Shown: positions 1 through 64,000 of the stretch, piece after piece
Position numbering within the stretch: the first letter of the stretch is position 1
Layout of the letters: each line of letters begins with the position of its first letter
Assembly: GCA_028286345.1 (NCBI GenBank)
Contig: JAQBRT010000001.1
Location: 62,001-126,000 of the forward strand
Reading direction: 5' to 3'
Length of the DNA: 64,000 nt
DNA from: Candidatus Saccharimonadota bacterium
GTDB taxonomy: Bacteria; Patescibacteriota; Saccharimonadia; Saccharimonadales; UBA4665
Notes under the pieces: generated by a model
What the model saw: only the letters and a program-made list of their open reading frames with translations
What the model was told of the DNA's origin: nothing
Databases searched by the model: none
Translations under genes and position numbers: made by a program

Positions 1-7
1 AGCAGCT

Positions 8-574
8 CTAGTCTTTAACGCGTTCGCGGTAAGCACCAGACGACGTATCAACAGAAATCAGGTCGCCCTGCTTAATGAAGGCCGGCACGCGGATGGTGAT
101 ACCCGTTTCGAGCGTGGCATCTTTGGTAATTGACGAACTGGTGTCGCCTTTAACGGCGTCTTCAGTGTAGGTTACCAGCAGTGGCACATTCTTTGGTAGC
201 TCTACATTAATTGCGCGGCCATCAAAAAACTGGAGCGTGACTTTGTCGCCCTCTTTTAGGTAGCCGGAGCCATCACCAACTAGGTCGGATGGGACTTCGA
301 ACTGGTCAAAGGTGTCTTCGTTCATGAAGTAGAACGTAGCGCCGTCGCTATACAGATATTGGACAGTTTGGTTGGTAACATCTGCGCGGTCGAGCTGTTC
401 GTTGCCCTTAAAGGTTTTTGCGAGGACTTTGCCATCGATCAAACTCTTAATCCGGACGTTGACGATCGAGCCGCCGCGGCCCATCACCTTCTGGTTGTAT
501 TCAACCACGCGGAACGGTTGGCCATCCAATTGGAAGACCGTGCCTTTTTTGAGTTCAGTAATGCTTAATGCCAT
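8..574 (-). CDS. efp: Elongation factor P
   Basis: EF-P binds between the ribosomal P and E sites and relieves stalling at consecutive prolines. The 188-residue protein has the usual three-domain length: an N-terminal KOW-like domain (about 1-65) followed by two OB domains, ending in the family pattern around SSGAYRERVKD. The loop that carries the modified Lys34 in E. coli reads MGRGGS here, so the tip residue is Arg33. That residue is glycosylated by EarP in some bacteria and unmodified in others; no modification gene is seen in the window. It is the last gene of rpsF-ssb-rpsR-efp, 10 bases after rpsR, with only a weak AAGAG upstream, so translation probably depends on the operon. Family assignment is firm. 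Confidence 0.97.
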   Translation of the reverse strand: MALSITELKKGTVFQLDGQPFRVVEYNQKVMGRGGSIVNVRIKSLIDGKVLAKTFKGNEQLDRADVTNQTVQYLYSDGATFYFMNEDTFDQFEVPSDLVGDGSGYLKEGDKVTLQFFDGRAINVELPKNVPLLVTYTEDAVKGDTSSSITKDATLETGITIRVPAFIKQGDLISVDTSSGAYRERVKD

Positions 575-584
575 GCAGAAGCTC

Positions 585-788
585 TTAGTTGTTAGCGACG
601 AATGGTAGCAGTGCGATGTGGCGGGCGCGCTTGATAGCGGCGCTCAGGCGGCGCTGCTGTGATTCGGTCAGGCCGGTCTTCTTGCGAGTTTCGATCTGGC
701 CGTAGACGTTTACGTAACGCTGCAAGGTCTTAAAGTCCTTGTAGTCGAAGAACGCAACATCGGTTCGGTGCTTAAAAATCTTTGCCAT
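585..788 (-). CDS. rpsR: 30S ribosomal protein S18
   Basis: S18 sits on the platform of the small subunit and pairs with S6. The 67-residue sequence has the diagnostic core (FFDYKDFKTLQRYVN, TESQQRRLSAAIKRARHIALLPF). It is short at the N terminus compared with E. coli S18 (75 residues), which is common. An AAAGGA Shine-Dalgarno lies about 8 bases before the ATG. It follows ssb and precedes efp. The L9 gene (rplI), which often follows rpsR in bacteria, is not present here. Confidence 0.97.
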   Translation of the reverse strand: MAKIFKHRTDVAFFDYKDFKTLQRYVNVYGQIETRKKTGLTESQQRRLSAAIKRARHIALLPFVANN

Positions 789-805
789 ATAATGGTCCTT
801 TCAAA

Positions 806-1279
806 TTAGAATGGGATGTCGTCGAGGTTGATTGGCTCGTCGCCAATGTCTTCGATGACGACGTCATCGGTTTTCTTAGAAGGTGCGGGCTTACTTGCCG
901 GAGCGGATGAACCGCCACCAGCTGGAGCGCCACCTTCACCGCCCTCACCACGTGAGTCTAGGAAGGTTACATCGCTGGCAAGGACTTCTACCTTGCTGCG
1001 CTTGGCACCATCCTGCTCCCATGAGCGAGATTGGAGCCGGCCCTGCACGAGGCAGCGACGGCCTTTACTTAAGTATTGGGCAACGCGCTCAGCGAGCGGG
1101 CCCCAGGCGACAATGTCGATGTAATCGGTGGCTTCTTGCCATTCGCCGCTGGCGTCTTTGTAACTGCGGTTAAGCGCGAGGCTAAAGCTGGTTACATTTT
1201 GGCCGGTGGGCGTCTGACGAAGCTCCGGGTCACGGGTAAGGTTACCCATTAGTGTTACTTGGTTGAGACTACGTGCCAT
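806..1279 (-). CDS. ssb: Single-stranded DNA-binding protein
   Basis: Coats single-stranded DNA in replication and repair. Residues 1-110 form the OB fold (NQVTLMGNLTRDPELRQT, WQEATDYIDIVAWGPLAE, KGRRCLVQGRLQSRSWEQ). The tail after about residue 112 is Gly/Ser/Ala/Lys rich and ends in an acidic tip, INLDDIPF, which matches the family's conserved C-terminal DDIPF partner-binding motif. A strong AAGGAGG site lies 9 bases before the ATG. The position between rpsF and rpsR is the classical S6-SSB-S18 arrangement. A weak extra promoter (TTGACG, 18 bases, TAGGGT) may lie at 1302-1337. Confidence 0.97.
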   Translation of the reverse strand: MARSLNQVTLMGNLTRDPELRQTPTGQNVTSFSLALNRSYKDASGEWQEATDYIDIVAWGPLAERVAQYLSKGRRCLVQGRLQSRSWEQDGAKRSKVEVLASDVTFLDSRGEGGEGGAPAGGGSSAPASKPAPSKKTDDVVIEDIGDEPINLDDIPF

Positions 1280-1367
1280 GTGGCAATCCTCCTTATTAGT
1301 ACTTTTACCCTACGCCTAGCCTTGAACCCTCGTCAAGTTTAGGCTGCAAAACTTCAGAATAAGTTAA

Positions 1368-1760
1368 TTATTCCTCGTCTTTATCTTTGGCCTCATCATC
1401 GCTGTCCCTGCTGTCACCGCGTTTGGCTGCCTGTTCGGCTTTTTCGGCCTTGGCAGCTTCGGCCTTGGCGAGTGCCGCCAGGTCTGGCTTGGTGATCAGG
1501 AAGCGGATGACCTCGTCGGTGATGTTCAAGGTGCTTTCGACCTTGGCAACACCGGCTCCAGGCATATCTACGGTGTAAAAAACGTAAATGGCGTGCTCGT
1601 TGCCTGCAATGGCGTATGCGAGCTTGCGCTTGCCCCAGTTATCGGTGCTCGCGATCTTACCACCGTTGTCGGTGAAGATCTTAGTGACGCGGTCCTCGGC
1701 CTTGCTCAGGTCGACTTCCAGGTCAGGGTGATAGAGCACAGCAACTTCGTACTGGTTCAT
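1368..1760 (-). CDS. rpsF: 30S ribosomal protein S6
   Basis: S6 forms the S6:S18 pair of the 30S platform. The body (MNQYEVAVLYHPDLEVDLS to FLITKPDLAAL) is a typical S6 fold of about 100 residues. A highly charged Ala/Lys/Glu/Asp tail follows, ending DDEAKDKDEE. An in-frame upstream ATG at 1805 would add 15 residues, but the start at 1760 is chosen because AAGGAAGG sits 6-8 bases before it and the S6 homology begins there. It is the first gene of the rpsF-ssb-rpsR-efp operon, transcribed from the promoter at 1830-1858. Confidence 0.96.
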   Translation of the reverse strand: MNQYEVAVLYHPDLEVDLSKAEDRVTKIFTDNGGKIASTDNWGKRKLAYAIAGNEHAIYVFYTVDMPGAGVAKVESTLNITDEVIRFLITKPDLAALAKAEAAKAEKAEQAAKRGDSRDSDDEAKDKDEE

Positions 1761-1829
1761 GCTTGATTCCTTCCTTTGGTTATAGCCCGCGTGCATTAGA
1801 GCCACGAGCTAGAAGTTAATAGTGTTCCA

Positions 1830-1858
1830 AGTATACCGGAATTACCCCTGTTGGTCAA
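1830..1858 (-). promoter_or_regulatory. Sigma-70 promoter of rpsF-ssb-rpsR-efp
   Basis: On the minus strand, -35 TTGACC (1858-1853), a 17-base spacer and -10 TATACT (1835-1830). The predicted start near 1823 gives a leader of about 60 bases before rpsF. The upstream unknown gene ends only 8 bases away, at 1866. Confidence 0.8.
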
Positions 1859-1865
1859 GGGGTGG

Positions 1866-2708
1866 CTAGGCAGCAATCTTTTCGGTCAATGTCATGGCAC
1901 TTGGCGCTACTACCCGGCCGAGCATGGTCGCTACTTCAACTGGCGTCATGCCAGCTGGCGGGACTTCTGTCACACGAAACTCAGGTGGTACGGCTTCTAA
2001 GTTGGCCAAGTTGAGTTGTAGGCCATCGCGCAAACGGTCCTGAATGCCCGCGACCACTGGGCTGAGGGCGAATGTTTTGTGTTCAACCGTGGCAGTCACA
2101 TCCATATCGCGGAACCAGCGCATCAGGCTGTGGTTCTCATCGCGTTTCTCCCACCAGGCAAGCTCCTTAGCGACCAAAAACGCATCTTTAGTCACTTTCC
2201 ACGCCGAAACAACTTCATGCATAACTTCGACATTTGGCATCTGTGGCTGGAGCGTGTTGTCATGGAAAAAGTTTTCAAAATCACGAGGCACCACCGCTTT
2301 ATGTACCGGCAGATCCCGGAACGTCCGGGCGACTGGGTCAGAGTGTGATAAGTATTCTTCTTCCGGGTGATAAAAATGAGCCACCATGATGCTCCGCGAC
2401 CAGCGGTGCGACCGGCGTACGCGGCTTTTAACCTGGCGCACTAGGTCATCGATATCTATCAGCCCAAACTCGTTAACGGGTGGCTCAATAGGCGGCAGGT
2501 CACGGGCTTCCTTTTTAATCATATACTCCGGCGGGTACTCGCGCAGGCCGGGCGTATCACCACGCGGCCTCCCCTGTTTTTGGCGCTGCCTGACTTTTGT
2601 GGCGCCCGAAGCTTTGGTACTGCTCTCTAGCAGCCAGCCGATCTTCTGGCGGGTCGCCTCATCGAGCTGTGGCCCCATTAGTGTCAACTTTTCGCGGATC
2701 TCACTCAT
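1866..2708 (-). CDS. Hypothetical protein, translationally coupled to a leader ORF
   Basis: 280 residues; family not recognised. No signal peptide or membrane span. The N-terminal third is basic (RQRQKQGRPRGD), followed by a Pro/Glu-rich linker (LPPIEPPVNEFGLIDIDDL). A mixed domain with several Trp/His pairs follows (RRSHRWSRSIMVAHFYHP, ELAWWEKRDENHSLMRWF). The last 50 residues resemble a small helical segment (TPVEVATMLGRVV). Its ATG overlaps the stop of the 35-codon ORF at 2705-2812 by ATGA, so translation is probably coupled. It lies just upstream of the rpsF promoter, and read-through into the ribosomal operon is possible. Soluble, function unknown. Confidence 0.75.
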   Translation of the reverse strand: MSEIREKLTLMGPQLDEATRQKIGWLLESSTKASGATKVRQRQKQGRPRGDTPGLREYPPEYMIKKEARDLPPIEPPVNEFGLIDIDDLVRQVKSRVRRSHRWSRSIMVAHFYHPEEEYLSHSDPVARTFRDLPVHKAVVPRDFENFFHDNTLQPQMPNVEVMHEVVSAWKVTKDAFLVAKELAWWEKRDENHSLMRWFRDMDVTATVEHKTFALSPVVAGIQDRLRDGLQLNLANLEAVPPEFRVTEVPPAGMTPVEVATMLGRVVAPSAMTLTEKIAA

Positions 2709-2812
2709 GCCTGCCCCACTCTTAATAAAAAACTCCCGCCGAAATCAGCGGGAGTAGTCGGAGGCACAGTTTGAGCGGCAAATTCACCTGGTGGGGTGTA
2801 TAACCGCTGCAT
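2705..2812 (-). CDS. Short leader ORF (35 codons) with PPG and PPT motifs
   Basis: Reading the minus strand from an AAAAGGAGGT site, ATG at 2812 opens 35 codons that begin MQRLYTPPGEFAAQ and continue TVPPTTPADFGG. The TGA at 2707-2705 overlaps the ATG of the next gene. Spacing to the Shine-Dalgarno is about 8-9 bases, among the best sites in the window. Codons 20-28 run through a terminator-like hairpin. The proline pairs, one as PPG, are the sort of sequence that stalls ribosomes when EF-P is limiting. Seen: ORF, Shine-Dalgarno, overlap and hairpin. Inferred: a regulatory leader peptide rather than a functional protein. Confidence 0.65.
   Translation of the reverse strand: MQRLYTPPGEFAAQTVPPTTPADFGGSFLLRVGQA
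2727..2754 (-). terminator. Terminator-like hairpin inside the leader ORF (candidate attenuator)
   Basis: Minus strand CTCCCGC, 8-base loop, GCGGGAG, then TTTTTTATT. The 7-bp GC-rich stem plus T-run has the form of an intrinsic terminator. It lies inside a translated leader ORF, upstream of 1866-2708, so a translating ribosome could block it. Confidence 0.65.
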
Positions 2813-2840
2813 TTGCGAGAACCTCCTTTTACGATGTTTG

Positions 2841-2880
2841 TTCTTACCCTCATAGTAAGAATTCCGATTGTGTTTTGCAA
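2841..2880 (-). promoter_or_regulatory. Promoter of the leader ORF, with inverted repeat over the -10
   Basis: -35 TTGCAA (2880-2875), 17-base spacer, -10 TACTAT (2857-2852). A 7-bp inverted repeat, TTCTTAC-N7-GTAAGAA (2841-2861), straddles the -10. It could be an operator or a hairpin at the 5' end of the transcript. Confidence 0.65.
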
Positions 2881-2905
2881 GCCTAAAATGCTAGTACAGT
2901 GTGTT

Positions 2906-3124
2906 TTAAGCTACTTTAAAGTGATATTCGATGTGTACTAACTGCGCATCACCAGAATCACTGAGAGCAGTTGTTTTATCAACCATTACATAGTTTATTT
3001 GCGTACCACTAGCTGTGGTTACACTAATCGTTTCACCTTGCGTGAGGGGTATGCCCCCTTCCCAATCATATTCACCGGCATAGTCGCCGTCGGCAAAGAT
3101 GGCTTTTGTGGTTTTCTTAATCAT
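2906..3124 (-). CDS. Small hypothetical protein coupled to ftsK
   Basis: 72 residues, beginning MIKKTTKAIFADGDYAGE and ending HIEYHFKVA. No membrane span or signal. The pattern of alternating hydrophobic residues suggests a small beta-rich fold. Its ATG overlaps the ftsK stop (ATGA, 3124-3121), so it should be translated with FtsK at a linked level. Family not recognised. Confidence 0.7.
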   Translation of the reverse strand: MIKKTTKAIFADGDYAGEYDWEGGIPLTQGETISVTTASGTQINYVMVDKTTALSDSGDAQLVHIEYHFKVA

Positions 3125-5322
3125 GCTACTAGTTCTTCTGTCTCAGGTTCTTCGGCACTTGCGGTACCATAAACCTCATCGATTGAGCTGATCAGCACTT
3201 CACGCGGGCGTGAGCCGTCGGCTTGGCCAATAATGCCCTGCTCTTCCATTTGTTCAATCAGGCGGGCGGCACGGCCGTAGCCGATGCGCAGGCGGCGCTG
3301 CAATAGGCTGGTACTGGCTTTGCGGTTCTCAATCACAACTTTCACGGCGTCTTTCCACATATCGTCGTCGGCATCCTGGCCGCCAAAGTCGGCCACCACA
3401 CCACCCTTGCCGTTAAGCTGGACCGGTTGCGAGACAACCTCGTCATCATACTGCGGCGGGCGCTGCATACGGATAAAGTCGTTCACCTTGCTGGTTTCTT
3501 CGTCACCAATAAAGGCGCCTTGGACACGTTTTGGCTTTGGCATATCAGAGGTTAGTAGTAGCATGTCACCCTGCCCCAGCAGTTTCTCGGCACCCATTTG
3601 GTCAATGATAGTACGGGAGTCGATCTGGCTAGCCACGGTAAAGGCAATACGGGCTGGCACGTTGGCTTTAATAAGGCCGGTGATAACATCAACCGATGGG
3701 CGCTGTGTAGCCAAGATCAGGTGGATACCAACGGCACGGGCTTTCTGGGCAATGCGTACAACTAGCGCTTCAACGTCGCGGGCGGCCATCATCATCAGGT
3801 CGGCCAGCTCATCGATCACGATCACGATGTAGGGCATGCCTTCGTCTTTCTTGAGGTTGTTGTATTCGCCAATGTTGCGCTTGCCCACATCGGCCAGCGT
3901 CTTATAACGGCGCTCCATTTCGGCCACGGCCCACTTGAGGGCGCTAATACACTTCTCGGGCTCGGTAATAACAGGGGTTAGTAGGTGTGGGATTTCGTCG
4001 TATGGCTTGAGCTCAACTTGCTTTGGGTCAACCAAAATCAGTTTTAAATCGGCTGGGCTGTTGCGGTACAGCATGCTAGTTAAGATGGTGTTGATCATAA
4101 CTGACTTACCGGAACCGGTCTGCCCAGCTACCAGCATGTGCGGCATTTTAGCCAGGTCGGCTACAACCGGCTGGCCAGAGATGTCGCGGCCGATCGCAAA
4201 GCTGAGCGGCCCACTGCTCTCCTGCCATTCTCGCGACTGCAAAATCGAACTCATGCGCACAGTAGCAGACTTAACATTAGGCACTTCAATACCAACAGCG
4301 CGTTTGCCAGGAATCGGCGCTTCCATGCGAATGCTGTGGGCAGCCAGGTCGAGCGCCAAGTTGTTCTCAAGGGCGGTAATTTTGGTCAGTTTTACCCCTG
4401 TTGGCGGCTTCATGGTGTACTGGGTTACACGCGGGCCAATATTGGCACCTTCCATCTCAACATCAATGTTAAAGTTGGCAAACGTATCGTGAATAATCTG
4501 GGCATTGGCGTTTACGTCTCCGGCATCAGCTTTGTCCTGTTTTTGGTTGAGCAGGCTAACTGATGGGAACTGCCAATTAGGATCGCTGGTAGTAGTCAAA
4601 GCCTCGTGGCTCTCGCTTGGCGTCAGTTTTTGGGCAGTGTTCTTAAGGCTGGCAATTTTGGCCTGTGAAGCGGCCTCACCTGGGGAGTGGTGTATAACAG
4701 GCACGCCCTCGTTAAGCTTAAAGCTGCTACTCTCGGCTTTGGTCTTAAGGGCGGCCAAGCCGTCCTGTTCATCGCGCTCCGGACGTTCAAATAGTTTCTT
4801 CAGCAGGTCGAGGATAACTGTTGGCGAAATACCAAAGGCAAAAAAGACAGACAGCAGTGTGGCCACAAAGAACAATAAGCTGGCTGGGAATGTATCGAGT
4901 GCCCCGAGTACGGCATTGCCAACGCTACGGCCAAATGCGCCGCCGTGGCCACCGGTCCAGTGAATAGTTGGCTGGGATACTTTTGAAGCAACCGCCACAT
5001 GCGCCCATGAGCTGGCAAAGCCCAGCACTGCAATCATTGATAAGAGTTTACTGAGAGGGATGCGGCGGTCTTCGGCTGTAAACTTGTATGCACCCCAGTA
5101 TGCCAGGGCAACTGGTGCCAAGTAAGCTGCCCAGCCAAACATCCAATAGGTGCCGCTAAACAGGTTAACCGGTAGCGGGCCGCCCGTACTAAAACCGCCA
5201 AGCAGCAAGAATACTGCAGCTAATAGTAAGAGTACTGCCCCGCTGTACGCCCAAAACGGAGAGCGCTCGTAACTCGGCTCTTCGACTTTCTTTTTTCGTG
5301 TTTGTTTTTTCTTCTTAGCCAT
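3121..5322 (-). CDS. ftsK: DNA translocase FtsK/SpoIIIE
   Basis: Septum-located ATPase that pumps chromosomal DNA during division. The 733 residues start with a Lys-rich tip, then four membrane spans (about 22-45, 60-82, 92-112, 143-165). A linker of ~100 residues is short next to E. coli FtsK. The motor domain has Walker A GQTGSGKS near residue 397 and Walker B (VIVIDELADLMM) near 500. A winged-helix gamma domain near 660-715 (STSLLQRRLRIGYGRAARLIEQME) would read KOPS-like sites. A TATAAT lies 11 bases before the ATG. The 72-residue gene downstream is coupled to it. Confidence 0.96.
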   Translation of the reverse strand: MAKKKKQTRKKKVEEPSYERSPFWAYSGAVLLLLAAVFLLLGGFSTGGPLPVNLFSGTYWMFGWAAYLAPVALAYWGAYKFTAEDRRIPLSKLLSMIAVLGFASSWAHVAVASKVSQPTIHWTGGHGGAFGRSVGNAVLGALDTFPASLLFFVATLLSVFFAFGISPTVILDLLKKLFERPERDEQDGLAALKTKAESSSFKLNEGVPVIHHSPGEAASQAKIASLKNTAQKLTPSESHEALTTTSDPNWQFPSVSLLNQKQDKADAGDVNANAQIIHDTFANFNIDVEMEGANIGPRVTQYTMKPPTGVKLTKITALENNLALDLAAHSIRMEAPIPGKRAVGIEVPNVKSATVRMSSILQSREWQESSGPLSFAIGRDISGQPVVADLAKMPHMLVAGQTGSGKSVMINTILTSMLYRNSPADLKLILVDPKQVELKPYDEIPHLLTPVITEPEKCISALKWAVAEMERRYKTLADVGKRNIGEYNNLKKDEGMPYIVIVIDELADLMMMAARDVEALVVRIAQKARAVGIHLILATQRPSVDVITGLIKANVPARIAFTVASQIDSRTIIDQMGAEKLLGQGDMLLLTSDMPKPKRVQGAFIGDEETSKVNDFIRMQRPPQYDDEVVSQPVQLNGKGGVVADFGGQDADDDMWKDAVKVVIENRKASTSLLQRRLRIGYGRAARLIEQMEEQGIIGQADGSRPREVLISSIDEVYGTASAEEPETEELVA

Positions 5323-5352
5323 CAGTTTTACTTATTATACCGTCTTAAACGC

Positions 5353-5601
5353 TTACGGTCTACCCTGTTGCTCGTCGAGCCACTGTTCGTAGGCTTTTAC
5401 AGCATTTGCCCGGTGATGTGCATGCTTGTGCAGTTCCGGGTCACCGGGATTTGCTTGTAAACTTTGGTCAGCAACCACACTCTTGCGAAGTAGCTCCTGA
5501 TAGGCTGGATCAGTTGTCCGAGCCACGATTGCAGCCATAGCTTCTTCGCTCAGCTGGTGTGGCCCTTGGGATTCTGGTGTAGGTTCGTCATTTGGTGACA
5601 T
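5353..5601 (-). CDS. Small hypothetical protein, leaderless
   Basis: 82 residues, hydrophilic, beginning MSPNDEPTPESQGPHQL, with a helical middle (EEAMAAIVARTTDPAYQELL) and a His-rich stretch (HKHAHHRAN). No signal or span. The start is fixed by a consensus promoter whose -10 ends 6 bases before the ATG; there is no Shine-Dalgarno. It lies 30 bases upstream of ftsK on the same strand and could share its transcript. Function unknown. Confidence 0.7.
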   Translation of the reverse strand: MSPNDEPTPESQGPHQLSEEAMAAIVARTTDPAYQELLRKSVVADQSLQANPGDPELHKHAHHRANAVKAYEQWLDEQQGRP

Positions 5602-5607
5602 ATCGCT

Positions 5608-5636
5608 ATTATAGCAATATTTACAACTTTTGTCAA
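5608..5636 (-). promoter_or_regulatory. Consensus promoter giving a leaderless mRNA
   Basis: -35 TTGACA (5636-5631), 17-base spacer, -10 TATAAT (5613-5608): full consensus. Only AGCGAT separates the -10 from the ATG at 5601, so transcription should start at or next to the start codon. Confidence 0.9.
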
Positions 5637-5651
5637 TCCGCTAACGGTTAT

Positions 5652-5921
5652 CTATTTGTCTTCGCGCTGGGCAAACTTGTCCCAGGCAGCTTGCTCAATC
5701 GTTTCACGAGATTCTTGCTCGGGGCTGCGTGCTACCTCGCTAAGCGGGATACTGCCAAGTTTGGCCACAATCTCGTCCCCACCATCAAGCTTGCGTTCAA
5801 TTACACGGTTAGGGTCAGACCAGCGGAGAACTTCTGGCGAAGGTGAAATTTTCTGCTCTGGAGCAGCATGATCAGCACCTTGAAGACGATCGAGATATGG
5901 TACAAATTGCTTATTTTTCAT
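5652..5921 (-). CDS. Small hypothetical protein, leaderless
   Basis: 89 residues from the ATG at 5921 (MKNKQFVPYLDRLQG). An ATG two codons upstream falls between the -10 and the likely transcription start and is not used here. Hydrophilic, Pro/Glu-rich middle, with an acidic-basic helical end (ESRETIEQAAWDKFAQRE). No Shine-Dalgarno. It sits next to a similar small leaderless gene and ftsK. Family not recognised. Confidence 0.68.
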   Translation of the reverse strand: MKNKQFVPYLDRLQGADHAAPEQKISPSPEVLRWSDPNRVIERKLDGGDEIVAKLGSIPLSEVARSPEQESRETIEQAAWDKFAQREDK

Positions 5922-5927
5922 AAGCAT

Positions 5928-5956
5928 ATTCTAACAAATAGTTGCTATTATGTCAA
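5928..5956 (-). promoter_or_regulatory. Promoter giving a leaderless mRNA
   Basis: -35 TTGACA (5956-5951), 17-base spacer, -10 TAGAAT (5933-5928), followed by six bases (ATGCTT) and the ATG at 5921. Confidence 0.88.
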
Positions 5957-5976
5957 ACCGCTTGTGCTTAACGTAA

Positions 5977-8094
5977 CTAGTCGGTGCGAGGGTCTTGAGT
6001 CAGCAAACGGGCGCGCATTTCTTGGAAGCGTTTTTGCTGCTCGGCAGCAATTTCCTCGGCAGTTTTCTGCTTTGGAGCCGGTTGGCCGGGCTTTTGCTCA
6101 CCTTTTGGCTGGCTGCCGTTGCCACCACTGCCACCACCACCGATGATGTTGACTACTGGGATGACAATTGGGCTGCGCTGGGTCTGCTCAAAGAGGTAGT
6201 GTGTAACGTGGTCTTTGAGTTCGGCTTTGAAGCGGTCGAGGTCGACGCGCTTAAAACGTTGCTGCACTGCCCGCTTGAGTTCTTGGCGGAGGCCGTTCAT
6301 TAGTTCTTCTTGGTCGCGCATGTAAATGAAGCCGCGGCTGATGATGTCTGGGCTGGTCAGTAAGTTACCATTTTTCTTATCTATGGTCAGGACTACGGCA
6401 ACCAGGCCTTCTTCGGACAACAGGACGCGGTCTTTGACGACGACGTTGTTGACTACTGCGCCAGTTTGGTCGACCAGAACGGTACCATGTGGCACTTCGC
6501 CGATCATTTCCATTTTGTCAGGGGTCAGCGCCAGGACCTGGCCGTTATCGGCGTTAAAGGTGTTGGCGCGAGGAATGCCCTGCTCAATTGCAATGTCGAT
6601 GTGGCGCTGTTTAACGCGGTAGGCGCCGTAAATTGGAATGAAGAACTTTGGCTTGGTCATGTTGATCATGTCGGCGTATTCGTCACGTGAAGCGTGGCCG
6701 GAAACGTGCAGTGGGCCAACGCCGTCGAGTTCGTGGTTACGGTGTTCAAAGACGTGGACGTGTTTGCGGGCCAGGCCATCAACCATCTGGCCAATCAAGG
6801 CGTCGTTGCCGGATTCTGGGATTGGCGTACTAGAAAGGATCACTGTGTCTTGCTCTTTGAGCTTGATGTGGCGGTGCTCGCCGTTAGCCATACGCTGCAA
6901 TGCAGAGCTTGGTTCACCCTGTGAACCGGTACAGACTACAACGACTTCGTCGTCTTTCATGTTTGGCACGGAGGCGATTGGCACAAAAGTACCTTTTGGT
7001 ACGCGCACAAAGCCGTGGTTAACGGCCATAGCCAGCGTACTAACCATACTGCGGCCATCCATAGCCACTTTTTTATTGTTGTGCACGGCGGCATTGATGA
7101 TCATCTGGACACGGTTCATGTTGGTGCTAAACAGGCCAACAAAAATGCGGCCCGGTGCGTTTTGCATGATGTCGATAAAGCTCTGCTCAATGGTGCTTTC
7201 CGATGGCGTACGGCCCATACGTTCAACGGTGGTTGATTCGCTCAAAAGCGCGAGGACACCCTCGTTACCGAGTTCCGTTAGGCGCTCAATGTCGGAGCGC
7301 TCGTGGTCGAGTGGGTTGGGGTCAAGGCGGAAGTCACCGGTGTTAATGATGCGGCCGACTGGCGTATCAATGACGACACAGGTAGAGCCTGGGATAGAGT
7401 GCGTAATCCGCACTAGCTCCACAAAGAACTCCCCTACTTTGAGGCGTTCGTGGGTGTTTTCATTCATCATGACGGTTTTGAGTTCAAAGCCGTCGGGCAT
7501 TGGCAGGCCAAAGTTTTCAAAGATTTCTTCGACACGGCCAATTGTAAATTTGGAGCCGTAAATTGGCGCCGGGAAGCGTGGCACGATGTGCGGCAGGCCA
7601 CCAATGTGGTCAAGGTGACCATGGGTGATGACATAAGCGCGTAGTTTGTGCTGGATTTGCTCCAGGTAAGCCATGTCGGCGATGCCGTAGTTGATGCCTG
7701 GAAGGTCGACACCTAGGTCGTTACCGCAGTCAACGATGATGGCGTCGTTCATGTATTCGATGAGCATGGTGTTTTTAGAACCACCGCCGTCCATACCACC
7801 GAGGCCGATGATTTTCAGGTGCGGGGTGTCGTCGATGACATTAGCGCGAGGCCGGGCCGCTTCGGCTGGCTGGAACTGGTTGGCAATGCGCTGGGCATCG
7901 GCTTGGGTGCGGCGCTGGGCGCGCACAGCTTGGCCACGTGAGGTGGTTAGGCTGCCAACAATCTGGTTGCCCTGCTTATTCTGGCCGTTTTGTGGCTTGT
8001 TGCCACCGCCGCCACGGCGTTGGCCGCCTTGGGTTTTTGGCTTGCCGTCACCTCGTGGTGGCCGGCTTGGTTTTGGGTTGTTATTTGGTTGCAT
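5977..8094 (-). CDS. rnj: Ribonuclease J
   Basis: Metallo-beta-lactamase/beta-CASP ribonuclease with 5'-3' exo- and endonuclease activity in mRNA decay and rRNA maturation. The 705 residues begin with a Gly/Asn/Lys/Arg-rich disordered stretch (about 1-55). The catalytic core carries THGHLDHIGGLP (zinc ligands) and further ligands in GDFRLD, with the beta-CASP segment following. The C-terminal domain ends in another Gly/Gln/Pro-rich tail. A good AAGGAG lies before the ATG. It is the last gene of a run with UDG, Nudix, GNAT and pnp; pairing of RNase J with PNPase suggests an RNA-decay block. Confidence 0.95.
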   Translation of the reverse strand: MQPNNNPKPSRPPRGDGKPKTQGGQRRGGGGNKPQNGQNKQGNQIVGSLTTSRGQAVRAQRRTQADAQRIANQFQPAEAARPRANVIDDTPHLKIIGLGGMDGGGSKNTMLIEYMNDAIIVDCGNDLGVDLPGINYGIADMAYLEQIQHKLRAYVITHGHLDHIGGLPHIVPRFPAPIYGSKFTIGRVEEIFENFGLPMPDGFELKTVMMNENTHERLKVGEFFVELVRITHSIPGSTCVVIDTPVGRIINTGDFRLDPNPLDHERSDIERLTELGNEGVLALLSESTTVERMGRTPSESTIEQSFIDIMQNAPGRIFVGLFSTNMNRVQMIINAAVHNNKKVAMDGRSMVSTLAMAVNHGFVRVPKGTFVPIASVPNMKDDEVVVVCTGSQGEPSSALQRMANGEHRHIKLKEQDTVILSSTPIPESGNDALIGQMVDGLARKHVHVFEHRNHELDGVGPLHVSGHASRDEYADMINMTKPKFFIPIYGAYRVKQRHIDIAIEQGIPRANTFNADNGQVLALTPDKMEMIGEVPHGTVLVDQTGAVVNNVVVKDRVLLSEEGLVAVVLTIDKKNGNLLTSPDIISRGFIYMRDQEELMNGLRQELKRAVQQRFKRVDLDRFKAELKDHVTHYLFEQTQRSPIVIPVVNIIGGGGSGGNGSQPKGEQKPGQPAPKQKTAEEIAAEQQKRFQEMRARLLTQDPRTD

Positions 8095-8112
8095 ATAACT
8101 CCTTATTTGAGT

Positions 8113-8685
8113 TTATTTTGCTAATTTAATTTTCTTAATTATGGCGGGGATTAATGCGAAATCGTCAATTAATGTCTGACGCATTCCCCCGTTATATAAA
8201 GCCGCTGCTGGGTGAAAGAGAGGTAAGTATACCATTCCATTATACCGCTTTGGCTGGCCGTGTACCTGACTAATTTGCAAGTCCGGCAAGAAGCAATTCA
8301 GGCTGTGGCGGCCTAGGGTCACCACAATAACTGGCTGAATTACCTCTAGTTGGGACTGTAAATACGGCAAAAAGGCTGTTTTTTCTTCTGGCAAGGGATC
8401 ACGGTTGTTGGGCGGACGGTACTTAACGATATTGGTGATGTATATATCTTCCCGTTTGAGGCCGATCATCTCCAACATTTCATTTAAGAACTTGCCAGCT
8501 GCACCTACAAATGGTTTGCCCTGCAGGTCTTCATTCTTGCCTGGCGCTTCGCCAATGAACACAATTTCGGCATCCGGGTTGCCATCGCCGTAAACTAGCT
8601 GCGTGGCTGAAGCAGCCAATTCCGGACAAACCTTATCGTCCAGGATCCGCTGTTTAAGCTCATCGAGCTGTTGCTGCTTAGACAT
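8113..8685 (-). CDS. Family-4-like uracil-DNA glycosylase lacking Fe-S cysteines
   Basis: Removes uracil from DNA at the first step of base excision repair. Family motifs are clear: [11 protein letters not shown], the [16 protein letters not shown] segment, [19 protein letters not shown], and LFHPAA near the C terminus. Characterised family-4 enzymes hold a 4Fe-4S cluster with four cysteines: two in an N-terminal CxxC, one in KCRPP and one about 16 residues later. Here only Cys20 remains; KCRPP reads KYRPP and the last position is Phe. The cluster is therefore probably absent. GGAG lies 5 bases before the ATG, and the gene overlaps the Nudix gene by 8 bases. Confidence 0.88.
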
Positions 8686-9103
8686 GAATACTCCGTAGCC
8701 GGGCGCTGTTTTCGATCATGGTACGCATGCCAGGAGCGATATCGTAGTTGGCGAGTTCCTCTGGCAGGATCCAGGCCAGGTCATCGTGCTCATCGCTGAG
8801 TTGTAACTTTTCGGCTTCTGCACTGCTGACCGTACAACTTATAAATACTCCAACGATGTGCAGTTTCTCGCCGTCTTTGGTTGGCGTCCATTCATCAGCT
8901 CCCACGCTTGTACCAATCTCAAAGTCGACTGGCCCGATCTCTTCGCGGACTTCGCGCCTTAGGCCATCGGCTAGCAGTTCATCTGCCTCAATCCGCCCGC
9001 CAGGCACTTCCCAGTTGGAGTACAGGTTATCGCCTACCCGGTGTACGAGTAAAACTTTACCGCCGTTCCAGATAACAGCTTTGGCAGCAATAACTTTACG
9101 CAT
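8678..9103 (-). CDS. Nudix hydrolase
   Basis: Hydrolyses a nucleoside-diphosphate-linked substrate; the exact one cannot be read from sequence. The Nudix box is complete: GGRIEADELLADGLRREV followed by REEIG, matching GX5EX7REUXEEXGU, at about residues 34-56. The start at 9103 (MRKVIAAKAV) is chosen over an ATG 20 codons upstream. It has GGAG 5 bases before it, gives a normal 141-residue length, and overlaps the GNAT stop by 8 bases as expected for coupling. A house-cleaning role beside UDG and RNase J is plausible. Confidence 0.92.
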   Translation of the reverse strand: MRKVIAAKAVIWNGGKVLLVHRVGDNLYSNWEVPGGRIEADELLADGLRREVREEIGPVDFEIGTSVGADEWTPTKDGEKLHIVGVFISCTVSSAEAEKLQLSDEHDDLAWILPEELANYDIAPGMRTMIENSARLRSIHV

Positions 9104-9695
9104 AGGTCTCCGCCCCTGTAGGCTTGGCAGTCTCCCACAGCTCATAGAGTTCTTCTGCACCATAGGCGATACCCATTTCGCTGGCAGACATCGTGTCTAC
9201 GTAGTGAGCGCCTATCCGGCGGGCCACAGCCTTGCTGGCGTGGTTACTGACAGCAATGTCTAGGTAGATCGAATCAAGCCCCCATTCCTCAAAGCCAAAA
9301 GTTGCTAGCCGGCCCACGGCAGCCGTCATAATACCCTGCCCCTGTGCATCTTCTGCTAGCCAGTAGCCAAATTCAGCAAAGTTTCTGCGGCGGGACTGGA
9401 GGCAGGCCTCACCAACCAGTTGCCCATTTTGAAAAATGTCATACGGTGCTAATTGGCTCGTGCGGATAAGCTCTGGTGTCCGGACTTGGTAGTACTGTTC
9501 GGCCCGCTTCTGGTCTAAATTGGCAAAGTATGGGATGTGCCGGACAAGGTAATCGCGGTGGGCTTCGATCAGCGCAAAGTTAGCGCTGCCGTCGCTGTCC
9601 ATTAAGCGTAAGGTCACGTCATCGCGGACACTTAGCTCGCGTGGCAACTTATAGCCCTGAGCTATTACCGCGCCCTTACTTTCGGCGATAGCCAT
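9096..9695 (-). CDS. GNAT-family N-acetyltransferase (RimJ/RimL-like)
   Basis: Acetyl-CoA-dependent acyl transfer, probably to a protein N terminus or small amine; substrate unknown. The 199 residues show the RimJ/L pattern: LRLMDSDGSANFALIEAHRD early, FGYWLAEDAQGQGIMTAAV as the acetyl-CoA pyrophosphate loop (Q/RxxGxG/A type), and LDIAVSNHASKAVARRIGA near the end. Its ATG lies 20 bases inside the 3' end of the small membrane-protein gene, and its stop overlaps the Nudix start. Confidence 0.9.
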   Translation of the reverse strand: MAIAESKGAVIAQGYKLPRELSVRDDVTLRLMDSDGSANFALIEAHRDYLVRHIPYFANLDQKRAEQYYQVRTPELIRTSQLAPYDIFQNGQLVGEACLQSRRRNFAEFGYWLAEDAQGQGIMTAAVGRLATFGFEEWGLDSIYLDIAVSNHASKAVARRIGAHYVDTMSASEMGIAYGAEELYELWETAKPTGAETYA

Positions 9696-9888
9696 GTAAC
9701 AATACTCCGATTAGGTTAAAGAAGTTTTTGAGGGCCCCAACCAAAAAGATCAGGGTTAAAAGGTACCATAACAGGTTGCCTCGGTCGATACTCAGGCTAA
9801 AGAAACCGTAGGCGATGCCCAGCTCAACAAGTGCAAAGATAAGCAAACCTAGCTTTGTCTTGTGAAACTTGTCGAGCTTATTTGTCAT
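9676..9888 (-). CDS. Small two-span membrane protein
   Basis: 70 residues with two hydrophobic helices (KLGLLIFALVELGIAYGFF and LLWYLLTLIFLVGALKNFF) and a basic end (HGYRRK), so probably hairpin-like in the inner membrane. It starts 3 bases after the pnp stop and overlaps the GNAT gene by 20 bases, hence co-expressed with both. Family not recognised. Confidence 0.72.
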   Translation of the reverse strand: MTNKLDKFHKTKLGLLIFALVELGIAYGFFSLSIDRGNLLWYLLTLIFLVGALKNFFNLIGVLLHGYRRK

Positions 9889-9891
9889 GTT

Positions 9892-12027
9892 CTATTTCTT
9901 GTCGTTTAGTTCGCGGGCGGCGGCTTTCATGGAAAGCTGCAGGCGGCCACGGTCGTCAATGGCAACTAGTTTTACGGTTACTTTGTCGCCTTCTTTAACG
10001 ACATCACTTGGCTTGTTAACGCGTTCCTCACTCATTTCTGAAACGTGGACCAGGCCGTCTTTGCCCGGCATAATCTGAACGAATGCGCCAAAGTCCATAA
10101 CACTAACCACTGGGCGGTCGGTGTAAATCTTGCCGACTTCAGGGTCTTCGACGATGCTCAGGATCCACTGGCGGGCAGCTTCGATTGATTCGCTGTCTGG
10201 GCTAGCAATCATAACTGTGCCGTCATCCTTAATGTCGATCTGGGTGCCGGTTTCGCCGGTGATGCGCTGGATAGTTTCACCGCCCTTACCAATGATTTCG
10301 CGGATTTTGTCCGGGTTAATCATGATTGACTCGACGCGTGGTGCGTATGGGCTCATCTCTTTTGGTTCGGAAATGGTTTCTAGCATGTGCTTGAGGATGT
10401 GGGCACGGCCGTCTTTACCTTGGTCAAGCGCTTGCTTGAGGACGGTAACTGGCAGCCCGTGGACTTTCATGTCCATTTGCAGCGCAGTAATACCCTTGCT
10501 TGTACCGGTAACTTTAAAGTCCATGTCGCCGGCAAAGTCTTCGGCATCAGCGATGTCAGAAAGGACAATTGCGCGGTCACCATCGACCATCAGTCCCATA
10601 GCAATACCACTGACCAATGCTTTCAAGGGCACACCGGCATCAAGCAATGCAAGCACGCTGGAACAGGTAGCAGCCATTGAGGTTGAGCCGTTCTGGCTCA
10701 TAATTTCGGTCACGGAACGTATGGTGTATGGGAACTCGGCCTCAGATGGCAAAACAGCGGTAACAGCACGCTCGGCTAGGTAACCGTGGCCGATTTCGCG
10801 GCGGCCAGGACTGCCTAGGCGGCGGACTTCACCAACGGTGTAACCAGGGGCGTTGTAGTGGTGGAAGTAACGGCGTTCGCCCTCTTTTTCCATGGTGTCT
10901 ACAACCTGGTTAAAGCTGAGCGGTGCCAAGGTAACAATGTTAAAGGCCTGGGTCATGCCGCGGGTAAAGATACTAGAACCGTGGGCGCGTGGCAGGAGGC
11001 CAACTTCGCTGCTCAGGGTGCGGATTTCTTCGAACTTACGGCCATCTGGGCGGACACCGTCTTTGATGATGCCCTTACGGACGTCTTTGTGAACGGCTGC
11101 CTGGAAAGCTTCGTCGTAGGCAACACGGTTAAGTTCGTACTCGTCACCAAGTTTTTCAGCCATCTCGGTTTGCATCTGTTCGCGCAAATTAGCAACCAGG
11201 ACGTTGCGCTCTGGGTATGGCAGGCGGAGGTCTTCGCCCAGTTTGCCCTCAACCCATTCATCGATAGATTTTTGGATAGATTCATCTGGCAGGTCCAAAG
11301 TATATTCTTGTACGGTGACACCAACTTTCTTAACAAGCTGTTCCTGCAGGGCGATAGCCGGCTGCATGGCCGTAAAGGCAAATTCGATAGCTTCGGCAAC
11401 CTGTTCTTCGGTAACTTCTGAAGCCCCGGCTTCTACCATCATGACGCCGTCTTTAGTACCGGCGACCACTAGGTCAAGAGCTCCTTCGTCGAGCTGTTCT
11501 GGTGTTGGGAAAGCGGTCAGCTTGCCGTCGACCAAACCAATGCGAAGACCTGCTACAGGGCCTTCAAATGGCGCACCAGTCAGCATAAATGCTGCACTCA
11601 TGGCGATCATGGCGATCATGTCCGGCCGGAAGCTTGGGTCCATACTCATAACGCTTGCTACACCCTGGGCTTCGTGGCGGTAGCCCTTAGGCCACAGCGG
11701 ACGGATTGGGCGGTCAATTAAGCGGCCGATCAGGATGGCATCATCAGATGGACGGCCTTCACGCTTAATAAAGCGTGAGCCGCTAATCTTACCGGCAGCA
11801 TACATTTTTTCTTCGTAATCAATGCTTAAGGGAAAGTAGTCAAAACCCTGGAGGCTTTTAGTACCAACCATGGCTGTACCGAGCACGACGGTGTCGCCGT
11901 AACGGGCTAAGACTGAGGCGCTCGTACGGAAGCCTACGCGGCCAACTTCGAGGCTGAGCGTGCGGCCGCATAGTTGCGTCTCTACTTTAATAATTTCTTT
12001 ACCTAAAGGGTTAATTGTCTGTCCCAT
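9892..12027 (-). CDS. pnp: Polynucleotide phosphorylase
   Basis: Phosphorolytic 3'-5' exoribonuclease. The order is the family's: first RNase PH domain, helical linker (about 230-310), second RNase PH domain (TRGMTQAFNIVTLAPL, MSQNGSTSMAATCSSVLALL), KH domain (IMINPDKIREIIGKGGETI) and S1 domain (GKIYTDRPVVSVMDFGAFVQ). The start at 12027 (MGQTINPLGKEI) is preferred over an upstream ATG at 12063 because AAAGGA lies about 11 bases before it and the homology begins there. The 711-residue length is normal. It follows rpsO, the usual bacterial order. Confidence 0.97.
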   Translation of the reverse strand: MGQTINPLGKEIIKVETQLCGRTLSLEVGRVGFRTSASVLARYGDTVVLGTAMVGTKSLQGFDYFPLSIDYEEKMYAAGKISGSRFIKREGRPSDDAILIGRLIDRPIRPLWPKGYRHEAQGVASVMSMDPSFRPDMIAMIAMSAAFMLTGAPFEGPVAGLRIGLVDGKLTAFPTPEQLDEGALDLVVAGTKDGVMMVEAGASEVTEEQVAEAIEFAFTAMQPAIALQEQLVKKVGVTVQEYTLDLPDESIQKSIDEWVEGKLGEDLRLPYPERNVLVANLREQMQTEMAEKLGDEYELNRVAYDEAFQAAVHKDVRKGIIKDGVRPDGRKFEEIRTLSSEVGLLPRAHGSSIFTRGMTQAFNIVTLAPLSFNQVVDTMEKEGERRYFHHYNAPGYTVGEVRRLGSPGRREIGHGYLAERAVTAVLPSEAEFPYTIRSVTEIMSQNGSTSMAATCSSVLALLDAGVPLKALVSGIAMGLMVDGDRAIVLSDIADAEDFAGDMDFKVTGTSKGITALQMDMKVHGLPVTVLKQALDQGKDGRAHILKHMLETISEPKEMSPYAPRVESIMINPDKIREIIGKGGETIQRITGETGTQIDIKDDGTVMIASPDSESIEAARQWILSIVEDPEVGKIYTDRPVVSVMDFGAFVQIMPGKDGLVHVSEMSEERVNKPSDVVKEGDKVTVKLVAIDDRGRLQLSMKAAARELNDKK

Positions 12028-12094
12028 GTATAGGTGTTCCTTTCTATTTGGAAGTTCTCTCATCAGAGTTCAAATATATGGCGCTCCCCTTGTG

Positions 12095-12210
12095 CTAATT
12101 CAGGGTGCTATATATCTGCGGCTCTGGCGAGGGCATACTCTTCCAGATGTTTAATGTGCACAAGCTTGGCCCCTCGATGCTCGAGAGGCGTAGTCTACGC
12201 ACTGAATTAG
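12095..12210 (-). promoter_or_regulatory. rpsO-pnp intergenic region with long-range inverted repeat
   Basis: CTAATTCAG (12095-12103) and CTGAATTAG (12202-12210) are perfect 9-bp inverted repeats; the second contains the rpsO stop codon. Between them is a smaller stem around 12171-12189 (CCTCGATGCTCGAGAGG). In E. coli the rpsO-pnp spacer holds an RNase III-cleaved stem that autoregulates PNPase. A similar use here is inference only. Confidence 0.4.
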
Positions 12211-12473
12211 CGGCGAATGCCGAGCTTCTTGATCAGGTCCAGGTAGCCCTGGCTGTCACGCTCAGCAATGTAACGCAGCAAACGGCGGCGCTTACCAACC
12301 ATCTGCAACAGGCCGCGGCGGGCCATAAAGTCGTGCTTGTTGGTTTGCAAGTGCTCGGTAATTTCCTTGATACGTTCTGTCAGGATGGCAACTTGGGAGC
12401 TGCTTCCACCAGTGTCTTTTGCATGAGCTTGTGCGCTTTTGATAGCAGCGGCTTTCTTATCGGTTGAGATCAT
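12207..12473 (-). CDS. rpsO: 30S ribosomal protein S15
   Basis: S15 binds the central domain of 16S rRNA. The 88 residues carry the family signature (GSSSQVAILTERIKEITEHL, HDFMARRGLLQMVGKRRRLL). AGGA lies 7 bases before the ATG. It is transcribed from the promoter at 12525-12553 together with pnp and probably the genes beyond. Confidence 0.97.
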   Translation of the reverse strand: MISTDKKAAAIKSAQAHAKDTGGSSSQVAILTERIKEITEHLQTNKHDFMARRGLLQMVGKRRRLLRYIAERDSQGYLDLIKKLGIRR

Positions 12474-12524
12474 TCAGTTCCTAAAACTTACGTTGATGAT
12501 AGTAGATAGATGGCGTTAGGCACT

Positions 12525-12553
12525 ATTCTAGCATAGTCTTCCCTGTTAAGCAA
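12525..12553 (-). promoter_or_regulatory. Promoter of rpsO-pnp
   Basis: -35 TTGCTT (12553-12548), 17-base spacer, -10 TAGAAT (12530-12525), preceded by TGC as in an extended -10. The leader before rpsO is about 45 bases. Confidence 0.8.
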
Positions 12554-12578
12554 GGGTTTGTCAGATACTAGTCTTGGC

Positions 12579-13142
12579 TTATTGGCTCACTCCGGCAAGT
12601 GCGAACTCTTGCATGCCTGCCTCAGTGGCAACCACGAGGGCTGCTTGTTCTTGACTGTAATCAATGGCGGCGAATACTTCGCCCTTACCAGGAAAGTAGG
12701 CGCGGCCTTTGTCACGCGAGTTATACGGAACTTCTGAAACAGGCACGCCGGCGAATACTTCGCCAAGGGCTTCTGTTTCTGCAGGATAACGGCGCTCGTC
12801 GACAACACTGACGATACCATCAACCTCTACGCCTCCCAGTTTCATGGCCTCTGATATTTCACCTAAAGACCGCATGTAGCCGTCTTTACCGTAACTTGGC
12901 GGAAAGTGCGTTAGGGCAAGGGTGCGCTTACCCTGGCCATCCTTACCGGTAATAATCGAGACATGGCAGCCATTAAGGCCTTCTGTGTGTATAGCGCCAC
13001 TTTCTCCGGGTGCGATATCACGCATGCCAGAACCCCAGACTTTTACTTCAGTAACCCTTGGGTCACCGGTGCTGGCCTCAAGCTCTGCCAACTGAGCGGG
13101 AAGCAGATTATGGGCTTGAAGGAGCGGGTCGATTTCTGACAT
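12579..13142 (-). CDS. Hypothetical protein with Cys/His motif
   Basis: 187 residues from MSEIDPLLQAHNLL; the ATG at 13142 is the first after the promoter, so an upstream in-frame ATG at 13199 is excluded. No signal or span. The segment GLNGCHVSIITGKDGQ followed by LALTHFPPSYGKD has a Cys and a Thr-His pair about 25 residues apart. This is loosely like the Cys-His arrangement of CheD/CNF1-type deamidases, but the resemblance is weak and no function is claimed. The leader is about 27 bases without Shine-Dalgarno. Confidence 0.65.
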   Translation of the reverse strand: MSEIDPLLQAHNLLPAQLAELEASTGDPRVTEVKVWGSGMRDIAPGESGAIHTEGLNGCHVSIITGKDGQGKRTLALTHFPPSYGKDGYMRSLGEISEAMKLGGVEVDGIVSVVDERRYPAETEALGEVFAGVPVSEVPYNSRDKGRAYFPGKGEVFAAIDYSQEQAALVVATEAGMQEFALAGVSQ

Positions 13143-13170
13143 AGTTTTTTGTTTGTACTTAACTACTGTC

Positions 13171-13199
13171 AGTGTAGCATTTTTTGTACAATTTGTCAA
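13171..13199 (-). promoter_or_regulatory. Promoter of 12579-13142
   Basis: -35 TTGACA (13199-13194), 17-base spacer, -10 TACACT (13176-13171). It starts 3 bases from the truB stop. Confidence 0.85.
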
Positions 13200-13201
13200 T
13201 C

Positions 13202-13897
13202 TTATGACAAGAGCTGCAAGGCGGCTTGGAGCTGTTCGGGCGTCAAGCCATCGATTTTTATGGCGTCCTCGACTTTGTACTCACCCACAGCCGTGCGCCG
13301 CAGCTCGGCAGTGTATGCACCAGTTTTTAGTTCAGCGCCGATATCTTCAACTAATGTGCGGATGTATGTGCCGCTGCTGACCTCTGTTACAAAGGCAATG
13401 TCTGGGTAAATATAATTTATGAGTTCAGTTTTCCGGATGGTGATGGTGCGCGGCTCAAGCACCACTTCCTTGCCCTCGCGGGCCAGTTTGTAGGCCCGGA
13501 CGCCGTCAACTTTAATGGCTGAAAAGGCTGGTGGCACTTGGCTGATTTCGCCGGTAAATTTATCGAGGGCGGCAAGCACCTCCGGCCGCTCTGGTACTTC
13601 GGTAGAAACAACTATCTTCTCACCCTCTGTGTCACCTGTGGAACTGGCGCGGCCAATCTCGGCGATAACTTCATAGGTTTTGTCGAGTTTACTGAACTCA
13701 CCTGCCCGGCGGGTGTAATTTTTGCCAACCACCAGTACAAGCAGGCCGGTTGCGAACGGATCAAGCGTGCCAGTGTGGCCCACTTTGCAGTTTTTGGGCT
13801 TTTTACCCTCGTAGTTGGCAACAATCCGCCGTACATAATTAACCACGTCAAACGAGGTCCAACCAGCCGGTTTATCAACGAGGAGCAAGCCTTCCAT
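13202..13897 (-). CDS. truB: tRNA pseudouridine(55) synthase TruB
   Basis: Makes pseudouridine 55 in the T loop of tRNAs. The 231-residue protein has the N-terminal LLLVDKPAGWTSFDVVNYV and the catalytic motif GHTGTLDPFATGLL with its Asp near residue 46, then YEVIAEIGRASSTGDTEG and VEVSSGTYIRTL-like elements. ATG 13897 is preferred over GTG 13903: a TACACT -10 ends 7 bases before it, giving a leaderless mRNA. The usual neighbours rbfA and ribF are absent; a degenerate DHH protein lies upstream. Confidence 0.95.
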   Translation of the reverse strand: MEGLLLVDKPAGWTSFDVVNYVRRIVANYEGKKPKNCKVGHTGTLDPFATGLLVLVVGKNYTRRAGEFSKLDKTYEVIAEIGRASSTGDTEGEKIVVSTEVPERPEVLAALDKFTGEISQVPPAFSAIKVDGVRAYKLAREGKEVVLEPRTITIRKTELINYIYPDIAFVTEVSSGTYIRTLVEDIGAELKTGAYTAELRRTAVGEYKVEDAIKIDGLTPEQLQAALQLLS

Positions 13898-13915
13898 GGG
13901 CACTAGTGTAGCAAA

Positions 13916-15502
13916 CTATGCAGCGGGTGCTTGGGGGCCACCGAAGTTAAAAGGGATTGGTGGTGGCACTGGTGGTGGTGCATTTGGGTCGTTTACTTGG
14001 GGTGCAGGTGCTGCGTCGGTTGGTGCAGGCGGCATTTGGCCAGGTATTGGCATGGTCGGGATAGGCTGTCCGAGCAAGGCGGCCAATTCTGGGTCGTCTG
14101 TCATTGGCTCAATTGGCGCCGGGGCGGCCGGAGCTGGCTCAGGTACAGGTGGGCTATCAGAGGTGCCAAGGGCTTTGAGAACTTCATCACGGGCAGCGTC
14201 TAGGCCGGCATCCACGCTGGATGGCTCTGGAGGCGTAACCTCTTCTTGGGCATGGACGGATGCTTCAATTTCGCTCAGAGTCTGGGTTCCGGGTGCGGTT
14301 GGTGGCACCCAGGCTGGTGGCGGTGGTGTCATACCAGTTATAACCGGGTCGGGCAATTTTGGTAGCTCAGGCAGAGTTGGCGCTTCGTCTGCCCTGGGTG
14401 AGGTGTGGTCAAGCAATGGTGCATCTACCGCTGGCAGGCTAAGCGGATCGGATGTTGGGTCAAGGGCTTCGGGCTCACTGTTAGCGGTTAATTGGCCGCC
14501 GAGGGTTGGAGGTTCAGTGATAAGCTTGCCGCCGCCGCTAATACCTTCGAGTGGAGGATTGTCTTCTTTGGGAGTATCCGAAGTCTCAAACGCGCTGCTA
14601 TCAAAAGCAAGCTCGGGCGATACTTCATCAAGCTCTTGTGCCCCCTCGGGACTTGAGGCGTGTGTAATATCAAGCGCGCCATCGGTGTTTTCTTGCAATA
14701 CAGGTGTTTCGTCGGGGTTATCTTCGGTGCCTTGTGCTTCAGACCCGCTTGGTGCGGGGGTTGGCTCATCAAGTTTGCTAGCAACCAATTGCTGGTTGGC
14801 ACCGGCAGCCATTAAGGCGGCGCTCATACTCATGGTTTGAGGCGTGGTTTTGTCGTTACTAAAGCGCTGGGTTTCGGCGACAATACCGGTAAGTAGCGCC
14901 GTAGAAACCTGGTTGTCGAGTAGTTCATTCCCGAGCACCTGGGTAAGTTCAGTAACAAGCTCACAAAGGCTGCTGGCTTTAGGGTCGTTCCAATTAATGC
15001 TACCTAGGCTGCTCTCCTGCCCAGTGGTCAGGGTTGCAACAGTTGCGTCGTGCAAAATGCGGCCGTGGGCAGTGATCGCCTCGTCTAGGTCTTCTTGTTT
15101 TTCGACGCCCAGGGCAATGACAACATCGACGTTAAAGTCGCCTTGGCTAAAGTCCAGGTCTTGCTCGGTAATTGAGGTTTTGTACGGCGTAATAAAAATG
15201 CGCACCACGTTGTCTTCTACTTTGTAGCGCAGTTTGTCGGCCTTGCCTTTATCGAGGGCGATAATGAAATCACGCAGCGAATCGGTGTTTTTCTCGAGTG
15301 TATCTTCGGGTTTCAAAAACTCAAGTGTCGAGGGCACTTCCCCGCTAAAGACAGCTGTAGCGTGTTTGCCCAGCTTGTTAAGAACCAACGTTGTGGCGAT
15401 ACACGAAGCCAGCTGGTCAACCGACGGGTTGCGGCTTACCGTTACCAACACGTGATTGGCTGAACTGATCTTATCGACGAGTTGTTTTCGTACGTTTTCC
15501 AT
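13916..15502 (-). CDS. DHH/NrnA-like domain, degenerate, with long disordered tail
   Basis: The first ~220 of 528 residues resemble the DHH phosphoesterase domain of NrnA-type nano-RNases (HVLVTVSRNPSVDQLASCIA, then VDVVIALG, then LLTGIVAETQRFSNDKTT). The metal-binding aspartates are not conserved: the usual GDAIGS-like motif is SVDQLAS and no DHH triplet is seen. It is probably catalytically inactive. Residues ~225-528 are Pro/Glu/Asp/Ser/Ala rich and likely disordered, ending PPVPPPIPFNFGGPQAPAA. It lies upstream of truB on the same strand. Domain call is moderate; function is unknown. Confidence 0.65.
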   Translation of the reverse strand: MENVRKQLVDKISSANHVLVTVSRNPSVDQLASCIATTLVLNKLGKHATAVFSGEVPSTLEFLKPEDTLEKNTDSLRDFIIALDKGKADKLRYKVEDNVVRIFITPYKTSITEQDLDFSQGDFNVDVVIALGVEKQEDLDEAITAHGRILHDATVATLTTGQESSLGSINWNDPKASSLCELVTELTQVLGNELLDNQVSTALLTGIVAETQRFSNDKTTPQTMSMSAALMAAGANQQLVASKLDEPTPAPSGSEAQGTEDNPDETPVLQENTDGALDITHASSPEGAQELDEVSPELAFDSSAFETSDTPKEDNPPLEGISGGGKLITEPPTLGGQLTANSEPEALDPTSDPLSLPAVDAPLLDHTSPRADEAPTLPELPKLPDPVITGMTPPPPAWVPPTAPGTQTLSEIEASVHAQEEVTPPEPSSVDAGLDAARDEVLKALGTSDSPPVPEPAPAAPAPIEPMTDDPELAALLGQPIPTMPIPGQMPPAPTDAAPAPQVNDPNAPPPVPPPIPFNFGGPQAPAA

Positions 15503-15519
15503 AGCTAATTTTTATTTTA

Positions 15520-15541
15520 GTACTTTCGTCTATAAAAGTAC
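15520..15541 (-). promoter_or_regulatory. Inverted repeat upstream of the DHH-like gene
   Basis: GTACTTT-N8-AAAGTAC, a 7-bp inverted repeat lying 18 bases before the ATG at 15502. It could be an operator or an mRNA 5' hairpin. A weak promoter (TCGACA, 17 bases, TACTTT) may overlap it. Confidence 0.4.
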
Positions 15542-15580
15542 CATAAAAGCTAATGGTTGTCGAGAATTTTCCCTGTCATT

Positions 15581-15609
15581 TTGACAAAGGGAGGCCACCC
15601 CTGTATATT
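15581..15609 (+). promoter_or_regulatory. Promoter of rpsT
   Basis: -35 TTGACA (15581-15586), 17-base spacer, -10 TATATT (15604-15609). The predicted leader is about 40 bases and includes AAAAAGGAT before the ATG. Confidence 0.88.
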
Positions 15610-15654
15610 TAGCTGTGATAACTAAATAAGCATAAGCTAAAAAGGATCTAACGA

Positions 15655-15972
15655 ATGCCAATTATCAAATCTGCTAAAAAACGGGTCAAAGTTGCCAAAA
15701 AAGCGACCATCCGCAACAGCAAAACTAAGCGCTCACTCAAGACCGCTCTTAAGGCTTTTGTGAAGAGCCCTACCGCCAAGTCACACAGCGCTGCAACCAG
15801 TGCCACCGACAAAGCTGTCAAAAAAGGCCTAATTCACAAGAACAAAGCTGCCCGCATGAAAAAGCAGGCTGCTGCTAAAGCTAAGGCCGCCGGTGTCAAG
15901 CACACCGCTGCTAAAAAAGCTGCGCCAGCTAAGAAGCCAGCTGCTAAGAAAGCTCCTGCAAAGAAGAAATAG
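15655..15972 (+). CDS. rpsT: 30S ribosomal protein S20 with Lys/Ala-rich tail
   Basis: S20 binds helix 44 and the 5' domain of 16S rRNA. Residues 1-72 are a normal S20 (MPIIKSAKKRVKVAKKATIR, SATDKAVKKGLIHKNKAARMK). After residue 75 a Lys/Ala/Pro tail of about 30 residues (AAKKAAPAKKPAAKK) extends past the usual 85-90 residues. It looks like a histone H1-type nucleic-acid-binding tail. AAAGGAT precedes the ATG, and a strong terminator follows. Confidence 0.95.
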   Translation: MPIIKSAKKRVKVAKKATIRNSKTKRSLKTALKAFVKSPTAKSHSAATSATDKAVKKGLIHKNKAARMKKQAAAKAKAAGVKHTAAKKAAPAKKPAAKKAPAKKK

Positions 15973-15993
15973 TCGCTTAGGCTACGATATTAA

Positions 15994-16020
15994 GGCCGCC
16001 CTCCTTGGGCGGTCTTTTTT
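15994..16020 (+). terminator. Intrinsic terminator of rpsT
   Basis: GGCCGCCC (15994-16001), TCCTT loop, GGGCGGTC (16007-16014), then TTTTTT. Eight pairs with one G-U. Confidence 0.92.
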
Positions 16021-16070
16021 AATACCCGCTCTACAACAGTGGCCATAATGTCATTTTTTATAAAATGATT

Positions 16071-16985
16071 CTATAAATTAAGCAAGAAGTGCTGCAAGGC
16101 CTCATCAGTGTCAAGGTTGGTGCGCTTGCTCTTTAGGTCAATGGTCAGCAAGTTGTTAATCTGCTCCTTTAGGTCATGCAAACTAACGCGACGGGCAATA
16201 CCTTGGCTTTTTTTAACTACAAACGGGCTGAGCTTGGCACCCTGGGCGATCTCGTCGGCGTTACGCTCCCCCGCCGCTTTAATAGTAGCGATGATGTGCA
16301 ACTGCCAAGCTAACATGGCAATAATTTGCGGCGTTTCAACTTTTAGGGCGCGCTGCTCGCCGTATAGCTGTAGGGCTTTTTTGGTATTACCGGCAAAAGC
16401 CGCCTCTAACAGTTCAAAAATGGTGCTTTGTGGTGTGGCGTCGGTTAGTAATTCAATAGTTTTGCGGGTCACTTGTGGGTCATAAACAAGCAGCTTTTCC
16501 AACTCATTGCTCAGCAGCTGCTGGTTCAGGCCAACCCGCTCCACAAGGTAACGCGCGTCACTGCTACTAATAGCGCCACCCTGCTCTTTAGCAGTTGCAA
16601 CCAGCCAGCTGGCGAGGCCATTTATATCAAGCTCATCGTAGGCTTTAAAATCGGTCTTGGACTTCAAGAATTTATAGTACTCTAGGCGTTTGTCGAGCTT
16701 GGTTTCGGCAATAATAACATCGGTGGTTTCGGCCACGTCATTTAAAAGTTGTTCAGCTTTTTCTAAGAACTGCTTGTTCTTACTGGCATCACGCAGCACG
16801 ACCAGTTTACGGTTAGCCAAGAACGGCAGGCTGGTCAGTGCTTCCTGGATGCGGTCCACGCTAGCTTCTTCGCCATCAATACGCTCCAAGGCTAAATCGC
16901 CTTGTTCTGCCACAAATGTCGCAATGCGACGCTGCAGTTCGCGCTGCAAGCCAAAACTGTTCTCTCCGGCTAAACTCGTAATCAT
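16071..16985 (-). CDS. holA: DNA polymerase III subunit delta
   Basis: Clamp-loader subunit that opens the beta clamp. The 304-residue sequence follows the family: LAGENSFGLQRELQRRI near the start, a ...LPFLANRKLVVLRDASKN strand, then SSDARYLVERVGLNQQLLSNELEKL and ATPQSTIFELLEAAFAGNTKKAL in the collar region. A TATACT ends 8 bases before the ATG, so the mRNA is probably leaderless. The gene converges on rpsT. Confidence 0.92.
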   Translation of the reverse strand: MITSLAGENSFGLQRELQRRIATFVAEQGDLALERIDGEEASVDRIQEALTSLPFLANRKLVVLRDASKNKQFLEKAEQLLNDVAETTDVIIAETKLDKRLEYYKFLKSKTDFKAYDELDINGLASWLVATAKEQGGAISSSDARYLVERVGLNQQLLSNELEKLLVYDPQVTRKTIELLTDATPQSTIFELLEAAFAGNTKKALQLYGEQRALKVETPQIIAMLAWQLHIIATIKAAGERNADEIAQGAKLSPFVVKKSQGIARRVSLHDLKEQINNLLTIDLKSKRTNLDTDEALQHFLLNL

Positions 16986-17068
16986 CAGCTATTAGTATAG
17001 CTGCTTTCGTAATCTATAACATTTCTCACAGTGTGGGCTGCCAAACAGGGCTACAATATATCTTGTAG

Positions 17069-19243
17069 ATGCCTCAAGTACTTATCGTGTCAAACCGGTT
17101 GCCTGTTAGCGTTACCAAGGAAAGTGGGAAGCTAAGCTTTTCGGCTAGCCTAGGTGGCGTTGCTACTGGTTTGGCGTCATATTTAGAAGACGGCAACAAC
17201 TTATGGCTTGGCTGGCCTGGCATTGCTAATGATATTTTAGATGACGCGGAGCGCGCCGAGATTACGGCGGAACTTGCCAAGCGCAATTGCATCCCTGTCT
17301 TTTTGAGCCAGCAAGAAGTCGACGATTTTTATAGTGGTTTTAGCAATTCAATCTTATGGCCCACTCTTCACAGCATGAAAGTTAAGGCACCGGCTGAGGC
17401 GGTTCGTAAACAGTGGTGGCGCACTTATCAACAGGTCAACAAGCGCTTTGCTGAGGAGATCACCAATAATGCTGCTAATGCCGGTACCGTCTGGGTACAT
17501 GACTACCATTTTATGCTGCTGCCGGAACTGCTCAAAGATTACCTGCCAAATAACCAGATTGGCTACTTTTTGCATACACCATTTCCGCCGCATAAAACTT
17601 TTAAAAAATTGCTGCATGGTAAGCAACTACTAAAAGGCATTTTGGGCGCAGATGTTATAGGGCTGCAAACCAAGCTTGATGCCGCCCAGTTTAGCGAAGC
17701 GGTTGAGCATTATGGTTTTGGCACAGTAGAGGACGGCATACTGCAGCTGTCCCATCGTATGGTACAGATTACCGACTTCCCTATCAGCATTGATTATGAA
17801 AAGTTTGCTAGTGCCCATGAATTGCCGGCCGTGCAGCAGGCAGTGCGCGAGTTCCGCAAAAAGTACAAAGGGCTCAAGATTATTACTGGAGTCGATCGGC
17901 TCGATATTACCAAGGGATTTGTTGAACGCCTCGAAGCCTACCGCGAGTTTTTACGGCGCAACCCGCGCCAGCGCGGCAAGGTAGTGTTTGCACTAGTCGG
18001 TGCCCCTTCCCGTGGTGACCTGGCAGCTTACAAACAGCTTAGCCAGAAAGTCTCAAAGCTGGTTGAAGAGATCAACCAAACCTACGGCAAGCGTAACTGG
18101 GCGCCGGTAGACTATAACGATAAAGGCCTGCCCTTCGAGTCGGTTGCCGGTCTTTTCCAGATTGCCGACGTGGCGTTTGTAACCCCGTTACGCGACGGCA
18201 TGAACCTCGTGGCCAAAGAGTTTATCGCCAGCAAAAAGCGCAGTGGCGTACTGATTTTGAGTAGTACAGCCGGCGCAGCAGCCGAGCTCAGCGATGCCTT
18301 GCTGGTTGATGCCAACAAACAAGAATCCCTGGTAGCTGCCCTTGAAAAATCGCTTAGCATGCGCAAAACTGACATAGTCCGCCGCTTTAAAGGCATGCGT
18401 AAGCAGATCTCTGGGCACACCATCCATGACTGGTCCAAAGAATTTATGAAAGCCCTCAACCAACCATTACCAATGCCCACCCGTTTGCTTGGCGTCAATG
18501 CCCACAAGAAAATTGTGACGGCTTACCAGACGGCCGAACGACGGGCACTCTTCCTGGATTACGATGGCGTTATTGGGGAACTTGTTGCCCGCCCAGAGAT
18601 GGCCAAGCCCACCAAAGCCCGGCTAGGGCTTTTGCGGCGCTTATCGGCTGACCCTAAAAACGACGTTTTTATTGTGAGCGGCCGTGACCTGCAGACGCTC
18701 GATGAGTGGTTTGGTAATGACTTTTCGTTTGGCGCTGAGCATGGCGCTTTCCGCCGGGCCAAAGGCAAAACTAAGTGGGAACACAGGCTCGGAGATGCCA
18801 CAACCTGGAAGCGCGCGCTTAAGCCCCTCCTAGCCCAATATGCTAGCCAGACGCCTAGTGCCCACGTTGAAGAAAAGTCGACAGCCTTAGTTTGGCACTA
18901 CCGCGAATCCCCACCCTACAGCGCCCAGAAAAATCTAGTGCTTCTCAAAAAGGTCCTAAAGCCACTACTCAAAGACTTTGGCCTCAAGGCCTACGATGGC
19001 AAAAAGATCCTCGAGATTAAGCCAAAGGATATGAACAAAGGCACAGTCATCAAAGACGCCCTCAAAGCCAAAGACTACGACTTTATCCTCACAGCCGGCG
19101 ATGATTACACCGATGAAGCAATGTTCAACGCTGTCCCCGATTGGGCAATCAGCGTTAAAGTTGGCAGCGGCATAACCGATGCCCGCTACCGTACACCCAA
19201 CCCTTCAACGTTTGTTGCTTTCTTAGAAAAGTTACGCGACTAA
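17069..19243 (+). CDS. Bifunctional trehalose-6-phosphate synthase/phosphatase
   Basis: Joins UDP- or similar glucose to glucose-6-phosphate and removes the phosphate to give trehalose, an osmo- and desiccation protectant. Residues 1-465 are a GT20 synthase (LIVSNRLPVSV, GGVATGLASYLE, WVHDYHFMLLPELL, GVDRLDITKGF, PLRDGMNLVAKEF). Residues ~480-724 are a HAD phosphatase with D497-Y-D499 and a later GDDYTDEAMF motif. OtsA and OtsB are separate in E. coli; fused forms are known in other bacteria. A TACAAT lies 11 bases before the ATG. The stop overlaps the convergent mutM stop by 4 bases. Confidence 0.95.
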   Translation: MPQVLIVSNRLPVSVTKESGKLSFSASLGGVATGLASYLEDGNNLWLGWPGIANDILDDAERAEITAELAKRNCIPVFLSQQEVDDFYSGFSNSILWPTLHSMKVKAPAEAVRKQWWRTYQQVNKRFAEEITNNAANAGTVWVHDYHFMLLPELLKDYLPNNQIGYFLHTPFPPHKTFKKLLHGKQLLKGILGADVIGLQTKLDAAQFSEAVEHYGFGTVEDGILQLSHRMVQITDFPISIDYEKFASAHELPAVQQAVREFRKKYKGLKIITGVDRLDITKGFVERLEAYREFLRRNPRQRGKVVFALVGAPSRGDLAAYKQLSQKVSKLVEEINQTYGKRNWAPVDYNDKGLPFESVAGLFQIADVAFVTPLRDGMNLVAKEFIASKKRSGVLILSSTAGAAAELSDALLVDANKQESLVAALEKSLSMRKTDIVRRFKGMRKQISGHTIHDWSKEFMKALNQPLPMPTRLLGVNAHKKIVTAYQTAERRALFLDYDGVIGELVARPEMAKPTKARLGLLRRLSADPKNDVFIVSGRDLQTLDEWFGNDFSFGAEHGAFRRAKGKTKWEHRLGDATTWKRALKPLLAQYASQTPSAHVEEKSTALVWHYRESPPYSAQKNLVLLKKVLKPLLKDFGLKAYDGKKILEIKPKDMNKGTVIKDALKAKDYDFILTAGDDYTDEAMFNAVPDWAISVKVGSGITDARYRTPNPSTFVAFLEKLRD

Positions 19244-20109
19244 GCCTTTTGGCAGACCGGGCAGGTGTGCGTACCGCGGCCGGCAACGCGGGTTTTAATA
19301 ATCGTTGAACCACAACGCGGACAGGCCTGGCCTTCGCGGCGAAAAACGCGGGCAAAGTCCATGTAGCTGCCGCGTTTACCTTCGGCATTCACGTAATTCT
19401 TATCCGTTGAACCGCCTTTTTCAATTGCCAGTTTTAGCACGCATACCAGTTCTTCATAGAGTACCTCAAACTGTTTGGTGCTCAAGTCTTTTACTAGCGT
19501 TGTTGGGTGGATCTTGGCGCCCCACAACGACTCATCTGCATAAATATTACCAATCCCGGCCAGCACCGTTTGGTCGAGCAACACCGCCTTAATGTTGGAG
19601 TTTTTGCGTCGCAGTGCCCGCTCTTGCAGGACCTTGGCGGTAAAGTCGGCACCCAAGGGCTCGGGTCCAACTTTCTTAAAGAAGTCCAGGTTGACCACTT
19701 CGGCCGTTGGCATCAGCCGTACCCAGCCAAACTTGCGTTGGTCATTAAAAAATAGCTGGCTGCCGTCTTCAAATGCCAGCGTCACGCGGGTAGATTTATC
19801 GGGCAGTTCGCCAATCAGTGACTCGTTAGGGTGCCCTGCCCCAAACCGTTCATTGCCGCTACGAAACACCAGCTGGCCGGTCATTTTTAAATGGATTACC
19901 AGCGAGTATTTACTGGAAAGTTCAATCAGTAAGACTTTGGCGCGGCGCGCTACCAGCACAACTGACGCACCCACCAAAAACTGTTGCACGTCAGCCGGTG
20001 CATTAGGGAAGCTTTTTGGGTTGTCGTGCGTAACGCTGGATACGATCCTGCCTGGCAAAAGCGCCTGCAAGCCGCTCCTAACGGTCTCAACTTCCGGTAA
20101 CTCTGGCAT
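19240..20109 (-). CDS. mutM: Formamidopyrimidine-DNA glycosylase
   Basis: Excises 8-oxoguanine and other oxidised purines and cleaves the abasic site. The start at 20109 gives MPELPEVETVRSGLQ, with the required catalytic Pro2 and Glu3 after Met removal; a longer in-frame start at 20199 would destroy this. The helix-two-turn-helix (VLLDQTVLAGIGNIYADESL) and a four-Cys zinc finger (CPRCG ... CPVCQ) are intact at the C terminus. It is 289 residues. It is leaderless (TATACT ends 6 bases before ATG) and shares a palindromic -10 with the divergent gene at 20132. Confidence 0.96.
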   Translation of the reverse strand: MPELPEVETVRSGLQALLPGRIVSSVTHDNPKSFPNAPADVQQFLVGASVVLVARRAKVLLIELSSKYSLVIHLKMTGQLVFRSGNERFGAGHPNESLIGELPDKSTRVTLAFEDGSQLFFNDQRKFGWVRLMPTAEVVNLDFFKKVGPEPLGADFTAKVLQERALRRKNSNIKAVLLDQTVLAGIGNIYADESLWGAKIHPTTLVKDLSTKQFEVLYEELVCVLKLAIEKGGSTDKNYVNAEGKRGSYMDFARVFRREGQACPRCGSTIIKTRVAGRGTHTCPVCQKA

Positions 20110-20115
20110 AGATAC

Positions 20116-20123
20116 AGTATACT
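20116..20123. promoter_or_regulatory. Palindromic -10 shared by mutM and the divergent DciA-like gene
   Basis: The 8-bp palindrome AGTATACT reads TATACT on both strands. On the minus strand it ends 6 bases before the mutM ATG; on the plus strand 8 bases before the ATG at 20132. Neither side has a good -35. Confidence 0.7.
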
Positions 20124-20131
20124 TTAGGGAC

Positions 20132-20371
20132 ATGGACAGCCTAAACAGTATTCTCGGCCGTAAAGATTTTGACGAGCCGCCTGAAGTTACGAACATCAAA
20201 AAATATGTTCAGGACGAGTTCAAAGTAGCCGTCACCGTCATGGCCCGCGAACGCGACATCATCATTACCGTGCCCAGCGCGGCACTAGCCAGCACGCTGC
20301 GGCTGCGCAGCCCAGAACTTAAGCGCCGCTGCGCTATCAACGATAAAAAGATTATTATTCGGATTGGTTGA
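20132..20371 (+). CDS. DciA/DUF721-like small protein
   Basis: 79 residues from MDSLNSILGRKDFDEP. The C-terminal part (DIIITVPSAALASTLRLRS, then PELKRR and IIIRIG) matches the pattern of DUF721/DciA proteins, which load the replicative helicase in bacteria lacking DnaC/DnaI. The match is by pattern only; the protein is shorter than characterised DciA. The start is set by the palindromic -10 eight bases upstream, giving a leaderless mRNA. Its 3' end overlaps the convergent HAD gene by 17 bases. Confidence 0.6.
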   Translation: MDSLNSILGRKDFDEPPEVTNIKKYVQDEFKVAVTVMARERDIIITVPSAALASTLRLRSPELKRRCAINDKKIIIRIG

Positions 20372-20930
20372 GAAGCACTTCTAGCTGTTGCTTAAACAGG
20401 TCAAAGTCTTGGTACAAAATAGCTTGCATGCCGGCCTCCCGGGCACCAGTGTAATGCCGTTCCTGGTCATCTACCATTACACAGGCCTCAATTTCTACGC
20501 CGAGCTTGTCGGCAATTGCCTCAAAAGCTTGGGGGCGTGGCTTGGTAAAACCTGTTTCATATGACAGCGCCACTTCGTCCAGTAGCGCGATCTGCCCTTC
20601 GCTAAATAAATGGCCCAGCCAGTTTTCTGAGGCATTGCTGAGCATGCCTATGCGGTAGTTACCCTTTAGGCCGGCAATATAATCAAACAGCTGCTCATTA
20701 GCAATGTTCTTTTGGATTTTAGCTTCAACTTCCGATACGGATATACCGGCGAGCCTGGCAATCCCCGTGGCAAAATCAGTATGGCTGATAAATCCGGCAT
20801 TGGCCTGCTGACCAAGGCTGGTTGCCTCGTCAAAAAGTTCCTGGTTGTGGCCAAAATGCCGCTCCTTAAACGGGAGCCAGGCGTCGGTCGTTAGCACGCC
20901 GAAGCAATCAAAAATAATCGCCTTAATCAT
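20355..20930 (-). CDS. HAD-superfamily hydrolase (subfamily IA)
   Basis: 191 residues. Motif I is IIFDCFGVL, so the nucleophile Asp8 is kept but the second Asp of the phosphatase DxD is Phe. This is more like haloacid-dehalogenase-type DxY enzymes than sugar phosphatases. Motif II is MLSNAS, motif III near GFTKPRPQAFEAI, and motif IV VMVDDQERH. Substrate unknown. TATACT ends 6 bases before the ATG; there is no Shine-Dalgarno. Confidence 0.85.
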   Translation of the reverse strand: MIKAIIFDCFGVLTTDAWLPFKERHFGHNQELFDEATSLGQQANAGFISHTDFATGIARLAGISVSEVEAKIQKNIANEQLFDYIAGLKGNYRIGMLSNASENWLGHLFSEGQIALLDEVALSYETGFTKPRPQAFEAIADKLGVEIEACVMVDDQERHYTGAREAGMQAILYQDFDLFKQQLEVLLNQSE

Positions 20931-20947
20931 GCTTCTAGTATACCGGT

Positions 20948-21517
20948 TTAGAAATCGACGTTGTCGATAAGTGTGTGATAACCAGGAACCTGCGCCTGGA
21001 AGAGCGTGATGACAGTGTTGGCATCACCAAGGAAAGTTTTTGGTTTGTTACAAGTAGTCCACCAGTCGCGTGAAACTTTGTTGCCATTGTCTGTCAGTTC
21101 AAAAATGAAGCGTTGGCCAAGTGGGCAGTATCCCCGTGGATCAACATCAAGGTGCTTGGTATCGACTTTGTTGAAGTTTGCGTGCTCAAGCGCCAGCAAA
21201 AAGGCAGTATAGGCTGAAGTGGTGTTTGTAAACTGGTGGCTCTCGATAACACTGCCGTTGTAGCCCTGTTTTACTTCATACAGAACGCGGTCAGGGTTAA
21301 CGGCAATAACGACCTGGCGGTGCTCGCTGGCGCTGTTTTCTTTGCCATCGATAGTCATACTAACTTGTGAGTTGCCTGCAGCGTAACTGCTGAGGGTGCG
21401 GGTAGTTTGAGGAACCTTTTTGTTGTCGCCACCGCCAAAAATCAGAACGATTAGCAAGATAAGCAGCCCGATGACTACAACAAAACCGACAAAATAACGT
21501 AAACCTCGGGCTTCCAT
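20948..21517 (-). CDS. Single-span membrane-anchored hypothetical protein
   Basis: 189 residues. A hydrophobic helix at about 8-28 (YFVGFVVVIGLLILLIVLIF) is followed by GGGDNKK and an extracytoplasmic domain of ~155 residues. Two cysteines in that domain (PRGYCPLGQ and WWTTCNKP) could form a disulfide. The motif RFIFELTDNGNKVSRDWW is distinctive but not recognised. A promoter with TTGCAA, 17 bases, TACTAT ends 9 bases before the ATG. Confidence 0.72.
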   Translation of the reverse strand: MEARGLRYFVGFVVVIGLLILLIVLIFGGGDNKKVPQTTRTLSSYAAGNSQVSMTIDGKENSASEHRQVVIAVNPDRVLYEVKQGYNGSVIESHQFTNTTSAYTAFLLALEHANFNKVDTKHLDVDPRGYCPLGQRFIFELTDNGNKVSRDWWTTCNKPKTFLGDANTVITLFQAQVPGYHTLIDNVDF

Positions 21518-21526
21518 AACATGCTT

Positions 21527-21555
21527 ATAGTAACACGTATGTGCTTATTTTGCAA
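21527..21555 (-). promoter_or_regulatory. Promoter of 20948-21517
   Basis: -35 TTGCAA (21555-21550), 17-base spacer, -10 TACTAT (21532-21527), which ends 9 bases before the ATG at 21517. Confidence 0.78.
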
Positions 21556-21558
21556 TAG

Positions 21559-23409
21559 TTAGTTAATGTTTTTCCAGAGGATAATTTGTTCACCCCCCAT
21601 CTGGAAGTTGGAATATTTATCACCCTGGCTTTCCGGGTACATGACTTCTACCATACGCCCCGAAAGGTCAATATTAGGAACATTAGGTTGCTCCAACTGG
21701 TCATATTTTAGCCCCGAGCCATCAACACCTAGGAAGTTCATGAAACTGCGTGCAATGTAATCGTAGTTAGATATCTGATGGGGCTTGGAGTTAATGGTGA
21801 TGTATTTGATACCGTTCTTTTCAGCCTCTGCACTTAGGGCAGCCGCAAAAGCCTCGGGAAAGTCACCCCAATCAATGCTATAACTCGGGATTTGGATAGC
21901 GTCTAGATGCCAGACAGGCTCATCCTGCTTTGTTTTGCTTGAAAGCAAGTAGATATTGCCTTTGTGTTGTTTGGCCTCAAACACTTTAATGTTAAATGCT
22001 GGCAATTCTGTATCAAATGGCAACGGCTGCCCAGCCGTGCAGTCACCGCTAAATGCGCCTGGGTCGGCGTCAAATTCTGGGTTACGCCGTGGGTCAAGCA
22101 TCAACGTCACTTTTTGGCCTTTCGATGGCACGGCCAAAAGCTCCTGTAAGTTATCAATCGTTTTTGCTACATGCTGGGCGTAGATGCGTGGCAGGTTAAA
22201 ATATGCCTGCATTCCAAGTATGATTCGCATCCGTTCACGGGCCTCAGCCTTGATGGCTACAAGCTCGGCACTGAAAGCACCGCGGTCTTCTTTGGAATCC
22301 GATAGTGGGCCATGGGCACGTAGGGCTTTTTCGCGTTGCTTAATGTCGCTCAAAACGCCGTTTGACTGGACTGCCTGGTTCACAGTTTTGATAATTTCTT
22401 CCAGGTTGGCGCAACCCGAAAGTTGATCGGCAACATCAGTAAAGCCATGGCGCTGCATAATCAGCGCGAATTGCCCGCGCCTGGCGGCAAACATGCCCTG
22501 CTCAGTAAAGATACGTTCGTTCTCCAGCTCCGGGACAACTAAATCGTCGCGGTTGATACGTAGAAAAGCAAGGCCATCGTCATTATTGTCGTACGATTCA
22601 TAGTAGACATACCCGTTTAGCCAGCGGTTTGCAAAGGCTTTTTCTAATTCCGGTAAATCGGTAAGCCGAGCCTTTAGGCGGTCAAGTACTGTCCAGATAT
22701 GTTCAGCATCCTGTTCTGGAATACGCCCGGTTGAAATGCTTTCTAGGCTGAGGAACTCCTCAATAACTTTTTCGGCAAATGCCCTACTAGACCACTGCTT
22801 CATATCTTCACTAAAAGCTGACTTACTGATTTCAGCAATAACCTTGTCCTGGTATGGGCCAAACAAGCTGAGTGGACGAACAATAGCAACTTCACCTAGT
22901 AGCGTCGGGTCTTCCGGGTTTACAAAGTAAAGGGATTCGCCCATCTCATTCGTAAACTCTTGCACAGGATGGTCTGCTGGCAGCATGTCTATTCGAGTGT
23001 TGCCAACTGTTTCTCCCTCAAACCAATCGTAGCCGTCAAAGGCATTGCGAAGTTTTGTCCCCAATTCGTCGGGGGTTGTCTTGGCGGCAAAAGTGCCACC
23101 CTTACTCACCTCAAAGCTGATTGGTTCAAAAGGGGCTTTGGGCATACGGCGGGCGCGAGCTTCGGCAGCAACAGTGTCTTGATGTTTCTTTTCGGCATCT
23201 TGCTCTATTTTTTCGACTGGCATCAGCCGGGTGACAACTGAGCCTTTTGGATCTTCTTCTCTAACCGCAATGTACCCAATACCGGCAAGCACCTCGGATG
23301 GGATATTCTCAGGAGAGCCAAACTCTTTACTTAATAAGCGCAGCTCTTGTAAACGTTCTGCAATAGGACGTTCTGAAAGACTGTTTGGATTTGTAAATTG
23401 AGGATCCAT
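21559..23409 (-). CDS. Large hypothetical protein (616 aa)
   Basis: Starts MDPQFTNPNSLSERPI; the promoter lies between this ATG and an in-frame upstream ATG at 23493, which is therefore not used. Soluble, no signal. The N-terminal 90 residues are charged and helical (KIEQDAEKKHQDTVAAEARA). The middle is helical. The last ~190 residues look like one domain with DPRRNPEFDADP, GAFSGDCTAGQPLPFD, PVWHLDAIQIPSYSIDWGDF and IKYITINSKPHQISNYDYI. A Cys, His and Asp are present, but I do not recognise an enzyme family. Probably lineage-specific. Confidence 0.7.
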   Translation of the reverse strand: MDPQFTNPNSLSERPIAERLQELRLLSKEFGSPENIPSEVLAGIGYIAVREEDPKGSVVTRLMPVEKIEQDAEKKHQDTVAAEARARRMPKAPFEPISFEVSKGGTFAAKTTPDELGTKLRNAFDGYDWFEGETVGNTRIDMLPADHPVQEFTNEMGESLYFVNPEDPTLLGEVAIVRPLSLFGPYQDKVIAEISKSAFSEDMKQWSSRAFAEKVIEEFLSLESISTGRIPEQDAEHIWTVLDRLKARLTDLPELEKAFANRWLNGYVYYESYDNNDDGLAFLRINRDDLVVPELENERIFTEQGMFAARRGQFALIMQRHGFTDVADQLSGCANLEEIIKTVNQAVQSNGVLSDIKQREKALRAHGPLSDSKEDRGAFSAELVAIKAEARERMRIILGMQAYFNLPRIYAQHVAKTIDNLQELLAVPSKGQKVTLMLDPRRNPEFDADPGAFSGDCTAGQPLPFDTELPAFNIKVFEAKQHKGNIYLLSSKTKQDEPVWHLDAIQIPSYSIDWGDFPEAFAAALSAEAEKNGIKYITINSKPHQISNYDYIARSFMNFLGVDGSGLKYDQLEQPNVPNIDLSGRMVEVMYPESQGDKYSNFQMGGEQIILWKNIN

Positions 23410-23419
23410 AACACTATGT

Positions 23420-23448
23420 ATTATAACAAATCTTATGCTTTTTGTCAA
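23420..23448 (-). promoter_or_regulatory. Consensus promoter of 21559-23409
   Basis: -35 TTGACA (23448-23443), 17-base spacer, -10 TATAAT (23425-23420). Ten bases separate the -10 from the ATG, so the 5' UTR is only about 3 bases. Confidence 0.9.
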
Positions 23449-23508
23449 TCTGATTTCATAATGTTTTCCCCTGTTATTGGGCTTGCCAGGCATGCGATAA
23501 TGAAAGCT

Positions 23509-23961
23509 ATGAAATTACGTTACGAAACCGGCATCGCCACCATGACGCAGTTCTTGGTACTAGGCATGCTCAACCTGCTCTATGCCATTTATTCAAGTAT
23601 CCACAGTTGCCTCAACCACGACCAATGTGCCAGTAACTCTATGTTATCCATCGTATATTTTGTACTTCTTGGCGTTTGGTTTGGGTTTATTGCCGCGCTT
23701 GGCTATGCTGCCCAAGATAAGCGCAGCAAGCGGCTGAGTCAAGTCTTGATCATGGCCGAAGCTTTAGTAGCCCTGGTGGCCCTATTTAACTTAAAACACT
23801 ATGCCGATTACTTTGGGCTCGTTATTAGCGTCATCGACCTCGGACTGGCAGTCTGGGTTGGTGTACTTGCTTTCCGTCTGATGCGCTCTGGCGGTGGGCG
23901 CATTACACGGACTACGTCGCAGCGCCCGCGGCAACGCAAAAAACCTGTTACAGAAGACTAA
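23509..23961 (+). CDS. Four-span membrane protein, unknown
   Basis: 150 residues starting MKLRYETGIATM. Four hydrophobic helices are predicted (FLVLGMLNLLYAIYSSI, LSIVYFVLLGVWFGFIAALG, VLIMAEALVALVALFNL, FGLVISVIDLGLAVWVGVLA), with a basic cytoplasmic tail (RPRQRKKPVTED). An extended -10 (TGC-GATAAT) ends 7 bases before this ATG. An alternative ATG at 23500 overlaps the -10 and is rejected. Family not recognised. Confidence 0.7.
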   Translation: MKLRYETGIATMTQFLVLGMLNLLYAIYSSIHSCLNHDQCASNSMLSIVYFVLLGVWFGFIAALGYAAQDKRSKRLSQVLIMAEALVALVALFNLKHYADYFGLVISVIDLGLAVWVGVLAFRLMRSGGGRITRTTSQRPRQRKKPVTED

Positions 23962-23967
23962 CTCGGC

Positions 23968-24477
23968 TTACTCTTCTGTGTCTTGTACTGTTTTGAAATT
24001 GGTTTCTGTGTACTCGAGATAAACTCCAAGATCAAAGGCCCCAAATTGGGCGAGTTTATTGATCCTAGTTCGCTCGACATCATCGGTTGTGTAGCCTGCT
24101 TCCGCTCGCGCCAAAGTTAGCGCTGCCTGTATGGCAGCTTCGGTGTTGGCCGCAGGTTTTTGTAGGTAGTTAAGGGTGTAGGCACTGAGTTCAAGCCGGC
24201 CAAATGTGCTGTCTTCGGCGTTCTCTTTGAGGGCAAGTTCAACATCTTCGGCCGAATAGCCATAAACGGTGCGGGCTTTAAGAAGCACCTCCTGGATGTC
24301 GGCTTCTTCTTCCAACTTCTTACCATTCAAAAACTCTTGGGTTTCTTCAACCAACTTCATGAGTAAACTGTGACGGAAGTCCGTGTCTGAAATAGTGCGG
24401 GTGACAGCCCGACTGCCCGCGAGGCTAATTGCTTCTGCCCGACGGTCCCGAATTAATTTATTGTAATGTCTGATCAT
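23968..24477 (-). CDS. MazG/HisE-like nucleotide pyrophosphohydrolase
   Basis: 169 residues. The first ~100 carry the pattern YNKLIRDRRAEAISLAG, FRHSLLMKLVEETQEFL and KLEEEADIQEVLLKARTVYG, typical of phosphoribosyl-ATP pyrophosphohydrolase-like (MazG/HisE superfamily) proteins, with EExxE and ExxD metal-binding elements. It probably clears non-canonical nucleotides. The C-terminal 60 residues are extra. The ATG overlaps the polA stop (ATGA), so it is translated with polA; the start at 24477 is set by that overlap. Confidence 0.85.
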   Translation of the reverse strand: MIRHYNKLIRDRRAEAISLAGSRAVTRTISDTDFRHSLLMKLVEETQEFLNGKKLEEEADIQEVLLKARTVYGYSAEDVELALKENAEDSTFGRLELSAYTLNYLQKPAANTEAAIQAALTLARAEAGYTTDDVERTRINKLAQFGAFDLGVYLEYTETNFKTVQDTEE

Positions 24478-27125
24478 AAATCGCCCCAGTTTTCGGCGAT
24501 GGTAACATCGACATCGAGGCGGACTGGGAATTTGTGGACGGCTTCCATGGTTTCCTTGAGGATGGCGGCGACTTCTTCGGCGTCTTGCTCGTTGCACTCA
24601 ACAAGTATTGAGTCGTGGATTTGCAGCAGCATGTTGGCGTCTTTGATTTTTTGCAGTTTGGTGTCGGCTTTGACCATGGCCAGTTTCATCAGGTCGGCTT
24701 CGGTGCCCTGGATCGGCACGTTAATGGCGGCGCGTTCGGCGCCCTGGCGAACCATAAAGTTGCTGGAGTGGATGTCTGGCATGGGGCGGCGGCGGCCAAA
24801 CAACGTAGCCACGTAACCATCTTTTTTGGCCTGTTCTTTAACGCGGTCCATATAGTCAAACAACGGCTGGCGGACAGATTTGTAGCGGGCGATAAAGGTG
24901 GTGGCCTGTTCGTAATTCATGCCGGTGGCGATAGCTAGGCCATGCGGGCTCATGCCGTACAAAATGCCAAAGTTAATGACTTTGGCGGCCCGGCGCATCT
25001 GTTTGGTAACGTCTTCTGGAGTGCGCTCGTAGACCAGGGCAGCTGTGGTGGTATGGATGTCGGCCCCTCGGTTAAACATTTCGATCAGCTCTTTGTCGTC
25101 GGCTAGGACGGCGCCAAGCCGCAGTTCAAACTGTGAGTAGTCGGCGCTAACCAGGCGCTTGCCCTCCCCGGCAACAAAAGCCGTGCGTATATGGCGGCCG
25201 AGGTCTGTGCGGGTTGGGATGTTCTGTAAGTTAGGGTCGTTGCTGCTTAGGCGGCCGGTTTGGGCGACGGTAAGCGCAAACGTGGTGTGGACACGCGAAT
25301 TGCTATCAACAAGCTTAGGCAGCGTGTCTACATAAGTATTTTTTAGTTTTACAACTTCGCGGTACTGAGTGATCAAGTCGATGACTGGGTGGAGTGGGCG
25401 CAGTTTGTCGAGTTCGCTGGCAGCGGTGCTGTAGCCAGTTTTGCCCTTTTTAATGCCCTGGGTTGGCAGCTTTAGTTCTTCAAATAAAATGTCGGCCAGC
25501 TGGGTTGGGCTACCGATGTTAAATTCTTTGTCGGCGTGGCCATAGATCTGCTGTTCGTAGTCGGAAATCAGGTCGTTAATTTGGTCGGCAAAGTTTTCGA
25601 GGTACTTAGTGTCAAGTTCAATGCCAACATATTCCATGCGCGCCAGCACTGGGATGACTGGCCATTCAATGTCTAGTGCCAGTGACGGGTATTTTGGTGT
25701 TTTGGCAATCTCTTTGGCTTGGTCGCGGTATAAGCCGTTAATGACTGCCACGATTTCGGGTGCACGGCTTGTTAGTTCATCCACATCGGAATCTTCAAAC
25801 GGTGACCCTTCAAAGCCAAGGTCGGCTACCGCGAGCTCGGTCAGGGTCTGTTCCCTGCGCAGTGAGTTGATCATAAATGAGCCGACTAGCACGTCATGCT
25901 CTACCCGAGGCAGTTCAGCGCCAAGGTCAATTAACACCTTAAGTGTTGACTTAAGGTCGTAGCCGATAATAGAACCAACCTGGTTTAGCTTGGCTACAAC
26001 GGCGTCTTTTTTGAGCTTGGTAAGATCCAGTGTAAAACTGTCCTTACCGTCAATACTTAGGATAAGCAGCTGCGGCTTGCGGCCGTGTTTGCCAGCGGCA
26101 CGGGAGTGCATAAAGACGGCTATATCTTCGGGTAGGCGCAGTTTTTCCAACTCCGCTTCCGTAGTAATCATGGTGTTTTTGCCAAGGCTAAGGCTGCTGT
26201 GGGCTGGGGCATGGCCGCCGTCACTAATCTTTACTTGCATAATCTCTGGTAATTGCCGGGCCAGTGTCCGGAACTCGAGGTCGTTAAGCAGCTTGAGTAG
26301 CTTTTCTGGGTCGCAGGTGCTGCCATCGACTTCTTTGGGGTTCAATTTAATAGGTGCATCGGTCCAGATGCGGGCCAATTCTTTACTAAGGTATGCCGAG
26401 TCCTTGCCGGCTTCGAGCTTCTTGCGCATTGATTCTTTGATGAGGTCGAGGTTGTCATACACATTATCAAGTGTTTTATAAGTTTTGAGCAGTTCGAGCG
26501 CGCCCTTTTCACCAATGCCGGGCACGCCGGGGATGTTGTCGGAGCTATCGCCTTTGATAGACTTGAGGTCCAAAAATTGGTCAACGCCAATGCCGTATTT
26601 TGCCTCAAAACTTTTGGGTGAATACAATTCTATGTTACTCAGGCCAGTTTTAAGTGCGTAAACGTGCACTTTGTCGTTAACTAGCTGCAGCATGTCCATA
26701 TCAGAGGTAACAAGCAGCGTTTCGATATCGTTTTCGGCGGCCTGGACGGCCAATGCGCCCATAATATCGTCTGCTTCGTAGTCATCAAGTTCGTAAAGCG
26801 GCCAGCCAAAGGCTTGAAGCAGTTCGTGCAGGATAGGAACTTGTTCATAAAAATCTGGCGGTGCTGGTTTGCGGCCGGCTTTGTATTCCGGGTACAGTTC
26901 TAGGCGGCGGCGTATGTTGGTTTTGGGTTTGTCCCAAGCCACGGCCACGTAGTCTGGTTTGAGGCGCTTAATAACTTCTAGGGCCATGGTTGCAAAGCCA
27001 AAAACACCGCCGGTGGGCTTGCCATCTTTGGTCGCCAAATTAGGCATGGCGTAGTAGCCACGGTAAAAAACGCTTTTGCCATCAATTACGACGAGTTTTT
27101 TCTTAGGAGCGGTCGCCTCTGTCAT
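24474..27125 (-). CDS. polA: DNA polymerase I
   Basis: Repair and Okazaki-fragment polymerase, 883 residues. The N-terminal 5'-3' exonuclease (about 1-300: LVVIDGKSVFYRGYYAMP, DDYEADDIMGALA, GDSSDNIPGVPGIGEKGA) is complete. The middle 3'-5' exonuclease region lacks the DxE motif and looks inactive, as in Taq. The polymerase has motif A DYSQFELRLGAV, the O-helix region (RRAAKVINFGILYGMSPHGL) and motif C QIHDSILVE. It is leaderless: TATACT ends 6 bases before ATG. The MazG-like gene is coupled downstream. Confidence 0.97.
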   Translation of the reverse strand: MTEATAPKKKLVVIDGKSVFYRGYYAMPNLATKDGKPTGGVFGFATMALEVIKRLKPDYVAVAWDKPKTNIRRRLELYPEYKAGRKPAPPDFYEQVPILHELLQAFGWPLYELDDYEADDIMGALAVQAAENDIETLLVTSDMDMLQLVNDKVHVYALKTGLSNIELYSPKSFEAKYGIGVDQFLDLKSIKGDSSDNIPGVPGIGEKGALELLKTYKTLDNVYDNLDLIKESMRKKLEAGKDSAYLSKELARIWTDAPIKLNPKEVDGSTCDPEKLLKLLNDLEFRTLARQLPEIMQVKISDGGHAPAHSSLSLGKNTMITTEAELEKLRLPEDIAVFMHSRAAGKHGRKPQLLILSIDGKDSFTLDLTKLKKDAVVAKLNQVGSIIGYDLKSTLKVLIDLGAELPRVEHDVLVGSFMINSLRREQTLTELAVADLGFEGSPFEDSDVDELTSRAPEIVAVINGLYRDQAKEIAKTPKYPSLALDIEWPVIPVLARMEYVGIELDTKYLENFADQINDLISDYEQQIYGHADKEFNIGSPTQLADILFEELKLPTQGIKKGKTGYSTAASELDKLRPLHPVIDLITQYREVVKLKNTYVDTLPKLVDSNSRVHTTFALTVAQTGRLSSNDPNLQNIPTRTDLGRHIRTAFVAGEGKRLVSADYSQFELRLGAVLADDKELIEMFNRGADIHTTTAALVYERTPEDVTKQMRRAAKVINFGILYGMSPHGLAIATGMNYEQATTFIARYKSVRQPLFDYMDRVKEQAKKDGYVATLFGRRRPMPDIHSSNFMVRQGAERAAINVPIQGTEADLMKLAMVKADTKLQKIKDANMLLQIHDSILVECNEQDAEEVAAILKETMEAVHKFPVRLDVDVTIAENWGDL

Positions 27126-27173
27126 ACCTCAAGTATACCCTGCCCTTGAGTAATCCCAAGCTCCAGCGCTTTA

Positions 27174-29780
27174 CTAGTCTTCGGGTTTTAGGCCAGCATT
27201 CTCTAGGCGTTGCATTTGGCTTGGGTGACGAAGTTTACCAAGGGCCCTAATTTCGACCTGTCGGACTCCTTCTCTAGTGAGGTCGCAAAGCCTACCTATT
27301 TCGTCAAGTGTCTTTGGCCGGTCATCATCTAACCCAAAACGCATAGTAATAACTTGGCGTTCGCGAAATGTTAGCTTATCAAGCATTTTCCAGAGCATAC
27401 CCATGTCCATATTTTTGTCTGCCTCGTCGTATGGATCAACCGTATGCTTATCCGCAATGAAGTCGCCTAGCGTTGAATCATCGTCACCTATAGGGCTTTG
27501 CAGCGACAGTGTATCTTTACCAAACTGGATGACTTCCATAACCCGCTCAGGGGTTAGATCAAGTTCAGTACCAATCTGTTCTGGGGTTGGTTCACTGCTC
27601 AATGTTTGGGTAAGTTCTCGGCGGACTCTGTTTACTTTACTAATAAGTTCATTCATGTGAACAGGCACACGTATCGACCTAGCCTTGTCGGCGAGTGAGC
27701 GCTGTAATGCTTGGCGAATCCACCATGTGGCGTAGGTACTAAATTTGTAGCCTTTGGTGTAATCAAATTTTTCTACAGCACGAATCAGACCCAGATTGCC
27801 CTCAGATACGAGATCCAACAAATCTAACCCTTTTCCCTGGTAACGTTTAGCAATTGATACGGTGAGGCGTAGGTTTGCCTCAATTAAGTGGCGGTGAGCT
27901 TTTTGGCCTTCTAGAACGATAAATTTTAAATCTCGCTCATAGCTAGGGCTCAATTGATTGCCGTTGCTAAGTAGCTCTTCGGCATATAGACCCGCTTCAA
28001 CTTGTTTTGCAAGATCAACTTCTTCCACAGCGGTAAGGAGTGGAGTTTTACCAATATCTTGAAAGTAGCGTTTGACGATATCAATTGGTTTAACACTATC
28101 TTCTTCGCCAGGTTCATACTCAGTATTCTCATCCCAGATACCAGCCTGTCTTTCATCTAGGTCAAAGTCAGTATTTTTTTCTGGCCCTAGTTTTGGCGCT
28201 TTGGACTTAGCCTCGGATGAGTATTGCCTCTGGCGTGGGATTGGTGCCGGTTTTGGCTCACGAGCCCTTAATTGAGCGCGGGCGGCGGCCAAAGCAGCAT
28301 CTTGGGCTACCTTTGCTTGGGCATGTTCTGCAATGACAGTTGGCATTGGTAACAGCTCCTCAATAATAGTTGTTGGGTCGCTTGCTAAGGCAGCCAGTGC
28401 ATTTTCTAGCTGCTCCTTGCCGATACCGTAATTATTAAGTAACTTTGCGGCGTTTGGCAGCAAAGTATAAATAGACCCTGAGGTCATCACGCCGCTTGAG
28501 ACAATTTCTTGGAGTGCACTGCCATCAAGGTACTGGTCGAGGCCTTGGGCACGCCCCGGTATTGCACGGTGCTGAATACCGCCAAGTGCCGTGTAAACTT
28601 CGGAAAGCCGTAGGGCAAGCAGCCTGACTGCCGTTGCCTCTGCGATTGGTAGCTGCTTTTCACCAGCAACAAGCTGTATAAACTGTGCACTGTTTTGAAG
28701 GGCACGCAGTTCGGTTTTTTCATTAATTTTTTGCCTTTCAAACGCGGCAAGATCCGGGATTTTTGACAGTGCGAGCCCTGCAAGTTGGTTAGCAACCGTC
28801 TCGTAGGAATCATGGCGCTGCTGCTTGGCTTCTTTAGCCAGGAATACGGTGTGCATCCTCCGGCCTTCGGTGAACGCTTTGCTTCGCTCTCGTGCAAGTT
28901 GTCTCTCCTCCGCCTGTTCCTGGGCTATCCGTTGCCTTTCGACAGTGCGTTCCTCAGCAGCTGATGCCTTTTCTTGCTTGGCCAGGAATATTTTGTGCAT
29001 CCGGAGCGCTGGGCCATGTGCCTTATTACGCTCTGCTTGAGCCTGGCGCTCTTGGGCTACCTGCTGACGGGCAATTCTTGCGGCCTCTTGGTCGGCTTTG
29101 GCTTGTTCTTCCCGGGTTTGACGTCGAGCTACACGCTCAGCTTTGGCAGCGACTTTGTGCTGTTCGGCTTCTTGGGCCTTACGTTCCGCCGCTTGCTTAC
29201 GAGCAACCTGGCTAGCAAGTTTTTCTGCTTGCAGTTCTATGGTTCTTTCTTGGCGCTCCGCAGCCCGAGCTGCAGCCTTTTCTTCACGAAGTGCTAACTT
29301 AGCCGCTCGTTGAGCTGCTAATTGGCGTTCTTTCTCCTGAGCTTTTTCTTCGGCCAGCTTTTGGGCTGCTCGTTCTACCCTAGCCTGAGCTGGTCTGGCT
29401 TCACGTTTGGCCGCTCGCTCGGCAATTTGCTCACGGGTGTTAATAACATATTGTCGCTTAACGTCCGTTACAGCGAGTTCGCCCGCCAAAACGTTTATGT
29501 CACCCCGGAGTTTGCGTGGTGAAGGGATGCATTCAATCCCTGGTATGGCAGCCTGCATTCTTTCAACGGTGCGATAGATTGCTATCTTTGCATTCAGCCG
29601 GCCTACCAGGCTTCCCCGCTCCATTAAAAACGCAGCTTCTTCTTCGCCAATCTGTTCTTTGCCTGCGCGGATGGCAGCCAAGTCTGGTTGTCCCGGGAAA
29701 TCGATGACGGTTCCTGAGAGTTCTGGGGACAAGACAAGATGCAAATCAGCAGTTTCTTGGGTGATTGGCTGTGTGGTCAT
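27174..29780 (-). CDS. Sigma-70-family factor with ~550-residue N-terminal extension
   Basis: 868 residues from the ATG at 29780, chosen because AGGGAAG lies about 8 bases before it; in-frame ATGs at 29804 and 29831 are possible. Residues ~560-868 are a group 1/2 sigma factor: region 1.2, region 2 ([37 protein letters not shown]), region 3, and region 4 (LTFRERQVITMRFGL ... DLTREGVRQVEIRAL). Residues ~120-330 are an Ala/Glu/Arg/Gln-rich coiled coil with a repeated RMHxxFLAK element (Met261 and Met309). The window has a second, normal rpoD at 36229. This factor is probably an alternative sigma whose extension binds a partner; that role is inference. Confidence 0.88.
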   Translation of the reverse strand: MTTQPITQETADLHLVLSPELSGTVIDFPGQPDLAAIRAGKEQIGEEEAAFLMERGSLVGRLNAKIAIYRTVERMQAAIPGIECIPSPRKLRGDINVLAGELAVTDVKRQYVINTREQIAERAAKREARPAQARVERAAQKLAEEKAQEKERQLAAQRAAKLALREEKAAARAAERQERTIELQAEKLASQVARKQAAERKAQEAEQHKVAAKAERVARRQTREEQAKADQEAARIARQQVAQERQAQAERNKAHGPALRMHKIFLAKQEKASAAEERTVERQRIAQEQAEERQLARERSKAFTEGRRMHTVFLAKEAKQQRHDSYETVANQLAGLALSKIPDLAAFERQKINEKTELRALQNSAQFIQLVAGEKQLPIAEATAVRLLALRLSEVYTALGGIQHRAIPGRAQGLDQYLDGSALQEIVSSGVMTSGSIYTLLPNAAKLLNNYGIGKEQLENALAALASDPTTIIEELLPMPTVIAEHAQAKVAQDAALAAARAQLRAREPKPAPIPRQRQYSSEAKSKAPKLGPEKNTDFDLDERQAGIWDENTEYEPGEEDSVKPIDIVKRYFQDIGKTPLLTAVEEVDLAKQVEAGLYAEELLSNGNQLSPSYERDLKFIVLEGQKAHRHLIEANLRLTVSIAKRYQGKGLDLLDLVSEGNLGLIRAVEKFDYTKGYKFSTYATWWIRQALQRSLADKARSIRVPVHMNELISKVNRVRRELTQTLSSEPTPEQIGTELDLTPERVMEVIQFGKDTLSLQSPIGDDDSTLGDFIADKHTVDPYDEADKNMDMGMLWKMLDKLTFRERQVITMRFGLDDDRPKTLDEIGRLCDLTREGVRQVEIRALGKLRHPSQMQRLENAGLKPED

Positions 29781-29880
29781 CTTTGTCTTCCCTATTTTCT
29801 TCATTCTGCGCCGGTTGCGGTTATCTTGCAAGCCGTAATATATGCAACGCTGGCAACAGAGATAGGTATAATGCTTATGT

Positions 29881-32682
29881 ATGCCCGTTGACTACAAAAG
29901 TTTGAACTACTACCGCCTAAAGCCCGATGAGGTTTTGAAGCAGCTTGATTCGAATGCCAAAGGCTTGAGCCATAAACAAGCCACCGAGCGCCTAAGCCGG
30001 CTTGGCGCCAATACCTTAGAGCGCACCAAGCGCGACTCTACCCTGACGGTGTTTATCCGGCAGTTTAAAAACATTCTGGTTATCATGCTACTGGTCAGCT
30101 CTGCCCTGGCGATCTACCTTAAGGACGGTAAGACGGCGACTATTTTGATCGTTATTGCCGTTATTAACTCCTTGGTTGGCTTTATGCAGGAAAACAAAGC
30201 CGGCAACCTCATGAAAAGCCTGGAACGGCTAATGGTACCCCAGGCCAAAGTGTTGCGCGACGGCAAGATCGTGGCCATTAACTCTACTGAGCTAGTGCTC
30301 GGTGATGTCATATATATAGAACAAGGCGACAGCGTGCCGGCCGATGCCCGCATTTTAGAAGAAGCCGAGTTGGGTACCAACGACTTTGCCCTCACCGGCG
30401 AAAGCAGCCCAAGCCGTAAGTTTGTACACGCTATATCTGGCGATGTGCCGCTCGGCAACCGCCACAACCTGATTTTTATGGGCACGACCGTGGCCACTGG
30501 CACCGGCTACGCAGTTGTTGTTGGTACCGGTATGCACAGTGAGCTGGGACGAATCGCTTCCTTAAGCCAGGCAACTCACGCCGAGGCCTCGCCGCTACAA
30601 AAAGAGATGAACCACCTAGCGATTCGCATTGCCCAAGGTACGGTTATCCTGGCGCTGTTCCTGATTGGCGTGGCTTTGCACTCCCAGATCGATTTTAAAG
30701 ACGCCATCCTGTTTGGTGTAGGCATTAGCGCAGCCATGATCCCAACGGGCCTAGTCGCCGAAGTTAACATTACCCTGGCCCAGGCCGCCGGCCGGCTCGC
30801 CAAAGCCCGCGCCTTGGTTAAAAAACTGGCCGCCGTGGAAACGCTGGGTGCTACCAACTTTATACTGACCGACAAAACCGGCACCCTAACCAAAAACGAG
30901 ATGACCGTCCAGCAACTAATGATCGGCCGTACTATCTACAATGTTAGTGGTACTGGCTACGAAGCTACCGGCAGTATCACGCCTGAAAACCACAAAAAAC
31001 CACTCGATGCAGACGCACTAAAGAAGCTTGAGCTCTTTTTTGCCACCGGCGCGCTAGCTAGTAACGCCAAAGTGAACCCACCGGACGAAGAACATCCAGA
31101 CTGGTACGTTGTTGGTGACCCAACCGAGGGCGCACTGATTACCTTGGCCCGTAAAGCCGGAATTAACATCGATACTTGGGAGGCCGAACAGCCCGAAACC
31201 AAAGAGTTCCAGTTTGACTCAGCCCGAAAATTACTCAGCTCAGTGCGCAGCCACGGCAATGAAACTGTGGTCTACGTTAAGGGTGCACCCGAAAATTTGC
31301 TCGAACACAGCACCCACATCTGGGATCATGGCCACATTCGAAAACTAAGCAGCGGCGACCGGGCGTTCTTGCTGGGCTACAACGAAAAGCAAGCCAAATC
31401 TGCCCTGCGCAACCTAGGCTTTGGCTACCGCGTCCTACCGGCAGCACAAGCCAAAAAGAAACCTGTCATGGACGAAGTGGAAAGTGATTTTGTCTTCCTG
31501 GGCATGGTCAGCATGCTCGACCCATTGCGTGACGCCGTGCCAGGTGCCATGACCGCCGCCCGCGGTGCCCATGTTAAAGTTTCAATTATCACCGGTGACT
31601 ACCCGACTACCGCCAAAGCCATTGCCCAAAAAGCCAACTTAGCCGACGACATTACCATTATCCTAGGGGACGAACTTGATAAGCTGGCAGACAGCCAGAT
31701 CTTGCAGTTAGTGGAGCATGGTGGTGCCGTATTCTCGCGGGTAGCACCAGAGGATAAGTTGCGCATTGTCAGTATTGTAAAGGCCAGTGGCCATGTAGTT
31801 GCCGTGACTGGCGACGGTATTAATGACGCCCCGGCCCTAAAAAGTGCCAACATCGGTGTTGCCATGGGCCGGACTGGCACTGATGTTGCCAAGGATGCCG
31901 CCGATATTGTGCTGCTGGATGATAGTTTTGATACGCTCGTTGGTGCTATAGAAGAGGGCCGTCTGACTTTCCAGAACATCCGTAAAGCCGCCCGCTGCGC
32001 CCTAACCACCAATGCCGGCGAACTTATTACGGTAATGGCTGGCCTGCTTGGCCTGGCTGCACTACACATTGAACCGGCAATTACCCCGATCCAAATCCTG
32101 GCTATCGATGTTGTTGCCCAGATCCTGCCGGTTACGGCACTGGGCTGGGATAAGCCACTGGCTAACTTAATGCGCGAAAAACCGCGCGACTTAAAAGATC
32201 ACATCGTCAACCACCGGGCCGTTGGCGGCTTCCTTGGTTTTGGGCTGCTGGCCGCTGTTTTGGCGTACGGCAACTACCTGGAGTTCTTTGTGCGCCACCA
32301 CTTGAGCCCAATGTACATCGACCACGCGGTACCACTGTACCAGCAGGCCACAACCCTCACCTACCTAACGCTTGTCCTATGTTTATACGTTTACCTGCTG
32401 TTCGAGCGTGCCGAGACTCACGGCAAGTTCTTTACCAGTTACCTTTGGAGCAACAAGCAACTGCTCGCCGCCTTTGCTGGTTCGTTCTTCTTAATCGGCA
32501 ACATTATGTATAACCCGTGGTTCCAGCCATACTTCAGCACTCACGGCTTAGATGCCATGGACTGGCTCACAGCTATCGCCTGCGCCGCGTTCTACATGGT
32601 TTTACGCCTCAGCCAACGCCAAACCCGTAAACACACCCGCCGTGCCGTTGTTGAGCTACACCGCCAGGTACGTGGCGCTTAA
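29881..32682 (+). CDS. P-type cation-transporting ATPase (P2-like)
   Basis: 933 residues in the SERCA/Na,K-ATPase layout: N-terminal cation_ATPase_N domain (1-75), M1-M2, actuator with LTGESSPSRK (TGES), M3-M4, phosphorylation site DKTGTLT with Asp331, nucleotide-binding domain, hinge TGDGINDAPALK, and M5-M10. The M4 motif, PEGL in calcium and sodium pumps, reads AAMIPTGLVAEV here. M6 has ILAIDVVAQILPVTALGWD. Ion specificity cannot be assigned. TATAAT ends 8 bases before the ATG (leaderless). The stop overlaps the convergent gene. Confidence 0.93.
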   Translation: MPVDYKSLNYYRLKPDEVLKQLDSNAKGLSHKQATERLSRLGANTLERTKRDSTLTVFIRQFKNILVIMLLVSSALAIYLKDGKTATILIVIAVINSLVGFMQENKAGNLMKSLERLMVPQAKVLRDGKIVAINSTELVLGDVIYIEQGDSVPADARILEEAELGTNDFALTGESSPSRKFVHAISGDVPLGNRHNLIFMGTTVATGTGYAVVVGTGMHSELGRIASLSQATHAEASPLQKEMNHLAIRIAQGTVILALFLIGVALHSQIDFKDAILFGVGISAAMIPTGLVAEVNITLAQAAGRLAKARALVKKLAAVETLGATNFILTDKTGTLTKNEMTVQQLMIGRTIYNVSGTGYEATGSITPENHKKPLDADALKKLELFFATGALASNAKVNPPDEEHPDWYVVGDPTEGALITLARKAGINIDTWEAEQPETKEFQFDSARKLLSSVRSHGNETVVYVKGAPENLLEHSTHIWDHGHIRKLSSGDRAFLLGYNEKQAKSALRNLGFGYRVLPAAQAKKKPVMDEVESDFVFLGMVSMLDPLRDAVPGAMTAARGAHVKVSIITGDYPTTAKAIAQKANLADDITIILGDELDKLADSQILQLVEHGGAVFSRVAPEDKLRIVSIVKASGHVVAVTGDGINDAPALKSANIGVAMGRTGTDVAKDAADIVLLDDSFDTLVGAIEEGRLTFQNIRKAARCALTTNAGELITVMAGLLGLAALHIEPAITPIQILAIDVVAQILPVTALGWDKPLANLMREKPRDLKDHIVNHRAVGGFLGFGLLAAVLAYGNYLEFFVRHHLSPMYIDHAVPLYQQATTLTYLTLVLCLYVYLLFERAETHGKFFTSYLWSNKQLLAAFAGSFFLIGNIMYNPWFQPYFSTHGLDAMDWLTAIACAAFYMVLRLSQRQTRKHTRRAVVELHRQVRGA

Positions 32683-33512
32683 CGTGTCCACTTAAGTGAC
32701 TGGACTAGGCTATCAAAGCTCGACTGCTGGCTGGGTGTGCCGTAAGTGCCACGGATCATAAATGCACCAGCAGCGTCATCGTTGGTGACGTACTTAGCAG
32801 GCAGGTTTGGTACAAACACCAGGGCTTGCTCATTGCCTTGCCCTAGTTGATACAAAACTTTGAGTGCCTTAATGCCGTTTACTTCGGTTGGCGCAGTTTT
32901 AAACTCGGTGACGCTGCCCAGCAGCTTAAGCTGTTCACGTATCTGAATTGGTGCATCTTTCATGGTAAAAGTACTGCTACTTGGCGTGCTAAACAGCGAA
33001 ATTGCGGCGTCGGTGGCTTTGGCTGCACTCATAACGCTCGAACATCCAGCCGTGTGTGTCACTTGGTAGCTGTTTGGAACGGCAACAGTGTAACAGCTAG
33101 TCTCGAGGTTGCTACCACCCAAAGTCGCATCGCTAACGGGGATCTTCCGGCCATGCGTCTTAGTACCCAACACCTGCTTGTGGCTGTTAACCAGATGATG
33201 TTGTATACCCCCCGCCAACACAAGCAGCACGGTCATGCCTGCTGCAATTGCCTTGATCTTAGTGGTAGATATAAATCTGGGCTTAGCAGCGGCCTTATCC
33301 ACTGGGGGCGCAAAGCTGAGTGGCGCCGGTACAACTGGCGCGGTTACTGGTGCGCTAAATTGCTGGGGCGCAAATGTAACCTGCTGTGGCTCAGGTGCTG
33401 GTGGTGCTGGCCGTGGTGCCGCGTTAAAACTGCGGGCCGTAGGCGTGAACGCACCTCGCGCAACAGGCTGTGCCGAAAACTGCCTTGGGCTCTCACTTTT
33501 GTTTTGATCCAT
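32679..33512 (-). CDS. Membrane-anchored protein with Pro-rich N terminus
   Basis: 277 residues. Residues 1-80 are Pro/Ala/Gln rich and should be cytoplasmic. One span near 88-106 (IKAIAAGMTVLLVLAGGI) leads to an external domain of ~165 residues with two Cys (LETSCYTVAVP and HTAGCSSVM), probably a disulfide. The domain resembles lipoprotein-like stress proteins only loosely; family not recognised. TATGCT ends 8 bases before the ATG with TTGCCA 16 bases further up. Confidence 0.7.
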   Translation of the reverse strand: MDQNKSESPRQFSAQPVARGAFTPTARSFNAAPRPAPPAPEPQQVTFAPQQFSAPVTAPVVPAPLSFAPPVDKAAAKPRFISTTKIKAIAAGMTVLLVLAGGIQHHLVNSHKQVLGTKTHGRKIPVSDATLGGSNLETSCYTVAVPNSYQVTHTAGCSSVMSAAKATDAAISLFSTPSSSTFTMKDAPIQIREQLKLLGSVTEFKTAPTEVNGIKALKVLYQLGQGNEQALVFVPNLPAKYVTNDDAAGAFMIRGTYGTPSQQSSFDSLVQSLKWTR

Positions 33513-33598
33513 ACACTGTTAGCATATCAAACGTTAGCAATTTGGCAAGATGCTAACAGAGGTAGCTATTCATTAAGGATTCTAGTACAATGGTCACC

Positions 33599-34165
33599 AT
33601 GCAACAAAACAAAGCAATTATTTTTGTGGGAATGCCAGGCGCCGGTAAGAGTGTCTGCGTTGAACATCTTAAGTCCAAAGGCCTGCCTTCGGCCTACTTT
33701 GGCGGCATCACCATTGACGAAGTAAAAGCCCGCGGCATGGAAGTTAACGAAGCCAACGAACGCTTGGTGCGCGAAGACATCCGGGTCAAAGAAGGTAAAG
33801 GCGCCTACGCCGTCCGCATCATCACACAGATTGAAGAGCACTTTGAAAAAGGCCACAATCACGTCGTCGTAGATGGCCTGTATAGCTGGACTGAGTACAA
33901 AATCTTTAAAGAGTCCCTCGAAGAAAACGCCGTGATCATCGCCGTTATAGCCCCTAGGGCCACCCGTCACAAGCGTCTTTCTACACGCCCTGTCCGTCCG
34001 CTCACCGACCAAGAAGCTACCGAGCGTGACTACGCCGAGATTGAGAAACTAGAAAAAGGCGGTCCGATCGCTAATGCCGATTACTATCTGAGCAACAATG
34101 ATAACCCTGAGCAACTGCTAAAAAGCCTTGATGAACTACTCGTTCGGGTTAGCATAGAACTCTAA
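33599..34165 (+). CDS. P-loop NMP-kinase-like protein (UPF0200-like)
   Basis: 188 residues from MQQNKAIIFVGMPGAGKS. The Walker A is GMPGAGKS at residues 11-18. The sequence then follows the UPF0200 pattern (dephospho-CoA kinase/adenylate kinase-like, best known from archaea): GITIDEVKARGMEVNE and REDIRVKEGKGAYAV, a Walker B-like VVVDGLYS, and an Arg-rich lid (RHKRLSTRPVRPLTDQEA). The phosphate acceptor is unknown. A TACAAT ends 7 bases before this ATG, so the ATG at 33590 is not used. The gene ends 4 bases into the metzincin stop. Confidence 0.82.
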   Translation: MQQNKAIIFVGMPGAGKSVCVEHLKSKGLPSAYFGGITIDEVKARGMEVNEANERLVREDIRVKEGKGAYAVRIITQIEEHFEKGHNHVVVDGLYSWTEYKIFKESLEENAVIIAVIAPRATRHKRLSTRPVRPLTDQEATERDYAEIEKLEKGGPIANADYYLSNNDNPEQLLKSLDELLVRVSIEL

Positions 34166-35142
34166 GCCTTAGTAGTACAGATAATACGCTTAAGCTCAGC
34201 TGTGCTCGTGCGCAATATGTAAGTATAGCTCGTGCTTGGCCTAACTGCCCCGCCATCCGTATTGCCACTACCCAGAGGCCCTGGGAACGACTTTAGGTAG
34301 GTGGTGTTCTGGAAAATCGTAGCACTACCAGAGACATTCGAAAAGCTATAAGTAAGCGTCACGTTCGTAGAATTGGTGAGGCAGCTTAATGTGCCGGTAG
34401 CCGTAGCTATCCCAAACCACGCCGGATAGTTGTTCAGCAGGTATGACCTCTCGGTACTGCTCATGTTGCATGAAGATAATGCTGCCGTGTAAGTGCCGTC
34501 AAAACAAGCCTTCGGATTCATGACATCGTAAAGGGTGCTCACGTGCTGCAGGCCAAAGCTATGCCCAAGTTCGTGAGCAATTAACTGGGGGAATCCTGAC
34601 GGTGCGCAGCGAGTAGCCGGGTTGTTTTGGGAATCTTCAATCGATAATGAACCCGGTATCGACGAGAAGCCACAAAGACTAGTATAAAAAACCCTAAAGC
34701 CTGTCACGACTTGTGTTTTGATTGGGCTAGCAGAGCTATTTACAATGCCTAGGTCGGCCGCAACCCTACTAAAGACCTGTGCGTTGTTCGCATCGCTTCC
34801 GCCATTGCTGTAATAAGAGGTCGCATGCGGCGCATACCTTATGGTTACAGCATGAATCTTAAAAGTATGCCCTGAACCCAATCGTGAAGCGTACCAACTT
34901 TGTACACTATTCGCATAACTCTGTACTGTGGACGTTGAGCCGGCACAAGTCTGCCCTGCTGGGGGGCAAAACAGCACAAAATCAACACCAACAGGAGTGG
35001 TTGCACTGCTTAAAATAAGCGTCCAAACACCAAGCACACCAACACCCAATGTAACGATAAGTGCCGTTAACTGTCTCTGTGAAAAGCGGTGTAAGAATTT
35101 TGGCCCGGATGAGTATTGTTTGGTCGTTTTGTTGTTAGCCAT
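34162..35142 (-). CDS. Membrane-anchored metzincin-type zinc protease
   Basis: 326 residues. A basic N terminus (HRFSQRQ) precedes one span (LTALIVTLGVGVLGVWTLIL, about 25-46), so the bulk is outside the cell. The zinc site is AHELGHSFGLQH (H190, E191, H194, H200), with a Met-turn DVMNP (Met208), the metzincin signature. Six cysteines in the external part suggest disulfides. The C-terminal ~90 residues form a beta-rich domain (LSCLTNSTNVTLTYSF). It may act on host or self surface proteins; that is inference. It follows a 52-residue membrane protein by 11 bases. Confidence 0.88.
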   Translation of the reverse strand: MANNKTTKQYSSGPKFLHRFSQRQLTALIVTLGVGVLGVWTLILSSATTPVGVDFVLFCPPAGQTCAGSTSTVQSYANSVQSWYASRLGSGHTFKIHAVTIRYAPHATSYYSNGGSDANNAQVFSRVAADLGIVNSSASPIKTQVVTGFRVFYTSLCGFSSIPGSLSIEDSQNNPATRCAPSGFPQLIAHELGHSFGLQHVSTLYDVMNPKACFDGTYTAALSSCNMSSTERSYLLNNYPAWFGIATATGTLSCLTNSTNVTLTYSFSNVSGSATIFQNTTYLKSFPGPLGSGNTDGGAVRPSTSYTYILRTSTAELKRIICTTKA

Positions 35143-35153
35143 AGTAATAAAGC

Positions 35154-35312
35154 CTAGCCTATCGTTGGTAAGTGATGAATTTTGTATTCTCGAATCAGAG
35201 CGTACACAACACTCAGGACTAAAATAACGAATAAGATAACAATAGCCTTATGCCGCATATGTTGCGGGTGTTTTGGCGCGGCGCGCTTGGCTTTTTTAGG
35301 GGGCTGCTTCAC
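35154..35312 (-). CDS. Small single-span membrane protein (52 aa, GTG start)
   Basis: The minus strand from GTG 35312 reads KQPPKKAKRAAPKHPQH, then a hydrophobic helix AIVILFVILVLSVVYALI, then REYKIHHLPTIG and TAG at 35156-35154. The basic N terminus followed by one span predicts cytoplasmic-in orientation. AGGT lies 6 bases before the GTG and a promoter is at 35347-35374. It is 11 bases upstream of the metzincin gene and probably its operon partner. Confidence 0.68.
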   Translation of the reverse strand: MKQPPKKAKRAAPKHPQHMRHKAIVILFVILVLSVVYALIREYKIHHLPTIG

Positions 35313-35346
35313 TTAAGACCTATCGGTTGCAGAGCTTGTTACGCTT

Positions 35347-35374
35347 ATGGTAGCACTCTACTTGGAAAGGTCAA
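35347..35374 (-). promoter_or_regulatory. Promoter of the 52-aa/metzincin pair
   Basis: -35 TTGACC (35374-35369), 16-base spacer, -10 TACCAT (35352-35347). The leader to the GTG at 35312 is about 28 bases. Confidence 0.6.
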
Positions 35375-35385
35375 ACAAATTGTAT

Positions 35386-36138
35386 CTAGGCCTGGGGTGG
35401 GTTGTAGGCGATGCCTTCAAGCCCGTTTGCTGTGGCTGCGTAGCCAAAACCATCTTCGCCAACTTTGGCAACGGTCAAATAAGTTATAGCTAGCTGCTCG
35501 CTGGATGCCGTGAATTTAGTTGTCGTATCGGTGGCAGAGTCATATACAGACAGGTCAGGATTGTCGTTAAGCGGGACACAACGGATATCATCCGGGTTAC
35601 TGACCCCGCCGCAGGCCCAGGCCTTGTCATTAATAGTGACTACTTCAACGTCTTGCATGCGCGTACCTTGCAAGTAATTAGTCTGCTCGGCAGCGGCAGA
35701 AGGTTCGGTAAAGATTTTGCCGCCGTAAACCAGCAGCTTGCCTTCTCCTAGATTGAGAGTAGGTATTTTGTCCCCTACCTTGCGGTTGCGCAAGTGGTCC
35801 ATGATTTGGGCTATAGACTCGCTAGTCTTGGTTGGAGATGGCTTAACTTCAGCGTGAGTTGCTTTAACTGTAGGTGCTTTGGTAGCCCGATGTGTTGGAA
35901 GAGCCGTTGGGGTTACCGGCTCAACGGTCTCAGTCTCAGTTGGGGCAGCCATGGCTTCGGGAGTTACAGAAGCTTGGGGTTGCATAATAACGTTTGCTTT
36001 GGCAGCCGGCTTTGAACCGCCGTTTTCAATGTAACCAGCTGCTGCAAGCACAGCCGCGCCAGCGGTAACTGCAACACTAAGAGGCAGGCGGTTGCGCTTG
36101 ATGAAAGACTGGTTTTCGGCTGATTGGCTGCGAGGCAT
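35386..36138 (-). CDS. Exported/anchored hypothetical protein
   Basis: 250 residues. A basic N terminus (FIKRNRLPL) precedes a hydrophobic stretch (SVAVTAGAAVLAAAGYI, about 17-35), probably an uncleaved anchor. A Pro/Thr/Glu/Ala-rich stalk follows (residues ~40-105). The outer domain (~110-250) has two Cys (KAWACGG and DDIRCVPL). Stalked surface proteins of this kind recur in the window. Family not recognised. Transcribed from the promoter at 36174-36202, downstream of rpoD. Confidence 0.72.
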   Translation of the reverse strand: MPRSQSAENQSFIKRNRLPLSVAVTAGAAVLAAAGYIENGGSKPAAKANVIMQPQASVTPEAMAAPTETETVEPVTPTALPTHRATKAPTVKATHAEVKPSPTKTSESIAQIMDHLRNRKVGDKIPTLNLGEGKLLVYGGKIFTEPSAAAEQTNYLQGTRMQDVEVVTINDKAWACGGVSNPDDIRCVPLNDNPDLSVYDSATDTTTKFTASSEQLAITYLTVAKVGEDGFGYAATANGLEGIAYNPPQA

Positions 36139-36173
36139 ATTGGTAATCTTAACGCTTATGTATTTACAGCATA

Positions 36174-36202
36174 AGTATACTATATTGCCGCTAATTTGTC
36201 AA
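36174..36202 (-). promoter_or_regulatory. Promoter of 35386-36138
   Basis: -35 TTGACA (36202-36197), 17-base spacer, -10 TATACT (36179-36174). The leader is about 30 bases and has no clear Shine-Dalgarno. Confidence 0.87.
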
Positions 36203-36228
36203 GCTTATTATGCTTATTCTAACGGGGT

Positions 36229-37368
36229 CTACTTGATGTAATCGTGGAGCTTCTTGGCGTCGCGGTGCTTACGAAGCTTGGCGAGGGCCTTGGCCTCAAT
36301 CTGACGGATTCGTTCGCGGGTAACAGAGAACTCCTGCCCTACTTCTTCGAGCGTGTGGCTCTTGCCATCTTCCAGTCCAAAGCGCAGCTTGAGAATCTTT
36401 TGTTCGCGCTCTGTCAGGGCACCAAGCATGTCTTTGACTTGCTCTTTGAGGAGCTGGCCAGTAGCAGATTCCTCTGGTGAGACGGTGTCTTCGTCTTCAA
36501 TGAAGTCGGCCAGAACGGAATCTTCTTCGTCATCGCGGATGGAGGCGTCAAGCGAGCTAATGTCCTGCTTGATCTTCATGATGTGCTCAACCTTATCAAC
36601 CTCAATCTCCATTTCTTTGGCGATTTCTTCGTTGGTTGGTTCGCGGTTTAGCTCTTGAGTTAGACGGCGCTGAGTACGGAGCAACTTGTTGATAGTCTCA
36701 ACCATGTGCACAGGGATGCGGATAGTACGGGCCTGGTCAGCGATGGCACGGGTGATTGCTTGACGGATCCACCAGGTGGCGTAAGTTGAAAACTTAAAGC
36801 CCTTGTCCGGGTCAAACTTTTCAACGGCACGTAGCAATCCGGTGTTGCCTTCTTGGATGAGGTCGAGCAGGTCGAGGCCACGACCGACGTAGCGCTTGGC
36901 AATCGAGACTACCAGACGCATGTTGGCTTCAGCCATTTTGTCCTTAGCTTCTTTTTCACCAGCAACCACGCGTTGGGCGAGAGCTAGTTCTTCTTCGGCG
37001 TTTAGCAGCGGGATTTTACCGATTTCACGGAGGTAGAGACGAACTGAGTCGTCAGCTACGTCATCATCGAGAAAAGCGGCAGCGGCGTTGGTGGCTGCTT
37101 CGTTATCCTCTTCTTCGGCCTCTTCGAGCACCCATTCGTCTGTAAAGTTGGCGACATCTGGTTCGATAGCGGTAATTTCGATGCTCGCATCAGCTAGTTC
37201 GGTGTAGAGAGCGTCGAGTGTTTCGGTGTTCTCTACTGCTTCTGGGATAACTGCAAAGATATCTTTTTGGTCAATGTGACCGTCTTTTTTGGCTTTTTCG
37301 AGTAAGCCGGCTTTTAGTTCTTCGAGCGTTGGTTGCTCTTTCTGAGATTTATCGTTCTTCTTGGGCAC
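36229..37368 (-). CDS. rpoD: Primary sigma factor RpoD/SigA
   Basis: 379 residues from GTG 37368. This start is chosen over an ATG 12 codons upstream because AAAGGAGGT lies 8 bases before the GTG. An acidic region 1.1-like segment is followed by regions 1.2 ([14 protein letters not shown]), 2 ([35 protein letters not shown]), 3, and 4.2 ([19 protein letters not shown]). It overlaps the dnaG 3' end by 20 bases, so the two form the core of the macromolecular-synthesis operon, without rpsU here. Confidence 0.97.
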
Positions 37369-39130
37369 GGGCAGCACCTCCTTTAACTCGGTTAAGTAGT
37401 TCATCGTATTGCTTGACCTCTGTTAACAAGGCATGAATGGCCGCTTCGTCAGCGGTTTCAAATTGTTCAGACAAGCTTTGCTTTTTCGTTTTGACGTATT
37501 GTTCTATCAGTCGTGCCTGCAATCGAGTTGCTTCGTAATGAAGTTCGTTTAACTCGAGGCCCTGGTAGAGCTCTTCATAGAGTAATGTCTCTATTTTAAC
37601 ATAATCTGCCAAGTTTTGCAGCTCCTTGACCTCTTCGGGCTTCCCTTTAAAGTCGGGGTGGGCTTTGAGGTAGCTAAAAAGTTCGCGGGCCGGTTCGCGC
37701 TGAAACATGTCTTCGGTCAGGATATCCAGTAGCTCGCGGAGCGTCGTGCGCAGCAAGACCAGGCACAAGAACTGGTCTTGGGTTTTCTGGAACTCTAGGG
37801 CATGCTTGTCGATCTGCTGGGGTGTGACCTTAACCTGCCGCCGTCTTTGCGGGGCGTTCATGCTCTCTGTCTTATCGAGCTTTTTGCCAAGCGCATCCTT
37901 GCTAACACCGATGGTTTTGGCGATTGTCTCCATGTAATGGTCACGCTCTACATCATCATTTAACGCCCGCACTACCGGCAGCAAAATGTCGCTAAACTCG
38001 CGCTTGCCCTGCGCGCTTTTAATATCGAGCAACTTTTCGTAGCGTTCCATCAGCCAATCTAGGGCGTATTGGTGTTTGGTGATCGCCTCTTCCCAGAGCT
38101 TGGGATCTTGCTTGATCAAATCGTCGGGGTCTTTGCCACTTGGTATGTCGATAATGCTCAGTGAGACTTTGACGCGGCTGGCAATTGGAATAGCCCGCTC
38201 GGTGGCTGCGATCCCTGCCTTATCGGCGTCAAAACTGAGCCGGATATCACCGGTAAAACGGCTTAGCGCTTTTAGGTGCGGCTCTGTTAGTGCCGTACCA
38301 GCCGTGGCCACCACCTGGCGTACGCCGGCCTGGTGGCTAGCAATAACGTCTAGGTTACCCTCGGCCAAAACAACAAATTTGGTTTTGCGGATCGTCTCTT
38401 TTGCCAAATGTAAGCCATAAATGTGGCGGGATTTATCATAAAGTACCGTTTGCGGTGTGTTGATGTACTTTGGCGCATCAGGATCGTCCACCAGCAAGCG
38501 GGCCGTAAAGCCAATTATCCTGCCCTGCGCGTCCTGCAGCGGGATCATCAGCCGGCCGCGGAACATGTCGCCAATGCCGCGATAGCGCTGAGCACTTAAA
38601 CCGGCCTGTTTTATTTCTTCGTCGGTAAAACCTTTGCCTTTGGCATAGTCAACCAGCGCTGTACCGGTGTTAGGTGAGTACCCTAGCTTCCACTCCAGCG
38701 CCGTTTCTTTAGTAAACTGGCGCTGCTTAAAGACATATTCTAGGGCGACTTTGTGCTTACTAAACTGCACCTGGTAAAACTTTGTGCTCAGGTCCAGCAG
38801 CTCGTGCAGCCGCTCCTTGTTTGGCCCGCCGCGCCCGGCTCCGGTACGGAACTGCTCAATATCGATGCCGGCTTTGCGCGCCAACAGTTCCAGCGCGCCC
38901 TTAAAGTCCAGGCCTTCCACCTCCATGATAAAACTGAACATATTGCCGCCCTTACCTGAGGAAAAATCGTGCCAAATCTGCTTGTCAGGACTTACCATAA
39001 AGCTCGGCGTACGCTCATTACTAAAAGGACTCAGGCCTTTCCAGTTGCGCCCGGCCCGCTTTAGCTGCACATACTCACCCACTACATCCTCGATGCTCAG
39101 GCGACCCTTAACCTCTTCTACCGCGTCCAT
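37349..39130 (-). CDS. dnaG: DNA primase with zinc-ligand loss
   Basis: Makes RNA primers at the replication fork. The 593 residues begin [17 protein letters not shown]; an ATG 11 codons upstream lies before the likely transcription start. The N-terminal zinc-binding domain keeps its shape ([18 protein letters not shown] and [16 protein letters not shown]). However, the four ligands found in E. coli-type DnaG are replaced: S34 for Cys, S37 for His, D55 for Cys, S58 for Cys. The TOPRIM core has [16 protein letters not shown] and SFDADKAG. A helicase-binding helical domain forms the C terminus. Cotranscribed with rpoD. Confidence 0.96.
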
Positions 39131-39141
39131 ATCTGTTACAC

Positions 39142-39170
39142 AGTATCCTTGACTGAGCAACAACTAGCAA
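39142..39170 (-). promoter_or_regulatory. Promoter of dnaG-rpoD
   Basis: -35 TTGCTA (39170-39165), 17-base spacer, -10 GATACT (39147-39142). The predicted leader before the ATG at 39130 is about 5 bases. Confidence 0.7.
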
Positions 39171-39185
39171 GCACTACCGCTTACC

Positions 39186-39213
39186 CTCCCCCTAGTAGGC
39201 GAGCTTCGCAACT
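39186..39213 (-). repeat. 28-bp direct repeat, copy 1
   Basis: Starts CTCCCCCTAGTAGGCGAG on the plus strand and matches 39523-39550 at 25 of 28 positions. It begins immediately after the stop codon of the gene at 39214-39462. Confidence 0.7.
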
Positions 39214-39462
39214 TTAAAAACCAGCAAACGGAGAGCCTTTTGGCACGTAGCATTTTCTATGAACGACTTTTCCTCCATCACATTGGCCGCAAGCAGGTGA
39301 ATTAACTAAACACGATACGTTATCCGCGTAGATATGCACTTGGACATAACCTTCAGGGATTTTATTCGATACGTAATACCAAGTCGAGCAAGCCATTAAT
39401 GCAAAGGCCGCGAACACTGAAATCAAAGTGATGCAAGTCTTTCGGTTTAGCTTAATGATCAT
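39214..39462 (-). CDS. Small Cys-rich lipoprotein-like protein
   Basis: 82 residues from MIIKLNRKTCITLISVF. A hydrophobic signal ends in FALMACS, a lipobox-like site (Leu-Met-Ala-Cys), so the mature protein may be lipidated. The mature part has further cysteines in VSCLVNSPACGQCDGGK and RKCYVP, suggesting disulfides or metal binding. The upstream in-frame ATG at 39507 lies in a terminator stem and is rejected. An extended -10 (TGC-TATAGT) ends 9 bases before the ATG. Confidence 0.65.
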   Translation of the reverse strand: MIIKLNRKTCITLISVFAAFALMACSTWYYVSNKIPEGYVQVHIYADNVSCLVNSPACGQCDGGKVVHRKCYVPKGSPFAGF

Positions 39463-39485
39463 TATGTAAACACTATAGCAAAAAG

Positions 39486-39511
39486 CAAAAACACTCTGCT
39501 TTCGCAAAGTG
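39486..39511 (-). terminator. Intrinsic terminator after 39585-39971
   Basis: Minus strand CACTTTGC, GAAA loop, GCAGAGTG (8 pairs with one T-G), then TTTTTGC and a second T-run. Confidence 0.82.
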
Positions 39512-39522
39512 CTTATGCTTGG

Positions 39523-39550
39523 CTCCCCCTACTGGGCGAGCTTCGGAACT
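39523..39550 (-). repeat. 28-bp direct repeat, copy 2
   Basis: Second copy (CTCCCCCTACTGGGCGAG...), 25 of 28 bases like 39186-39213. It lies between the stop of the gene at 39585 and the terminator at 39486-39511. Confidence 0.7.
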
Positions 39551-39584
39551 ATTCCAAAGCTTTCGAGCATGAGCAAGTAGTATT

Positions 39585-39971
39585 TTATTCTTCTAGCTCG
39601 ACACTATTAGATCGCGCAACAAAAAAAGCACGATAGGCTTCCGTAAGTTCGTCTTGTTCTAGCCCAAAGCCGGCACCGGCATTAGTGGATTGCCATGGCA
39701 ACATCGAAGTTCTCCAAGGCTCTTGTCGTGCCTTTTCTGCCTGTGCTTCAAGTTGGTCTAATGATTCAAATAGTACCCTGCTAAAAAGTGCTGTTCTGAA
39801 TCTCATTTCATCTGCTATCTGCATTTTAAACATAACATAGTGATCTTGCCCTTGATGTGTAACAACAAGCGCTCGATTGAGAAAGTGCTCGCTGCCCAAA
39901 GAATCTATCATTTTTACTCTGGGTGAAGTGATTGTGTCACCACCAAATGATTCGGGGTATGTTTTATTCAT
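39585..39971 (-). CDS. Small hypothetical protein, leaderless
   Basis: 128 residues from MNKTYPESFGGDTITSP; an ATG six codons upstream overlaps the -10. Soluble. The first half is beta-like (ALVVTHQGQDHYVMFKMQI); the second half is helical (LFESLDQLEAQAEKARQEP) and ends acidic. Family not recognised. GATACT ends 6 bases before the ATG, with TTGCAT 17 bases further up. Confidence 0.65.
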   Translation of the reverse strand: MNKTYPESFGGDTITSPRVKMIDSLGSEHFLNRALVVTHQGQDHYVMFKMQIADEMRFRTALFSRVLFESLDQLEAQAEKARQEPWRTSMLPWQSTNAGAGFGLEQDELTEAYRAFFVARSNSVELEE

Positions 39972-39977
39972 ATGCAA

Positions 39978-40006
39978 AGTATCTTTCAACTATTAATGCA
40001 ATGCAA
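39978..40006 (-). promoter_or_regulatory. Promoter giving a leaderless mRNA
   Basis: -35 TTGCAT (40006-40001), 17-base spacer, -10 GATACT (39983-39978), ending 6 bases before the ATG at 39971. Confidence 0.75.
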
Positions 40007-40011
40007 GCATA

Positions 40012-40036
40012 AGAAAAAGACTTCCACAGAAGTCTT
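40012..40036 (-). terminator. Intrinsic terminator of the Crp-family gene
   Basis: Perfect 8-bp stem AAGACTTC (40017-40024), 4-base loop, GAAGTCTT (40029-40036). On the minus strand it is followed by TTTCTT. Confidence 0.78.
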
Positions 40037-40057
40037 ACATTGTGCCTGGTTAGTTGC

Positions 40058-40759
40058 TTAGTCTTCGAAAGGCAGTTCTTCGTCGAGCAAGCCCCAAAGG
40101 TTGGGGCTGAGGCCGCCGTTAATCTCGTGGCTCAGTGCCTTAAGGTCTTTTAGGATGATGTTACTGGTGTTGTAGTCGATCAACTTCTTGGTTTTGAGCT
40201 TGTTTAGCTCGCGGACGGCACTTTCGCGGCTTAAATTGATTGAGCTAGCCAGGTCTTGCTGGGTAAAGTACGGCAAAACCAGGTCGCCATTGTCGTCCCA
40301 TTTGCCAAAGCGGCTGCCGAGGAACAGCAGCCGGTACACCAGTCGTTCGCGGGCGTATTTGTACTCGAGGTTATCGATGCGGTCGAGATAGATATTAAAC
40401 TGGCTGACGACTTGCTGCATGACTATAAAGCCCATTTCGGGATCATGGGCAGTGTGTTCCAAGAACTCGTCGCGGCTGAGGCGCATCAGGACCGTTGGGG
40501 TAATCGTTTCGTAAAAAACATTACGCCGGACACGGTGGACAATCCAGGCCAGCGGAAAGATTTCGCCAGCCCCGTAGATGACATGTAGGTATTCTTCGCC
40601 TTCGCGGTTGATAAAGTAGACTTTGACGTAGCCAGATTGGACTTGGTAGAGATGAGAGGGGTCGTCGCCGGGCCGGATCACAATCTCGTCCTTGCCAAGT
40701 GTGAGCTGTTGGCCACGGGCGAATAATTGTTCTAGCGATGCGTGCAGGTCGTGCGCCAT
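40058..40759 (-). CDS. Crp/Fnr-family transcriptional regulator
   Basis: 233 residues. Residues ~12-120 form a cNMP-binding-type beta roll (IVIRPGDDPSHLYQVQSGYV). Residues ~125-150 form the dimer helix. Residues ~155-205 form the winged helix (YFTQQDLASSINLSRESAVRELNKL). No Fnr-type N-terminal cysteines are seen. The cAMP-binding arginine/serine motif is not evident, so the ligand is unknown. AGGAG lies 9 bases before the ATG. A single gene bounded by its own terminator. Confidence 0.92.
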   Translation of the reverse strand: MAHDLHASLEQLFARGQQLTLGKDEIVIRPGDDPSHLYQVQSGYVKVYFINREGEEYLHVIYGAGEIFPLAWIVHRVRRNVFYETITPTVLMRLSRDEFLEHTAHDPEMGFIVMQQVVSQFNIYLDRIDNLEYKYARERLVYRLLFLGSRFGKWDDNGDLVLPYFTQQDLASSINLSRESAVRELNKLKTKKLIDYNTSNIILKDLKALSHEINGGLSPNLWGLLDEELPFED

Positions 40760-40839
40760 GCCCCGGTCTCCTAGTTATCACTATTGTACACTAAGTGCGC
40801 AAGTAGCAACCTGCAAGGTACTTATGCTTAAATATAGGC

Positions 40840-41427
40840 ATGCCTCCGCAGAACCAACCAAATTACGACTTTATCCTCAATCCAGAAAAGCCGCAGCGCT
40901 CCCGCGTACCACAGCCAAAGCTCATGCGCATAGCAGTCCTGGGCGGTGGGTTGGTACTGTTTTTGATCATTGCTTCGATTGTGATTAACCTGGTACGGGG
41001 CAGCAATGCTACCCTGCCCTCACTTACAAGCCTTATCAAGCAACAGCAACTACTAATCCACATTACCGATGATGCCGTTAAACAGACGGGCGTCTCCGTA
41101 GCCAACAGCGGTGCAGCTGCGACCATTGACTTAACCATGGGCAGCCAACAGCAAGAGCTTATCGACTACGCGACCCTCAACCACCTAAAAATTAATGCCA
41201 AGCAATCAACACCAGACACCACAAAAGTAGATAGCGCCCTCCAGGCCGCAGCTAGTGGCGGCACTTATAACGCAACGCTCCACAGTACGCTCGTAACAGA
41301 GGTAACGAACTACCGCGCATACCTACAGCGTGCCTACAGCAACGTCAAAGGTGCTCACGGCCGGTCGATAATCCAAAAAGATTACGACGCCGCCGACCTA
41401 CTCCTTAAACAGCTAAATACTAATTAG
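40840..41427 (+). CDS. Membrane-anchored helical protein, unknown
   Basis: 195 residues. After a basic Pro-rich N terminus, one span (MRIAVLGGGLVLFLIIASIVI, about 29-50) anchors an external domain. That domain is Gln/Ala/Thr-rich and mostly helical (TSLIKQQQLLIHITDDAVK, DYDAADLLLKQL), somewhat like DUF4142-type helical bundles. No catalytic motif. It converges on the MmcQ-like gene and overlaps it by 8 bases. Confidence 0.7.
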   Translation: MPPQNQPNYDFILNPEKPQRSRVPQPKLMRIAVLGGGLVLFLIIASIVINLVRGSNATLPSLTSLIKQQQLLIHITDDAVKQTGVSVANSGAAATIDLTMGSQQQELIDYATLNHLKINAKQSTPDTTKVDSALQAAASGGTYNATLHSTLVTEVTNYRAYLQRAYSNVKGAHGRSIIQKDYDAADLLLKQLNTN

Positions 41428-41737
41428 TAACTAAGCGGTAACTGAGCCGGATGAGGTCTTGCACCTCTTCCCATGGCATTTGGCCGCTGAGCACCAGCGT
41501 ATTCCAATGCTTTTTGTTGAGGTGATAGCCGGGCATGACCTCGTCATATTTTTCCCGCAGTACAACTGCTAGGTTGGGGTCGCACTTTAGGCTGATCTGT
41601 ACCGGGTCTTTGCCTTCGGTGATCAAAGCAAACATCTTATCGTTAACTTTATAAACCGCCACATCTTCGCCAAACGGGTATTCCCGCACGGCGTTTGGCA
41701 TGCTCAATATATAATCTTCAACTTCTTTATGCGTCAT
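41420..41737 (-). CDS. MmcQ/YjbR-family protein
   Basis: 105 residues from MTHKEVEDYILSMPNAVRE. The pattern YPFGEDVAVYKVNDKMFALI, then ISLKCDPNLAVVLREKY, VMPGYHLNKKHWNTL and LIRLSYRLV is typical of the small YjbR (CyaY-like fold) DNA-binding family. The start is placed at 41737 because it overlaps the orn 3' end by 11 bases. A longer in-frame start at 41830 would add unrelated basic residues read from inside orn. Confidence 0.88.
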   Translation of the reverse strand: MTHKEVEDYILSMPNAVREYPFGEDVAVYKVNDKMFALITEGKDPVQISLKCDPNLAVVLREKYDEVMPGYHLNKKHWNTLVLSGQMPWEEVQDLIRLSYRLVTN

Positions 41738-42281
41738 GCCTAAACCACTCGAGGTAGTGTTGCAGTTCGGCAATGCTTGCCTGAATATCGTCAAAGGCCC
41801 GGTGGACTTCTTTTTTCTCGAAGATTTCACCGTGCTTGCCCTGCATCACAATCTTAAATGAACTAACGTCCAGCATCCTGTAGTGCAATTTGAGATCGAG
41901 CTGCGGCCACCACTGTTTAACAAACAGGCGGTCGTTATGAATCGAGTTGCCTGCCAGGATGGCTGGCTCTTCGCCGAAATGTTCTTCGATGAGTGCAATT
42001 AATTCCTTTTCAACCTGCGCCGGGTCTTTGCCCTCGTCGAGCTTATCTATAAAGCTGTCACGGTTAGCTGGGAAGTCCTGCCACCAGGTGTTCTTTTGCA
42101 TCCGGTCAACAACAATGTCGCGGGGTTGCTTAATGCAGGCTTCGTAGCTGGCCAGGGTTTTAAACTCAAAATCGGTGATTTCGGCGGCGATTTCAAGAAT
42201 CACGTCCTCGTTTGGATCAAGGCCGGTCATTTCTAGGTCCACCCATAAAAGTTTGGTTGGAACTGCGTGTTTGTCTATCAT
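41727..42281 (-). CDS. orn: Oligoribonuclease
   Basis: DEDDh 3'-5' exonuclease that degrades 2-5 nt RNAs. LLWVDLEMTGLDPNEDVILE supplies the first Asp-Glu pair, AGNSIHNDRLFV the second Asp, and HRAFDDIQASIAEL the His/Asp of ExoIII. 184 residues, normal. The presence of Orn is consistent with the upstream NrnA-like protein (13916) being inactive. TATAAT ends 8 bases before the ATG (leaderless). Confidence 0.96.
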   Translation of the reverse strand: MIDKHAVPTKLLWVDLEMTGLDPNEDVILEIAAEITDFEFKTLASYEACIKQPRDIVVDRMQKNTWWQDFPANRDSFIDKLDEGKDPAQVEKELIALIEEHFGEEPAILAGNSIHNDRLFVKQWWPQLDLKLHYRMLDVSSFKIVMQGKHGEIFEKKEVHRAFDDIQASIAELQHYLEWFRHDA

Positions 42282-42298
42282 TGCTGGCTATTATAAAG

Positions 42299-42325
42299 CA
42301 AACGAGCCAGTAAGCGGCTCGTTTG
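42299..42325. terminator. Symmetric hairpin between orn and the FMN reductase gene
   Basis: Perfect 10-bp stem CAAACGAGCC-N7-GGCTCGTTTG. On the minus strand it follows the reductase stop by 28 bases and is followed by CTTTATAAT, a weak T-run that is also the orn -10. Confidence 0.65.
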
Positions 42326-42352
42326 CACACATAAGTCTCTCAAACTCTGCGT

Positions 42353-42937
42353 TTATTTGCGGGCAGCGGCCAGGGCGTCGCTGTACCACTTGAGGTCATT
42401 GAGCAGGTCTTCGACTGCTGGTTTTGGACCGTATGGGTTGGCGGCGGCTTCGGCGCTCATGTTGCCTTCTTCATCAATAATGTCGCTCATATGAACAATA
42501 GCAACGCCGGGGCCAGACGGCACAACTGCCATTTTGCTCTCAGACAGGATCTGCTTGAGGTGCACCTGGGCACGGGCACCACCGGCAGAACCATGCGAAA
42601 TCACTGCGCCCGGCTTGTGGATGAACTGGAAATCAACGTAGTCGAGGGCGTTCTTGAGCACAGCTGGGATCGAGTGGTTGTATTCGGCGGTTACAAACAG
42701 GTAGGCATCAAACTCATTAAGCTTGTCGAGCCACTTCTTTGCCACGGAATCGATTTGGCGGCTTGGGTTGTAGCGCGGGCTAACTGGCTCGTCAAAAAAC
42801 GGCATGGGATAGTCGGCCAGGTCGACGATTTCGGCGTCGATGCCATCAACGTTGGCTGCCAGCTTGGCGGCCCACTTTGCCTGTTGCAGGGTCTTGCGGC
42901 CAACGCGGGTTGTCGCAACAATAATTGCTAATTTCAT
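42353..42937 (-). CDS. NAD(P)H-dependent FMN reductase
   Basis: 194 residues from MKLAIIVATTRVGRKTLQ, a flavodoxin-like fold with the FMN-phosphate loop at ATTRVGR. The family motif YNHSIPAVLKNALDYV binds flavin, and GSAGGARAQVHLK follows. It reduces FMN or quinone-type substrates. AAGGAG lies 5 bases before this ATG, so the long in-frame extension to 43063 is excluded. It is divergent from an HxlR regulator with overlapping promoters, which suggests redox- or quinone-responsive control. Confidence 0.92.
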   Translation of the reverse strand: MKLAIIVATTRVGRKTLQQAKWAAKLAANVDGIDAEIVDLADYPMPFFDEPVSPRYNPSRQIDSVAKKWLDKLNEFDAYLFVTAEYNHSIPAVLKNALDYVDFQFIHKPGAVISHGSAGGARAQVHLKQILSESKMAVVPSGPGVAIVHMSDIIDEEGNMSAEAAANPYGPKPAVEDLLNDLKWYSDALAAARK

Positions 42938-42954
42938 ATCTACTCCTTTTATGC

Positions 42955-43006
42955 TATACTTTTTATAGTTAGTAATAAGTATAAAGCCATTACTATACTT
43001 TGTAAA
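42955..43006. promoter_or_regulatory. Overlapping divergent promoters with inverted repeats (HxlR/FMN reductase)
   Basis: For the reductase (minus): TTTACA (43006-43001), 17 bases, TATACT (42983-42978). For hxlR (plus): TATACT at 42994-42999, ending 9 bases before ATG. Inverted repeats TATACTT...AAGTATA (around 42956-42983) and AGTAAT-N12-ATTACT (42971-42994) overlap both and are candidate HxlR operators. Confidence 0.65.
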
Positions 43007-43008
43007 GC

Positions 43009-43356
43009 ATGAAAAGCACCTCTGTAATCGAACCAATTGAAACCAAAGTCGGCTGCATCGCATCGGCTATGGACGTTATTGGAAATAAATGGACAGCCCT
43101 GATCCTGCGAGACTTATTTGCCGGTCCAAAACGCTTTGGCGAACTAGAAAAATCCGTCGGCTCAATTAACCCGCGCACCCTGTCCCAGCGCCTAGACGAC
43201 CTTGAACAATTCGGCATTATAACCAAGCAAAGCTTTGCCGAAGCCCCTCCCCGCATTGAATACACCCTGACAGAAAAGGGCGAAGACCTCTTGCCTATCC
43301 TGGAACAGATGGCTACTTGGGGCAACAAGTACTACCAGTCCCCTGGCGAGTGCTAG
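43009..43356 (+). CDS. HxlR-family transcriptional regulator
   Basis: 115 residues, a winged helix-turn-helix of the HxlR type: GNKWTALILRDLFAGPKRFG, INPRTLSQRLDDLEQFGII and the wing YTLTEKGEDLLPIL. A cysteine at position 16 (KVGCIASAMDVIG) sits where redox-sensing members such as YodB and HypR carry theirs. Divergent from the FMN reductase; probably represses it until oxidised (inference). The 3' end overlaps msrB by 4 bases. Confidence 0.92.
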   Translation: MKSTSVIEPIETKVGCIASAMDVIGNKWTALILRDLFAGPKRFGELEKSVGSINPRTLSQRLDDLEQFGIITKQSFAEAPPRIEYTLTEKGEDLLPILEQMATWGNKYYQSPGEC

Positions 43357-43754
43357 GATTTTTCTGGCTTAAAGTCGAGTGCGGCTGAATTAATACAAAA
43401 GCGCAAGCCGGTCGGCTGCTCGGGTGAATCATTAAAAACGTGGCCTAGCGCGCCGCCACATTTGGCACAAAAAACTTCGCTACGTGCCATGCCAAAACTG
43501 TCATCATGTTCGACGCGGATGGCTTTTTGGTCAACAACATTATAAAAACTGGGCCACTCGTTACTTTCAAACTTAGTAGCACTGTTAAACAGCACATTGC
43601 CGCAGCCAGCACAGGTGTAATCACCAGTTTTATCGTTATGCAGTAGTTTGCCGGTCCCAGGGTATTCTGTTCCCCGTTCACGGAGTATGTGGTACTGGTC
43701 CGGCGTTAGTTTTGCCTTCCAGTCGTCTTCGGTCATACCGCTTATGTCGTCCAT
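43353..43754 (-). CDS. msrB: Peptide-methionine (R)-S-oxide reductase
   Basis: Repairs methionine-R-sulfoxide in proteins. The 133 residues include YHILRERGTEYPGTG, two CxxC zinc pairs (CAGCG and CAKCGG), FESNEWPSF, GHVFNDSP and the catalytic RFCINSAAL. The zinc site is retained, unlike DnaG. A short in-frame alternative start lies 6 codons in. With HxlR, FMN reductase and MscL it forms a stress-response neighbourhood. Confidence 0.95.
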   Translation of the reverse strand: MDDISGMTEDDWKAKLTPDQYHILRERGTEYPGTGKLLHNDKTGDYTCAGCGNVLFNSATKFESNEWPSFYNVVDQKAIRVEHDDSFGMARSEVFCAKCGGALGHVFNDSPEQPTGLRFCINSAALDFKPEKS

Positions 43755-43760
43755 GGTTAA

Positions 43761-44177
43761 CTAGTCTTTCTGCTTATCAAGCTTATCGAGATTAAAGATC
43801 CTGATAATTACATAAATGGCTGCCAGCACGAACAAAAAGTCGATGAGCACATAGACAAAAGCACCCCAACCAAAATTGGCGCTATGGGTTAGGAAATGCC
43901 CAGTAAAAGTGCGCTCCTGGAGCCTTTTACCACCAAACACCAACGTAAATAACGGATTAATGAAGCTGTTGACCATCTGGTCGACTAGGCTTTTTACTTG
44001 GGTACCAATGACCAGACCAACGGCTAGGCCAACAATGGCGTGTTCGCGCAAAAAGTCGACAAAGCCGCCAACGACTAAGTCTGGTGTAACAATGACCGAG
44101 ACTTTCGGGTGCTTTTTACCTTTGGGGCTTTCAATTTTAACCGTGGTGCCTTGTTTGCTGACTTTTCTTTCGGGCAT
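43761..44177 (-). CDS. mscL: Large-conductance mechanosensitive channel
   Basis: Opens under membrane tension to release solutes on hypo-osmotic shock. TM1 is recognisable in FVDFLREHAIVGLAVGLVIG; TM2 is AFVYVLIDFLFVLAAIYVII. The C-terminal bundle is short. The N-terminal amphipathic helix is preceded by about 35 extra basic residues (KVSKQGTTVKIESPKGKKH), longer than in E. coli MscL. It lies 8 bases downstream of argS. Confidence 0.9.
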   Translation of the reverse strand: MPERKVSKQGTTVKIESPKGKKHPKVSVIVTPDLVVGGFVDFLREHAIVGLAVGLVIGTQVKSLVDQMVNSFINPLFTLVFGGKRLQERTFTGHFLTHSANFGWGAFVYVLIDFLFVLAAIYVIIRIFNLDKLDKQKD

Positions 44178-44185
44178 GTGACTCC

Positions 44186-45850
44186 TTACATTTGTTCAGG
44201 TGCTGGGATGCCAAGCACTTGCAGGCCGCTACGCAAGGTATCGGCATAGTGGTTAACCAGGTGCAGGCGCACAGCTTCGCGTTCATCACCAATCACCCGG
44301 TTATTTTCATAAAAACGGTTGAATGTCTGGGCAAGTTCGTAGAGGTAGCTACAAATGTGGTGCGGCATCAGCTCGGCTGTGGCACGGTTAACTACCTCTG
44401 GGTATTCGCTAATTTTACGAACAAGTGAGCGTTCACCAGGCTGCAGGTCCACGAGAACGCTCGCTTGGCCTTCGGCTTTGCGTAAAATGGAGCGGGCACG
44501 GGCATGGGCGTATTGCAGGTACGGACCGCTGTTGCCTTCTAGGCTGACCGATTCTTGCGGGTCGTAGATTAGGTCGCCACCGATTCGGTTCTTTAAGAAA
44601 GCGTATTTGACTGCCCCGAGCACAGTTTGGTCATTATCTTGGCCGGTGGCAGCTTTGTTGGCTTCGCTGGCGGCGTCGAGTACGTCAACGGCACGCAAGA
44701 AATTGCCCAGCCGGCTACTCATCTTGGTGCCACCTTCGAGTTTAACAATGCCATGCGTTAGGTGGCGGGTGCGCGCTGGCAGCTCGGGCATAAACTGCTC
44801 TATACTCTTTAACACTACCTTCATATACTCAACGATGTCGTTGCCAGTGATAATAATTGACTGGTCAAAGGTGTAATCGGCCCATTTTTTCATAATTAGG
44901 CCAACATCTTTGGCCTCATAGGTTGGCAGGCCCTCGGAGTTAATAAATACCCGGGTATGTAGGCCATAGGACTCGGCGTTAAAGATAATGGCGCCGTTGC
45001 TTTCCTGGTAAACATCGCCAATATGGTCGCGGACAGTTTGCAGGCCGATTGGCGCTGTTTCGCTCTCAGGGTAATACTTTTCAAAGTGGCTGCCAATGCG
45101 GTCATAAAAAGTATCAAAGTACTTATAGCTCCAGTGACGGCAGGTCCAATAAACCTGGGCAAAAGGCGATTCATGGTCCTGGTCTGTGTGGAGTTGGTAG
45201 ACACGCTTGTTGATAGCAATTATTTCTTGCTTCGCTTGCTCGTCAGTTTCGTAGGCATTGGTGCCTTCAACGTAGGCGGCGGCCATCCATTCGGAGCGTT
45301 CTTCGATTGTAATAGATTGCAGGCGGTCCGGATTTTCGCCCTCCAATCGCTTGATGATGGCCCACATGGTTTTACCAACGTGCAAGCCAACGTCTCCACC
45401 GAAGTTAACGCGGTGCACCGTAGCACCTGCTTGCTGCAATAGGTTGGCGATGGCATCACCTACCACACTGGTGTAAAGGTGGCCGGCATGCAGAACTTTA
45501 AAAGGGTTTGGGTCAGAATATTCGGCAACGATGTTTTTGCCAAGCAGTGAGCGTTCCGGGTGCTGGGCGGCGGCTTCTAGCAAGGCGGCGTCATTGAACC
45601 TTAGGTTAATGAAGCCTGGTCCGGCCACGCTTACTTCTTGCAGTTTGTCTTTCAATACCTCGCGGAGCTTGGCTGCCAACTCCTCGGCTACTTCGCGGGG
45701 GTTGCGCTGCAAGCGGCCGGCTAACTGTAAGGCGACATTGGTTGCGTAGTCACCAAATTGTTCCTCGGGGCGCGTTAGCTCAATGGCCACGTCTTGGCCA
45801 AACAATTGCTGTGCAGTTGCCTGCACCGACGCCTCAAGCTGTGTTTTCAT
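44186..45850 (-). CDS. argS: Arginyl-tRNA synthetase
   Basis: Class I synthetase, 554 residues. N-terminal Add-1 domain, then the HIGH motif as HAGH in NPFKVLHAGHLYTS, KMSKS as KMSSR in GTKMSSRLGN, and a C-terminal DALR anticodon domain (YLYELAQTFNRFYENN). A -10 TATTAT ends 7 bases before the ATG (leaderless). Followed closely by mscL. Confidence 0.96.
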   Translation of the reverse strand: MKTQLEASVQATAQQLFGQDVAIELTRPEEQFGDYATNVALQLAGRLQRNPREVAEELAAKLREVLKDKLQEVSVAGPGFINLRFNDAALLEAAAQHPERSLLGKNIVAEYSDPNPFKVLHAGHLYTSVVGDAIANLLQQAGATVHRVNFGGDVGLHVGKTMWAIIKRLEGENPDRLQSITIEERSEWMAAAYVEGTNAYETDEQAKQEIIAINKRVYQLHTDQDHESPFAQVYWTCRHWSYKYFDTFYDRIGSHFEKYYPESETAPIGLQTVRDHIGDVYQESNGAIIFNAESYGLHTRVFINSEGLPTYEAKDVGLIMKKWADYTFDQSIIITGNDIVEYMKVVLKSIEQFMPELPARTRHLTHGIVKLEGGTKMSSRLGNFLRAVDVLDAASEANKAATGQDNDQTVLGAVKYAFLKNRIGGDLIYDPQESVSLEGNSGPYLQYAHARARSILRKAEGQASVLVDLQPGERSLVRKISEYPEVVNRATAELMPHHICSYLYELAQTFNRFYENNRVIGDEREAVRLHLVNHYADTLRSGLQVLGIPAPEQM

Positions 45851-45868
45851 TGTCTCTATAATAACAGA

Positions 45869-46540
45869 TTAGCGCTTACCCGACCGCAGTAGTGCGGCGC
45901 CCGTCCAAAACATGGTGTACATACTGCCTAGAAGCGCAAAGAATGTTAGGATCGTGACCAACATCTGTGGATAAGCGCTGGGGTGTAGCAAACGGTCCGA
46001 GACATCAAACAGCAAACCGCCAGGATTTGTCAGTATGTCCCAGCTATTCCAGCGCAGGTCACGGCCTACGTAAATCGCAAAGCTGCAGATAAATAGTGTC
46101 AGCCCGATCCAATACCCGGCTTGGCGCGGCGGCATCCGCTTCTTGAGCTCCAGGTGAATCAGGTACAGGCTGCTCATGCCAAGCAGCACACCGGTGTAAA
46201 TAAAGCTGGTAAACATAACGGCGTCATACAAAATGTCCACCCGCGACACATTTTGTAGATGGATAAAGTCACTAATCATATAAAAGCTGTTTGGTAGGAA
46301 TACCAACCATAAAAAGCTGGCAACTAACGCCGGCCACGATGACCACAGCTGTTTTTTTAAGATACGCACCAGCCAAAAAGTCAGGCCAAACGGGATCCAG
46401 GCCAAGAACAGGTTCCACAAAAAGTAAGAGTACTCAAAGCTGTGGTTGCGCCAGGCGCCATACCCAAAAAAGGCCACGCTCACCAGCATTGAACCCAGCA
46501 GCGCTATCATAAACCGTTGCTGCTTGGTGTACTTCTCCAT
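45869..46540 (-). CDS. DUF1361 integral membrane protein
   Basis: 223 residues with about seven spans. The DUF1361 features FLWLVFLPNSFYMISDFIHL and IYVGRDLRWNSWDIL are clear. The family has no established function. TATACT ends 6 bases before the ATG; no Shine-Dalgarno. It ends 18 bases before argS on the same strand, so read-through is possible. Confidence 0.88.
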   Translation of the reverse strand: MEKYTKQQRFMIALLGSMLVSVAFFGYGAWRNHSFEYSYFLWNLFLAWIPFGLTFWLVRILKKQLWSSWPALVASFLWLVFLPNSFYMISDFIHLQNVSRVDILYDAVMFTSFIYTGVLLGMSSLYLIHLELKKRMPPRQAGYWIGLTLFICSFAIYVGRDLRWNSWDILTNPGGLLFDVSDRLLHPSAYPQMLVTILTFFALLGSMYTMFWTGAALLRSGKR

Positions 46541-46559
46541 ACCCCTAGTATAGCGCGAG

Positions 46560-47591
46560 CTACTCGTCGAGCGACTTCTTGAGGTTTTCGATCAGCTCTA
46601 CCGGTGTAGGGTTAACATTGCTGAGCAGCGCTGTGTACAGCGTAACGAAGTCACCAAGGGCAATTGTAAACATCAGCTCCTGGATGAACGGGTCACCTTG
46701 GGCTGTCACGATTATTGGTGCTGGGCGCATCCCAGACAGCAGGCGGGCACTCACCTCGAAGCGCTTTTGGACACGGGGATGTTCGGCAGAACTACGGAGG
46801 TCGATTATGGTATACGGCTTATCGACTGGCTGCTTGGTCCAGCCCATAAACTCATTGTGGTTAAACTCTGGGAACTCGTTAGTCCAGGCAATGTGCTTGG
46901 CATTTTCGTTGAAGCTAATCTTCCATTTGTAGGCGGCAGGTGCCAGCTTTGGGCCAGCGTAAATCACCGGCGACTTGCCAATACACTCTTGGGCAATCTG
47001 TTTAGCGGCATTTTTATCAGTTGGCACCGTTGGTAGCCAGGCCTGGATTGCATCTTTTAAGAACTCGGCTTGGGCAGCCAGTTCGTCAGCCTTGCCGTCC
47101 GTCAGGCCAAGTTTATCGGTTGCGGTTAGTATAGCCTTAAGTCCGTACCACAGGGCGTGGCGTGGCTGCAGGCCACCAGGCAGGAGCAGCAAAGGGTAGT
47201 TCTTTTCACGTGCCAGGTCTGCCAGCTGGCCGCCAGCGGTAATCACAATAATACCAGCGCCCTTGCCTTCTGCTTGGTGTAGCGCCGAAATGGTTTCTTC
47301 GGTGTTACCAGAATAGCTTGATACGAAAACCAGGCTATCCTCGCCCACATAGGCTGGGAGGTCGTAGTTGCGTACAACTTCAAACGGCCGGTCAAAGCCA
47401 GGCCAAACTTTAGCAACCAGTGCGTACAGCGCCGAGCCGCCCATTCCAGCAAAGACAATATTTTTAATACTATCGGCATGCGGCTGAATCTCAACTTCAT
47501 ACTCATATTGCAGCTGCTGCCACTGTTTTTCTGCAATGCCCAAGGCATCTTGCGGGTCGCGATCGTGAATGACTTGTAGGTCGTCAAGCAT
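46560..47591 (-). CDS. Bifunctional phosphoglucose/phosphomannose isomerase
   Basis: 343 residues of the PGI/PMI SIS-domain family, which interconverts fructose-6-phosphate with glucose- or mannose-6-phosphate. Seen: NIVFAGMGGSALYALVAKVW, FVSSYSGNTEETISAL (SIS phosphosugar loop), and a C-terminal HNEFMGW. Start at 47591 (MLDDLQVIHD): GGAGGA lies 4-5 bases before it. It would supply glucose-6-phosphate for the trehalose enzyme at 17069. Confidence 0.92.
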   Translation of the reverse strand: MLDDLQVIHDRDPQDALGIAEKQWQQLQYEYEVEIQPHADSIKNIVFAGMGGSALYALVAKVWPGFDRPFEVVRNYDLPAYVGEDSLVFVSSYSGNTEETISALHQAEGKGAGIIVITAGGQLADLAREKNYPLLLLPGGLQPRHALWYGLKAILTATDKLGLTDGKADELAAQAEFLKDAIQAWLPTVPTDKNAAKQIAQECIGKSPVIYAGPKLAPAAYKWKISFNENAKHIAWTNEFPEFNHNEFMGWTKQPVDKPYTIIDLRSSAEHPRVQKRFEVSARLLSGMRPAPIIVTAQGDPFIQELMFTIALGDFVTLYTALLSNVNPTPVELIENLKKSLDE

Positions 47592-47680
47592 CTGTTCCTC
47601 CGTTCGGGTTATTTTTCTCAAGAACTGCTTATGGTATATTTTAAAGTAATTACATACGACAATCTACTAGGGGGGCAATA

Positions 47681-48175
47681 ATGTTCGGGCAAAATAATAA
47701 ACCACAAGATGACCAGCTAATTCCAGACCAGGCCATTGAAGGCGCCTTGGCCGCTGACGCTTCTGCCGAACCGGCCGCTCCCGCACCAAACGTTTCTATG
47801 CCATGGCAACACCCGGGTACCCCGCTTGACGCCCCAGTTGCAGATCCGATTGCTGCTACCCCCGTAAGTGACGACTCACCCGTTGTTGCGCCTATCACGC
47901 CCGCCCCTGTAGCTGGCGATCTGCTAGAAATTAAGCAGCAAGCCTTGGCCGAACTCGCACCACTTGTAGACCACCTTGAACAGAGCCCAGAAGAAAAGTT
48001 CCGCACCACCATGATGATGCTCCAAGCCAGTGACGACCAGTCGCTTGTCCACGTCGCCTATGAAGCCGCCCTGGCTATCGGTGATGAAAAAGCCAAAGCC
48101 CAAGCCTTGTTAGATGTTATCAACGAAATCAACTACTTCACGCAGCAAGCCGCTTCCCAGCAGCCCGCCGCCTAA
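47681..48175 (+). CDS. Hypothetical protein with Pro/Ala-rich N terminus
   Basis: 164 residues, no signal or span. Residues 1-80 are Pro/Ala/Asp-rich and likely disordered. Residues 85-155 are helical (LLEIKQQALAELAPLVDHLE, SLVHVAYEAALAIGDEKAKA). AGGGGGG lies 6 bases before the ATG; a likely -10 TATATT is at about 47636. Convergent with groEL (5-base gap). Family not recognised. Confidence 0.68.
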   Translation: MFGQNNKPQDDQLIPDQAIEGALAADASAEPAAPAPNVSMPWQHPGTPLDAPVADPIAATPVSDDSPVVAPITPAPVAGDLLEIKQQALAELAPLVDHLEQSPEEKFRTTMMMLQASDDQSLVHVAYEAALAIGDEKAKAQALLDVINEINYFTQQAASQQPAA

Positions 48176-48179
48176 CGAG

Positions 48180-49805
48180 TTACATCATTCCGCCCATGCC
48201 GCCCATCCCAGGCATGTCTTGTTTATCTTCGGGCACGTCAACTACCAGGGCACCCATAGTCATGGCTGTGCCGGCAATTGAGACGGCATTTTGAACGGCT
48301 TCTTTGGTAACGCGGGCCGGGTCTACGACGCCAGTTTTCTTGAGGTCAACTAGTTTGGTTGGCTTGCTAACATCAACGCCGTAACCAGGCTTGCCGGCAC
48401 GGACTTGTGGCAGCCATTCATCGGGGTTGAGGCCGGAGTTTTGCATCAGGATGCGGAATGGTTGCTCTAGGGCGCTAACCAGTAGGTTTTGGCCAACGGC
48501 ACCACCGCTCAAGTTCAAATTCTTGGCAATATTAACTAAAGTTACGCCGCCGCCCGGCACAATGCCGTCAGCGAGGGCGGCTTTAACAGCGTGGACAGCG
48601 TCGTCGACGCGGTCTTTCTTCTCATTGATTTCGGTTTCGGTGGCACCGCCAACTTTAATAACGGCGACTTTGCCTTGGAGGGCAGCCCGGCGTTCTTCGA
48701 GGCTGGGCTTATCAAACTTATTGGCGTGCGGAATCTGGGCGTCAATCTCGGTAATCCGCGACTGCACAACAACGCTTGGCCCGGCGCCTTCAATAATCGT
48801 AGTCGAATCTTTGGTGACAATAACCTTGCGGGCGCTGCCAACAACATCCAGGTCGACAGTTTCAAATGACATACCAAGCTCGTCATTAACCACCGTAGCG
48901 CCGGTCAAAGCAGCCAGGTCGTTTAAGATTTCTTTACGGCGGTCTCCAAATGATGGGGCTTTGATGGCCACGGTGTTAAAAACACCTTTCAAACGGTTCA
49001 AGATCAGGGTGGTTAAAGCTTCACCTTCCACATCTTCGGCCACCAAAACTAGGTCTTTCCGGCCGGACTGGGCCAGTTTTTCGAGCAGTGGCAGCAGTTC
49101 CTGGACGTTAGTAATCTTTTTATCAGTAATGACAACGGCCGGCTTATCGTAGACGGCTTCCATGCGGGCGGTGTCGGTAACCATGTAGGGGCTGACAAAA
49201 CCGCGGGTAAAGGTAAAGCCCTCCACCACGTCGGCCTCAAGCTCCATGCCCTTGCCGGCTTCAACAGTGACTACGCCGTCTTTGCCAACTTTTTCAATAA
49301 CATCGGCTATGAGCTTACCAATCTGCTTGTCGCCAGCTGAGATAGTGGCAACTTCAGCAACGCGCTCAGCATTGCCTTCAATTGGCTCGGCCAGGGCGCC
49401 CAGCTGGGCAATAACTTCTTTGGCAGCGGCTTCCAGGCCAGTGCGTAGCTGCATCGGGTTGTGGCCGGCAGCGATCAGCTTATTGGCCTCATTTAAGATG
49501 TGGTAAGTCAGCACCGTGACAGTTGTTGTGCCGTCACCAGCCACATCATTCATCTTGGTAGCCGCTTGTTTGATGAGCTCTGCACCAACTTTGTAGCCCA
49601 ATGTTTCGTCATCAACATCGGCAATATCGATTTCTTTGGCAACGCTGACACCATCGTGAGTAACAATCGGGCCGCCAAAACTTTTACTAATGACCACGTT
49701 GCGGCCCTTTGGCCCCATGGTGGTTTTAACGGCGTTATATAAAACTTCTGCCCCGCCAAGGATGCGGCGGCGGGCATCTTCATCGTAGAATACTTTTTTA
49801 CTCAT
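48180..49805 (-). CDS. groL: Chaperonin GroEL
   Basis: 60-kDa chaperonin, 541 residues, with TTMGPKGRNVVISKSFGGP, the ATP site GDGTTTVTVL, VPGGGVTLV and a C-terminal GMGGMGGMM repeat tail. It follows groES by 4 bases. Expression is expected under the CIRCE operator upstream of groES. Confidence 0.98.
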   Translation of the reverse strand: MSKKVFYDEDARRRILGGAEVLYNAVKTTMGPKGRNVVISKSFGGPIVTHDGVSVAKEIDIADVDDETLGYKVGAELIKQAATKMNDVAGDGTTTVTVLTYHILNEANKLIAAGHNPMQLRTGLEAAAKEVIAQLGALAEPIEGNAERVAEVATISAGDKQIGKLIADVIEKVGKDGVVTVEAGKGMELEADVVEGFTFTRGFVSPYMVTDTARMEAVYDKPAVVITDKKITNVQELLPLLEKLAQSGRKDLVLVAEDVEGEALTTLILNRLKGVFNTVAIKAPSFGDRRKEILNDLAALTGATVVNDELGMSFETVDLDVVGSARKVIVTKDSTTIIEGAGPSVVVQSRITEIDAQIPHANKFDKPSLEERRAALQGKVAVIKVGGATETEINEKKDRVDDAVHAVKAALADGIVPGGGVTLVNIAKNLNLSGGAVGQNLLVSALEQPFRILMQNSGLNPDEWLPQVRAGKPGYGVDVSKPTKLVDLKKTGVVDPARVTKEAVQNAVSIAGTAMTMGALVVDVPEDKQDMPGMGGMGGMM

Positions 49806-49809
49806 ATCC

Positions 49810-50079
49810 CTACTCCACCGTCGCTACAATGTCTTCTTCTTTGATAATACTGTAGCTTTCTTTGCCGATCGTAACATCGGTGCCACGGAACGAATTGTTA
49901 TAGACAACTTTGTCCCCAACGGACACGTTTTTGACATCCGGGCCAACGGACACGACCGTAGCAGCAGCTGGTTTTTCAGTTGACGATCCCGGCAGCAGTA
50001 AGCCGCTGGCTGTCTGGGTTTGAACTTGTTCCGCCTGGACAACCACGTTGTCGGCCAGGGGGCGTAGTGGTGCGTTCAT
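49810..50079 (-). CDS. groES: Co-chaperonin GroES
   Basis: 89 residues from MNAPLRPLADNVVV. The mobile loop (QTQTASGLLLPGSSTEKP) and VSVGDKVVYNNSFRGTDV are typical; the protein is slightly short. AGGAGG lies 6-8 bases before this ATG, so an in-frame ATG at 50115 is rejected. Transcribed with groEL. Confidence 0.97.
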   Translation of the reverse strand: MNAPLRPLADNVVVQAEQVQTQTASGLLLPGSSTEKPAAATVVSVGPDVKNVSVGDKVVYNNSFRGTDVTIGKESYSIIKEEDIVATVE

Positions 50080-50108
50080 AGATAACCTCCTGTTTTCGTA
50101 TCTGTATA

Positions 50109-50135
50109 TTAGCACTTACCCAATTTGAGTGCCAA
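50109..50135. promoter_or_regulatory. CIRCE operator of groES-groEL
   Basis: TTAGCACTT (50109-50117), 9-base spacer, GAGTGCCAA (50127-50135): each arm differs by one base from the CIRCE consensus TTAGCACTC-N9-GAGTGCTAA. This predicts HrcA repression. No hrcA is in this window. Confidence 0.92.
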
Positions 50136-50136
50136 C

Positions 50137-50161
50137 AAAAAAACACACCCTTTCGGATGTG
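50137..50161 (-). terminator. Intrinsic terminator of the GC-rich gene
   Basis: Minus strand CACATCC, GAAA loop, GGGTGTG (7 pairs, one T-G), then TTTTTTT. It abuts the CIRCE element. Confidence 0.9.
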
Positions 50162-50181
50162 CCTGAATAATCATGGAAGGA

Positions 50182-50197
50182 TGAGATTGTTAAACGT
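50182..50197. repeat. 16-bp inverted repeat, left arm
   Basis: TGAGATTGTTAAACGT, a perfect inverted match to 50843-50858. It lies in the 3' UTR of the GC-rich gene, about 20 bases before its terminator. Confidence 0.85.
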
Positions 50198-50266
50198 GGT
50201 GGTGGCCGAGGCCGGGGGTAGCTCACGCCAGTGTTGCAGCGCAAGCCACCCCCAGACCTCAGTCCA

Positions 50267-50728
50267 CTACGCGGAAGCCATGGCCTCCAGGTCGATGATC
50301 TCGACGTCCTTGCTGGCGGTTGCCGGCTGGGTCAGGTCGATGACCGGAGGGTTGACGTTGTTGCCGTGCTTGCCTGCCTTGGTGCTGTCGGTGTACAGCG
50401 TGGTTCCCTTCCGGGGTTCGGATGCGCGCTTGCGCTTGTCCTCCTCGATGAGGCGGAGCTTGCGGGCACGACGGGACTCACGGGGCGGTACGGCGGGGCA
50501 GATGGCGCTGAGCGGGATGGTGTTGTCGACGGCGGTGTCGACGGTGATGCGGGTGTCGTCGGCTGGCGGACAGCAGGCGAGCTGTGCGTTGAGCTCGTGT
50601 GGGTCGAGGTAGTTGACCTCCACGCGCAGGGCAGAGCCGTGATTCTTCCATGCCTTCTTGCACTGGCCATCTACCTCGCTACGCGGGGCTGGCACGGACA
50701 GGTCGGCACGTTCCATCAGTTGTGTCAT
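50267..50728 (-). CDS. GC-rich hypothetical protein (153 aa)
   Basis: Begins MTQLMERADLSVPAPRSEVD. Soluble, no signal. Four cysteines (DGQCKKAW, LACCPP and SAICPA), a very basic middle (RESRRARKLRLIEEDKRKR) and an acidic/hydrophobic end (KDVEIIDLEAMASA). Third codon positions are overwhelmingly G/C (GTC, ATC, ACC, GAC, CTC), unlike neighbouring genes, which suggests recent transfer from a high-GC donor. The minus strand is chosen because it has an AT-rich promoter, a long leader, a GGGGAG site 7 bases before ATG and an intrinsic terminator. Family not recognised. Confidence 0.68.
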   Translation of the reverse strand: MTQLMERADLSVPAPRSEVDGQCKKAWKNHGSALRVEVNYLDPHELNAQLACCPPADDTRITVDTAVDNTIPLSAICPAVPPRESRRARKLRLIEEDKRKRASEPRKGTTLYTDSTKAGKHGNNVNPPVIDLTQPATASKDVEIIDLEAMASA

Positions 50729-50957
50729 TAGTTCTCCCCAGAACTAAACTATGGGCGACAAGTCGCTTGCAGCTCACCAGTATGGAAGCAATAAACGTCC
50801 GTCTTTAGACCGGCGCTCGTTGCTTCCATACTTTCCATACTAACGTTTAACAATCTCAAGGTGCGTGTTCCCGAATCTGTAAGACTCAAGAGAACAATGC
50901 GTATAATTCGCCGTATGTAGCACACATGTGGGCCACTCACAGTGAATTATTTCACTG
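50729..50957 (-). promoter_or_regulatory. Structured ~225-base 5' leader of the GC-rich gene
   Basis: Successive potential hairpins on the minus strand: CAGTGAA-ATAA-TTCACTG at the 5' end; GTATGGAAGCAA paired with TTGCTTCCATAC (12 bp) around a smaller inner stem; GCGA-CTTG-TCGC; and TAGTTCT-GGGG-AGAACTA directly before ATG, holding the Shine-Dalgarno in its loop and 3' arm. An extra GTATGGAA copy allows alternative pairing. No protein gene is seen in this stretch. Confidence 0.5.
50843..50858. repeat. 16-bp inverted repeat, right arm
   Basis: ACGTTTAACAATCTCA, the reverse complement of 50182-50197. It lies in the 5' leader of the GC-rich gene, so the two ends of that mRNA could pair. Confidence 0.85.
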
Positions 50958-50985
50958 ATTATACGCCCCAATTATAAAAATGCAA
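50958..50985 (-). promoter_or_regulatory. Promoter of the GC-rich gene
   Basis: -35 TTGCAT (50985-50980), 16-base spacer, -10 TATAAT (50963-50958). The -10 lies in one arm of a 9-bp inverted repeat (GCGTATAAT at 50899-50907, ATTATACGC at 50958-50966), so a TATAAT also faces the other way. Confidence 0.7.
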
Positions 50986-51010
50986 GACAATTTTTTTATT
51001 ACTTCGTCAA

Positions 51011-52291
51011 CTACCGTGAAAGGAGTTCCCGGGCAACTTCGCGCTCATCCCATTCAATATTTTTTCCGGCCATAGCCCGGTAGTCCTGATGCCCAATACC
51101 GGCCAGCAAAACAGTGTCGCCTTTCTTGGCTTCACTAAACGCTTTGGCAATCGCATCGCGGCGGTCTTCCACAATTGTAGTCTTCCCTGCTCCACCAGCT
51201 TTTGTAATGCCAGCATAAACGGCATCGCGGATGGCCGCTGGGTCTTCAGTGTAGGTTTCATCGTCAGTCAGATAAATATGGTCAGCAATCCCGGCCACAA
51301 CCTCGCCCATAATCGGGCGTTTGCCTTTATCGCGGTCGCCAGTGGCACCAAAAACAATACTAACTTTGCCTTTTGATACCGCTTTGAGCGCCGTTAGGAC
51401 ATTTTTGAGGGCGTCAGGCGTGTGGGCGTAATCAACAATTACCTCAAAGTCCTGGCCGGCTTTAATGGCTTCCATGCGTCCCGGCACAGCCTCCAGCCCG
51501 CTCAGGCCTTGGTCTATCGCTTCATCAGGCAGTTCCAATAAAGCGCCGACAGTCGCTGCTGCGGCAGCATTGTATACATTAAATAAGCCGCTCAGTTCGG
51601 TGTGTACGGCAGCTTTGTCACCATCAACAGCTAGCGTAAAGTCATTGCCGCTAGCAGTAAGCTTGAGATCGGTAATCTGTAAATCGCTGGCAGCATCCTG
51701 ACCGTACGTCGTCACAGTGCCAACCGCCTGCTTTGCAAAGTAGTCATACCATTCGTCATCGCGGTTTAAAACGCAGTGCCCTGGGTGCATGTACTTATTA
51801 AATAGCCGGGCTTTGGCGGCAGCATAAGCGTCCATGCTACCGTGGTAATCCAGGTGGTCCTGCGTTAGGTTGGTCATCACGGCAATCTCTACCGGTAGGC
51901 CCGTCATTTTGTGCTGGTGCAGCGCCTGGCTGGTGGTTTCCATAATAATAAAGTCCACGCCCTTAGTCTTGGCCTCTTTAAAGAACTTCATCAGGTCGGC
52001 CGTCAGCGGCACCGTGCGATGGTTAGTGTTGCTAGTGGCCACGCCGTCCATCTCGGTCAGGGCGGTCGTTATCAGCGCCGTCTTGTAGCCGCCAGCTTTC
52101 AAAACACTATTTATAAGTACACAGGTGGTGGTTTTACCGTTGGTGCCGGTCACGGCAATCACGCGCGCACCCCTGGCAGGATAGCCGTAACGGGCCTGAG
52201 TGAGTTTGATCCGCCCCTTACGGTAGGCTTCTTCTGCTGCTGTAATGCCCTGCTTGGGCAGTACTTTTCGCACCAATTTCTTTGGGTTCAT
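51011..52291 (-). CDS. murE: UDP-N-acetylmuramyl-tripeptide synthetase (MurE-like)
   Basis: Adds the third amino acid to the peptidoglycan stem peptide. The 426 residues carry VIAVTGTNGKTTTCVLINSV, TNLTQDHLDYHGSMDAY and VIVDYAHTPDALKNVL. The acceptor motif that is DNPR in diaminopimelate-adding enzymes reads DDETYTEDP, so the amino acid cannot be assigned. The N-terminal domain is short. TATCAT ends 6 bases before the ATG (leaderless). Confidence 0.93.
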   Translation of the reverse strand: MNPKKLVRKVLPKQGITAAEEAYRKGRIKLTQARYGYPARGARVIAVTGTNGKTTTCVLINSVLKAGGYKTALITTALTEMDGVATSNTNHRTVPLTADLMKFFKEAKTKGVDFIIMETTSQALHQHKMTGLPVEIAVMTNLTQDHLDYHGSMDAYAAAKARLFNKYMHPGHCVLNRDDEWYDYFAKQAVGTVTTYGQDAASDLQITDLKLTASGNDFTLAVDGDKAAVHTELSGLFNVYNAAAAATVGALLELPDEAIDQGLSGLEAVPGRMEAIKAGQDFEVIVDYAHTPDALKNVLTALKAVSKGKVSIVFGATGDRDKGKRPIMGEVVAGIADHIYLTDDETYTEDPAAIRDAVYAGITKAGGAGKTTIVEDRRDAIAKAFSEAKKGDTVLLAGIGHQDYRAMAGKNIEWDEREVARELLSR

Positions 52292-52321
52292 AGACTAATG
52301 ATACAGCAAACGGATGACCCC

Positions 52322-53773
52322 TTATTTGGGCATCTTCATGCCAGTACCAACCTTGAGGTGACGAGCCTGTTCGCGGCTCCAGTGGTTGAGCTTAAGGATC
52401 TTATCGGTTAGCTTAGCAACTTTGGCGTCTGAAGCGTTATCGCCTAGGGTGTGGTGGGCGACTTCCCAAGGGTTCTCGCCAGCACGCAGGTGGTGCACGC
52501 TAAAGTTCTGGGCTTCGTGTTGGACACGAGAAGGGTTCAGGCCAGCAGCACCAAGGCCTGTACCGGCACCCTTACCGCTACCCTGGCTGCTATCAGCACT
52601 CAGCAAGTCGGTAAGATGACGTGAAGTATCGTGGCTTGGAGCCTTTGGCGCAATACCAAGTGTCTGCTCCATTGGGTTAAAGGCACCCGATTTGTGGCCA
52701 ACGTAGGCCAGCACAACAGAGGCGGCAGCGGCGCCGATAATCAGGCGGCGATCACGCTTTTCCATGTTGGTTGCGGCTTCGCGGACACCACTTAGGTCAC
52801 CGTGGGTCAACTTAGTAAGGGCTACCCAAGCGCCCTCCATGCGGGCTTTGGCGCGTTCGCGCAGGTTCTTTGGCTCAGCGGTAGCGGGATTAATGGTCGT
52901 TGTCTCGGGCATAAGCTGTTGCATACGGTCAACGGTAAGTTGCAGCAGGGCGGCAGCTTCGGCAGGGCTGAGGTTGGCCAAACTGGCTGCCATGCCCTCA
53001 TTGGCCTGGCGGTAGAGGTCCTGCTTATTAGAAACAGCAATGACTTGGTCCTTAGTGAGCATTGATCCATCAAGGCCACGGGCGCGGCCTAGGGAGTCGG
53101 TCTTAACAACACCAGTGCTTTCTAGGATGGTTGGCAGGCCCTTGCGGATCTGTTCGGCGTGGGCGGTAACCTGGGCTTGCTCGTATTCGGTCAGCTGGCG
53201 GCCGCTTTGGGCACCACTGCCCTTTGGTATGTAGATTTTACCGTCGGCTTCAACATTGAGCAGTTCTTTTTTCTGAGTTTCTTTGGTGTCTTTGCGTTCC
53301 TGCTTGGCACGCTCCATGGCGTCGAGGCCAATCTGGCTTTTGCGAAGTTCTTCGTCGAGTATCAGGCGTGATTCGGCACGGTCGCGGTAGCGCTCAAAAG
53401 CAGCGTTGTTAGATTGGCGAGGGTAGTCCTTTTGGGCAATAACATCAGCTTGCTGCTTGGGACTCAGTTCACTTAATTCACTAGCCTCATAAATAGACTG
53501 GTTGGTTGCTTTGCCCTTACTGTCGAGCATCCAGGTCATTGGGTCAGCGGCGTGTAAGAATGCCTTGGCGGCGTCGGCTTCTAGTGGGTCGCCGCTTGCG
53601 GTGGCAAACTGGCCAGGGGTGGTTTCGGCAATTTCGGTGGCGGTGGCGTACATTTCGGCAAAGTGCTCAAGGCGAGGAACTTCACCGGCTTGGATGAATT
53701 CATTGGCCTGGTTTACGGCTTCGGCAACAGGGGGCTGGGTTGCTGGGTTTGGAGCTTGGTTGGGATTGGTCAT
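52322..53773 (-). CDS. Membrane protein with C-terminal LysM-like domain
   Basis: 483 residues. The first ~340 are hydrophilic, largely helical, Gln/Glu/Ala-rich and cytoplasmic by position. One span near 345-362 (LIIGAAAASVVLAYVG) is followed by a Ser/Gly linker. A LysM-like module ends the protein (HHLRAGENPWEVAHHTLGDN ... LKVGTGMKMPK), which would bind cell-wall glycan outside. It probably links a cytoplasmic assembly to the wall (inference). The 5' UTR is ~50 bases without Shine-Dalgarno. Confidence 0.78.
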   Translation of the reverse strand: MTNPNQAPNPATQPPVAEAVNQANEFIQAGEVPRLEHFAEMYATATEIAETTPGQFATASGDPLEADAAKAFLHAADPMTWMLDSKGKATNQSIYEASELSELSPKQQADVIAQKDYPRQSNNAAFERYRDRAESRLILDEELRKSQIGLDAMERAKQERKDTKETQKKELLNVEADGKIYIPKGSGAQSGRQLTEYEQAQVTAHAEQIRKGLPTILESTGVVKTDSLGRARGLDGSMLTKDQVIAVSNKQDLYRQANEGMAASLANLSPAEAAALLQLTVDRMQQLMPETTTINPATAEPKNLRERAKARMEGAWVALTKLTHGDLSGVREAATNMEKRDRRLIIGAAAASVVLAYVGHKSGAFNPMEQTLGIAPKAPSHDTSRHLTDLLSADSSQGSGKGAGTGLGAAGLNPSRVQHEAQNFSVHHLRAGENPWEVAHHTLGDNASDAKVAKLTDKILKLNHWSREQARHLKVGTGMKMPK

Positions 53774-53830
53774 AACTTTAGGTTGTACTTTCTAGTTTGT
53801 AATTTTTGTTTTAAATGATCTTATGCACTT

Positions 53831-53859
53831 ATTCTAGCAAAAAGCTTGTGTTTTGTCAA
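53831..53859 (-). promoter_or_regulatory. Promoter of the LysM-protein gene
   Basis: -35 TTGACA (53859-53854), 17-base spacer, -10 TAGAAT (53836-53831), preceded by TGC. Confidence 0.88.
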
Positions 53860-53924
53860 TGATATGTACATGTTCTTGTGTTTAAAGCAAATAATGCACT
53901 TTATATAGTGTTATGCTGTTAGTA

Positions 53925-54983
53925 ATGAAAGTTCTCGGGATAGAAACCAGTTGCGACGAAACCGCGGCCGCCGTTGTTGAAGACGGCAGCCGCTTGCTGT
54001 CTAACGTTGTGGCCTCCAGCATGGATTTACATGCGCAATATGGTGGCGTGGTGCCGGAAATTGCCGCCCGTAGTCATATTGAAGCCATTTTGCCAGTGAT
54101 ACATCAGGCGCTCGATGACGCCAGCTGCACTTGGGATGACATTGATGCCATTGCCGTCACCTACGGTGCAGGCCTTGGTGGCAGTTTACTGATTGGCGTA
54201 CTGACTGCTCGCACCCTGGCGATTGCTCATAATAAGCCGCTGTACGCTGTTAACCACGTTATGGGCCATGTTTATGCTAACTTTTTAACCGCCACTTCCC
54301 TGCCCGGCTTTACCATGCCGGCTGGTGCCCCGGAATTTCCGATGTTGGCCATCATTGTATCTGGTGGCCATTCGCAGCTGGCGCTGTTCCGCGGCCATTT
54401 TGACTACGACTTGCTTGGCCGCACCCAAGATGATGCCATCGGCGAAGCTTTTGATAAGGTCGCCAAAATCATCGGTCTCCCCTACCCTGGTGGTCCAAAT
54501 GTTTCTAAAGCAGCACTGTCTGGCGACCCACAGGCCTTTCCATTACCAAAAGCCAAGGTTGGAAAGTACGACTTTAGCTTCTCTGGGCTAAAGACAGCTG
54601 TTCTGAGGCTAGCACAAGCGGAAATCGGTGAGGATTACAATTTTCCATCTACAAAGCTCCCAGAACGCTTAAACGATGCTCAGAAGAACGATATTGCCGC
54701 CAGCTTCCAGCGTGTGGCCATAGAAACCATAGTTGATAAAGCGCGGCTAGCGTTTGACGAGTTTGCGCCCCGCTCTGTTGTTATTGCCGGCGGAGTGGCC
54801 GCCAACCAGGAACTGCGCCGCCAATTAACGGAGGCACTCCCCTTGCCTATCGAGTTTCCTGACCTCAAGCTTTGCACCGATAACGGGGCGATGATTGCTA
54901 CGCTCGGATGTTTTCACGTGTTAACCGGCCAGCCGGTGGCTGATCCATATGCGCTGGATATTGCGCCTAACCTCTCCATGTAG
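53925..54983 (+). CDS. tsaD: tRNA threonylcarbamoyladenosine transferase TsaD
   Basis: Transfers threonylcarbamoyl to A37 of ANN-decoding tRNAs. 352 residues from MKVLGIETSCDETAAAV, with the metal-binding HVMGH, IIVSGGHSQLAL, YDFSFSGLKTAVL and VVIAGGVAANQELR. TATGCT ends 7 bases before this ATG; an ATG four codons upstream overlaps the -10 and is not used. No tsaB, tsaC or tsaE is in the window. Confidence 0.96.
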   Translation: MKVLGIETSCDETAAAVVEDGSRLLSNVVASSMDLHAQYGGVVPEIAARSHIEAILPVIHQALDDASCTWDDIDAIAVTYGAGLGGSLLIGVLTARTLAIAHNKPLYAVNHVMGHVYANFLTATSLPGFTMPAGAPEFPMLAIIVSGGHSQLALFRGHFDYDLLGRTQDDAIGEAFDKVAKIIGLPYPGGPNVSKAALSGDPQAFPLPKAKVGKYDFSFSGLKTAVLRLAQAEIGEDYNFPSTKLPERLNDAQKNDIAASFQRVAIETIVDKARLAFDEFAPRSVVIAGGVAANQELRRQLTEALPLPIEFPDLKLCTDNGAMIATLGCFHVLTGQPVADPYALDIAPNLSM

Positions 54984-55062
54984 CGTACAAATTACGAACG
55001 ATTTATTAATTTCACGTGCATCATTTGTTAACTTTTTCGTGATTTATAACAGAGGTGGTATG

Positions 55063-57708
55063 ATGAAGACTATGAAATTGCCAAAGGCTTATGAGGCGAG
55101 CCTCTATGAAAACGACATCTATGCGCTGTGGGAAAAGGGCAGGTGTTTTGTGGCCGACCCTGATAGCCACAAGGAGCACTTTAGCATTAGTATGCCGCCG
55201 CCTAACGAGACAGGCACGCTGCACATTGGCCATGCGCTATTTGTAACCTTGCAAGATATCTTGGCCCGGCACGCCCGGCAACAGGGGAAAGACGTGTTGT
55301 GGCTCCCTGGTACGGATCATGCAGCTCTCCCAGTAAATGCCTTAATAGAAAAGCAGCTGACCGAAGAGGGAACCAACAAACACGAGATTGGCCGTGATGA
55401 GTTTTTGAACCGCACGCGGGAGTTTGTTGGCAACAGCCGTGACACTATCAACGCCCAAGTCCGGGCAATGGGCGCCAGCGTTGATTGGACCCGTGCCCGT
55501 TATACCCTAGACGACACGCTGAACCGCTGCGTTAATGAGACTTTCGTTAAAATGTTTAACGACGGCCTGATTTACAGGGGTCACCGCATTGTTAACTGGG
55601 ATCCGAACCTGGAAACCAATGTCTCGGATGATGAGGTCGAATACAAAGAAGAAAAGGCTAAGTTTTACACCTTTCAGTACGGGCCATTCCAGATCAGTAC
55701 TGCCCGGCCGGAAACCAAGTTTGGCGATAAGTATGTGGTTATGCACCCTGAGGACAAGCGCTACAAAGACTACAAACACGGCGATACCTTTGAGGCTGAT
55801 TGGATCAATGGCCCGGTAACGGCCACAATTATTAAAGACGAGTCAGTGGATCCAGAGTTTGGTACCGGTGTTATGACCATTACGCCGTGGCACAGCCAGG
55901 TGGACTTTGAGATTGCCGAGCGGCACAACCTCGATAAGGAACAGATCATTGATTTTCATGGCAACTTGCTGCCAATTGCTGGTGAATTTGCCGGCAAGCC
56001 TATTGGTGAGGCACGTGAAAAGATTGTCGATAAGCTAGCAGGCAAGGGGCTGGTGGTTAGTATCGATGAAAACTACATCCACAATGTGGCCACCAACAGC
56101 CGCGGTAAAGGTGTTATTGAGCCGCAAATCCGTTTGCAGTGGTTTATAGATGTTAACAAGCCGGCGGTTGATTGGAAAGGGAAGCACCTAAGCCTTAAAG
56201 AGGTGATGCAATCTGTTATCCGTGACGGCGATATCGATATTATCCCGGAGCGGTTTGAGAAAATCTACTTCCACTGGATCGATAACCTGCGCGACTGGTG
56301 CATTAGCCGCCAGATTTGGTGGGGACACCGCATCCCGGTTTGGTACCGCACCGATACCGACGGCCGCGAAGAGCAGTACATTGGCGTCCTGCCGCCAACC
56401 GACGAGTCCGAAGGCTTCCATGAATGGCAGCAAGATCCGGACACACTCGACACCTGGTTTAGTTCGGCGCTGTGGACCTGGAGTACGCTGATTGACCCCT
56501 CATTGGCTAGCGACTATTCGCTAAGCCTAGAAGACTTGCTTGAGCGCAGTAAAGACTTCCAAACCTATCATCCTACCTCTGTTATGGAGACTGGTTGGGA
56601 TATTTTATTCTTCTGGGTTGCCCGCATGATTTTGGCAACTACCTACACAACCGGCCAGGTGCCGTTTAAGCAGGTTTACTTGCACGGGTTAGTGCGGACG
56701 GAGCACGGCAAGAAGATGAGCAAGAGCGACCCGGAAACTATCATTGACCCGCTAGAAGTTATTCCGGAGTTTGGTACAGATTCGCTGCGTCTGGCACTCA
56801 TCCAGGGGATGTCGGCTGGCAATGACCAGAGGCTAGGGAAGAGCAAGATCATTGCTAACCGTAACTTCTGCAACAAGCTGTGGAATATTGCCCGGTTTAT
56901 CGAAGACCTGGTTGGCGAAGAGGGCAGGGAAGCCGCCGTTCCAGAAACACCCGCCGATCATTGGATGTTGAGCAAGTTACAACAATCTACAGAGAAGATT
57001 ACGGCCGATTTGGACAACTTCCGCTTTAGTGAGGCCTACGACGAGCTGTATCACTTTATCTGGGACGACGTTGCCGACTGGTACATTGAAACCAGTAAAG
57101 CCCAGCCCAATAAAGCGCTGTTAGCGTATCTGTTGGAGGCTATCGTTACTTTGGCCCATCCATTCGCGCCATTTGTCACCGAAACCATCTGGCAGACACT
57201 GGCTTGGGAACAGGAATCTATCTTGGCAACCCGTGAAACCGTTAAGCCACTAGGCTTTAGCAAAGATAAAGCCGCCGCTTTTGGTGAGCTGCAGGCCATT
57301 ATTAGCGAGTCACGTTTTATCACCAAAGCCCTTCAGGTTAGCGGCAGCACGCTATATCACACCGATGAAGCCTTTATTAGCGACAACGCCGCCCTGATTG
57401 CCCGTATGGCGCGCCTAGTGGCCGTTAAGGCGGTTGCCGAGGGCGAAGGCATCACATTGACCAGCACTAAGTATCACTGCTGGCTGGACATCGACCGGTC
57501 GGTAGCCCAAACCTACGCTGCCGAACTCGAAGGCCAAGCTGCCAAGCAGCAGGCCGTTATTAAGCAGCTCGAAGGCCGCCTAGGCAATAAGAGTTACGTT
57601 GAAAACGCACCAAAACAGGTTGTAAAACAGAGCAGGGAACAGCTCGATACGGCCAAGGCCCAGTTACAGTCCATTACTGCTGAAACTGAACGGTTTAAAA
57701 AAGCTTAG
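55063..57708 (+). CDS. valS: Valyl-tRNA synthetase
   Basis: Class I synthetase, 881 residues. HIGH motif in PPPNETGTLHIGHAL, editing domain with STARPETKFGDKYVV, WWGHRIPVWY, KMSKS in HGKKMSKSDPE, and a C-terminal coiled-coil arm (QQAVIKQLEGRLGNKSYVEN). Three close ATGs compete (55060, 55063, 55072); 55063 is chosen for 7-base spacing to AGAGG. The gene ends 4 bases into the convergent XRE-HAD gene. Confidence 0.96.
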   Translation: MKTMKLPKAYEASLYENDIYALWEKGRCFVADPDSHKEHFSISMPPPNETGTLHIGHALFVTLQDILARHARQQGKDVLWLPGTDHAALPVNALIEKQLTEEGTNKHEIGRDEFLNRTREFVGNSRDTINAQVRAMGASVDWTRARYTLDDTLNRCVNETFVKMFNDGLIYRGHRIVNWDPNLETNVSDDEVEYKEEKAKFYTFQYGPFQISTARPETKFGDKYVVMHPEDKRYKDYKHGDTFEADWINGPVTATIIKDESVDPEFGTGVMTITPWHSQVDFEIAERHNLDKEQIIDFHGNLLPIAGEFAGKPIGEAREKIVDKLAGKGLVVSIDENYIHNVATNSRGKGVIEPQIRLQWFIDVNKPAVDWKGKHLSLKEVMQSVIRDGDIDIIPERFEKIYFHWIDNLRDWCISRQIWWGHRIPVWYRTDTDGREEQYIGVLPPTDESEGFHEWQQDPDTLDTWFSSALWTWSTLIDPSLASDYSLSLEDLLERSKDFQTYHPTSVMETGWDILFFWVARMILATTYTTGQVPFKQVYLHGLVRTEHGKKMSKSDPETIIDPLEVIPEFGTDSLRLALIQGMSAGNDQRLGKSKIIANRNFCNKLWNIARFIEDLVGEEGREAAVPETPADHWMLSKLQQSTEKITADLDNFRFSEAYDELYHFIWDDVADWYIETSKAQPNKALLAYLLEAIVTLAHPFAPFVTETIWQTLAWEQESILATRETVKPLGFSKDKAAAFGELQAIISESRFITKALQVSGSTLYHTDEAFISDNAALIARMARLVAVKAVAEGEGITLTSTKYHCWLDIDRSVAQTYAAELEGQAAKQQAVIKQLEGRLGNKSYVENAPKQVVKQSREQLDTAKAQLQSITAETERFKKA

Positions 57709-58559
57709 TCTGCGGGTTGCAAAGCTTCGCGGACTTTAGCGACCGATTCTTCTGGCCGGGCGTAATCAAACCACAACACGTGCCAGCCAAGTTGCTCAGC
57801 GGCCATAACATTAGCCCGCGAGTCGTCGATAAACAGGATTTCCTCTGGTGCTTGGCCAGACTGAGTTTGGGCGATTTCGAAGATTTCCCGGTCAGGCTTA
57901 ATCGTGCCGACCTCTGATGAGTCAACAACGGAGTCGTAGGCAACTTTTGGCAGGATGCCGCGGGTGTTGAGTTCAGTAAGCAGGCCAGGCATGATGTTGG
58001 TGAGCAAGCCAACCCTGTAGTTTTGAGCAGCCCAGACAAGCAACTCCTGCATTTCTGGGATAGGCGCAACAGCAGCCAGGTAGTATTTTGCCCAGTCGAT
58101 TGGCCCAACACCGAGGCGTTCGGCCAATTTAAGGTTAAAGTCTGTCAGGCTCAGGGTGCCCTTACATGCTTGGTCATTGAGGTGCCAGAAAGCGGTTTCG
58201 ATAACATCTGCCGGGACGGCAATATCCTGCCCAAGAGCTGTAAAGGCGGGGTGGAAGAAGTGTATTAGGCAGCCGTTAACATCAAAATAAACAAAACGGA
58301 CACCACTTTTAGTGGCTTTGAGCTGGCGGTTTACAGGGGTGACGCCGCCTGGCGTAGACCCGACGAGTTCGTCTAAAGTCTTACCAAGGGCACTGGCAAT
58401 AGATTGAATCGTGAAAATTGACGGCGATTTAATGGCACCACGCTCGATTTTTGTGAGAGTAGAAAAGCTGAGGTTGGCTTTAGAGCACAGCTGTTGCTGC
58501 GTTAAACCGGCCGCCTGACGTGCTTCTTGCAGGCGCTTGCCCAAACTCTTCTCATCCAT
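57705..58559 (-). CDS. XRE-type HTH fused to a HAD-like domain
   Basis: 284 residues from MDEKSLGKRLQEARQA. Residues ~5-62 are an XRE/Cro HTH (AGLTQQQLCSKANLSFSTLT). Residues ~88-284 are HAD subfamily IA with motif I FVYFDVNGCL, motif II LLTNI, Lys in IKPDREIF and motif IV LFIDDSRAN. The second Asp of DxD is Asn, as the 20355 protein has Phe there. A fused DNA-binding and HAD domain suggests a regulator that senses or hydrolyses a phosphorylated metabolite (inference). TATTAT ends 6 bases before the ATG (leaderless). Confidence 0.86.
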   Translation of the reverse strand: MDEKSLGKRLQEARQAAGLTQQQLCSKANLSFSTLTKIERGAIKSPSIFTIQSIASALGKTLDELVGSTPGGVTPVNRQLKATKSGVRFVYFDVNGCLIHFFHPAFTALGQDIAVPADVIETAFWHLNDQACKGTLSLTDFNLKLAERLGVGPIDWAKYYLAAVAPIPEMQELLVWAAQNYRVGLLTNIMPGLLTELNTRGILPKVAYDSVVDSSEVGTIKPDREIFEIAQTQSGQAPEEILFIDDSRANVMAAEQLGWHVLWFDYARPEESVAKVREALQPAD

Positions 58560-58615
58560 AGCCTTATAATACCAGTTCAAAACCAGCAAAACCAATTATT
58601 TATGACACTATGCGG

Positions 58616-58798
58616 CTAGTGGAGGTGAATGACCCAGGTGGTCAAACTGAAGAAAAAACCGAACCCGAGTACAAAACTAATGGCTACTAATTTCCAGACA
58701 TCAACACTATTACCGTAGCCAATCCGGCGCCCCATTTTGCTGTACACAAAAGCAGCTACACCGGCTGCCAGGAAAAGCGAAATCATACTATTACTCAT
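58616..58798 (-). CDS. Small two-span membrane protein
   Basis: 60 residues: MISLFLAAGVAAFVYSKMGR forms a first helix and LVAISFVLGFGFFFSLTTWV a second, with a short Gly/Asn loop between. TACAAT ends 7 bases before the ATG. Family not recognised. Confidence 0.65.
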   Translation of the reverse strand: MSNSMISLFLAAGVAAFVYSKMGRRIGYGNSVDVWKLVAISFVLGFGFFFSLTTWVIHLH

Positions 58799-58823
58799 TG
58801 GTTGTATTGTACGGGGCAGGGTA

Positions 58824-59243
58824 CTAAAAGGCTAACTTTTGGGCTATTTCGGCCAATTCCTTGTCGTCGGCCTGGGGCGCATTGCCCTCGAGAGCCAGTT
58901 TGGCGTGATTATAGGAGTTCACAATATAGTCGTTACCGCTGCTGGAGGGCACCACATGGACGTGGGCATGCGGAACCTCAAAACCCATGACAGACAGGAT
59001 AACCCGGTCTGTTTTAAAGACTTCTTTGACCCGGTGCGAGACTTTCTGGACAGTGCTAAAAACGGCATGGTAGTCCTCCGCTGACAGATCTTCCAGGTGA
59101 TCGACTTGTTTTTTAGGAATTACCAGTACGTGGCCGGGCAAAACAGGGTTGATGGTCAGGAAAGCGAAAGTTTTATCATCTTCGTATATCTTGTGACAGG
59201 GTATGTCACCCTTGATGATCTTGGTAAAAAGGCTGTCTTCCAT
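58824..59243 (-). CDS. HIT-family nucleotide hydrolase
   Basis: 139 residues, histidine-triad fold: DSLFTKIIKGDIPCHKIYED at the start, INPVLPGHVLVIPKKQVDHL, and the triad HAHVHVVP. It probably cleaves adenosine phosphoramidate or Ap4A-like dinucleotides (HinT type). TATAAT ends 6 bases before the ATG (leaderless). Confidence 0.94.
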   Translation of the reverse strand: MEDSLFTKIIKGDIPCHKIYEDDKTFAFLTINPVLPGHVLVIPKKQVDHLEDLSAEDYHAVFSTVQKVSHRVKEVFKTDRVILSVMGFEVPHAHVHVVPSSSGNDYIVNSYNHAKLALEGNAPQADDKELAEIAQKLAF

Positions 59244-59336
59244 ACTTCTATTATATCTGAACTAATTCTGAACTTTGGTGATTTTGTGGACGCTTATGCT
59301 TTGGGCTTATGGTCCGGCTAGCCATAGTGTGTGTTC

Positions 59337-61805
59337 ATGAAACGATGTTTGATGCTGGCTGCGCTTACGTTGCTATTGTTACCCCTGAAAAGCGGTGCCC
59401 AGGCGGCAGCGGGTAGTAATGCTTGGGCAAACCCACAGCAAATGGCCCTTAAAAACATCACTCCGGCCCATATCCCAGAACGTTACCACACGCTGCAAAC
59501 CGAAAACTTTGCTTGTCAGGACCTTAGCCCACCTCAGATTGGTGGCGGCAATAGCGCTGGCTGTTTTATTGTCACCGCCTTTGGCCAAGAGGATGTGGAG
59601 AGCAACCGGGCGATCTTTGCCGGTACAAGCGGCGTGGCGCTACCGCTTACACCGTTTATTGGTGGCCAGGTCCTGATTGGCTGGCCTGGCTCCGATACTG
59701 TCCTCGCCCTCACCAGCCTGCCAAGTGGTGGCGTCCAAATTGGGATGTACCGATTTTTTACCGCGGCATTAACAGATCAAACCAATATCATTGGCCAAGT
59801 AGTAGGCAAGCGGGTTAACCGGGCGCCGGACGTAATCCTGAGCGATGCCACCAACCGGACACTAGTATTTAACCCCAACTCACTGGCATTTTCTGACCGC
59901 GGCGGCTGGCTAGTTGGGGAAACGCTAAATGCCGGGGCTGTCAGGATAAACCTTGCGACCCTAAGCACGCTGATATTTGCACCGAGCTTAAGTGATTCGC
60001 AGCTCGCAATAAGCGACGATGGGCACTACGCCGCCGTCGCTAATCGGGCTACTGTAAGCTTTAGGGTGTTTGACCTTACAAACTGTTCGGCTGGCAGCTG
60101 TCCGTCTTACAATTACTGGTCGTTTTTGAGCGGCCAGTTGCCGTCAGGCTTTGCCCCGGCACACCTCCGTTTTCTAAATAACGGGCTACTGGGCTTTCAC
60201 GCCAATAGCGGCCCACTCGAAGCAAATTACCTGCTCGCTCCCACCGATCACATTGATGCCGCCCTGTCGTATCTGGGTCTTGGTGACTCATTTGCAGCCG
60301 GTGAAGGGGCAGGGCAGTATCGGCCAGGAACAGATACGGTGGCCAACAAATGCCATCTTTCGGCGGTGTCGTATCCATTCCTAGCCCGTGCTGCGCTTTA
60401 TACTTCGGTGGCAGCTAATTCGGTCGCCTGTTCTGGGGCCGTCATAGACGATATTGAGCCCAGTAAAACCTCCTCGGCCAATACCGGGCCAGACGATACC
60501 TACAATAATCTGCTCACAAGCTTTATGCCGGGCTCCCTGGCACAATCAGCATTCGTCAGCCAATACCAGCCTGCGCTCATTACCACCCAAATCGGCGGTA
60601 ATGATATTGGTTTTCACGACATTATTATTGAATGTGTCATGCTGCACGCCCGGCGCAGTAACAGCTGTTATAACTCCTACGAAGACCGCCTAGAGCTAGC
60701 CGACTTAATCGACCGGACGCTGCCAAAACTGACTAGGCTATATAAGCAGCTAAAAGCTCATTCGCCGCAAAGCACCTTGTATGTGGTTGGCTACCCAGAA
60801 ATTGTCACCCCTGGTAACTGTGCCGATAATGTTCGTTTGGACGCCAGCGAAATACAGCTAGCGGGCTACCTTATACATCATCTCAACGCCGCCGTTGCCG
60901 AAGCCACAAAGCAGTCGGGTGCCACATACATCGATGTCAGCCAAGCTTTTGTAGGGCACCGCCTCTGTGAAGCCGCCAGCGCAACCCTAGCAGTCAACGG
61001 CCTGACTGCCGGGAACGACACCGGATTGGTGCTGCCCCGTGGCTTGGGCGGCGGTAATTTAAACTTTGTGAGCAACGGCAGCTATCATCCTAATAACTCT
61101 GGCCAGCAACTGCTTGCCGCCCTCATTATTGCCCGTTTGCGGGGCGCGCCCATACCGGCCAGCTCAAATGCCTACACGCCGGCTGCATCAGATAGTACTG
61201 GCTTGCTCAGCGCGCCTAAAACAAACCGGCCACTCACTGCCCTAATGTTCCGGCACGTTACTTCAGGCAATATCGCGCCGGGCCAAGCACTGGTTATTGG
61301 GTTCGAGGGGCAGGGAATTGGCCTGCGGCCAAACACTGACTATACCGTGCGTCTTGATGGCTCAGCAGGTGCGATGATAGGAACGGTGCACACCAATAAC
61401 AGCGGCCAGGTGAATACGACTGTTCCCGTTCCAGCCAGCCTAAGCGACGAGCAAGTGCATACTGTTGACATCATAGACCCCAACCAAGCCGGCGAACTGG
61501 CGGATGTCCGACAGGTGATTACCCTGAGCACGCCACCGGTGGCGGTGGTTTTGCCTACCGGTAACATACCTGCCGTAGCAGAAACGAACACCGCAAATGC
61601 ATCAGTGTCTGTCAGTAGCCTCTCGCCCAAGGTGCCACCCGGCCAATCGGGCAGTGTATTAGGTGCCGCAACAAGTAGTAGTTTGAACCAGGACTGGCCG
61701 CCGTTGCGGGTGGTTGTATGGCGCCCTTACGCCTATCTGTTAACTGTGCTGTGGACAACCTATGCCGTTACGCAGCTCTGTCGGAGCCGAGTTGTAGTAC
61801 AATAA
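59337..61805 (+). CDS. Secreted SGNH-hydrolase-domain protein
   Basis: 822 residues. Signal-like N terminus (MKRCLMLAALTLLLLPL ... AQAAAG). Residues ~40-300 are a beta-rich, propeller-like domain. Residues ~312-610 are an SGNH/GDSL hydrolase: GLGDSFAAGEGAG (G316-D317-S318), TTQIGGNDIGF and SNGSYHPNNSGQQLL (block V with His). An immunoglobulin-like segment follows, then a C-terminal span (AYLLTVLWTTYAVTQL) and a short basic tail, so it should be anchored with the enzyme outside. Likely an esterase or deacylase of surface polymers (inference). CATAGT ends 8 bases before this ATG; GTG 59331 is an alternative. Confidence 0.86.
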   Translation: MKRCLMLAALTLLLLPLKSGAQAAAGSNAWANPQQMALKNITPAHIPERYHTLQTENFACQDLSPPQIGGGNSAGCFIVTAFGQEDVESNRAIFAGTSGVALPLTPFIGGQVLIGWPGSDTVLALTSLPSGGVQIGMYRFFTAALTDQTNIIGQVVGKRVNRAPDVILSDATNRTLVFNPNSLAFSDRGGWLVGETLNAGAVRINLATLSTLIFAPSLSDSQLAISDDGHYAAVANRATVSFRVFDLTNCSAGSCPSYNYWSFLSGQLPSGFAPAHLRFLNNGLLGFHANSGPLEANYLLAPTDHIDAALSYLGLGDSFAAGEGAGQYRPGTDTVANKCHLSAVSYPFLARAALYTSVAANSVACSGAVIDDIEPSKTSSANTGPDDTYNNLLTSFMPGSLAQSAFVSQYQPALITTQIGGNDIGFHDIIIECVMLHARRSNSCYNSYEDRLELADLIDRTLPKLTRLYKQLKAHSPQSTLYVVGYPEIVTPGNCADNVRLDASEIQLAGYLIHHLNAAVAEATKQSGATYIDVSQAFVGHRLCEAASATLAVNGLTAGNDTGLVLPRGLGGGNLNFVSNGSYHPNNSGQQLLAALIIARLRGAPIPASSNAYTPAASDSTGLLSAPKTNRPLTALMFRHVTSGNIAPGQALVIGFEGQGIGLRPNTDYTVRLDGSAGAMIGTVHTNNSGQVNTTVPVPASLSDEQVHTVDIIDPNQAGELADVRQVITLSTPPVAVVLPTGNIPAVAETNTANASVSVSSLSPKVPPGQSGSVLGAATSSSLNQDWPPLRVVVWRPYAYLLTVLWTTYAVTQLCRSRVVVQ

Positions 61806-61810
61806 TGCAT

Positions 61811-63004
61811 ATGCTTTGGGTACGGCGGTTCTTCGTCCAAATTTTCTCCTCTCTCTTGCTACTATGCTTGTTGCTCTTGGCGCTGTCATTCAGCATTACG
61901 CATGCCTTTAGCAAACCGGCCACCCTCGAATCGTGGCTATTACAGAGCCATCTGTACGACCACTTTATTGATAATATTATTAGCCAATCCTCTAAGTCGG
62001 CCGGTTCCACAAACGGTAACCAGCCAAATACGGCGGTCATCCAAGCAGCCGCCAAGCAGGCATTTACCCCTGATATTATTCAGCAGAGCGTCAATACTTT
62101 TATTAACAGCAACTTCGATTGGTTGGAGGGCAACACCAAAGCGCCAAACTTTAACATTGATTTGACCGCTACTAAACAGACTTTTGCATACCAAGCTGGG
62201 GTGTACACCCAGCAATATCTTCAAACACTGCCGGCCTGTACTGCCGCTCAAGCCGCCCAGTACAACGCCGATACCGACCCGCTAACGTTAACCTGCTTGC
62301 CATCAGCCATTAAGCCAACCCAAGCCGCCCTGAAGATTCAGGAGAAATTTGCCACCAGCCAAGACTTCCTAAGCAACCCGGTTATTACTGCCGATACTCT
62401 TACCCAGCAAAACGGCGGCCAGCCATACTACGTAAAGTTCGACAAAGCACCGCAGGTATACCGCCTATCAAAGATGTTGCCGTATGTACTCATTGGGCTA
62501 CTAGCCGTGCTGGCCGTGCTTATTTATTACGTCAGCCCTTGGCGCCGAAAGGGCATTCGCCGCCTTGGCTTCATATTCCTCGACGCTGGCATTCTACTGA
62601 TTGCCACTAAGTTTGCCGCCGATTTTGTGCTTACAAAAGTGGAAGCCCAGGCTTTTAATAACAGCAATGTTGGTGCCCTGCAACAGTCGCTCTCAGCCTT
62701 TTTTGGCCGTGCCGAAAGCGGGATCATCGGTGTTACCCTGTGGTTTGGCATTGGTTATGCCGTAATTGGGCTGGCAGTTTTGGTTGCACTGTTTGTTACC
62801 CGTGGCCGCAAGCCAAAGCAACGCAAAACAACACCACTGCTCGATGAAACTCCTGAAGCTCCCGAAGTTTCTGAGCAGCCAGCACCACCAAAAGCCCCAT
62901 TAGTAACCGATATTGCACCACGTCCTCGAGCCCAACCCAGTGGCCCGCCAGCGGTAAAACCAGAAGTCAAAGAACGCAAGAAGCCGCGTCTCGTACAGTT
63001 ATAA
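61811..63004 (+). CDS. Four-span membrane protein, unknown
   Basis: 397 residues from MLWVRRFFVQIFSS. The first span (~10-30) is followed by an extracytoplasmic domain of ~200 residues (TLESWLLQSHLYDHFIDNII). Three spans follow (LPYVLIGLLAVLAVLIYYV; LGFIFLDAGILLIATKFAA; GVTLWFGIGYAVIGLAVLV), then a Pro/Lys-rich cytoplasmic tail (PPKAPLVTDIAPRPRAQP). TACAAT ends 7 bases before this ATG. It overlaps the end of the SGNH gene's region and is probably part of the same surface unit. Family not recognised. Confidence 0.72.
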   Translation: MLWVRRFFVQIFSSLLLLCLLLLALSFSITHAFSKPATLESWLLQSHLYDHFIDNIISQSSKSAGSTNGNQPNTAVIQAAAKQAFTPDIIQQSVNTFINSNFDWLEGNTKAPNFNIDLTATKQTFAYQAGVYTQQYLQTLPACTAAQAAQYNADTDPLTLTCLPSAIKPTQAALKIQEKFATSQDFLSNPVITADTLTQQNGGQPYYVKFDKAPQVYRLSKMLPYVLIGLLAVLAVLIYYVSPWRRKGIRRLGFIFLDAGILLIATKFAADFVLTKVEAQAFNNSNVGALQQSLSAFFGRAESGIIGVTLWFGIGYAVIGLAVLVALFVTRGRKPKQRKTTPLLDETPEAPEVSEQPAPPKAPLVTDIAPRPRAQPSGPPAVKPEVKERKKPRLVQL

Positions 63005-63033
63005 AAAAGCCCCGCTATGCAGGGCGCTTTTCT
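63005..63033. terminator. Bidirectional terminator
   Basis: AAAAGCCCC...GGGCGCTTTT, a nine-pair stem with one bulged base. On the plus strand it ends the 61811 gene; on the minus strand it is followed by TTTTTTAT and ends the tRNA-Ser transcript. Confidence 0.8.
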
Positions 63034-63123
63034 TGGCGGAGAGGGAGGGATTCGAACCCTCGGAACCCTTGCAGGCTCACTTGTTTTCGAGACAAGCCAG
63101 TTCAACCACTCCTGCACCTCTCC
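63034..63123 (-). tRNA. tRNA-Ser (anticodon CGA)
   Basis: 90 bases including encoded CCA. Acceptor GGAGAGG/CCTCTCC, anticodon stem CTTGT/ACAAG with loop CTCGAAA (anticodon CGA, codon UCG), a long class-II variable arm, T arm GAGGG-TTCGAAT-CCCTC, discriminator G. Confidence 0.97.
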
Positions 63124-63264
63124 ATCCGGCCTATTTTAACAGGTTGGCGGCTCCTACCCTGAAATATTTGTTTTTTTTGGATGAGTGTATGAATCGCGAG
63201 TAAGTAAAGCCCCCGCTATTTTTAGATAAATTTCAAATTGTAATGATAAGGGTGAATCAGGGGT

Positions 63265-63376
63265 AGGTCGGCAGTGGATGCGAGGGGGAGAACCCACTGC
63301 CGACCTGAACCCCAGGGGTGACCTTTCGGTCGTGAACGGTGTAGCCTTGTAGGCTACTCATCTGCCCGTTCGGCAG
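63265..63376 (-). other. Array of four hairpins downstream of the GC-rich secreted gene
   Basis: Plus coordinates: 13-bp stem 63265-63277 with 63294-63306; GACC-TTTC-GGTC (63320-63331); GTAGCC-N5-GGCTAC (63341-63357); CTGCC-N5-GGCAG (63362-63376). None has a clear T-run. They may protect the 3' end of the mRNA or form a separate structured RNA. The rest of 63124-63388 shows no gene. Confidence 0.5.
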
Positions 63377-63388
63377 GTGTTGGGGGAC

Positions 63389-63658
63389 CTAGTTGCAGGA
63401 CCTCACTGCGACGAACTTGTCGTTCTTGATCGCGCCTCGCACGATGATGTCCGTGGCGGTGATCTTGATGTTGCCAGGACCGAAGTCGTTGGCGTTGTTG
63501 CCGGGGGCGTTGGACGAGGGGTCGTCCGAGAGCTTCTGGCAGGTGCCGAACGTCAGGTGCTCGTCAGCGGGTGCCGCGGATGCGGTAGCGGTGCTGGTGA
63601 ACATGAAGCCACCGGTGAGGGTGAGCGATACAGCGGTGAGCTGCAGGGCTTTCTTCAT
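63389..63658 (-). CDS. Small secreted protein, GC-rich codons
   Basis: 89 residues: MKKALQLTAVSLTLTGG, a signal peptide with TATASA-A as the likely cleavage site. The mature protein of ~60 residues is Asn/Asp-rich (SSNAPGNNANDFGPGNIKIT) with two Cys (LTFGTCQKL and the terminal RSCN) that could pair. Codons are G/C-ended almost throughout (ACC, CTC, GAC, ATC, AAC), unlike the neighbours. AGAGGA lies ~8 bases before ATG, and a consensus promoter is upstream. It resembles small exported actinobacterial proteins in composition only. Function unknown. Confidence 0.75.
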   Translation of the reverse strand: MKKALQLTAVSLTLTGGFMFTSTATASAAPADEHLTFGTCQKLSDDPSSNAPGNNANDFGPGNIKITATDIIVRGAIKNDKFVAVRSCN

Positions 63659-63710
63659 TTGTTGATCCTCTCAACTGTGTCATAACCTCTGGTGGTCTTG
63701 ACTGCGCGCT

Positions 63711-63739
63711 ATTATACTACTAATGTTAATATTTGTCAA
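63711..63739 (-). promoter_or_regulatory. Consensus promoter of the small secreted protein gene
   Basis: -35 TTGACA (63739-63734), 17-base spacer, -10 TATAAT (63716-63711). The leader is about 47 bases. Confidence 0.9.
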
Positions 63740-63800
63740 TGTTGGGACTAGTATTATTTGCCTAGACATGCTAGAATTACCCCTGTTGCTCAAAAAATGA

Positions 63801-63877
63801 GCACCCGTAGCTCAGCTGGATAGAGCGTTGGCTTGCGGAGCCAAAGGTCGTAGGTTCGAATCCTGTCGGGTGTACCA
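63801..63877 (+). tRNA. tRNA-Arg (anticodon GCG)
   Basis: 77 bases including CCA. Acceptor GCACCCG/CGGGTGT (G1-U72 wobble), D arm GCTC/GAGC, anticodon stem TTGGC/GCCAA with loop TTGCGGA (anticodon GCG, reads CGC/CGU), T arm GTAGG-TTCGAAT-CCTGT, discriminator A, and A20 in the D loop as expected for Arg. An extended -10 (TGC-TAGAAT, 63772-63777) lies upstream. Confidence 0.95.
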
Positions 63878-63891
63878 ATTTTATTAGTGCT

Positions 63892-64000
63892 TTATGCAGC
63901 AATGTCAGCAACGATAGCCTGAGTGATACTGTATATGAGAGCGACGCGTTGCGAATAGTCGTTAAGCTCGTCGTTAGGATTTTTAGTAAAGATAACTAGT
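63892..64000 (-). CDS. Partial CDS, C-terminal end only
   Basis: An open frame on the minus strand enters from the right edge and runs 35 sense codons to TAA at 63894-63892 (KNPNDELNDYSQRVALIY ... AIVADIAA). Too little is visible to name it. It could be a chance frame, but it has no internal stop and ends just beyond the tRNA. Confidence 0.45.
   Translation of the reverse strand, partial: LVIFTKNPNDELNDYSQRVALIYSITQAIVADIAA

Follow-up and report, generated by a model that had tools for sequence, protein, structure and literature searches.

What does a perfect 16-bp inverted repeat do around a single orphan gene of high GC content? The question is raised by gene X, whose unit is placed between murE and groES in the 64,000-nucleotide stretch analysed here (hereafter the window, C2:62001–126000). 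The genome carrying it, labelled G000 (G001 upward are other genomes), measures 0.90 Mb in three contigs and is 98% complete. The initial annotation had left two explanations side by side: a cargo cassette acquired from a high-GC, possibly actinobacterial genome, or an mRNA in which the two ends pair with each other. The usual bacterial mRNA has open ends and a short life. We favour a reading of the second kind and give a probability of about 0.7 to the repeat being an mRNA end clamp, arranged like the processing stalk of precursor 16S rRNA and one of a class in Saccharimonadales.

By MurE comparison, the closest named relatives of this genome are Candidatus Saccharibacteria. The genes murE and groES are adjacent in much of Saccharimonadales, with an interval of about 70 bp to 3 kb whose gene content varies by genome (L007, L010, L011, L026, L033, L034, L047–L065). 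When this interval was compared in relatives, as had been proposed, X proved not to be conserved at the locus and was absent from every relative's murE–groES interval compared.

Gene X (50267–50728, minus strand) encodes 153 amino acids and was identified from its open reading frame and codon-position pattern. Its GC content by codon position (0.65/0.48/0.83) is that of a genuine, high-GC coding gene; in a longer open reading frame antisense to X, GC peaks at codon position 1 and the codon fit is poor. X had been described as using codons unlike those of its neighbours. This holds for the third positions, where its GC content (GC3, 0.83) ranks third in a genome with a mean of 0.54 (s.d. 0.07; 809 genes), but its fit to the window's own codon table (0.72) lies above the median, and the oddity is one of GC3. 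The protein is hydrophilic (GRAVY −0.60), with an Arg/Lys-rich middle and an acidic C-terminus. Searches gave no credible homologue in Pfam, PHROGs, PDB, phages, plasmids or viral contigs, the last tried with the whole protein and its halves, and none was found by a pattern scan of GTDB contigs or in about 390 genomes of Saccharimonadales. AlphaFold, run on the single sequence, returned an uninformative model (pLDDT 56). The coding sequence of X may be of foreign origin.

Read along the minus strand, the X island would form a self-contained transcription unit with an mRNA closed on itself. The likely promoter (50958–50985, read from the sequence) has −35 TTGCAT (50985–50980) and −10 TATAAT (50963–50958) separated by a 16-nt spacer. 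The initial annotation had given the unit its own promoter; the −10 element is perfect, but the −35 element is weak and a consensus scan did not report the promoter. The structured leader upstream of the clamp (50859–50951), noted from the outset, was borne out by RNA folding, with z −3.2 for 50859–50965 and 0 of 200 shuffles equally stable. It is followed by the 5′ arm, TGAGATTGTTAAACGT on the transcript strand (50843–50858), and, just inside this arm, by a long stem-loop of GTATGGAAGCAA and TTGCTTCCATAC (50779–50832); the region 50729–50858 folds with z −4.5. At the start of X, a ribosome-binding-site hairpin, UUAGUUCU-GGGG-AGAACUAA (50728–50747; pair probability 0.5–1.0), holds the Shine–Dalgarno sequence in its loop and stem. 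Directly after X, a 3′ hairpin (50204–50266) reaches z −5.5 as coding-strand RNA, compared with −0.05 as opposite-strand DNA; because it uses G–U pairs, it is exceptionally stable only as coding-strand RNA. Beyond it lies the 3′ arm, ACGTTTAACAATCTCA on the transcript strand (50182–50197), identified, like the 5′ arm, as an exact inverted repeat and by folding. The terminator that had been attributed to the unit was found at 50141–50164, just before the groES CIRCE operator (50110–50136, read from the sequence), which it adjoins, so that read-through from X into groES is not expected. The fold of the whole unit has z −6.9, or −3.1 against first-order Markov controls, values that are subject to the tendency of high GC alone to favour strong folds. 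In the whole-transcript ensemble the two arms pair with a probability of 0.81–1.0.

The arms are exact, as first described, and are the only two exact copies of their sequence in the 0.9-Mb genome; weak DNA matches to the arm region in three other genomes (G026, G071, G079) fall within unrelated coding sequence or next to it and were dismissed as chance. The repeat is the longest inverted repeat in the window, the second longest being a perfect 14-bp repeat at 59779–60613. In simulated windows, exact inverted repeats of 16 bp spaced within 1 kb numbered 0.017 per window, in line with the original estimate of about 0.015. Across the whole genome, one such repeat is not rare (0.25 expected at spacings of 250–1000 nt), and X might therefore be an ordinary horizontally acquired gene with a repeat beside it by chance. 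However, three exact 16-bp repeats were observed at these spacings, and perfect repeats cluster around genes with very high GC3: four of the 809 genes lie inside a repeat of score at least 14, and three of those four are among the ten genes of highest GC3 (P 5.4e-6). These counts, and the covariation in relatives with conserved arms that is described below, make coincidence a poor explanation.

The initial annotation had described X as a single-gene island. X does not stand alone: at least five further units of the same design occur in the genome, giving at least six in total. They share one order: promoter, leader hairpin, arm, hairpins, one or more high-GC orphan genes, 3′ hairpin and matching arm. 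Their arm sequences mostly differ between units and are complementary within each. A genome-wide scan for repeats around GC-rich DNA ranked X second, behind a unit at C2:209876–210355 with arms CAGGAATAGATTGG and a 74-aa acidic open reading frame. A unit beside ftsA (C1:19924–20761, arms TGACAATGGAATAAGC) contains a gene of 223 aa with a C-terminal zinc ribbon (C1:19996–20667, minus strand). Two tandem units (C2:775949–776820 and C2:776908–777363) have GACAAGTAG in common in their arms, after which four adjacent pairs differ with pairing kept (probability 0.87–1.0). Finally, a two-gene unit with a 600-nt leader occupies C2:324880–327700 (L090 4880–7700); no other kilobase of the genome is as structured as this leader, and the arms pair at 24 of their 25 positions. 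The arms of X pair in the whole-transcript fold and its GC3 exceeds that of the genome, the latter being a usual, not universal, property of the class; from its layout, the same-genome units and the repeat and GC3 statistics, X would be a member.

Several observations were made beside these units. The zinc ribbon of the 223-aa protein shares about 60% identity with the C-terminal end of proteins of about 940 aa in relatives, probably class II ribonucleotide reductases; of the weak homologues of the 223-aa gene, one third match the C-terminal ribbon only and were set aside. An imperfect 45-nt inverted repeat (C1:19848–19892 and 23637–23681, 3.7 kb apart) encloses this unit together with ftsA and ftsZ. 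The two-gene unit adjoins an adhesin-like gene, a large serine recombinase and a tRNA, likewise in G066, and an Rfam LOOT RNA above the gathering score lies downstream of it (L090 11700–11815). Within the window, another high-GC orphan gene (63389–63658, GC3 0.87) encodes an 89-aa secreted protein between tRNA-Ser and tRNA-Arg. Its region (63170–63820, minus strand) has its own promoter and a long 3′ hairpin, and no clear arms were found there; the clamp thus does not go with every such gene.

The second gene of the two-gene unit leads beyond this genome. Of 393 genomes of the order, 14 (own genome counted) encode homologues, many of which are flanked by the same clamp, with 5′ AACAARTCRRATYATTACAG and 3′ about TTGTAATGATCTGATTTGTT; three low-GC3 homologues (L125, L126, L128) had no clamp in the available flanking stretch. 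The 5′ arm motif AACAARTCRRATYATTACAG was found in 44 of 295 genomes, representing 25 genera, compared with two genomes for the reversed control. In the window's own genome, only the two-gene unit carries this motif, while X and four other units have arms of their own; the X arms show no clear relationship to those of the conserved-arm family. In the helix of 23 full conserved-arm units, 97% of cells are paired and compensatory changes on both sides occur at 6 of 18 pairs. None of 500 shuffles reached these values, and slid registers paired at 21–39%. The 17-bp core contains 33 G–U and 2 A–C combinations in coding-strand orientation, counts that come from related sequences and are not independent events. 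A site acting at the DNA level would lack such polarity, and the G–U pairs therefore point to pairing at the RNA level. For the conserved-arm family, arm pairing in RNA is thus shown by covariation among the aligned sequences. For X it is predicted, since a gene without homologues yields no covariation of its own arms.

These data also bear on the other explanation first offered, in which the 16-bp repeats would serve either as recombination sites or as the terminal inverted repeats of a non-autonomous transposon, with X as cargo from a high-GC donor. The perfect terminal repeats and foreign composition of X fit such a mobile cassette, as do the variable murE–groES interval in relatives and the differing cargo between units. 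MITE-type elements and integron cassettes are likewise repeat-bounded and contain a foreign-looking gene. However, arms that differ between units of the same genome, with only two exact copies of those of X, argue against a shared transposase, and the G–U pairs of the arm family follow coding-strand polarity, unlike the repeats of such elements. No target duplication is present, as had been noted; the flanks are GGA and AGG, at best AGGA/AGGT. The promoter, outside the repeat, belongs to the common layout. A search for the Y1 family found no transposase of this type in the genome, and an IS200-type element was dropped on this ground. An integron cassette was also discarded: the X arms contain GTTAAAC/GTTTAAC, but no GTTRRRY follows the 3′ arm, and the units have no attC. 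The arms are not a shared recombinase site, and X has no homologue among the phages, plasmids and viral contigs searched, the GTDB contigs scanned by pattern or the ~390 genomes; movement by the repeat out of an actinobacterial genome is not supported, and a mobile cassette is unlikely. The proposal of an mRNA with paired ends gained good support instead, from the distinct self-complementary arms of the same-genome units and from the compensatory changes and coding-strand G–U pairs of the related unit type.

The closest known counterpart of this clamped mRNA is precursor 16S rRNA, whose processing stalk resembles the X unit in having a promoter, a leader, perfect arms at both ends and a terminator. 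In two relatives (G048 and G189), the pre-16S rRNA has a leader, perfect 15–17-bp arms and a terminator. The units differ in that they enclose protein genes and have arm sequences unrelated to the rRNA arms. That the conserved arms descend from rRNA processing stems was considered and rejected because the rRNA arm sequences differ, and X itself is not a pre-rRNA, as its unit encloses a coding pattern and gives no credible Rfam match. The same absence of a credible Rfam family match applies to the units generally. Large structured Rfam RNAs (OLE, ROOL, GOLLD and others) are similar in being long folded transcripts with a terminal helix, but the units hold a genuine protein-coding codon pattern.

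A second likeness is to hok and other type I toxin mRNAs, which combine end pairing with a sequestered ribosome-binding site, as X does. In these mRNAs, activation involves 3′-end processing and refolding (PMC8309996). By analogy, the clamp could silence the message until its 3′ end is trimmed, with X being a toxin or a dose-critical protein. However, hok-type mRNAs encode tiny membrane toxins and are accompanied by an antisense RNA, while unit cargo is large and varied, with some proteins above 500 aa and often two genes. X itself is a hydrophilic protein of 153 aa, not a small hydrophobic toxin, and no antisense RNA gene was identified at X by reading the sequence. A control mRNA of this kind is therefore improbable.

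For the rRNA-like clamp, the following mechanism can be proposed. The leader arm (50858–50843) and the trailer arm (50197–50182) would form a helix of 16 bp. Stable hairpins flank it on the inner side of each arm, another covers the ribosome-binding site, and the terminator lies just outside. Given that the pre-16S rRNA of relatives has the same design and that the genome encodes RNase III, recognised by its signature motif, we propose that both ends of the mRNA are shielded from nucleases by the clamp, as the stalk would do for pre-16S rRNA, and that the RNase III of the cell probably trims the clamp as it would rRNA. Hidden and trimmed ends would make a few mRNAs highly stable, and translation would then be set by the ribosome-binding-site hairpin. 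How stable the message is, whether it is trimmed and what X does are matters of inference.

End-clamped mRNAs with orphan, usually high-GC cargo are apparently an undescribed class of Saccharimonadales; searches of openly licensed papers turned up no account of such units, and one may exist elsewhere. If real, rRNA-like messages for orphan proteins, be they in the membrane, secreted or small and soluble, would amount to a new mode of organising gene expression in ultrasmall epibionts, and the clamp would mark, by sequence alone, uncharacterised proteins of possible importance to life as an epibiont. Saccharibacteria that can be cultured and genetically manipulated are available (PMC10633639), which makes the clamp testable.

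The 23 full conserved-arm units are 1.3–3.7 kb long, and GC is higher inside than outside in all 23 (0.59 versus 0.47). At E 1e-4, the 46 unit proteins (own genome included) form 31 groups, the largest being the family to which the second gene in the two-gene unit belongs. Many cargo proteins start with a signal peptide or membrane segment, as read from the sequence. X and the other own-genome unit proteins have no homologue among this cargo, apart from a weak match for the 223-aa protein (E 0.03). Cultured Saccharibacteria live on Actinobacteria, and one could imagine the units as messages for the host cell, i.e. nuclease-resistant clamped mRNAs with actinobacteria-like codons that are delivered to and translated by the host. 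We regard this as highly improbable; if true, unit GC3 would follow the GC of the host and not that of the epibiont. Cargo genes that follow the arm motif span GC3 values of about 0.3 (some units of one genus) to 0.9. High GC is thus common in clamped cargo and not required by the clamp, and, as AT-rich genes are also enclosed behind this motif in some units, the clamp does not explain the high-GC codons. The AT-rich genes (GC3 ~0.3) were seen behind the motif at L163, L165 and L167 (G197, G255 and G228), and the same genus has units at GC3 0.7–0.8.
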